From the IMG/VR virus record IMGVR_UViG_3300025652_000506, positions 1 through 24,919 of that record: 24,919 nt of DNA; one strand, 5' to 3'. Under the pieces are notes generated by a model that did not search any database, was not told where the DNA came from, and saw nothing but the letters and a program-made list of their open reading frames with translations. Position numbers and translations under genes: made by a program. This DNA is from a virus. Below are positions 1-24,919 of this stretch, piece by piece; position 1 is the first letter of the stretch, and every line of letters starts with the position of its first letter.

Positions 1-1891
1 CGATGGTAATAATGTAGCTATAGGTTCAAACGCATCTTTTCATCTTGATTCTGGACAATATAATACAATGGTGGGTACAAGTGCTGGTGAATCTTCTGCT
101 GGAACAATTACTTATCAGATGAATGTAGGAGTAGGATATAAAGCCTTGTTTGATTTAACGACCGGAGATGGTAATGTTGCAATAGGTTCAGAGTCTGCCT
201 CTAATCTTACTATTGGTAATTATAATATATCGATAGGTAAAAATACTTTGATTACAGAAGGTGTAGGAAATGGAACAACAGCAGTAGGAAATGGTGCTGG
301 TGGTTATCAAAATTCAGATAGTAATAATGAAGCAACTGGTAATTCTCTTTTTGGCTATGTAGCTGGAGAATTTAATGTAACTGGTACAAATAACACTTAT
401 ATTGGCTATGAATCTGGTAAAGGAGCGTTGAATCAAAGTAATTCAGCAAACACAGGGTTAGGCTATGGCTCATTAAAAAGTATAACAACTGGAAATAGCA
501 ATACAGCAATAGGTGCTTACGCCATGCAAATTGCGACTACTGCAACTGTTAATACAGCAATTGGTGGCGAGGCTATGTCTGGAATAACAACTGGTGCTGT
601 TCAAGATGCCGTAGCAGTTGGATATGGAGCATTTAAAGGTCACACCTCAACAAGTACAGGAACAAATGGTACAGTTGCTATTGGAAGAGCTACGTTGTTT
701 AGCCTTACAACTGGAGATAAAAATACAGCTATTGGATATAAGGCTATGACTAGTCAAACTACTGGAGCTAGAAATACAGTTATTGGCTACGAAGCTATGT
801 TTACAGCAGATGGAGGAGAAGATTACAACACTATAATTGGAAGTCAAGCTGGTTATTACATAAATAATGATGCTTCTCACGATAATGTTATTATTGGTAA
901 AAATGCACTACAAGGTGGAACTGGCACAATTCTTGGTAATGTAGCTATTGGCTCTGGTGCTATGGATGCTGTTAGTAATAACAACCAAACTGGAGTAGTT
1001 GCTATTGGAAATGATGCTTTAGGAGCATTGACATCTGGAGCTAGTAATACAGCTATCGGTTATCAATCTGGATTGTATCTTACAACTGGTGGAAGTAATA
1101 CTTATGTGGGTTATGAGGCTGGAAAAGGCGTAGATGGAACACCCCAGACTGGTGGTAATAATGTTGCTATTGGACAAGGTTCTGGAGTTCTTTTACAAGG
1201 TTCTGCCACATCAAACACTTTTGTGGGTACTGCCGCTGGAGATGTAGTTACAACTGGTACTAACAATGTCATTATTGGAACATTAGCAGACCCCAATACT
1301 GCGACTGGAACAAATCAAACTGTTATAGGATATAATGCAGTTGGACAAGGAGACAATGTAGTAGTATTAGGAGATGCTAATGTAACTCATGTTTGTTTAG
1401 GTCACGAAGGTGCAACTGCTGTTGCTAAAGCCGCTGGGTTTGCATTTCCAGCAACTCAAGTAGCTAGTGCAGATGCTAACACCTTAGATGATTATGAAGA
1501 AGGTACTTGGACACCAACCTTTAGAGCTGCTGGTGGTAGTGCTGGTAGTGTTGATGCAACTGGTTCTGGAGGTAGTTATACTAAAATAGGCAGACAAGTT
1601 CATATACGAGGTAGAGTTGATGTAACTAATGTCGGTAGTTACTCTGGTAATATTCAAATGGGTGGAATACCATTTACTGCTGGGGGTTCTGCATCTGATT
1701 TTCATGGCGTTGGAAGGTTAGCTTTTGTCACATTAGCTGGGCATACAATAATAGCAAGATTGCCTAGTGGTGGAAATACAATAGATTTTGCAGAAATGAA
1801 TTCTGGAGGAGGAATTACCTTTCCACAAGTAAGTGAAGCACAAGCTGGAGGAAATACTAGCTTAATAATTGAAATAACATACTATATTTAA
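1..1891 (+). CDS. Tail fibre / adhesin with YadA-head-like repeats (5' partial)
   Basis: The reading frame is open to the left edge: codons from position 2 read DGNNVAIGSNAS, already a repeat unit, so the ATG at 68 is internal and the true start lies outside the window. About two dozen short repeats of the type TTGxxNTAIGYxA follow each other (NTAIGY, NVAIGS, NTVIGY, NTYIGY, NVIIGK). This is the pattern of left-handed parallel beta-roll heads of trimeric autotransporter adhesins, and related repeats are common in marine phage fibres. The repeats end near base 1400. A linker, NTLDDYEEGTWTPTF, at about 1480-1525 then leads into a glycine-rich C-terminal domain of about 125 residues; that linker is common before the C-terminal domain of phage tail fibres. 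The inferred role is a trimeric receptor-binding fibre. The fold is inferred from the repeats; the fibre role also rests on its place beside tail and lysis genes. Confidence 0.85.
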   Translation, partial: DGNNVAIGSNASFHLDSGQYNTMVGTSAGESSAGTITYQMNVGVGYKALFDLTTGDGNVAIGSESASNLTIGNYNISIGKNTLITEGVGNGTTAVGNGAGGYQNSDSNNEATGNSLFGYVAGEFNVTGTNNTYIGYESGKGALNQSNSANTGLGYGSLKSITTGNSNTAIGAYAMQIATTATVNTAIGGEAMSGITTGAVQDAVAVGYGAFKGHTSTSTGTNGTVAIGRATLFSLTTGDKNTAIGYKAMTSQTTGARNTVIGYEAMFTADGGEDYNTIIGSQAGYYINNDASHDNVIIGKNALQGGTGTILGNVAIGSGAMDAVSNNNQTGVVAIGNDALGALTSGASNTAIGYQSGLYLTTGGSNTYVGYEAGKGVDGTPQTGGNNVAIGQGSGVLLQGSATSNTFVGTAAGDVVTTGTNNVIIGTLADPNTATGTNQTVIGYNAVGQGDNVVVLGDANVTHVCLGHEGATAVAKAAGFAFPATQVASADANTLDDYEEGTWTPTFRAAGGSAGSVDATGSGGSYTKIGRQVHIRGRVDVTNVGSYSGNIQMGGIPFTAGGSASDFHGVGRLAFVTLAGHTIIARLPSGGNTIDFAEMNSGGGITFPQVSEAQAGGNTSLIIEITYYI

Positions 1892-1935
1892 TTTCTAATT
1901 GGATAATTAGATGGAACAAATAACAAGGAAAAACA

Positions 1936-2184
1936 ATGTCAATTACTAAAGAGTTAAAAGATGATTATGAAGTTCGTGGAGAATACAAACATATTAATGT
2001 TCGCACTAAAACTTCAATCATGGAAGATGGTAAAGAATTATCATTTTCATATCACAGAAAAGTATTAACACCAGATATGGATGTAAGTGGCGAGTCTGCT
2101 GAAATCAAAGCATTAGCTGGTGCAATTTGGACTGATGCTATTAAAAAGGCGTGGTCAGATAAACTAAAAGCAGATAAGGAATAA
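1936..2184 (+). CDS. Conserved small phage protein, unknown function
   Basis: An 82-residue protein preceded by an AAGGAAA ribosome-binding site about 5 nt before the ATG. It is soluble, with no membrane segment or signal peptide. The segment HRKVLTPDMDVSGE followed by a helical tail (IWTDAIKKAWSD) resembles small proteins I associate with marine phage fibre/lysis regions, but I know no function for them. It is separated from the fibre gene by 44 nt, which include a weak 6-bp inverted repeat (CTAATT/AATTAG), and is followed 2 nt later by the next gene, so it probably starts the small-gene operon after the fibre. Confidence 0.75.
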   Translation: MSITKELKDDYEVRGEYKHINVRTKTSIMEDGKELSFSYHRKVLTPDMDVSGESAEIKALAGAIWTDAIKKAWSDKLKADKE

Positions 2185-2186
2185 AT

Positions 2187-2513
2187 ATGAACTGGTCAGA
2201 ATACAAAGCAAAAAAAGGTAAAACAGCCGACTTTGCAAAAAAAGAAGTAGTAACAAGAAAAGCTGTCAAAGAGGTTAAAGACTCTGAGGGTGTAGTAGTA
2301 AGAAAGGCAGAGGCAGAAGAAAAGAGAGCCTATGTAGCTATGGTTCAAAAGGCTTGGAATCCAGCAACTGGAGAAAAGCTAGATGACCAAGAGCAAGAAT
2401 ACTCACTATCTCAGCTTGAATCAGAAAAGAAAAGATATGATGATGATATGGCTAGAGCCAAAGCACAGAGTGATGGATTAGCAGAAGCTATTGCAGACTT
2501 TAAAAAACTTTAA
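2187..2513 (+). CDS. Small coiled-coil protein, unknown function
   Basis: A 108-residue, highly charged protein. The N-terminal half is lysine/valine rich (KEVVTRKAVKEVKD). The C-terminal half contains QKAWNPATGEKLDDQEQ followed by a predicted coiled coil of roughly 40 residues (SLSQLESEKKRYDDDMARAKAQ and onward). No catalytic motif, signal or membrane segment is visible. It starts 2 nt after the preceding stop, so translation is probably coupled. It may be a fibre chaperone or an accessory virion protein, but nothing in the sequence decides this. Confidence 0.7.
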   Translation: MNWSEYKAKKGKTADFAKKEVVTRKAVKEVKDSEGVVVRKAEAEEKRAYVAMVQKAWNPATGEKLDDQEQEYSLSQLESEKKRYDDDMARAKAQSDGLAEAIADFKKL

Positions 2514-2532
2514 ATAACAATAGGAGTTAATA

Positions 2533-2775
2533 ATGGCAAAAAAAGAAAAAGAAATGCCTAAAGAACAAGAAGTAACATTATTTGATAAGACTTATAAAGA
2601 GTCTGAGTTGAGTGATGAGCAAAAGGTAATGATTAATCATGTAGCTGACTTGGATAGAAAGATAGGTTCAAGTGAGTTTAATCTTCAACAACTTAGGTTT
2701 GGTAAGCAAGCTTTTTTAGATGCTTTAAAAGCTAGTATAGAAAAGGAAGATAGTGAAGAAGAAAAAGAAAAGTAA
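2533..2775 (+). CDS. Small phage protein resembling the DUF6447 type
   Basis: An 80-residue protein with a good ribosome-binding site (TAGGAG, 6 nt before the ATG). The layout is a charged N-terminus, VTLFDKTYKESELSDEQK, then a helix LDRKIGSSEFNLQQLRFGKQAFLDAL and an acidic tail. This resembles small phage proteins of the DUF6447 kind, in which a short beta segment (xLfgKxYxxeeLs) is followed by an alpha-helical hairpin that keeps glutamines and a final ALK. The family name is a recollection and not a search result. Function is unknown. A strong hairpin lies 19 nt after the stop. Confidence 0.7.
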   Translation: MAKKEKEMPKEQEVTLFDKTYKESELSDEQKVMINHVADLDRKIGSSEFNLQQLRFGKQAFLDALKASIEKEDSEEEKEK

Positions 2776-3013
2776 TCAATCAACAAGTTATAACATCCCC
2801 ATAAAGTTTGTCTTTGTGGGGGTGATAGCAAGTTTTTTAATAAGCTGTAGTGGTTGGTCTATTATGGGACATGCATTAGATGAAGAATATCCTAGTGTAT
2901 TAAGTACAATTATAGATAAAGACTCTGTTGAACATTTCTATAATGGCTCTATACATAGTGGCGATAATTGGTGCTATAATCATAATCAGTATGAAAAAGT
3001 GGAGATTAAGTGA
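2753..3013 (+). CDS. Small lipoprotein, candidate outer-membrane spanin subunit
   Basis: An 86-residue ORF with a GTG start at 2753, overlapping the preceding gene by 23 nt and with an AAGGAAG site just upstream; no ATG exists before codon 38. The N-terminus is a lipoprotein signal: lysines at residues 2-6, a hydrophobic stretch at about 16-30, and a lipobox LISC with the modifiable cysteine at residue 32. The remaining 54 residues are polar. A small lipoprotein next to TM/coiled-coil proteins and upstream of an endolysin fits an o-spanin (Rz1-like) that helps disrupt the outer membrane at lysis, although it is not proline-rich as Rz1 usually is. It could be another phage lipoprotein, such as one for superinfection exclusion. 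The hairpin at 2794-2824 lies inside its coding sequence. Confidence 0.55.
   Translation: MKKKKKSNQSTSYNIPIKFVFVGVIASFLISCSGWSIMGHALDEEYPSVLSTIIDKDSVEHFYNGSIHSGDNWCYNHNQYEKVEIK
2794..2824 (+). promoter_or_regulatory. Strong 13-bp RNA hairpin after the 2533-2775 gene
   Basis: Bases 2794-2806 (CATCCCCATAAAG) pair with 2812-2824 (CTTTGTGGGGGTG) across a 5-nt loop, TTTGT, giving 13 consecutive pairs of which two are G-U. It begins 19 nt after the stop at 2775. A run of six T occurs at 2833-2838, 8 nt beyond the stem, which is too far for a canonical intrinsic terminator. It may act as an inefficient terminator, an mRNA processing site or a stability element. It also lies within the signal-peptide codons of the lipoprotein ORF. 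Confidence 0.55.
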
Positions 3014-3333
3014 ATGAACAACCACAAACTGCTAGGAGTTATAGGACTAGCGTTCTTGACGACAACGCTATTATTTCTATTAACCTCAAATGGATGGCTC
3101 AGATTCTCGTATTGTGTGCTGGTCTTGTTTACGGTTACTATAGGATTGAGACTAGAATTGCAACACTTGAAGATGGGATGCTATCTGCAAACACAGAAAT
3201 TAGGAACTTACTTACTAAACATGAGTTGGAGGAAACTCAATCCAGAGAAAAATTGGAAGAGAAGATATCCTTCTACGAAAAAGAGTTCAATATAAACCCA
3301 TTAAGTTGGGGTAAAAAAAGGAAAAAGAGATAA
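3010..3333 (+). CDS. Single-pass membrane protein with coiled coil (i-spanin- or holin-like)
   Basis: A 107-residue protein with a GTG start at 3010 that forms a 4-nt GTGA overlap with the upstream stop; GGAG at 3001-3004 is spaced 5 nt from it. Residues 1-25 are polar. A membrane segment covers about 28-44 (WMAQILVLCAGLVYGYY). A coiled coil covers about 47-92, and the protein ends in NPLSWGKKRKKR, a strongly basic tail. Its stop overlaps the next ATG (TAATG). A TM anchor plus long helix beside a lipoprotein gene is the layout of an inner-membrane spanin, but the cytoplasmic N-terminus is longer than in Rz and the basic end is unusual. A different frame (3014-3295) also starts here; this frame is preferred because it keeps both junction overlaps and gives a sensible protein throughout. 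Confidence 0.75.
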   Translation: MNEQPQTARSYRTSVLDDNAIISINLKWMAQILVLCAGLVYGYYRIETRIATLEDGMLSANTEIRNLLTKHELEETQSREKLEEKISFYEKEFNINPLSWGKKRKKR

Positions 3334-3653
3334 TGGATTTCATGGCAGTTTACGGAGAAGCTGGAATGATAGGAATAGTAGGTATAATGTTTGTATACCT
3401 AGTTGTTTCTTTATCTAAAAAGTCTGAGGCACAACAAGAATCTCTTAAGAACTTAGAGGTAGAAAACAAAGGGCAGTCTGAAACAATAGCTAATATGGAA
3501 GGTATGATTATAAAACTTATTGCAAGATGGAATGAATCTGATTCTGTTAGGGATAGAAGATATGAGCAAACTATGGAAGCTATGTCAGACTTAGAAAAAC
3601 AATTATCAAGGATGGATGGCATTATGAGTAGAATGAATGGGCATAGTAAATAA
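3333..3653 (+). CDS. Holin-like membrane protein (TM plus coiled coil)
   Basis: A 106-residue protein. Residues 1-9 are short and polar, 10-27 form one membrane segment (AGMIGIVGIMFVYLVVSL), and the rest is a long amphipathic helix rich in Glu, Lys, Arg and Met that ends in MSRMNGHSK. This layout resembles BhlA/UviB-type holin-like proteins (N-terminal TM, then a charged helix), although those are usually shorter. It overlaps its neighbours by TAATG at both ends, so it is translated as part of a tightly coupled lysis cassette. Holin is the best guess from topology and context; a virion or membrane-scaffold role cannot be excluded. Confidence 0.7.
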   Translation: MDFMAVYGEAGMIGIVGIMFVYLVVSLSKKSEAQQESLKNLEVENKGQSETIANMEGMIIKLIARWNESDSVRDRRYEQTMEAMSDLEKQLSRMDGIMSRMNGHSK

Positions 3654-3799
3654 TGGACAGTTTAAAAGTATCTGGAGCTAGTTTTGCAAGTCAAGTCATA
3701 GTCTTTATGGATATGTTACCATACTTTTTAGGTATTGCAATAGCTGTAATGAACATAGTGTATTTATATTATAAAATAAGAAATGAAAAGGAGTCGTAG
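3653..3799 (+). CDS. Tiny membrane protein (48 aa)
   Basis: This short ORF begins with an ATG overlapping the previous stop (TAATG at 3651-3655) and ends with TAG at 3797-3799, immediately followed by the next ATG. It encodes 48 residues: a polar N-terminus (MDSLKVSGASFASQ), a hydrophobic stretch at about 15-40 (VIVFMDMLPYFLGIAIAVMNIVYLYY), and a charged tail KIRNEKES. It has one long or two short membrane passes, with the positive tail probably cytoplasmic. The exact junctions on both sides argue that it is a real gene. It may be a holin, an antiholin or a small membrane regulator of lysis. Confidence 0.65.
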   Translation: MDSLKVSGASFASQVIVFMDMLPYFLGIAIAVMNIVYLYYKIRNEKES

Positions 3800-3976
3800 A
3801 TGTTAGGAAAAGTAGTAGCTCAGTATTTATTAGACGATGAAGTTAAAGCTGATTTAATTGCATCTGTTAATAAATCTATTAATGTACCAATGATAAACGA
3901 AAAGACAGAAGCTAAAATATTAGAAGCTATCTGGGAATTATTTGAAATGGCAATTAAAAAAAAGTTGGGAGTATAA
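3800..3976 (+). CDS. Small conserved phage protein (58 aa), unknown
   Basis: The ATG at 3800 follows directly on the preceding TAG, and the TAA at 3974-3976 is followed at once by the next ATG. The 58-residue product (starting MLGKVVAQYLLDDEVK) continues with LIASVNKSINVPMINEKTEAKI and an amphipathic C-terminal helix. It has no TM segment. The pattern of a short helix, then xVNkxInVPxisekxE, then a helix resembles small proteins beside phage lysis genes, but I know no function. Its gapless junctions and small-gene context support a real gene. Confidence 0.6.
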   Translation: MLGKVVAQYLLDDEVKADLIASVNKSINVPMINEKTEAKILEAIWELFEMAIKKKLGV

Positions 3977-4171
3977 ATGACACATTCGATAGTAACATTA
4001 ATCATAGCGTCTTCTTTGCATGGACAACCGCTAGAAGAAAATAAATATCAAGAACAGTATGCTATGATGGAAGATGTAAAGAAGAAAAAAAAGAAAGGTA
4101 AGAAGATTGGTGGGAGTAAAGGTAAGAAGTCTAAGAAAGGTTTCTTCTCTAAAATCTTTGGTTCTAAGTAA
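3977..4171 (+). CDS. Lysine-rich small protein with signal-like N-terminus
   Basis: A 64-residue protein. The first 16 residues are hydrophobic (MTHSIVTLIIASSLHG) and could be a weak signal or anchor. A short acidic middle (ENKYQEQYAMMEDV) follows, and the C-terminal half is almost all Lys and Gly (KKKKKKGKKIGG, then KGKKSKKGFFSKIFGSK). It starts right after the preceding stop and its own TAA overlaps the next ATG. It is the first of four basic proteins in a row. The role is unknown; nucleic-acid or membrane-surface binding would fit the charge. Confidence 0.65.
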   Translation: MTHSIVTLIIASSLHGQPLEENKYQEQYAMMEDVKKKKKKGKKIGGSKGKKSKKGFFSKIFGSK

Positions 4172-4476
4172 TGGCTAAGACTCCAGCTTGGCAACGCAAA
4201 GCAGGCAAGAATCCTAAGGGAGGCTTAAACGCTAAAGGAAGAAAGAGCTACAAGGGTGGTACTTTAAAAGCTCCAGTTAAGTCTGGAGATAACCCAAGAA
4301 GAGCTAGTTTCCTTGCAAGAATGGGTGGTATGCCCGGGCCAGAAAAGAAAAATGGTAAGCCTACTAGGTTGCTACTTTCTTTAAGAGCTTGGGGTGCTAG
4401 TTCTAAAGCAGATGCCAAGAAGAAAGCTGCCGGCATTAGCAAAAGAAACAAAGCTAAGAAAGGAAAGAAGAAATGA
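4171..4476 (+). CDS. Basic phage protein resembling the DUF6321 type
   Basis: A 101-residue, strongly basic protein beginning MAKTPAWQRKAGKNPKGGLN. In order it carries AWQRKxGKNPxGGLNxKGR, LKAPVKSG, RRASFLARMGGMPGP and a C-terminal ALSLRAWG-like element (here LLLSLRAWGASS), then a Lys-rich tail. I recognise this motif order from a small protein of many marine and T7-like phages, often labelled DUF6321; the label is from memory. The conserved Arg, Gly and Trp residues suggest a compact nucleic-acid-associated or virion protein, but no function is established to my knowledge. It overlaps both neighbours (TAATG and ATGA). Confidence 0.75.
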   Translation: MAKTPAWQRKAGKNPKGGLNAKGRKSYKGGTLKAPVKSGDNPRRASFLARMGGMPGPEKKNGKPTRLLLSLRAWGASSKADAKKKAAGISKRNKAKKGKKK

Positions 4477-4643
4477 ATAAGAAGGTTAAAGCTCCTGCTG
4501 GTTATCATTGGATGAAATCTGGTAGTAGTTATAAGTTAATGAAGCATAGTGGTAAGTTTAAAGCTCACAAAGGTGCAAGCGTAATGGCTGATTTTAAAGT
4601 TCAGATGAAACATGCATCTCCTAAAAAAAAGAGAGGTAAGTAA
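4473..4643 (+). CDS. Small basic conserved protein (56 aa)
   Basis: The ATG at 4473 overlaps the previous TGA (ATGA), and the TAA at 4641-4643 overlaps the next ATG (TAATG). The 56-residue product reads KVKAPAGYHWMKSGSSYKLM, then HSGKFKAHKGASVMADFKVQMKH, and ends in PKKKRGK. Short proteins with APKGYHWMKxGxxYKLM and HKGAS elements recur beside the neighbouring basic proteins in marine phages, as far as I recall. Aromatic and basic residues dominate; there is no TM segment. Function is unknown. Confidence 0.7.
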   Translation: MNKKVKAPAGYHWMKSGSSYKLMKHSGKFKAHKGASVMADFKVQMKHASPKKKRGK

Positions 4644-4807
4644 TGCCAAAGAAAAAGAAAGGCTTATACGCCAACATACACGCTAAGAAAAAAAGAATTA
4701 AGGCTGGTAGTGGCGAAAAGATGAGAAAGAAAGGAGCTAAAGGAGCACCAACAGCTAAGAACTTTAAACAAGCAGCTAAGACCGCTAAGAAAAGAAAGAA
4801 GAAATAA
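4643..4807 (+). CDS. Small very basic conserved protein (54 aa)
   Basis: A 54-residue product with 20 lysines and 3 arginines, starting at an ATG that overlaps the previous stop and ending at a TAA that overlaps the endolysin ATG. It contains GLYANIHAKKKRIKAGSGEK followed by MRKKGAKGAPTAKNFKQAAKTA. That GLYANIHAKxxRIxxGSGEKMRKxGxxGAPTxxNF pattern is one I recognise from many phage genomes, without an assigned function. The composition is close to that of DNA- or RNA-coating peptides. Its tight linkage to the other three basic genes suggests a shared role. Confidence 0.75.
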   Translation: MPKKKKGLYANIHAKKKRIKAGSGEKMRKKGAKGAPTAKNFKQAAKTAKKRKKK

Positions 4808-5187
4808 TGCCTAGATTCGGTAAGACAAGCAAAGCAAGACTTAAGGGTGTAGACTCTAGGTTAGTCAATGTTCTTAATGAGCTTATTAAGATAATGGATG
4901 TTACCATTATTGAAGGATTGCGTAGTGAAGAACGACAGAAAGAGCTGTTGGCTAAGGGAGCTACTAAGGTTAAATACTCAAAGCATATGGAAGGTAAAGC
5001 TGTGGATTTAGCTCCCTACCCAATAGATTGGAAAAACAGAGATGGGTTTCATTATATGGGTGGCATGATTAGAGGTATTGCAAAACAACTAGGTCTTAAA
5101 GTAAGATGGGGAGGAGATTGGGATTCTGATGGAGATGTTAAAGACAATGGCTTTGACGATTTAGTTCACATAGAGATAAGAGACTAA
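4807..5187 (+). CDS. Endolysin, M15-type zinc peptidase (L-Ala-D-Glu / D-Ala-D-Ala class)
   Basis: A 126-residue single-domain protein that by family knowledge cleaves the peptide part of peptidoglycan. The zinc-site signature of M15 peptidases is complete: SKHMEGKAVDL gives His60 and Asp67, and VHIEI gives His121 with the following Glu123. The upstream segment VTIIEGLRSEERQKELLAKG (residues 32-51) is the conserved Arg-containing strand/helix before the site. The length matches small phage endolysins such as that of T5 (about 137 residues). There is no signal peptide or TM segment, so export would need the holin-like proteins encoded just upstream. It overlaps both neighbours by TAATG. Confidence 0.88.
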   Translation: MPRFGKTSKARLKGVDSRLVNVLNELIKIMDVTIIEGLRSEERQKELLAKGATKVKYSKHMEGKAVDLAPYPIDWKNRDGFHYMGGMIRGIAKQLGLKVRWGGDWDSDGDVKDNGFDDLVHIEIRD

Positions 5188-8100
5188 TGCCTAAAAAATT
5201 CTTAAATATTGATGACTTTAGTAAAGGAATTAATAATGTCAAAAACAGAAGAGACTTAAGAGTTGGAGAGGCTTCTGCATTAACTAATTTTGATATTGGC
5301 AATAGGGGAGAGTTAAAACCATTAGGTTACTTTCATGAAGCAACTAATGCATCTGCAGTAGCTGTTGGTGGAACTAATGTAGATGTTGTTACAGCCTCAG
5401 TTAATCCCGGATATGGATTGCATTATTTTGAATATGATACAGAAACTGGTACTGCTGGTTTTTCTATAGCCGGAACAGATGTTAGCGGTGACATTACAAT
5501 AGGAGCTGGGGGTGTTAGCTTAGGAGCTTCTGATGGTACTGACAGTAATTACCTCATAGGTTTTATATCTTCTGAATTTACACAGACTGTTAATATCACT
5601 AGTGGAGATGCCACAGTTACTCATACAGCAAATTCTAGAATTGTAAGAGGGTTGCCAGTATCGGGTACTGGTATACCAAGTGGTGCAACTATAGCCAGCG
5701 TTACCAATACAACTACATTTGAATTAAGTGCAAATGCAACTGCTAGCTCTAGCCCTATTTGCACATTTACAGATACGCAACCAGTAACTCAATTAAACGT
5801 AGAAAATTCAAATTGGATTGCTATAAGTGCAGCTACTGATTTTTTAACAAATTCCTCAAATAGTTTTTTAAAAAGTATTACCAATTCTGATTTTCCTGTA
5901 AAGGTTGTAATAACAGGAACTGCTCTTAACAATGGAACTTATAATATAATTTCAGTTCATGGCGGTGGTTATTCGGGAAGTGGAGTTGCTGATTTTATTG
6001 GAAATTATGGGGCTAATCATTCAATTAAAGCCAAATCTACTCTTTCATCTTTTCCTTTAGTAATGCAAATTTCAGAAGAATTAACTCACGAAACTATATC
6101 TGCTGGAACTACAGTTAACTTTAAAAGGTCTGGTGGCTATACTCCAGATGTTGCATTGTTATTAGGTAATACAGATGATAGTAAAGTTGATGTTTTTCAC
6201 GCAACAACCGATACTTGGGCTACTGATGTAATTGATTTAGAATCTATAGTAAATTCTGGTTCTTATCCAGAGTGGGTATTCTATTCTGCTAACTCAGCCG
6301 TTAGAATTGCAGACGCGAACAAACTTAATATATCTATTCCTAAATGGTATGGATATATAAAAAGAGACCAATTTACTGCAAAAATATCAAACAAATCATC
6401 TGGAACAGTATACGCATTTGTATCTAGGTCTATTCCCTCTGGTTTATACGTTGAAACTAATAATTTAGAAGCTCCATCTTCTGGAGATTTTATAGCTGCT
6501 GGTTCTGTAAACGGAACAAATGAATATAATATGACCGCTGGAAAGGGCTGGTCTGTATCTGTTACTGAATCTACCGATGAGGGAACTTGGGAAGCTTTAA
6601 CTTATGAGTTTGCAACTACTTTTATATATGATGGAAACCAAGAATCGTTAATAAATGAGTTGTCTACTACGTTTACAGCAACAGGATTAAAAAAGTTTCT
6701 TATTAATGTGTACGCTTATTACGATAAAGACACAGAAGCTTTTTATGCCAATAGAATTTCTGGGGGTAGGGTTTATATTAGGGAAAGTGGAACAAGCGAT
6801 GATTGGACTTTGTTAGCAGACATTGATATTAGAAGAGGGGTAAGAACTTCTTTGCTTGGAGCACATGATAGATGGGTATTAGATGGAGCTACTGGAGCTA
6901 AAAATCTTTCGGCTCAAAAATTTAGAGTAACTATTCCTACGAATACTACTACTGGAAACAGAGCTTCTCAATACTGGATGCTTTCAAAAACAGAACCTAG
7001 TTTAGAAACGTATACAGCATTAAACGGATTTGACCAGTCTGCTACACAACTTTCATTTGGAATAGAGGGTTCTAGCTACTCAACCGCAATTGTTGCAAAC
7101 AGAAGAGCATTTGTAGCTAATGTTAAATATAATTCTGGGGATACTGGAGGGTTTGCTCCTTCTGGGCCGGGTGCAGATGCAGGATACGGAAGATTTGCTT
7201 CTGAGTTTGTTAATTATGGCGATAGGATTATGTTTAGTGAAATAGGAAGGTATGATACTTTTCCTAATTTTAATTATATTGAAGCGTCAAAAGGAGATTC
7301 TGAAAGCTATATAAGATTAGAAAGTTTTGCAGATAGGTTATTAGCATTTAAACAAAGGACAATGCAAGTTATTAATATATCATCATCGTCTCCAAACAAT
7401 TGGTTTGTTGAAGATACTGTATACTCAGCAGGAGTTTTATACCCTTATTCAGTTGCAAAAGGAACAAGAGGAATAATCTGGGCAAATACTAATGGTGTTT
7501 ATATTTATAATGGAAATTCAGTTGCTATGGTTAGTGAAGGAAAAATAAGTGACTCTGATTGGCTTACTTTTTCAAATGGAAAGCAATTGTCTGTTGGTTA
7601 TATAGGGAGTTCAGACCAAGCGTTAATTATACAAGATGTAGACAGTACGCAAGAAGCTTATTTGTATGATATAAGAGCAAATGCTTTTACTTTTGCAGAC
7701 AACATAGACCCAAATTCAGCCACATTAACAGAGCCTCCGTTTACTAATTTTGTAAATGATAGTTCTGGAAATCTTATTATGGGGTATGATGTTGAAGGCA
7801 CTTCACTAGGTTCTACAGGAGCTAACGATGTTCATTTTACTAGGTGGGTTAATGATGTAGGAACACATAAAGTATATTTATTAGAAACTCCAGATTTTGA
7901 TTTAGGTAGTCCAGCATTGATAAAAAAGTTTTATAAAATATATATTACCTATCAACATACAGATTCTAATGCAATACCAGCTACGAGAGTATTTTATCAA
8001 ATTAATCAAAATGGAAACTGGTTGGCTATGGATGTGTCTAATTCAACAACAAATGGATTTCCGCAAAAAAATGGAGTGTACGGATTAAGTGTTTTTGCTC

Positions 8101-8225
8101 CTTCAAGTATAGTGTCATTTCAAAGTATAGCTTTTAAATTAGACTTTAGTTTAAGTAATGCAACTAAATTTTATGTTAACGATATTCAAATTGAATACAG
8201 AGTAATAAATAAAAGAGGCGGTTGA
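5187..8225 (+). CDS. Tail nozzle / hub-like structural protein
   Basis: A 1012-residue virion protein. The N-terminus FSKGINNVKNRRDLRVGEAS, then LTNFDIGNRGELKPLGYF, is the typical opening of podovirus nozzle or DNA-stabilisation proteins (T7 gp12 and P22 gp10 types, beta-propeller folds). The second signature block, about residues 676-777, has NYGDRIMFSEIG, FADRLLAFKQRTMQVI and GIIWANTNGVYIYNG, the blade repeats usual in this group. Between them, residues of about 55-330 form an insertion with beta-rich modules, including VSGTGIPSGATIASV (about 158-172), a module seen in many phage tail proteins. By homology type it would sit at the distal end of a short tail and gate DNA. Assignment is by motif only; a fibre-attachment role is the main alternative. 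Confidence 0.72.
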   Translation: MPKKFLNIDDFSKGINNVKNRRDLRVGEASALTNFDIGNRGELKPLGYFHEATNASAVAVGGTNVDVVTASVNPGYGLHYFEYDTETGTAGFSIAGTDVSGDITIGAGGVSLGASDGTDSNYLIGFISSEFTQTVNITSGDATVTHTANSRIVRGLPVSGTGIPSGATIASVTNTTTFELSANATASSSPICTFTDTQPVTQLNVENSNWIAISAATDFLTNSSNSFLKSITNSDFPVKVVITGTALNNGTYNIISVHGGGYSGSGVADFIGNYGANHSIKAKSTLSSFPLVMQISEELTHETISAGTTVNFKRSGGYTPDVALLLGNTDDSKVDVFHATTDTWATDVIDLESIVNSGSYPEWVFYSANSAVRIADANKLNISIPKWYGYIKRDQFTAKISNKSSGTVYAFVSRSIPSGLYVETNNLEAPSSGDFIAAGSVNGTNEYNMTAGKGWSVSVTESTDEGTWEALTYEFATTFIYDGNQESLINELSTTFTATGLKKFLINVYAYYDKDTEAFYANRISGGRVYIRESGTSDDWTLLADIDIRRGVRTSLLGAHDRWVLDGATGAKNLSAQKFRVTIPTNTTTGNRASQYWMLSKTEPSLETYTALNGFDQSATQLSFGIEGSSYSTAIVANRRAFVANVKYNSGDTGGFAPSGPGADAGYGRFASEFVNYGDRIMFSEIGRYDTFPNFNYIEASKGDSESYIRLESFADRLLAFKQRTMQVINISSSSPNNWFVEDTVYSAGVLYPYSVAKGTRGIIWANTNGVYIYNGNSVAMVSEGKISDSDWLTFSNGKQLSVGYIGSSDQALIIQDVDSTQEAYLYDIRANAFTFADNIDPNSATLTEPPFTNFVNDSSGNLIMGYDVEGTSLGSTGANDVHFTRWVNDVGTHKVYLLETPDFDLGSPALIKKFYKIYITYQHTDSNAIPATRVFYQINQNGNWLAMDVSNSTTNGFPQKNGVYGLSVFAPSSIVSFQSIAFKLDFSLSNATKFYVNDIQIEYRVINKRGG

Positions 8226-8776
8226 TGAGTAGAGAGATAAGAAATTTAGTCAACTCATCTAACCAAGAAGCAAGTCTTGAAGTTGGAGTAGGGCGTGTTT
8301 TACCAGAAGGCGGTAGTTCAGTTAATTTAGAAGAAGGAAGGCTTGTAGTTAAAAGAAAATATAACAACCTTATATACAAATCTTTTATGTCTCGTGATGG
8401 CAATGAAATTGTTGATAAAAACCTTGACGTTGGTGGAAGGGTAAAGTCAAAAATAACAGCAGAAGATTTAATATTTAAACAAGGCCCTAATTTAGAAATA
8501 TCTAGTGGAGCTATTACTGTAACTCATTCTTTACATGAAGTAGATGTTCAAGGAGCTAGTGGAAATGACGACCTAGATACTATTAATGGTGGAGTTTCTG
8601 GTCAAATTTTAATATTAAGAGCTGTTAATGGAGCTAGAACAGTAACTATTAAGGACAATGAAGATAATATATTTTTGCCCGGTGGTAGTGACTTTGCTTT
8701 AGATACGGCTACAGATGTGGCTGTGCTATTAAAAAATGGTTCAGATTGGTATGTTATTGTTACAGCGAGTATATAA
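8225..8776 (+). CDS. Fibre-like virion protein
   Basis: A 183-residue protein. The ATG at 8225 overlaps the preceding TGA (TGATG) and is preferred to the TTG one codon earlier. The N-terminal 40 residues are polar. The middle (SKITAEDLIFKQGPNLEISSG) leads to a beta-rich C-terminal domain with ITVTHSLHEVDVQGASGND, LRAVNGARTVTIKDNEDNI and VAVLLKNGSDWYVI. This last block (AITVTxSxHxVDtxgg..dDLdTInGG..GqiLiLraxxxxRtVTvkDxxgNI) is a common module at the ends of phage tail fibres and decoration proteins. It is likely a short tail fibre or tail appendage, following the nozzle gene directly. Confidence 0.72.
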   Translation: MSREIRNLVNSSNQEASLEVGVGRVLPEGGSSVNLEEGRLVVKRKYNNLIYKSFMSRDGNEIVDKNLDVGGRVKSKITAEDLIFKQGPNLEISSGAITVTHSLHEVDVQGASGNDDLDTINGGVSGQILILRAVNGARTVTIKDNEDNIFLPGGSDFALDTATDVAVLLKNGSDWYVIVTASI

Positions 8777-8793
8777 ATTTAAAGGATATAATT

Positions 8794-10008
8794 ATGTCGT
8801 ACGATAAAGGTAAAACAATAAAAGAATATATGCAAGGTGGCTATGCCCAACCTATGGAGTATCAAACTGGTGGTTATATCCCCGGAGTATCTAGTGCTTT
8901 ATATAGAACTGGTCTTGATAGAAGAACAGCGATAGCACAAGATGAACAAAGAGAACAGGCTAAGGCCTTAGAAAAACAAGGTAAAAGAAGAGGTTTGTTT
9001 ACTTCATTAGGAAAGCTAGGTGGCACAATTGCAGGTGGTGCTCTTGCAACTGCTCTTGCACCAGTTACTGGAGGTGCATCACTATTAGCTGGAGCTGCAT
9101 TAGCTAAAGGGCTAGGTTCTGCTGGTGGTTCTTTTTTAGGAGAGAAATTAGCAGGAGTAACAGCAAGTGATGATTTTAGAAGAGTGGGTCAAGAATCTTC
9201 TACTGGTTTATTAGATACTGGATTTGAAGAGCTAGGAGATATAAGAAAAGAATATGGAGAAGGAGCTTTGGGCCGGTCTTTAGCAACGGGTTTAAGAACT
9301 GGATTAAGTGCTGGTGGAGCAGATTATTTAATGAATTTAGGTAAGGGTAAAGATGTTTTAGAAGCTGCTGAGGGAGTAGGTGGACAGTCTCTTGGTCAAA
9401 CGCAAGGATTAGGGTTAAATGTTGAAGCGCCTTCAATGACTAATTTTGACTTAGGTCGTTTTTATGGCAATGTACCATCTCCTGTGTCTGAGGCATTAAG
9501 TTCTGGTAGTAACACAAGTAGTGGGTTAATAAACCAAGGAACTAATTTAGCTAGTTCAATAGGCGATATGGACTTTAATGTTGACCAGTTATTTCAAGAA
9601 GCTTATGGAACGCCTACTTTTGGCATGAACCAAGGTGGCAAAGTCTACGGATATGAAGATGGTGGAGTTATAGAAATGCTACAAGGTATAGCCAATAAAG
9701 CTAGCTTTGGTAGGCGAAATCAAGTAGAAGATATAGAACAAAGTAACGCTCCAATGATTGATATGGAAGCTGTTTTAGCTAAAAAAGAAATGCAAGACAA
9801 TGCTGGATTTAGTATTGTTCCTACTGTTGGGGAATTTATGGGAGAAAAAATTTACCAAGGAACACCAGAAATGAGCAAATATTTAGAAAGCGATGATTAC
9901 AGAAATTATTTAAAAACCAAAATTAGTGAATTTGATTCACCAAAAATGCAAGGATACGCAGGCGGTGGCTTAATAAACATGCTACCATTTAATAGGAGAA
10001 TTATGTAA
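8794..10008 (+). CDS. Virion protein with glycine-zipper region and repeated GG motifs
   Basis: A 404-residue protein. The start is the ATG at 8794, with AAAGGA 7 nt upstream; an earlier in-frame ATG at 8746 would overlap the previous gene and lacks a site. Residues 1-30 hold two short motifs, YMQGGYAQPM and QTGGYIPG. Residues of about 70-135 are a Gly/Ala/Leu-rich stretch (GGTIAGGALATALAPVTGG, then LLAGAALAKGLGSAGGSF) like the membrane-active glycine zippers of phage ejection proteins. Further GG motifs occur at NQGGKVYGYEDGGVIEM and at the end, YAGGGLINMLPF. It lies between tail genes and large ejection-protein candidates, so it is probably an internal virion protein. The stop overlaps the next ATG (TAATG). 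Confidence 0.7.
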   Translation: MSYDKGKTIKEYMQGGYAQPMEYQTGGYIPGVSSALYRTGLDRRTAIAQDEQREQAKALEKQGKRRGLFTSLGKLGGTIAGGALATALAPVTGGASLLAGAALAKGLGSAGGSFLGEKLAGVTASDDFRRVGQESSTGLLDTGFEELGDIRKEYGEGALGRSLATGLRTGLSAGGADYLMNLGKGKDVLEAAEGVGGQSLGQTQGLGLNVEAPSMTNFDLGRFYGNVPSPVSEALSSGSNTSSGLINQGTNLASSIGDMDFNVDQLFQEAYGTPTFGMNQGGKVYGYEDGGVIEMLQGIANKASFGRRNQVEDIEQSNAPMIDMEAVLAKKEMQDNAGFSIVPTVGEFMGEKIYQGTPEMSKYLESDDYRNYLKTKISEFDSPKMQGYAGGGLINMLPFNRRIM

Positions 10009-11213
10009 TGGCAGATACAGTACCAGCTATGCTAGAACCCGGTGAGTATGTTATACGCAAAGATGCCGCTGAGGAAATAGGAATAGACAATTTAAATATG
10101 ATGAACAATATAGATAGGTCTAGCCAGATGTATATGAATCATGGTGGCTTAGTTCCTCAATTACAACATGGTCACTCAGCTATAGATGAGTTACTAGCTA
10201 TGAATACATTAAGCAATCAAGCTAATGTAGACATGACTAGGCAAAGCTCTATGATGAACCAAGGTGGTAAACTAAAACCAGTTCCAGAGGGTAACAAAGG
10301 TCTAGGTAAACTACCAGACACAGTTCGTAATCGTATGGGATATATGCAAGAAGGTGGTGAAGTACCACAAGACCCAGACCCTTTGCAAATAGAAGCAAGG
10401 ATGCGTGGAGACTTTAAAAATATGGGCACTATAGGTGCTGTAGATTCTAATAATTATTATAGTAACTTGCTTAACGAGGCTATGAAAGATAGAGAGATGC
10501 TTGAAAAAGGTTCTTTTCTAGAAGGGTTTGCTCCATCAAAAGATAGAATTGAAGAAGATATATTTAAAGCTCTTAAGTATTATTCAAGAAATCATAACAC
10601 ATCTCCAAAAGTACAAGGCTATAATAATGGTGGTCAAGTATATTCTTACGGTTCTCAAACTACTGAAATACCCACTCTTGAAGAGGCACAGAGATTAACT
10701 GGGCAAAGAATAGATGACCCAGAAGGAGCAGGACTTCAAGAATATGATTTTTCAAGAGAAGAAGGTATTACTAGTAATATTAATAGACAAATAGCTAGTA
10801 TGCAAAATCAATTAAGAAGTGCACAAGGAGTAGGTGGGGCAAGAATTGGTCAAGCAATTACACAAGCAGATACTATGGGTAGAGGATTTGAAGGTTTTGG
10901 TGGAAGGCAATCTGCGATAGATACAGCAACAACTCAAGCACAAAGGGGCTATGAATCTGGAATAGAAAGATTTCAGTCTGGTTTAGACCAAGCTAAACAA
11001 GATGAGTTTGAAAGTATAAGAAGTATGCGTGAGGGATACTTAACAGACCAAATAGGGAACATAGGACTAGAGGCATCACAAGAAGGTACTTCTGATTACA
11101 ACATAGAAGATGACCCAAATTGGAACGCTCCAGAGAATCCAATTGAAAATCAACAATATGTTTTTAATAACCAAACGTATAGATATACAAATGGCAGTTG
11201 GAAAAAATATTAA
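10008..11213 (+). CDS. Virion protein with tape-measure-like DTVPAMLEPGE motif
   Basis: A 401-residue protein that opens with MADTVPAMLEPGEYVIRKDA. The element DTVPAMLxPGEyVi is best known from C-terminal parts of tape-measure and related large tail proteins. GG motifs recur: MNHGGLVPQLQHG, MNQGGKLKPVPEG, MQEGGEVPQD and NNGGQVYSYG. The C-terminal half (about residues 255-360) is an alpha-helical region rich in Gln, Arg and Glu (RQIASMQNQLRSAQGVGG, then ERFQSGLDQAKQDEFESI), likely coiled coil, followed by an Asn-rich end. It starts on the stop of the preceding gene, in another frame. It is likely an internal or tail-core protein working with its neighbours; no enzymatic motif is seen. Confidence 0.68.
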   Translation: MADTVPAMLEPGEYVIRKDAAEEIGIDNLNMMNNIDRSSQMYMNHGGLVPQLQHGHSAIDELLAMNTLSNQANVDMTRQSSMMNQGGKLKPVPEGNKGLGKLPDTVRNRMGYMQEGGEVPQDPDPLQIEARMRGDFKNMGTIGAVDSNNYYSNLLNEAMKDREMLEKGSFLEGFAPSKDRIEEDIFKALKYYSRNHNTSPKVQGYNNGGQVYSYGSQTTEIPTLEEAQRLTGQRIDDPEGAGLQEYDFSREEGITSNINRQIASMQNQLRSAQGVGGARIGQAITQADTMGRGFEGFGGRQSAIDTATTQAQRGYESGIERFQSGLDQAKQDEFESIRSMREGYLTDQIGNIGLEASQEGTSDYNIEDDPNWNAPENPIENQQYVFNNQTYRYTNGSWKKY

Positions 11214-11229
11214 TAATTAAGGATAAACT

Positions 11230-12420
11230 ATGGCAAGAAGTAGATATAATGTAGTCCCTCAAGGACAAATAAATATAGTAAAACCTCAAAGTGGTATAGA
11301 TATAGTACTTGATACTCTATCTCAATACGCTAACCCTAACTACCAGTTAAATAGAAAAGAACTTGCTATGCGAGAAAGGCAAATGGCTACTGACAATAGA
11401 AGAGCTGATGCTACTTTAGAACTAAAACAACAAGAAGCTTCTGAAACCAGTAGAAGGCAAGATGATTTATTACTTATTGAACAGCAAAATGCTCAAACAG
11501 CTCGTGAAAAATATTTAGCTGAAAAGAAAGATAAGCAAACTGGAAGGCTAATGGAGGATTTTAATTTAATAGCTGGTAGCATAGAAACAAATGAAGAAGG
11601 TTTTAAAAGCCTAGAGGATAATATTGCTAAATATATGAGTGATAGTCCAGATGCTTTTAATAGAGCCACTCAAACAGTAAATGCCTTAAGAGCAAAAACA
11701 ACCAGAGAAAATAATGAGGCTGATGCACTAGGGGCATTTTTTAATACTCAACTTACTGATGGCTTTGAGTATGACCCAGAGTTACATAGAGACTTATTTA
11801 TAAAAGAACCGGCATTTAAAAATCAATTACTTAACAAAGCTATTGACGCTAGTTATGGTTCTCAAGTACCAGAAAATATGAAGTTAGCATATAATTCAGA
11901 TATGAAAATACTTGGTGGGTTGTTAACTTCTTACGCTCAAGCACTAGGAGACTCTCAAAAAGAAAAGGCTTTAAAAGCTGTACAATCTGCATATATTCCT
12001 TTTAAAGAAAAATACGGGCAATATAATGCTGGTGCTTCTACTATAGAAGGTTTGATTGGGTACGAAGAGCCAAATGATGATGATATAAACTTAGAAGGTA
12101 CGGAAAAAATAGAAGACGAACAAGGCATTTCATCTAATTTTCTCAATACATTATTTGGTGGTAGTGCTTTAAGTGCAAGTCCTACTAAAACTAAACCAGT
12201 TGTTAATAGAACCGGTACAGATAGGGAAGAACGCATAAGAAGAAGAATGGCATTAGAAGATATGATAGAAAAAGAAAAGTTAAATATAAGCCAAGGTGCA
12301 AACATAGGTGGAGAATTATTAAAAATGTTGTCGGGTATGACGCCACAATCAAAAGCACACGGTGGTAAAATACTATCTAAAAAAGAAATGTATATGCAGA
12401 GAAGAAAAAATAAAAGATGA
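11230..12420 (+). CDS. Alpha-helical internal virion protein candidate
   Basis: A 396-residue protein with AAGGATA 6 nt before its ATG. The N-terminus (GQINIVKPQSGIDIVLDTLS) is followed by a long charged helix at about 48-110 (RKELAMRERQMATDNRRADA, then LKQQEASETSRRQDDLLLIEQQ), probably coiled coil. Residues 110-260 remain helical. The C-terminus is acidic and then basic and ends AHGGKILSKKEMYMQRRKNK, carrying the same GG motif as the two preceding proteins. Position before the 1218-residue protein, and the helical composition, match middle-sized ejection (core) proteins of podoviruses. No family is recognised. It overlaps the next gene by ATGA. Confidence 0.65.
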   Translation: MARSRYNVVPQGQINIVKPQSGIDIVLDTLSQYANPNYQLNRKELAMRERQMATDNRRADATLELKQQEASETSRRQDDLLLIEQQNAQTAREKYLAEKKDKQTGRLMEDFNLIAGSIETNEEGFKSLEDNIAKYMSDSPDAFNRATQTVNALRAKTTRENNEADALGAFFNTQLTDGFEYDPELHRDLFIKEPAFKNQLLNKAIDASYGSQVPENMKLAYNSDMKILGGLLTSYAQALGDSQKEKALKAVQSAYIPFKEKYGQYNAGASTIEGLIGYEEPNDDDINLEGTEKIEDEQGISSNFLNTLFGGSALSASPTKTKPVVNRTGTDREERIRRRMALEDMIEKEKLNISQGANIGGELLKMLSGMTPQSKAHGGKILSKKEMYMQRRKNKR

Positions 12421-15400
12421 ATAAATCTCAGCTTCTAACAAAGTATAGAAATACTTATCCAAACCTTAAAAATATAAATGATGATAAATTATTTAATGCC
12501 TTAGTTAAAAAATTTCCAGAGTATAAAACTGAAATAACAGACTACTCTACTAAAACATCTGAGAATATATTTGATTCTTTGCCAAGCTTTATAAAACTAG
12601 GGTATAATCGCTCTATTCAAGGTATGGCTCAAGAAATGTCTACAGGGAAGAAGAGGTTTGACTTATCTGGCTATGAACCGGGTGTTGTTGCTGACATAGG
12701 TGCTGGCCTTGCATCTTTTCTTGCTCCTACTGATTTAGCTATAACAGCTTTAGGTGGTGGTATAGGTGGGGCTGCAGCTAAGAATGTTGCTACTAAATAT
12801 GTATTTAAAAACCTAGTTAGGAACGGTGTAAAAGGCACAGTTGCTAAAGATGTTGCTAAAAGGGCATCTGTTAATATAGGTAAACAGACTGGTGCTTTAG
12901 CTTTGTACGAAGGATTTGGTGGTGCTTTACAACAAAAGAAAGACACAGGAGAGATAAAGTTAGGTGGTGTAGTTAAAGATACAATATCTGGAGCTGTATT
13001 AGGTGGCACAACTTCTGGATTTGGTACTTTTTTAACAGCTAGAGGAGCAAGTACTTTAAGAAAAATTGCTGGAGAAACAGCTGCTCTTGGAACTGTTAGT
13101 CCGCTTATAGAAGGAGAGCTACCTACTCCTCAAGATTACTTAACTGCTGGAGGTATGCTACTTGGTTTAAAAGGTGTATCTAAAGCAATGGGCTCTAAAA
13201 CAGAATTAGAAAAGTTTATTGAAAGAGGTAGAAGACCATTAAATAAAAAAGAGGTAGTTGAAAATAAACTAGCAGAATCTTATGGAAGTCAAGTAGATAC
13301 AATAGATTTAGCTAGAAGACAAACAGAAGTATGGATTGATAGGGCTGGTAAAAAATGGAATTTAATAAGCACAAAAAGTAATAAATATACTTTGATGGGT
13401 GCTACTACTAGCGATGTTAGAAGAGTTGATAAGTCTAGGTTTAATACTAGCTATAGGTTGTCTACCGAAAATCAAAAGATAGGTCTTGAGGATATAATAA
13501 AAGATAGACAGTCAAACCTAAGAAAAATGGAAAGTAATTTAAAGGTTGATGACGCTACCAAACAACTATTAAGAAATAGTGCATTGTCTAAAAAAAATCA
13601 ACTAACATTAGCAAGACCAGAAGTTCAAAAAGTAGTTGGGGATAAAATAAAATTAGATTTTTTTACTCCATTAGAATTAGATAAGTATAGAAATGTTTTA
13701 GCTAAGAAAGATTTAGCAAACAAAAATATTGACTTGTTAAAAACAGAAGGTTGGATAACTCAAGAGGCTAAGATGTCTCTTAATAAAGAAAACTTTTTTC
13801 CTAAACCTATACAGGGGATGTTAAATTCATTAGTAAGACCTAAGTATAGAGGCTCACAAAAACAAGCAGTAAGAAAATTCTATAATTCAGTTGCAGATTA
13901 TACAGCAGATAAAGATGTATTGACTGGTGAGTATTTAGGAAACTTACTTAGTAATCAAAGAATTAACCCAAGCAATAAAACAATAAACAGATTTAGAAAG
14001 AAGGGAATGAGTAAAGCTCAAGCAGAGGAAGCTTATTACAGAAACCTTACTAAGCTAAAAGAAGATGGAAAAGAAACAGATTTAGATGCTATTACTGATT
14101 TAATTTCTAGGCGTTTTGTATCAGAAGGTGGTCAATTACCGGGTTATATTAAAAACTATGTGCCTCAAATGATTAAAAGAGATGTTGCTGATGCTGTTTT
14201 TGATGATATGTTAAGCGTGATAGGTAAAAAATCTGAGATAGCTAAAGTATTAAGAAATGATTTTGCATATATGGAGGGAGATGCTGTCTTTGGAGGTATG
14301 GTTAATCCAGACAACTTTATAAAAAAGAATTTAAAAGTTGCTGAGTACCTAAACAAGTTAATAGAAAGAAGTTCTACTAGATTAAATAAAGATACTAGAA
14401 AATTAATTCTATCAAACATAGAAGACGGAACTAATTTGCAGTATTTTAGAGCTTACTCTAAAGTTGCTAATGGATTATCAGAAGAATTATTTAATACCTT
14501 TGGTAATCTAGAAAAGACAAGGCGTTTTAATATACCAGATGAATTGCTAGAAAGAAACTTTAAAACATTGATAACTAGGTACGCAACTAAAGCCGCTAAT
14601 AGAACTGCATTTATAAAAAACTTTGGTGCAAAGGGAGAAAAGTTTAAATCTTTATTAGAAGCTTCTGAGATAGAAGATAAAGGTGTTATGAGAGAGTTGT
14701 TTCATCATGTTAAGGGAGATATAGAATATCATTCTGCATACAATTATAAACCAGAGACAAAAAACGCTTGGAGAAAATACATGGAGTGGAACACAGGTCT
14801 TAAAATAGGTCTTGGCTATGCTCCTCTTATGAACGTATCACAGGCAACTATATCTACAGCTTTAGAAGCTGGATATATTCCTTTTTTTAAAGGTTTATTT
14901 TCTTTAACAAGTAAGAAGAGAAGAGAGCTTATTGAAAAATCTGGTGTAACTAACTACTCTATGTTTAATGAGATGATTGGTATATCTAATGAATCTAAAG
15001 TATCAAATAAAATAGTAGATGGATTAAGTAAGTTTAGTGGGTTTAACGGTATTAATAAAATTAATCAAATAACTGCAGCTGCAACAGCACGAGTATTAGT
15101 AGACGATATGTTTAAAGCTGTAAAAGGCAAAGGGTTGTTAGGTAAGTCTAAACTAAGAAGAGATTGGGCGGCTAGTAAATTAAACCAATTAGGTATTGAC
15201 CCTAAAACTTCTAAGATAACTGATGATGATTATGTAAGAGCTATGTCTAAGTTTGCTAGAAAAAGTCAGCTACAAAAAGATATATTAGAAGACCCATTAA
15301 TCTTTAATAACCCAAAGACTAAAGTATTCACTCAATTTAAAAGGTTTGGTTATAGACAATATAACTATATGATGGATTTAGCACAGCATGATATAGCTTA

Positions 15401-16073
15401 TGGAAACTTTATGCCTATTATTAGGTTAGGAATTGCTGGTGTAGCTGGTGGACTTATAGCGAATCAAGCTAAAGACTTTATGAGAAGAGTCTTATCTGGT
15501 GAGGAACAATTTAACCCACAAGAAGGTATGCCAAATGACTTACAAGAAATAGCAGAGGGCGTTATGTCTGTTGGTGCTTTTGGTTTTATGGGAGAGTTAA
15601 TGTCTGCAGGGTTAGATGAAGGTAAGAGTGTTTCTAGTTCTTTAAAGTTCTTAGCATATCCACCATTACTATCAGATGTAGACAACTTCTTTACTAAATT
15701 TGTACCAGCTATGGAGTCTGATTTTAAAGAGCTAAGAGCAGATGCATTGAAAAGAAGCCCAGCTAGGTTAATGAAACTAACAGGTAGTTCTGTGTTTAGA
15801 GAACTGTCCAAGAGAGCAGAAACCGAAGGTATGAGCTTTAATAGAATCAAAGCATCTAAAGGTTTTAGAGTTAAAAAGATAATGAATATGCTAGAGAAAG
15901 CACAAACTGATGAAGACTTTAATAAAGCATACGCAGAGGTACAGGCTTGGAATAAACTTAATAATGAGTTTCCTATAACTATGAGTGATATTAGCTTTCA
16001 AAAATTAATGCAAAGAAAGATGAGACGCTACGAGAAACTAGCTCTAAATGAATTTAAAGGGTTTGAGTTATAA
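12417..16073 (+). CDS. Large ejection (internal core) protein candidate
   Basis: A 1218-residue protein, the largest complete gene here. Residues 1-45 form a small motif, LLTKYRNTYPNLKNINDDKL, then ALVKKFPEYK, recurrent at the start of phage internal proteins. Residues of about 90-215 are Gly/Ala-rich and hydrophobic (DIGAGLASFLAPTDLAITAL, GGGIGGAAAKN, GAVLGGTTSGFGTFLTARGA), plausibly membrane-inserting after ejection. The middle 650 residues are helical and basic. The C-terminal third contains APLMNVSQATISTALEAG, FTQFKRFGYRQYNYMMDLA and another hydrophobic segment, IIRLGIAGVAGGLIANQAK, resembling ends of large polyvalent/ejection proteins in podoviruses. No lytic transglycosylase or protease motif is visible, unlike T7 gp16. 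The inferred role is channel formation for DNA entry. It overlaps both neighbours. Confidence 0.7.
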   Translation: MNKSQLLTKYRNTYPNLKNINDDKLFNALVKKFPEYKTEITDYSTKTSENIFDSLPSFIKLGYNRSIQGMAQEMSTGKKRFDLSGYEPGVVADIGAGLASFLAPTDLAITALGGGIGGAAAKNVATKYVFKNLVRNGVKGTVAKDVAKRASVNIGKQTGALALYEGFGGALQQKKDTGEIKLGGVVKDTISGAVLGGTTSGFGTFLTARGASTLRKIAGETAALGTVSPLIEGELPTPQDYLTAGGMLLGLKGVSKAMGSKTELEKFIERGRRPLNKKEVVENKLAESYGSQVDTIDLARRQTEVWIDRAGKKWNLISTKSNKYTLMGATTSDVRRVDKSRFNTSYRLSTENQKIGLEDIIKDRQSNLRKMESNLKVDDATKQLLRNSALSKKNQLTLARPEVQKVVGDKIKLDFFTPLELDKYRNVLAKKDLANKNIDLLKTEGWITQEAKMSLNKENFFPKPIQGMLNSLVRPKYRGSQKQAVRKFYNSVADYTADKDVLTGEYLGNLLSNQRINPSNKTINRFRKKGMSKAQAEEAYYRNLTKLKEDGKETDLDAITDLISRRFVSEGGQLPGYIKNYVPQMIKRDVADAVFDDMLSVIGKKSEIAKVLRNDFAYMEGDAVFGGMVNPDNFIKKNLKVAEYLNKLIERSSTRLNKDTRKLILSNIEDGTNLQYFRAYSKVANGLSEELFNTFGNLEKTRRFNIPDELLERNFKTLITRYATKAANRTAFIKNFGAKGEKFKSLLEASEIEDKGVMRELFHHVKGDIEYHSAYNYKPETKNAWRKYMEWNTGLKIGLGYAPLMNVSQATISTALEAGYIPFFKGLFSLTSKKRRELIEKSGVTNYSMFNEMIGISNESKVSNKIVDGLSKFSGFNGINKINQITAAATARVLVDDMFKAVKGKGLLGKSKLRRDWAASKLNQLGIDPKTSKITDDDYVRAMSKFARKSQLQKDILEDPLIFNNPKTKVFTQFKRFGYRQYNYMMDLAQHDIAYGNFMPIIRLGIAGVAGGLIANQAKDFMRRVLSGEEQFNPQEGMPNDLQEIAEGVMSVGAFGFMGELMSAGLDEGKSVSSSLKFLAYPPLLSDVDNFFTKFVPAMESDFKELRADALKRSPARLMKLTGSSVFRELSKRAETEGMSFNRIKASKGFRVKKIMNMLEKAQTDEDFNKAYAEVQAWNKLNNEFPITMSDISFQKLMQRKMRRYEKLALNEFKGFEL

Positions 16074-17083
16074 TGCCTAAACAATCTATCTCAGATTTTC
16101 TTAAGCCACAAACTACTACTCCTGTATCTACTAATGTTCATAGCAATATAGATAACTTAATAGTACAATCTAAACTAGATGAGTTTGATAGATATGGCTC
16201 TATGCGTACAACCCCCCTAGAGTATAAGGGTGGAATGGGAGATGTAGTAGCTAATGTAGCTATGAATCCAATGATGACTTTAAAAAGTTTAGGAAGTGTA
16301 GGTAGGAAAATACTACAAAAAACTGGTTTAAGAAACCCATTATATCACTTTACTGATAGTAAAAGCGCCTCTAATATATTAAAAGAAGGTACTATAAGAG
16401 GTACGGATGAAGCTTTTCCCGGGAAAGGGTTTAAAGGAGACAGAAAGGATTATTGGAGAAAAGAGAGGGGTTTTGAGTCTCCAGCAGTTTCAGTAACAAG
16501 AGACCCAAAATGGGCTTCTAGAGGGCATGGACAGATATCTTCTGATGTAAGATTTATTATAGATAAAGATAAATTAGCAAAAAAAGGTATAAAAATGCAA
16601 CCGTATTCTGACCCCGGATATGAAAAAACATTAGACTGGTATAAACACCCAAATCAATCTTTTAAAGAAGCGTTAAACTGGAAAATAAAAAGCGATTATT
16701 ACAAACCATCAACTGGTAGAAAAATGCCTCAGCAGATGAATCCTACATTTGAATTTGAAGAAAGAGTAAGAGGTAATATACCTTCTGAAAATATAAAAAT
16801 GATAGACTTAATAAGGTTTTCTCCAAATAAATTTCTTACAGACATAAACAATCAAGATTTAATTAAAGCATTAGTAAAGTCTGACATTCCAAAAATAAAA
16901 AGTCAAACAGCCTACAATCAACTCCTAGATTTAAACAAAAGATTAACAAGTAAAAATTGGGAAGACAAAGTTAGTAAGCAAGGAGGTGTTCTAAATATTG
17001 CAGACACTAGGGGAAATTTATTAAAGTATATAGATGAATTATTAAATACTCCTACTTATAAATTTGACCCATTTAAACGCTAA
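16073..17083 (+). CDS. Putative ADP-ribosyltransferase-like protein, probably virion-associated
   Basis: A 336-residue protein. The N-terminal 85 residues (MPKQSISDFLKPQTTTPVST, then GDVVANVAMNPMMTLKSLGS) look like a virion-targeting or linker region. From residue 90 a compact domain shows the order expected of ADP-ribosyltransferase-type folds: LYHFTD (His92), then SASNILKEGTIRG, then SPAVSVTRDPKWASRG (SVTR at 140-143), a strand VRFIIDKDKLAKKGIK, and FEFEERV (Glu227, Glu229, Glu230) followed by IPSENIKMIDLI. His/Arg near the start and a late Glu on a strand match the H/R..S..E arrangement of these enzymes, and similar domains occur in phage polyvalent proteins. Targets are unknown. It overlaps the ejection-protein gene (TAATG) and is the last gene of the late operon. 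The fold call is inference from motifs. Confidence 0.55.
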   Translation: MPKQSISDFLKPQTTTPVSTNVHSNIDNLIVQSKLDEFDRYGSMRTTPLEYKGGMGDVVANVAMNPMMTLKSLGSVGRKILQKTGLRNPLYHFTDSKSASNILKEGTIRGTDEAFPGKGFKGDRKDYWRKERGFESPAVSVTRDPKWASRGHGQISSDVRFIIDKDKLAKKGIKMQPYSDPGYEKTLDWYKHPNQSFKEALNWKIKSDYYKPSTGRKMPQQMNPTFEFEERVRGNIPSENIKMIDLIRFSPNKFLTDINNQDLIKALVKSDIPKIKSQTAYNQLLDLNKRLTSKNWEDKVSKQGGVLNIADTRGNLLKYIDELLNTPTYKFDPFKR

Positions 17084-18411
17084 AAAGGATTAGGAGTTCC
17101 ACTAACTGTATCTCCTCTTCTGTCTGCCATAGCTACTGCGTCCTGTTCTGTCTCTGTAACCAAACAACTATTACCATGATACCCCACCTCACAAGAGTTA
17201 GTCTGTCCATATCTATTCTTAGCTACTATAAGCTCTAAGTAGCAATCACTATTACCATCATCTCCATACCTAGATACCCAAGGATAATGAGAGAATACTA
17301 CAATCTCTGCGTCTTGTTCTAAGTTACCAGACTCAGCAAGGTCAGATAGTCTAGGTACTCTATCATTTCTATGTTCCATATTCCTATTCATCTGTGATAC
17401 TAATACTACAGACATATCCTCAGCCTTAGCTAACCACTTATAGTTACGACTTACATCTCCTATCTTTAAACGTAGGTCTCTCCTGTCTTGGGGTGGGTGT
17501 TCTATCAATCCTATATGGTCATCAATAACTACGTCTGGCTTAATAGCCTTTATCTCTCTAAAGGTATCTTCCATATTTCTAACATCATCAAACATAAATA
17601 ACTTACCTTCGTATATCTCTTTTATCTTATCTGCAGTTGCCTTTATATCTTCTTGGTCTAAACCTATATTATTTCTAAGGTTTCTATATTGTAAGCTATC
17701 ACTTTCCATAGCTAAAAACTTCTTCATCATCTCTGTATTAGGCATCTCTCTATTAAACATAGCCACCTTCATACCTTGATTAACTAAGTTCCTAGCCATA
17801 TTCGCAGCTACAGTTGTCTTAGCATTTCCGGGTCTACCAGCTATAATAGTTATCTCTCCTCTAGTCATACCTGTTATTACTTTATCTAGCTTAGGCAACC
17901 CTGTTTGTATTAATGTAGTGGAATTAAATATAGACTCTTTAGTCTCTTCAAGTAAATCATTAACACTAAATATTTTATTAGGTTGTAACTTAATGATATT
18001 GCCTATTGTAGTATGTGCCTCTTCAAGTAATGATTGAGTCTCTACGCTGTTATCGTTGATATCTTGAGAGATAGAGGACATCTGTTTATTAAGTGTTCTC
18101 CTTAGATAATAACTATGCAACATTTTTGCATATGTAGTAGCGTGTGATGGAGAGGTTACCTTATCCAGAAAACCAGATATCTCATAAGAAGAGTAGCTAC
18201 CTGTATCATTCATACCAACCTCATTACTAATGGTATTTAAATCTATCTCTTTCTTATCTTTATATAGTTTATTAATTGCCTTCCATACTTTGTTATTAAA
18301 CTCTGAATAAAAGAAACCTTCTGCAGAAATCCAAGATGCTACTACATCCATTTGCTTTGGCTCTTGTATTATACAACCTAGTAATGCTTTCTCTAACTCT
18401 ACACTCTTCAT
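17080..18411 (-). CDS. Replicative DNA helicase, DnaB-type
   Basis: A 443-residue protein of normal DnaB length. The N-terminal domain (residues 1-115) has ELEKALLGCIIQEP and a helical bundle. The RecA-type domain follows: TGLPKLDKVITGMTRGEITI (170-189), Walker A GRPGNAKTT (192-200), Walker B VVIDDHIGLI (294-303), the H4 block VSQMNRNMEHRNDRVPRLSDL then AESGNLEQDAEIV (338-371), and the Arg-finger region AKNRYGQT (397-404). Walker A has Ala197 where glycine is normally found before the lysine. There is no primase domain, so this is not a T7 gp4-type fusion. It would unwind the fork as a hexamer. A ribosome-binding site, AAAGGA, precedes the ATG. Its TAG stop overlaps the stop of the convergent late operon. 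Confidence 0.93.
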   Translation of the reverse strand: MKSVELEKALLGCIIQEPKQMDVVASWISAEGFFYSEFNNKVWKAINKLYKDKKEIDLNTISNEVGMNDTGSYSSYEISGFLDKVTSPSHATTYAKMLHSYYLRRTLNKQMSSISQDINDNSVETQSLLEEAHTTIGNIIKLQPNKIFSVNDLLEETKESIFNSTTLIQTGLPKLDKVITGMTRGEITIIAGRPGNAKTTVAANMARNLVNQGMKVAMFNREMPNTEMMKKFLAMESDSLQYRNLRNNIGLDQEDIKATADKIKEIYEGKLFMFDDVRNMEDTFREIKAIKPDVVIDDHIGLIEHPPQDRRDLRLKIGDVSRNYKWLAKAEDMSVVLVSQMNRNMEHRNDRVPRLSDLAESGNLEQDAEIVVFSHYPWVSRYGDDGNSDCYLELIVAKNRYGQTNSCEVGYHGNSCLVTETEQDAVAMADRRGDTVSGTPNPF

Positions 18412-18412
18412 T

Positions 18413-18778
18413 TTAATCCTTTAATTTTGGTGGTATTCTGTCTAAGTCTTTTCGCTCACGCTCATTCTTAAACTCTTCTCTCTTAGATTCGTTCTCTATC
18501 ATGCCACATAAGTATGCAATATTATATCCTCTCTCAGCATAACCTTTATTGATAAAAGTCTCTATCATACTAATAACTATTTCCTCTTTTGCTTTTTCCG
18601 TTCTAACAAAGAAAGCACACTTATCTGTATCTTTTAAGTTCCATTTCTTTTCTATTCTTTTAAAGGCTTCTGTAATATACTTAGTTACTTTAGGAGAAAC
18701 AGATATCATAAGACTTTTTAACCTTAGAGATACTTCTTTCTTAGGCATATTATTGCTACACATAGGGCACTTAGGCAT
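18413..18778 (-). CDS. Small CxxC-containing protein, unknown
   Basis: A 121-residue protein if started at the ATG at 18778 (MPKCPMCSNNMPKK), which overlaps the upstream gene by 8 nt; a GTG at 18790 would add four residues. The start opens with a CPMC zinc-knuckle half, but no second CxxC pair follows (two isolated Cys at DKCAFF and YLCGM), so a metal site is only possible. The rest is helical and charged, ending in KNERERKDLDRIPPKLKD. It ends 1 nt before the helicase start. That position would suit a helicase loader or other replisome accessory, but the sequence shows no loader motif. Confidence 0.65.
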   Translation of the reverse strand: MPKCPMCSNNMPKKEVSLRLKSLMISVSPKVTKYITEAFKRIEKKWNLKDTDKCAFFVRTEKAKEEIVISMIETFINKGYAERGYNIAYLCGMIENESKREEFKNERERKDLDRIPPKLKD

Positions 18779-19166
18779 TACACATTCCACAATCTTTGTG
18801 TTCTATTTTAACCTTATTAAACACACTCTTTGGAAGGTACTTTTTTGTATTTGCATTTCCAGCACCATTAATAAACCTAGACCAAGCCCTTGTACATTTT
18901 TTACATCTGTATGGTGGGTAAAAAGAGTGTTTTTTATTTTTCTTTGCTGCATTATCACTTATTTCATATCTTAAATAATTTTCTCTTCTTGGACTTATCT
19001 CGCTTACACAATCCCAATCAATAAAATCATCTCCAAGATAACTAACTAAGGCATCTATCCTAGCTAGGTTTTCATACACATGATAAAACTCAAACTTGCT
19101 ACTAGTTGTAGCTATTCGTTTACCCTTTTTTATTTCTATTTTAAACATTTCATAGTTACTCTTCAT
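18771..19166 (-). CDS. Putative zinc-ribbon protein, unknown role
   Basis: A 131-residue protein with GGAGGAG just before the ATG, overlapping the upstream nuclease gene by 11 nt. The N-terminal 90 residues are mixed alpha/beta (KFEFYHVYENLARIDALVSY). Two CxxC pairs occur late, in YRCKKCTRAWSRF (about 88-100) and HKDCGMCNA at the very C-terminus, about 35 residues apart. Their spacing fits a zinc ribbon binding one metal ion. With the CPMC protein next to it, the two may be functionally linked DNA- or RNA-binding factors of the replication module. No family is recognised. Confidence 0.7.
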   Translation of the reverse strand: MKSNYEMFKIEIKKGKRIATTSSKFEFYHVYENLARIDALVSYLGDDFIDWDCVSEISPRRENYLRYEISDNAAKKNKKHSFYPPYRCKKCTRAWSRFINGAGNANTKKYLPKSVFNKVKIEHKDCGMCNA

Positions 19167-19461
19167 CTCTCCTCCTTTGTTTTAATCTAGTTATCTTAAA
19201 TATCTCTCCTCTATCTTCTTTAAATACAACCCAATCACAAGTACCTATGGACAACCACTTGGGTATAGTCTTTCTAACCTTGCATTGTATCTTAATAGGC
19301 TTTTCTCCACCTATTAGTACATCTACATCTTCTGCACAATTTGGTAGAGATAATCCATTAGAACCATAGGCTCTCTTAACATCCTTATAACCCATTTCTT
19401 GTAGTTTGGCAACCACCTCATACTCAAATCTATTTCCCTTTGCTTTGCTTTTTGATGGCAT
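19156..19461 (-). CDS. PD-(D/E)XK nuclease, Hjc-like Holliday-junction resolvase candidate
   Basis: A 101-residue protein. SKAKGNRFEYEVVAKLQEMG at the N-terminus (Glu13, Glu15), the RAYGSNG loop (30-36), EDVDVLI (Asp45, Asp47) and IKIQCKVRK (Gln59-x-Lys61) follow the order E...D...(E/Q)xK of the PD-(D/E)XK fold, in the arrangement typical of Hjc/VRR-type resolvases (KGNxxExxVxxxLxxxG, R..S.G, D..., QxK). Gln instead of Glu in the last motif is a known variant of the fold. It would cut branched DNA made by recombination or replication. It overlaps its upstream neighbour (TAATG) and lies downstream of the annealase, SSB and exonuclease genes. Confidence 0.72.
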   Translation of the reverse strand: MPSKSKAKGNRFEYEVVAKLQEMGYKDVKRAYGSNGLSLPNCAEDVDVLIGGEKPIKIQCKVRKTIPKWLSIGTCDWVVFKEDRGEIFKITRLKQRRRDEE

Positions 19462-19712
19462 TACTTCTCCTTTTCTTTCTTGTCTTTTTGAACGGACTTT
19501 CTAGAAATCTTTTCAATCCTATCTTTACTTTCTTGCAAAACTCCATCTACCTTCTCCTTCATATACTCTGCATACTTATCTGTATCTCCTTTCATATCTA
19601 GGTAGTTATAGAAAAAGTCACTAAGTACTTTTATAGTTGTTTGATTATTAGTCGCTACTTGATATAAGTAGTCTATCTTTTTTTGTGTATTGTTTCTTTT
19701 TTTATTATTCAT
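19461..19712 (-). CDS. Small charged protein, unknown
   Basis: An 83-residue, lysine-rich protein (starts MNNKKRNNTQKKIDYLYQVA; ends KISRKSVQKDKKEKEK), mostly helical, with a central LSDFFYNYLDMKGDTDKYAEY segment. There is no cysteine cluster, membrane segment or enzyme motif. Its ATG overlaps the TGA of a 20-codon ORF (ATGA) and its stop overlaps the resolvase start (TAATG), so it is translated together with the nuclease. It may be a partner of the nuclease, which is inference only. Confidence 0.65.
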   Translation of the reverse strand: MNNKKRNNTQKKIDYLYQVATNNQTTIKVLSDFFYNYLDMKGDTDKYAEYMKEKVDGVLQESKDRIEKISRKSVQKDKKEKEK

Positions 19713-19771
19713 TTAACCTCTTTTATTCTAAAGTTTTTGAGGTGCTCGGTAGCCAACCTTTTATTCTCCAT
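19709..19771 (-). CDS. Possible 20-codon leader ORF
   Basis: Starting at an ATG at 19771 and ending in a TGA that overlaps the next ATG by ATGA, this ORF would encode a basic 20-residue peptide beginning MENKRLATEHLKNF. The overlap type is the one used throughout the window, which is the main support. The ribosome-binding site is weak (AGAAAAATT). It may be a leader peptide coupling translation to the next gene, or simply chance. One arm of the inverted repeat at 19736-19809 lies inside it. Confidence 0.3.
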   Translation of the reverse strand: MENKRLATEHLKNFRIKEVK

Positions 19772-19809
19772 AATTTTTCTATTAAATTATTTAGTTTTAG
19801 CACCTCAAA
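19736..19809. repeat. 11-bp perfect inverted repeat flanking a leader region
   Basis: TTTGAGGTGCT at 19736-19746 is exactly mirrored by AGCACCTCAAA at 19799-19809, with 52 nt between. The interval holds the start of the 20-codon ORF. In the leftward transcript the two arms could form a long-range stem enclosing the start region of that ORF; as DNA it could be a binding site for a dimeric regulator. Confidence 0.5.
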
Positions 19810-19814
19810 TACAA

Positions 19815-19979
19815 TTATTTACCTACTATAACTTCTAATAGTGTATCTATTTTCTTCTCTACCCTATGTAATCTAACCACTATACTTACAAACATACAAA
19901 GCATAAAGAACACAAACGCTTCCCAACCAAATATAAATGTTAGGTTCTCGTTAAATAAACTGTCAAAGTAATGTTGCAT
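19815..19979 (-). CDS. Small single-pass membrane protein (54 aa)
   Basis: A 54-residue ORF, with the ATG at 19979 and TAA at 19815-19817, and a strong ribosome-binding site AAGGGAG five to six nt upstream. The product begins MQHYFDSLFNENLTF, has a hydrophobic segment at about residues 13-35 (FIFGWEAFVFFMLCMFVSIVV), then a basic/amphipathic helix RLHRVEKKIDTLLEVIVGK. The positive residues after the TM predict a cytoplasmic C-terminus. It lies alone between inverted repeats within the early operon. It could be a host-membrane-targeting early protein, a superinfection factor or a second holin-type protein. Confidence 0.68.
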   Translation of the reverse strand: MQHYFDSLFNENLTFIFGWEAFVFFMLCMFVSIVVRLHRVEKKIDTLLEVIVGK

Positions 19980-20004
19980 ATCTACTCCCTTTGTTAATTA
20001 AATT

Positions 20005-20126
20005 CTTAAGGCACTTTAGAGAAAACCAATAAACTCAAGGTGTGCCTAAGACCCAATATAAGCTATGCGAAATAAGGAGAAAAGCATAGCTAGTGCATAA
20101 ATTTTTGGGGTGTTATAGCACACCCC
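20005..20126. other. Structured intergenic segment with three inverted repeats
   Basis: There is no convincing ORF between 19980 and 20140. Three inverted repeats lie in sequence. First, CTTAAGGCAC (20005-20014) with GTGCCTAAG (20042-20050), one bulged A. Second, AGCTATGC (20061-20068) with GCATAGCT (20084-20091), 8 bp perfect, 15-nt loop. Third, GGGGTGT (20107-20113) with ACACCCC (20120-20126), 7 bp, 6-nt loop. In addition GGTGTGC at 20039-20045 is complementary to GCACACC at 20118-20124, so the first and third stems could be replaced by a long-range pairing. No T-run follows the third hairpin on the leftward transcript, so it is not a canonical terminator there. It may be a cis-regulatory RNA, an intercistronic processing site or an operator cluster. 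Confidence 0.55.
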
Positions 20127-20140
20127 TAGCTTTTGTTATC

Positions 20141-20341
20141 TTATGAAACTAGACTATAGGTAGCGTACTTCTTGCTAGTGTCTGTCTCTATGTTCATATT
20201 AAAAGAAGTTCTAAGCACATGTATTATCGCTGCCAACCTCATTGTACCAAACCTAGTCAATGCTGACTTCGGTGTTAGCTTCTTACCAGATAATAGATAT
20301 GTTCTCACTCTTTCTATTTTGCTTTTTCTTTTTCTAGGCAT
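20141..20341 (-). CDS. Helix-turn-helix DNA-binding protein (HTH_39-like)
   Basis: A 66-residue protein with a strong AAGGAGG site 6 nt before the ATG, inside the end of the upstream gene (28-nt overlap). After a basic N-terminus (MPRKRKSKIERVRTYLLSGK), the segment LTPKSALTRFGTMRLAAIIH then VLRTSFNMNIET matches the winged-helix pattern of small phage HTH proteins, where a recognition helix (TMRLAAIIHVLR) follows the turn and a short beta wing (KYATYSLVS) ends the protein. It is likely a transcriptional regulator or replication-initiator-like DNA binder. The inverted repeats lying immediately downstream of its gene are plausible binding sites, which is inference. Confidence 0.78.
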   Translation of the reverse strand: MPRKRKSKIERVRTYLLSGKKLTPKSALTRFGTMRLAAIIHVLRTSFNMNIETDTSKKYATYSLVS

Positions 20342-20535
20342 TTTGCCTCCTTGTTGTATACGGTTCTTAGGTGTCTTATTAACAACCTATCTTCTTGTGG
20401 CGTCATTTCATAAACAGCTTTGTCTTTTTTTATACCTCTACTAGAATCAATCATAATCTTAATTCCGTCTTTCCAACCAAAGGTGTCTACAAAAACTTCT
20501 TGAATATCATTCCACTCTTTTATCTCCAACCTCAT
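20314..20535 (-). CDS. Small protein, unknown
   Basis: A 73-residue charged, helical protein (MRLEIKEWNDIQEVFVDTFG ... RTVYNKEAKCLEKEKAK). The ATG at 20535 lies inside the preceding gene (29-nt overlap) with GGAGG only 2 nt upstream, which is unusually close. A TTG two codons later (20529) has normal spacing to the same site and may be the true start. No motif is recognised. Being nested between the HTH gene and another small gene, it belongs to the same translationally coupled run. Confidence 0.62.
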   Translation of the reverse strand: MRLEIKEWNDIQEVFVDTFGWKDGIKIMIDSSRGIKKDKAVYEMTPQEDRLLIRHLRTVYNKEAKCLEKEKAK

Positions 20536-20755
20536 TACCTCCGTAATCAGTATCTAACCTACTTGGATATAACTCTTCTTCTTCTTTAGTCATAGGTGTA
20601 CTAGTATTTATCTCAGCAATCCTAACATACTCATTCTTTAGTTTTTTAACTAAAGAGTCTATAAGATTAACCTTTGTAAACTTAGGCTCTAGCGACTTCT
20701 TAAGAACTTCTAACGAATCTAATATGATATCGTATTCACTATTAGTTATCCTCAT
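20507..20755 (-). CDS. Small helical protein, unknown
   Basis: An 82-residue protein. Residues 1-50 are amphipathic helices (SEYDIILDSLEVLKKSLEPK, then VNLIDSLVKKLKNEYVRIAE). The C-terminal 30 residues are acidic and probably flexible (TKEEEELYPSRLDTDYGGNE). The start overlaps the SSB-like gene stop (TAATG), so it is likely co-translated with it. No family is recognised. Confidence 0.65.
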   Translation of the reverse strand: MRITNSEYDIILDSLEVLKKSLEPKFTKVNLIDSLVKKLKNEYVRIAEINTSTPMTKEEEELYPSRLDTDYGGNEVGDKRVE

Positions 20756-21318
20756 TAAAAGGGTAGGTCAGACTCATCACGCTTTCCATTTGCCCACTTA
20801 TAAATACCAACGGCTTTAGGACTAGTCATATCCTCTCCGTCTCTATTTTTCCAAGTCTCGTGAGCAACTTTGATAATAGCTGGAAGACCTTCTACGTCTG
20901 CAGGATTGATAGAGGGTAGAGCGTACATAGTCTTACCATCTACTTCCTTCTCTGCTATCTTAACTCCCAACGCTTCTACCATAGCCTTATATCCACCATT
21001 ACCACCAGCATTAGGTTCTAGGTTCTTGCTATCTGGAGTCTTAAACCTAAAGAAACCTTTAGACCTAACCTCTTTGTTTACAAATGTAGAACCACCTATG
21101 CCATTAAACTCTTTCTCTGAGTTCTCTGCAGATAAATTAAATATAATGTTATATATATCTGCAAGATACTTACCACGAATTACTACATCTTCTTTCACAG
21201 TAACATCTTTTACATGAGCGTAGTACTCACCTTCTTGCACCATAACATTAGGCTTATCTTCTGTTGGGTCGTAGAAAGATTCTCCACCAACCATATCATC
21301 TAGTATATCATTAACCAT
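20755..21318 (-). CDS. Single-stranded DNA-binding protein candidate
   Basis: A 187-residue protein with AGGAG 7 nt before the ATG. The N-terminal part (MVQEGEYYAHVKDVTVKEDV at about 26-45, then IRGKYLADIYNIIFNLS) looks like an OB-fold core: strands with Gly-Glu-Tyr and a long amphipathic strand pair. The C-terminus ends KRDESDLPF, the acidic tip plus Pro-Phe typical of bacterial and phage SSBs (for example DDDIPF in E. coli SSB), which recruits partner proteins. It lies directly downstream of the Rad52-type annealase, with an 8-nt overlap, as expected in a recombination module. Family assignment by BLAST-like similarity could not be tested. A DUF669-type protein is the main alternative. Confidence 0.7.
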   Translation of the reverse strand: MVNDILDDMVGGESFYDPTEDKPNVMVQEGEYYAHVKDVTVKEDVVIRGKYLADIYNIIFNLSAENSEKEFNGIGGSTFVNKEVRSKGFFRFKTPDSKNLEPNAGGNGGYKAMVEALGVKIAEKEVDGKTMYALPSINPADVEGLPAIIKVAHETWKNRDGEDMTSPKAVGIYKWANGKRDESDLPF

Positions 21319-21919
21319 TATTTGACTCCTCTTTTAGTCTGTTTATTTTACTTATTACTCTTACTATATCTGTTCTCTCAATGTCTCCATTCTCTATAGA
21401 ATTAGATATCTTTGTTTTCCACTCTTCTGTTAACCCTTCCATTTCCTTGTAAAGATAGTCTATATCCTCTTTAGTTAGGGCAGGGTCTTCAACTCTATTT
21501 CTGTAAACATCATCAGCAATATTCATATACATATTAAATGCTTTCTTAATACAATCTGTATTAGCTGATTTAACATCATTGCCAATGTCTACAAACTCAT
21601 TAGAGCCTTTCTTCTTCTGTATTCTATGGGCGGCTGTCATATCGCCTTCTCTCCATATACCACCTTCATACCACTTAAGTCTACCATGTACTACAAAGGC
21701 TTCACTACCAAGAACTTCTGTGCTTATTATTGTCCAAGACCAACCAGCAAAATACTTGTCTGCAAGTTTCTTCATATACGAAACTTCTACATAGTCTTGA
21801 TTCATCTTCTTCTTTACAAAAGCTCTAGGCGTATCTTTCATAGATACCTTATCATGTAGCTCAGTAATAGATGCTAAACTTTGCTCTATTGCTTCGTTAC
21901 TTACTACAACTTCTTTCAC
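21311..21919 (-). CDS. Rad52-type single-strand annealing protein
   Basis: A 202-residue protein with a GTG start at 21919 forming a GTGA overlap with the upstream gene, and GGAGG at the usual spacing. Residues 31-60 (PRAFVKKKMNQDYVEVSYMK) and 60-85 (WSWTIISTEVLGSEAFVVHG) give the beta strands of the Rad52/Sak fold. WREGDMTAAHRI and DIGNDVKSANTDCIKKAFNM (111-130) match the conserved helix (xxKsAxTDaxKRAxxxxG) of the family. The C-terminal 60 residues are acidic/helical and may bind partners such as the SSB-like protein. It would anneal complementary single strands during recombination or end processing, together with the exonuclease encoded upstream in the same operon. Confidence 0.82.
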   Translation of the reverse strand: MKEVVVSNEAIEQSLASITELHDKVSMKDTPRAFVKKKMNQDYVEVSYMKKLADKYFAGWSWTIISTEVLGSEAFVVHGRLKWYEGGIWREGDMTAAHRIQKKKGSNEFVDIGNDVKSANTDCIKKAFNMYMNIADDVYRNRVEDPALTKEDIDYLYKEMEGLTEEWKTKISNSIENGDIERTDIVRVISKINRLKEESNNG

Positions 21920-22137
21920 GCTTCTCCTCCTTCGGCACTTAACATACCTATTAAGTCTGTAAATATAGATGCGTCTTTATTTGCTCTACTCATAGACTTT
22001 TTAAATGTATCAAGTTCTTCATCTTGGTTAGCAACAACATGCATTAGATTAGTTAGAGCCACTTCCACTTGCTCTAATCTAAAATCTATTTTGTTTATCT
22101 CTTTTCTTACAGGGCTTACTTTTCTACCTAATCCCAT
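21916..22137 (-). CDS. Small coiled-coil protein, unknown
   Basis: A 73-residue protein. The ATG at 22137 has an AAAAGGAGAG site just upstream and is preferred to one nine codons earlier (22164), which would overlap the preceding gene more and lacks such a site. It overlaps the upstream gene by 14 nt and the downstream annealase by 4 nt. Residues 1-15 are basic (GLGRKVSPVRKEINK), then comes a heptad-like helix (DFRLEQVEVALTNLMHVVAN, then EELDTFKKSMSRAN), so it is probably an oligomeric adaptor. No family is recognised. Confidence 0.65.
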   Translation of the reverse strand: MGLGRKVSPVRKEINKIDFRLEQVEVALTNLMHVVANQDEELDTFKKSMSRANKDASIFTDLIGMLSAEGGEA

Positions 22138-22507
22138 ATTCTCTCCTTTTCTCTGGTCTATCATCTGTTATCTCTAAGTCCATACGACTACTTATTCCCC
22201 TATCTCTTTCTATCATAGCTACCATTAATAAAAGGTAGTTAATAATATCTTTGACTCTTCCTTCTATAGGTTCTGAGTATGTCTTTCTAGTTTTAAAATA
22301 ACTAAATAAACTAGATATGTGCTTAGATAAATATACAGATAAAACTTCTATAGGTGCAATACCTAAATTACTAGATATGCTATCAAAGTTCCATAGAACA
22401 TTATCGTTATGATTACCTTCGGTATACTCTATACGTTTGGTATCTGACAAACTAAGTGTTTCTTCTATAAACTTTGTTCTTAGCTTATCATATTCTTTTT
22501 TATTCAT
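22124..22507 (-). CDS. DUF1599-like (nucleotide-modification-associated) protein
   Basis: A 127-residue helical protein. The pattern EYTEGNHNDNVLWNFD (28-43), GIAPIEVLSVYLSKHISSL (49-67) and SEPIEGRVKDIINYLLLMVA (78-97) corresponds to the family core (eY...d.l.NFr..a..lGi.p...l...l.dKl.Rl ... ESi.Dtl.DliNYavl) that I associate with DUF1599, also called nucleotide-modification-associated domain. Such proteins are small helical folds resembling all-alpha NTP pyrophosphatases; their acidic residues may hold a metal. The role in this phage is unknown but would fit nucleotide metabolism or DNA modification near the replication genes. Confidence 0.65.
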   Translation of the reverse strand: MNKKEYDKLRTKFIEETLSLSDTKRIEYTEGNHNDNVLWNFDSISSNLGIAPIEVLSVYLSKHISSLFSYFKTRKTYSEPIEGRVKDIINYLLLMVAMIERDRGISSRMDLEITDDRPEKRREYGIR

Positions 22508-22635
22508 TTATTTCTCCTGTTTTTAAACCAATAAAATGTTAGGAATAGTAAAAATATTCCTGCACTAAAACATAGAAATGTAAGGCTTAATATAAAAGCA
22601 TTACATACCCAAGTTGCTAAATCAAATACTATCAT
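22504..22635 (-). CDS. Tiny membrane protein (43 aa)
   Basis: The ATG at 22635 begins 1 nt after the exonuclease TAG, with AAGGAGA 5 nt upstream, inside the exonuclease C-terminal codons. A longer version from 22755 would overlap the exonuclease and is rejected. The product (MIVFDLATWVCNAF...) is almost all hydrophobic from residue 8 to 36, ending in basic WFKNRRNK: one TM helix with a cytoplasmic basic tail. Its stop overlaps the next ATG (ATGA). It may be a host membrane effector, but this is a guess. Confidence 0.68.
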   Translation of the reverse strand: MIVFDLATWVCNAFILSLTFLCFSAGIFLLFLTFYWFKNRRNK

Positions 22636-22636
22636 T

Positions 22637-23512
22637 CTACTCTCCTTCGTAATATATACACGCTTCACTAACAGGGCAGTAACTCTTACACTTAACACCA
22701 CCCCAAGTCTCTTCTTTGTTACACATCTCTGGCATAATGCTCTCTTTAAGTGCAAACTCTAAAGCATCTCTTTTCTCTATAAACTTATTAGTTACATGGT
22801 CTTTGTGTATAATCGGTACTTCAAGTAAATATATATTTCTATCTACTCCTCTTTCTCTTGCTACTTGTAGACCACCATCTCTTACTGTAATCTGTATAAG
22901 TATCTTGTCTACAGGATAACCATTCTTTTCTAACAATAGTTTATAGAAGTTTAACTGCCATGCCCAATCCCCAAAGTCTGCAGAGTCTTCATCTCTATAA
23001 AACTCTTTTATTCTTTTAGGTGTTCCCTTCTTACCCCAACGACCACTTCTTTTGTAAACTTCGGTAGGGTGAAATCCGTGACTAACTTTTAAACCAAGAC
23101 ATTGAGCAACCTTATACGAACCTGTATTCTTATAATCTATAAGAGTTCTATTCTTCTCGTCGTACAAATCTACAATACCTGTTATATCATAGTGTTCTAA
23201 TGGTAATTCTGAATGTAGACTAGACAATACTTCTGCAGAATCTTCTAGCTTTTCGTGATGTAATGTTCCTGCTAGAGAAAAAGCATTACCTTGTGGGTCT
23301 GTATAGAAGTCAGTAGTTCTCTCTAGGTACGCTTGACAAGTACCATTTAATAACTCTGTAGTAGATGTTTTTCTATTCGGGTCTCTCTGTTGAGACATAT
23401 GTAGTAGGGATGGCAACGCTACTCCCATCTTCTCTATGTCTACATTACCTATAGAAACATCTTCTATGCTTACTTTCTCTCCGTTGGGATATTTAAAACC
23501 TACTAACGGCAT
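22637..23512 (-). CDS. PD-(D/E)XK exonuclease, Cas4/RecB-like, with cysteine cluster
   Basis: A 291-residue protein with GGGAGAGAAG before its ATG. Order of motifs: LAGTLHHEKLED (81-91, His85/His86), GIVDLYDEK (112-120, Asp115), LIDYKNT (124-130, Asp126 and Lys128, the D-x-K of the fold), WQLNFYKLLL (185-194, Gln186). The C-terminus has KCKSYCPVSEAC with Cys275, Cys279 and Cys285, plus Cys264 and Cys59. One early and three late cysteines are the classic Cas4/AddB-type iron-sulfur arrangement, although the spacing (Cx3Cx5C) differs from CxxCx5C. By family it digests duplex DNA to give the single strands used by the annealase. Its gene lies upstream of the annealase and SSB-like genes in one operon. 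Confidence 0.8.
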   Translation of the reverse strand: MPLVGFKYPNGEKVSIEDVSIGNVDIEKMGVALPSLLHMSQQRDPNRKTSTTELLNGTCQAYLERTTDFYTDPQGNAFSLAGTLHHEKLEDSAEVLSSLHSELPLEHYDITGIVDLYDEKNRTLIDYKNTGSYKVAQCLGLKVSHGFHPTEVYKRSGRWGKKGTPKRIKEFYRDEDSADFGDWAWQLNFYKLLLEKNGYPVDKILIQITVRDGGLQVARERGVDRNIYLLEVPIIHKDHVTNKFIEKRDALEFALKESIMPEMCNKEETWGGVKCKSYCPVSEACIYYEGE

Positions 23513-23661
23513 CTTCTCTCTCCCTTTTTAGTGGTTGAATTTAATGATTCATTACTATTCTCACAAGTATTTTTTACTTTCTTAGTATGTTTTATTTGAT
23601 TAATTATATACTCTGCTTTTTTCCAACCATATTCTGTAACCAACGCTTTTATTTTTCCCAT
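23503..23661 (-). CDS. Small basic protein (52 aa), unknown
   Basis: An ORF from the ATG at 23661 (GAGGAG 5 nt upstream) to the TAG at 23503. It overlaps the upstream gene by 13 nt and the exonuclease start by 10 nt, so both ends are coupled. The product reads MGKIKALVTEYGWKKAEYII, then NQIKHTKKVKNTCENSNESL, and ends in a basic tail (KKGERRCR). The 5' two-thirds could be a small helical DNA-binding element (EYGWkkAEyii). Function is unknown. Confidence 0.6.
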   Translation of the reverse strand: MGKIKALVTEYGWKKAEYIINQIKHTKKVKNTCENSNESLNSTTKKGERRCR

Positions 23662-23882
23662 TCTAACTCCTCTTCTTTGTTCTTTTCCATAGTTTCTAAT
23701 ACTATATCTCTATCTTCTACTATCTTCTGTAAATATATACCACTCTCTTCTAGTAGACCAAACTCATCTTCTATGAATCCATAGGTATCTCTACGAACTC
23801 CTCTAGAATCTGGGTATACTGCCAATTCTACAACTACAGTTTCATAGTTTGCATCTATATCAAACGCTTTATTGTTTATCAT
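23649..23882 (-). CDS. Small acidic protein, unknown
   Basis: A 77-residue protein with AAAGGAG before the ATG. It is acidic, mixed alpha/beta (VVVELAVYPDSRGVRRDTYG, then FIEDEFGLLEESGIYLQKIV), and ends in the acidic helix EKNKEEELEWEK. There is no TM segment, cysteine pair or catalytic motif. It could be a small DNA-mimic-like or inhibitor protein given its charge, but there is no direct evidence. Confidence 0.65.
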   Translation of the reverse strand: MINNKAFDIDANYETVVVELAVYPDSRGVRRDTYGFIEDEFGLLEESGIYLQKIVEDRDIVLETMEKNKEEELEWEK

Positions 23883-23901
23883 TTACTTGTCTCCTTTTGT
23901 T

Positions 23902-24315
23902 TTAGAATCTAGGGTTTAGATAGCGTTTATAACTATGCACACCCTTCCTTTGATTGTTTTTACTTTTCTTTATTTGTATACTTCTTGTCCATCTAGAAAC
24001 TTTATCTTTATTTTTTATATATAATACAACCTCTGTATTACTTTCATCTTTAAATACTAATGCTATATAATCTGCTCTTGATTTTTTAACATCTAACCTT
24101 ATTGAAGATAGACTATCAAAAGACTCTGAGTATTTTACTTGTATAGTAGTATATCTTATCTTGTTAGATTTGATAGACTCTGTTAAAATATCTACTCCAT
24201 CATCATCTACCAATGGCTTGTAAACATTGTACCCTCTTTTTAATAGGTCTACTTCTACTATGCTTTGACCAATATAACCTTTAGTGCTAGGGTTTTTCCA
24301 TTTGTCTTTGTTCAT
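23902..24315 (-). CDS. PD-(D/E)XK endonuclease (PDDEXK_5-like)
   Basis: A 137-residue protein. The motif series is KGYIGQSIVEVDLLKRGYNV (12-31, Glu21), YKPLVDDDGVDILTE (32-46, Asp42), and TIQVKYSES (57-65, Gln59-x-Lys61), then RADYIALVF. This is the pattern GxxGExxvxxdLxxxGynVyxPxvDdxGvDlixE...QVKyS of small PD-(D/E)XK endonucleases (PDDEXK_5 type). The usual Glu of GE is Gln here. The basic C-terminal tail (KKSKNNQRKGVHSYKRYLNP) probably contacts DNA. It may be a homing, junction-resolving or host-DNA-degrading nuclease. The ribosome-binding site is AGAGGA, about 9 nt upstream. Confidence 0.75.
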   Translation of the reverse strand: MNKDKWKNPSTKGYIGQSIVEVDLLKRGYNVYKPLVDDDGVDILTESIKSNKIRYTTIQVKYSESFDSLSSIRLDVKKSRADYIALVFKDESNTEVVLYIKNKDKVSRWTRSIQIKKSKNNQRKGVHSYKRYLNPRF

Positions 24316-24327
24316 GTTATTAGTCCT

Positions 24328-24919
24328 CTAGTTATCAAACTTTGCAATTCGTTTATTTATATATTCTATTAAATCAGTACTAAATAGATAGGAAAGCCTA
24401 TCTTCATTACTCATTGTATTAATATATGTTATTAGTCCATCTAAATTATCTGCTAATCTTACACCTTTCTCTATGATAGCATTACATATCCTTATCCAAT
24501 TACGAATTTTTGTACCATTAAGAGTACCACTATGATGTCTAAACTCTAAGCTACCATGATAGTATCTAGAGTGTATGTTTAGACCATAGTATCTATTATC
24601 ATTATACTTTTCTGTACTAGGACTATCTCTTCTATAGTATAAGTCTACTAAGTCTTGTTCATACTTTACAGATTGTAAATCTACGAGACCTAGACCTAGT
24701 GGTCTACACCAATTAGAACCTCTTCTAGAAGGCGGCATCATAGAGAATATAGAATCTTCTATCTTAGTATATACTATAGCTATATGAGCCACTTGCCTAG
24801 CACTTAAGTCTAGAGAATTAAAATGTAGATGTAATCCACAAGACCTATTAACTGCACCACCATACTCATTACTCCAATTAGTTAGGTAGTGTATAGTTTT
24901 ATCTAGGGCGTTACCATTG
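24328..24919 (-). CDS. Amidoligase-family enzyme (5' end beyond the window)
   Basis: The reading frame is open from the stop at 24328 to the right edge, so the GTG at 24792 is only internal and the start lies outside the window. Upstream codons read NRSCGLHLHFNSLDLSARQ (24787-24849), then VYTKIEDSIFSMMPPSRRGS and NWCRPLGLG, then RYYGLNIHSRYYHGSLEFRH, then HSGTLNGTKIRNWIRICNAI. The strings SCGLHvHf, lmPpSRR.N.ycrpl and EfRhhsGTLng.Ki.nWi are those of putative amidoligases (PF12224-type), enzymes of the carboxylate-amine ligase class that join an amino group to a carboxyl group using ATP. The phage substrate is unknown; peptidoglycan or protein modification are options. The nucleotide-binding N-terminus is not in the window. 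Confidence 0.85.
   Translation of the reverse strand, partial: NGNALDKTIHYLTNWSNEYGGAVNRSCGLHLHFNSLDLSARQVAHIAIVYTKIEDSIFSMMPPSRRGSNWCRPLGLGLVDLQSVKYEQDLVDLYYRRDSPSTEKYNDNRYYGLNIHSRYYHGSLEFRHHSGTLNGTKIRNWIRICNAIIEKGVRLADNLDGLITYINTMSNEDRLSYLFSTDLIEYINKRIAKFDN

Follow-up and report, generated by a model that had tools for sequence, protein, structure and literature searches.

What a run of four consecutive genes for small, strongly basic proteins contributes to a phage is the question raised by one locus of IMG/VR virus record IMGVR_UViG_3300025652_000506. In the window (the whole stretch of 24,919 nucleotides that was analysed), these genes stand between a group of lysis-like genes and an M15-type endolysin gene (Table 1). 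The initial annotation, made from the letters alone, described four overlapping basic ORFs leading into an endolysin, with holin-like genes upstream, and suggested that they may encode packaged, DNA-condensing peptides.

The window locus

The coordinates, junctions and charges of the four ORFs agree with that description, as does its count of 20 lysines among the 54 residues of the last protein. The ORFs are joined in order by TAATG, ATGA and TAATG, and a further TAATG leads into the endolysin gene at 4807. The proteins of 64, 101, 56 and 54 aa carry net charges of +11, +28, +15 and +22, with pI values of 10.1 to 11.9. Among 39 window genes picked by hand from the ORF list, they rank 5, 2, 3 and 1 in charge per residue, and an equally basic run of four appeared in 24 of 20,000 gene-order shuffles, in a test devised after the run had been seen. 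Median dN/dS, from pairs with a median dS of 1.0 to 2.0 and thus near saturation, is 0.10 for the 64-aa gene (30 pairs), 0.08 for the 101-aa gene (26), 0.12 for the 56-aa gene (60) and 0.10 for the 54-aa gene (20), compared with 0.06 for the endolysin gene (24 pairs). Because each median is about 0.1, the four ORFs look like genes under constraint.

Table 1. Coordinates of the features discussed.
Feature	DNA	Position	Strand	Evidence and remarks
Tail-spike or structural protein, 607 aa	Window	68-1891		Many AIG/TTG-like repeats (by eye); phrog_4636 and phrog_6002 matches
Upstream flank: 107-, 106- and 48-aa genes with hydrophobic or coiled stretches, plus a 58-aa gene	Window	3010-3976	+	Lysis-like; recurs across lineage loci
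106-aa gene of the upstream flank	Window	3333-3653	+	Weak spanin match, phrog_739, E 1.6e-4
64-aa protein	Window	3977-4171	+	N-terminus with a hydrophobic stretch, middle rich in Lys, C-terminus that looks amphipathic (read from sequence)
101-aa DUF6321 protein	Window	4171-4476	+	PF19846, E 3.2e-20; phrog_4689, E 6e-28
56-aa basic module, AGYHWMK...KLMK...HKGAS type	Window	4473-4643	+	Relatives in phage records and IMG/VR
54-aa basic module, GLYANIHAK... type	Window	4643-4807	+	phrog_16028, E 4.6e-26; two predicted helices
M15-type endolysin, downstream flank of the slot	Window	4807-5187	+	phrog_465, E 8.3e-39; PF13539
1012-aa late protein by the slot	Window	5187-8225	+	No PHROG or Pfam match
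Two adjacent proteins	Window	8746-11213		Repeated Gly-Gly/Tyr-rich motifs (by eye); PHROG none for the first, weak for the second; Pfam none for either
336-aa protein, last gene of the plus-strand run	Window	16073-17083	+	No Pfam or PHROG match at E 0.1
258-aa phage protein	L330 (IMG/VR)	4503-5279	+	CTS-like start, S-AdoMet lyase (PF23780), DUF6321
gp137	S-CREM2	108049-109521		DUF6321 at 109291-109512

Both PHROG and Pfam uphold the endolysin. The "holin-like" label holds in that the upstream neighbours are small genes with a hydrophobic stretch, as read from the sequence; the named match among them is the weak one to a spanin. Relatives of the 1012-aa protein beyond the endolysin were present in all nine lineage contigs tried; the phage collection gave none at E 1e-3. 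Searches of the window identified no head gene. The 336-aa protein had appeared ADP-ribosyltransferase-like by eye; this assignment was rejected.

Family assignment, distribution and predicted structure

The 101-aa protein is a member of DUF6321, scoring 73 bits against a Pfam curated cut-off of 28.5 with residues 12-74 placed on profile positions 1-72 of 72, and the 54-aa protein covers positions 2-49 of the 50 in the phrog_16028 profile. Of 50,697 phage records, 490 have a match to DUF6321 and 84 a match to the 54-aa module, in both cases mostly in Synechococcus, Prochlorococcus and Pelagibacter phages; the statement in the initial annotation that two of the proteins are widespread in marine phages, with function unknown, fits these counts. 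Domain searches found DUF6321 in 12 of 16 named phage records (absent from Syn5, HTVC106P, CRP-901 and CRP-810) and phrog_16028 in 9 of 20. The 56-aa protein matched 4 phage records and at least 595 related stretches in IMG/VR, and the 64-aa protein was found at 36 loci in IMG/VR, with nothing matched in Pfam (at E 1) or NCBIfam (at E 0.1) and a best PHROG match at E 0.16. None of the four window proteins was matched in the NCBIfam search.

DUF6321 and phrog_16028 are already known families, unexplained. A literature search, with most subscription journals and all bioRxiv preprints outside its scope, returned no mention of DUF6321 or DUF6496; within the same scope, "capsid targeting sequence" and "cyanophage" occurred together in a T4 review alone. 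What is new here is a swappable slot in which charge is kept, a split-or-fused relation between modules, and a link to a T4-type targeting-like start.

AlphaFold gave a confident, small and mainly helical model for DUF6321 (pLDDT 87.8, pTM 0.72) and a model of two helices for the 54-aa protein (mean pLDDT 78, pTM 0.52). A sequence search for solved relatives of either protein returned none at E 1. Against the PDB, the best Foldseek match of the DUF6321 model had an E of 9.2, with Z of at most 2.5 in a second structural comparison, and Foldseek found no match for the 54-aa model; with matches this weak or absent, neither a new fold nor its absence is shown for the two models. In BFVD, matches of the DUF6321 model to three prohead proteases (E 1.9, 5.0 and 8.1) were weak and form no part of the argument. 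The same model matched part of A0A6J5N5R9, a 679-aa phage protein labelled "Ferritin/DPS domain protein", at E 1e-5. Dps proteins condense DNA.

A swappable slot between constant flanks

A check suggested in the initial annotation was whether the four genes always travel together. They do not: of 55 distinct lineage loci in which the flanks are kept, 4 have the complete set, and a fixed four-gene system was rejected. Elsewhere among these loci the 56-aa gene is the single representative of the four in 23 and the 64-aa gene in 14, other pairs or triples are present in 10, and none in 4. The 48 distinct complete slots have constant flanks around 20 different combinations of basic genes, in which other clusters of basic proteins (F3, F4, F6, F7, F9, F10 and F13) replace the genes seen in the window. 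Summed slot charge reaches at least +60 in 38 of the 48 and is +20 or less in 8. As seven slots hold the 64-aa gene only and one is empty, the gene set is dispensable. Randomly varying neighbours had been named as an observation that would speak against a packaged role; the neighbours do vary, and the variation is mostly an exchange with other basic modules.

Outside the window lineage, the DUF6321 and 54-aa modules often adjoin in either order. Across 153 distinct loci, 80 of the 144 small genes next to either module were basic (net charge per residue above 0.1), compared with 136 of the 885 control small genes at least four places away in the same loci (Mann-Whitney p 5e-16), a comparison built on crude gene calls and a background that spans both strands. 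With profiles built from IMG/VR clusters, a second module family was found within 3 kb of DUF6321 in 29 of 43 GTDB loci, which are separate from the loci used for profile building; most of these 43 come from metagenome bins, so phage contigs within the bins are likely. Counts for one cluster (F1) cover both the 54-aa module and a KQAVAIA-type module, which were merged through one fusion protein that joins them. The 18 cluster profiles had no match in 115 kb of T4, Syn5 and S-CREM2 DNA, of which the S-CREM2 part excludes its DUF6321 gene.

Fused modules in large phages

The modules that are separate genes in the window are parts of longer proteins elsewhere. The 54-aa module and DUF6321 are joined in nine proteins. 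In three long cyanophage proteins, syn9 gp114, S-SCSM1 gp029 and S-H35 gp192, DUF6321 is C-terminal and a further module (F11) is internal; S-CREM2 gp137 has DUF6321 without F11, so that the two coincide in 3 of 4 such proteins. F11 was also present in 40 of 72 and 13 of 62 DUF6321 ORFs in two sets of IMG/VR contigs, gathered with S-CAM1_209 (set A) and S-SZBM1_192 (set B) as queries. Immediately before the DUF6321 module, E-[AGS] occurs in 76 of 99 fused ORFs compared with 302 of 2792 control alanines, a junction that would be compatible with protease cleavage and is confounded by common descent.

Pfam domains were counted, at E values up to 0.01, in 73 fused DUF6321 proteins with a length of 180 aa or more: DUF192 (15), DUF5872 (8), DUF5661 (6), DUF3008 (4), S-AdoMet lyase (1) and HNH_3 (1). 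An S-AdoMet lyase domain also belongs to the 258-aa protein of contig L330 (Table 1), a possible injected anti-restriction protein. The DUF192 and HNH_3 partners, together with the positive charge, would also suit late cytoplasmic proteins that bind nucleic acids or ribosomes, act on the host or on phage replication and have no place in the virion. Such a role is improbable, and the least probable of those weighed here, given the late, structural-gene context of the modules in named phages and the targeting-like starts seen among relatives.

Targeting-like starts and the prohead protease

In T4, the first ten residues of a protein target it into the head, positions 4 and 7 mattering most, and the prohead protease cleaves after L/I-X-E, according to the sections available of a T4 review (PMC9026906). 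In the T4 record, ipII and ipIII begin MKTYQEFIAEA. The clearest DUF6321 protein with such a T4-type targeting-like (CTS-like) start is S-SZBM1_192 (165 aa), which begins MKTFKQYITEA; S-CAM1_209 begins MKSFKELRSDIREA.

Sets A and B were scanned with a loose pattern that accepts any methionine near the start. At lengths of 80-200 aa, set A has a CTS-like start on 16 of its 22 distinct DUF6321 ORFs and on 10 of its 197 remaining ORFs (Fisher 4e-13); in set B the figures are 5 of 39 and 12 of 331 (p 0.024). Both sets are biased to similar starts by their ranking on whole-query match, with the scan pattern beginning at query residue 13 in set A and the patterns of set B including the start itself. 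The Fisher tests overstate independence, because the 16 ORFs of set A are related and represent perhaps six architectures by eye. At all sizes, the counts are 16 of 72 DUF6321 ORFs against 14 of 546 others in set A, and 6 of 62 against 13 of 759 in set B. Seven of the nine proteins that join the 54-aa module to DUF6321 fit the start pattern, one (L397) nearly fits and one (L382) does not.

The value of this start as a predictor of packaging was calibrated on published virion lists. In S-CREM2, 5 of 6 CDS with the strict pattern at the annotated start are in the virion list, compared with 42 of 197 without it (Fisher 0.003); the calibration covered 203 CDS of 219 ORFs and 47 of the 52 listed virion proteins. 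The five are the SAM hydrolase gp6, gp13, the kinase gp14, gp136 and the cytidylyltransferase gp154. In S-SZBM1, the second phage used, 2 of 85 CDS examined have the strict start and neither of the two was detected, in a virion list of 30 proteins; its cytidylyltransferase, which was detected in the virion, starts in much the same way but one residue out of register, and falls outside the pattern. Support for the predictor is thus real in S-CREM2 and absent in S-SZBM1. The S-CREM2 SAM hydrolase combines its CTS-like start with the same S-AdoMet lyase domain (PF23780) as the L330 protein.

As a separate observation on S-CREM2 (OR473000, 3.8-13.3 kb; L499 and L501), several non-structural members of its virion list, namely the SAM hydrolase, an APH-like kinase, the cytidylyltransferase and the small gp13, have CTS-like starts; in the Cas9-like gp12, a comparable stretch occurs farther into the protein. 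The S-CREM2 paper, in its accessible part, leaves open whether those non-structural proteins are truly packaged (PMC10665884).

Read by eye, all four window proteins lack a CTS-like start. A T4-type protease gene (PF03420) is present in T4 and in 3 of 3 T4-like cyanophages; in nine contigs of the window lineage, whose completeness is not stated, neither Peptidase_S78 (0/9) nor the T4-type S77 protease (PF03420; 0/9) was matched. As neither type of prohead protease was matched in the nine, T4-type targeting and processing probably does not apply in this lineage. The PF12236 profile matched nowhere and was left out of the argument.

Evidence from virions

The product of S-CREM2 gp137 was detected in the virion with 4 unique peptides and 4.1% coverage (PMC10665884, Table 3). 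This protein is acidic overall (net charge -20), its N-terminal body is long and its start does not fit the CTS-like pattern, and the detected peptides may lie outside DUF6321. S-SCSM1 gp029, a second DUF6321 protein, bears the record label "virion protein"; 45 proteins of this phage were reported from mass spectrometry (PMC9602691), and we infer that the label reflects such a detection. S-SZBM1_192 is missing from the 30 proteins that the available text of its virion study reports as detected (PMC9146016). For other module-bearing phages, the P-SCSP1u cryo-EM paper makes no mention of mass spectrometry, the P-SSP7 paper yielded nothing of use, and the text consulted of Sullivan 2010 has no gene-by-gene virion list against which syn9 gp114 could be compared. 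Trypsin digestion in silico, with no missed cleavage, gives one peptide of 7-30 aa for the 54-aa protein and two for each of the other window proteins. With so few tryptic peptides from lysine-rich proteins, ordinary proteomics would tend to miss them, and non-detection is weak evidence.

The suggestion of packaged peptides therefore draws indirect support from other phages, in the form of CTS-like starts, one DUF6321 protein in a virion list and another so labelled, and head-gene neighbours in five T7-like phages; that the four genes do not travel together speaks against it.

Gene neighbourhood and competing explanations

The modules are found between the scaffold and capsid genes or right after the capsid gene in the five T7-like phages, and between the terminase and portal genes in DSL-LC05. 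In five T4-like records the DUF6321 gene comes after the small terminase gene, either adjoining it or with one to three genes in between, and in S-SCSM1 it lies between the tail-fibre and large-terminase genes. Such positions could be explained by late proteins that aid the scaffold, terminase or portal in head assembly or DNA packaging and are lost from the mature virion, an explanation with which the non-detection of S-SZBM1_192 agrees. We consider it unlikely: the CTS-like starts and the one detected DUF6321 protein point to retention in the head, and non-detection carries little weight because lysine-rich proteins give few tryptic peptides.

The window itself suggests a different role. Disruptins are cationic peptides that work on the envelope alongside the holin and the endolysin, and the basic genes of the window, placed as they are among lysis-like genes, could encode lysis accessories of this kind or bind the cell wall. 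An M15 peptidase or lysozyme gene is likewise near the modules in HTVC106P, CRP-810 and HTVC204P, and the upstream lysis-like genes of the lineage accompany the 64-aa gene, whose product has a hydrophobic start, in 31 of 35 tabulated loci. For the set as a whole this role is nevertheless quite unlikely. Head-gene neighbours were found in 6 of 12 annotated records outside the T4-like phages (hand tally, with a 13th record, CRP-901, left out), four T4-like records have no annotated lysis gene within 4 kb of DUF6321, and DUF6321 is predicted to be folded, unlike a simple amphipathic peptide. Neighbourhood alone can also mislead, because in T4 the internal-protein gene ipIII lies beside the lysozyme gene e, with ipII next to ipIII. 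The 64-aa protein may do something else: in IMG/VR it was found in the window lineage alone and has that hydrophobic start, and for it a lysis-accessory role is about as likely as a place inside the head.

A proposed role inside the phage head

The explanation we tentatively prefer, at slightly less than an even chance, is that at least DUF6321 and the 54-aa module, and probably the 56-aa module, are head-internal, DNA-associated and interchangeable, comparable in role to the T4 internal proteins. The swapping within a slot, its charge, the fused modules, the CTS-like starts and the DUF6321 protein of one published virion list were observed; packaging in the window phage, DNA binding and injection we infer. 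The late-expressed basic modules would attach to the genome or the prohead core and remain in the head, where their charge would hold them to the DNA, and with it they would probably pass into the host. In small phages such as the one studied here, each module is encoded as a peptide of its own in a swappable late-gene slot. T4-like cyanophages have fused modules, some of which follow a T4-type targeting-like start and one of which is joined to a SAM-lyase domain; in these phages import into the head would depend on the targeting start, and the modules may be released from one another at protease sites. Because the window peptides have no CTS-like start and no prohead protease was matched in nine contigs of their lineage, they would need affinity for DNA or scaffold to enter the head, which is the weakest link of the proposal.

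A wider version, which we hold to be doubtful, is that about a dozen tiny basic modules form a mix-and-match kit common to marine tailed phages and would coat or accompany the packaged genome, as peptides in small phages and as polyproteins behind a targeting, perhaps protease-cleaved, start in T4-like phages, some of them with anti-restriction enzymes. Such a phage counterpart of protamines plus injected effectors would have been missed because it yields few tryptic peptides. Should the modules prove to be head-internal, numerous small genes of ocean phages that are still unexplained could be placed in the phage life cycle, and injected cyanophage proteins may become easier to predict from the targeting-like start. 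The head-internal role is open to direct test with isolates already in culture.

Comparison with known systems

The T4 internal proteins IPI, IPII and IPIII are likewise small and basic, and the proximity of ipII and ipIII to a lysozyme gene resembles the position of the window genes. Their CTS-type start is common to some DUF6321 proteins of T4-like cyanophages, whereas the window copies are without it. Net charge is lower in the T4 precursors (+2 to +9) than in the window proteins (+11 to +28), no T4 internal-protein family is among the Pfam and PHROG matches of the window proteins, and neither prohead protease profile was matched in the nine contigs of the window lineage.

T7 gp6.7 and gp7.3 are small virion proteins of a short-tailed phage, and the N-terminus of gp7.3 is mostly positive and placed around the DNA end, as described in the available portion of PMC11784390. 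They are likened to the window proteins by description, and differ in their low copy numbers (12 and 6) and fixed positions in the core and tail (PMC11784390). A likeness by description also extends to the cationic DNA-condensing proteins of eukaryotic viruses: ascovirus P64 is cationic, as the modules are, and condenses viral DNA for encapsidation, as stated in the available part of PMC6163548, but the viruses are unrelated. The closest counterparts are the DUF6321 and phrog_16028 proteins of cyanophages and pelagiphages, which are direct homologues of the 101-aa and 54-aa proteins and occur elsewhere fused, alone or in reversed order.
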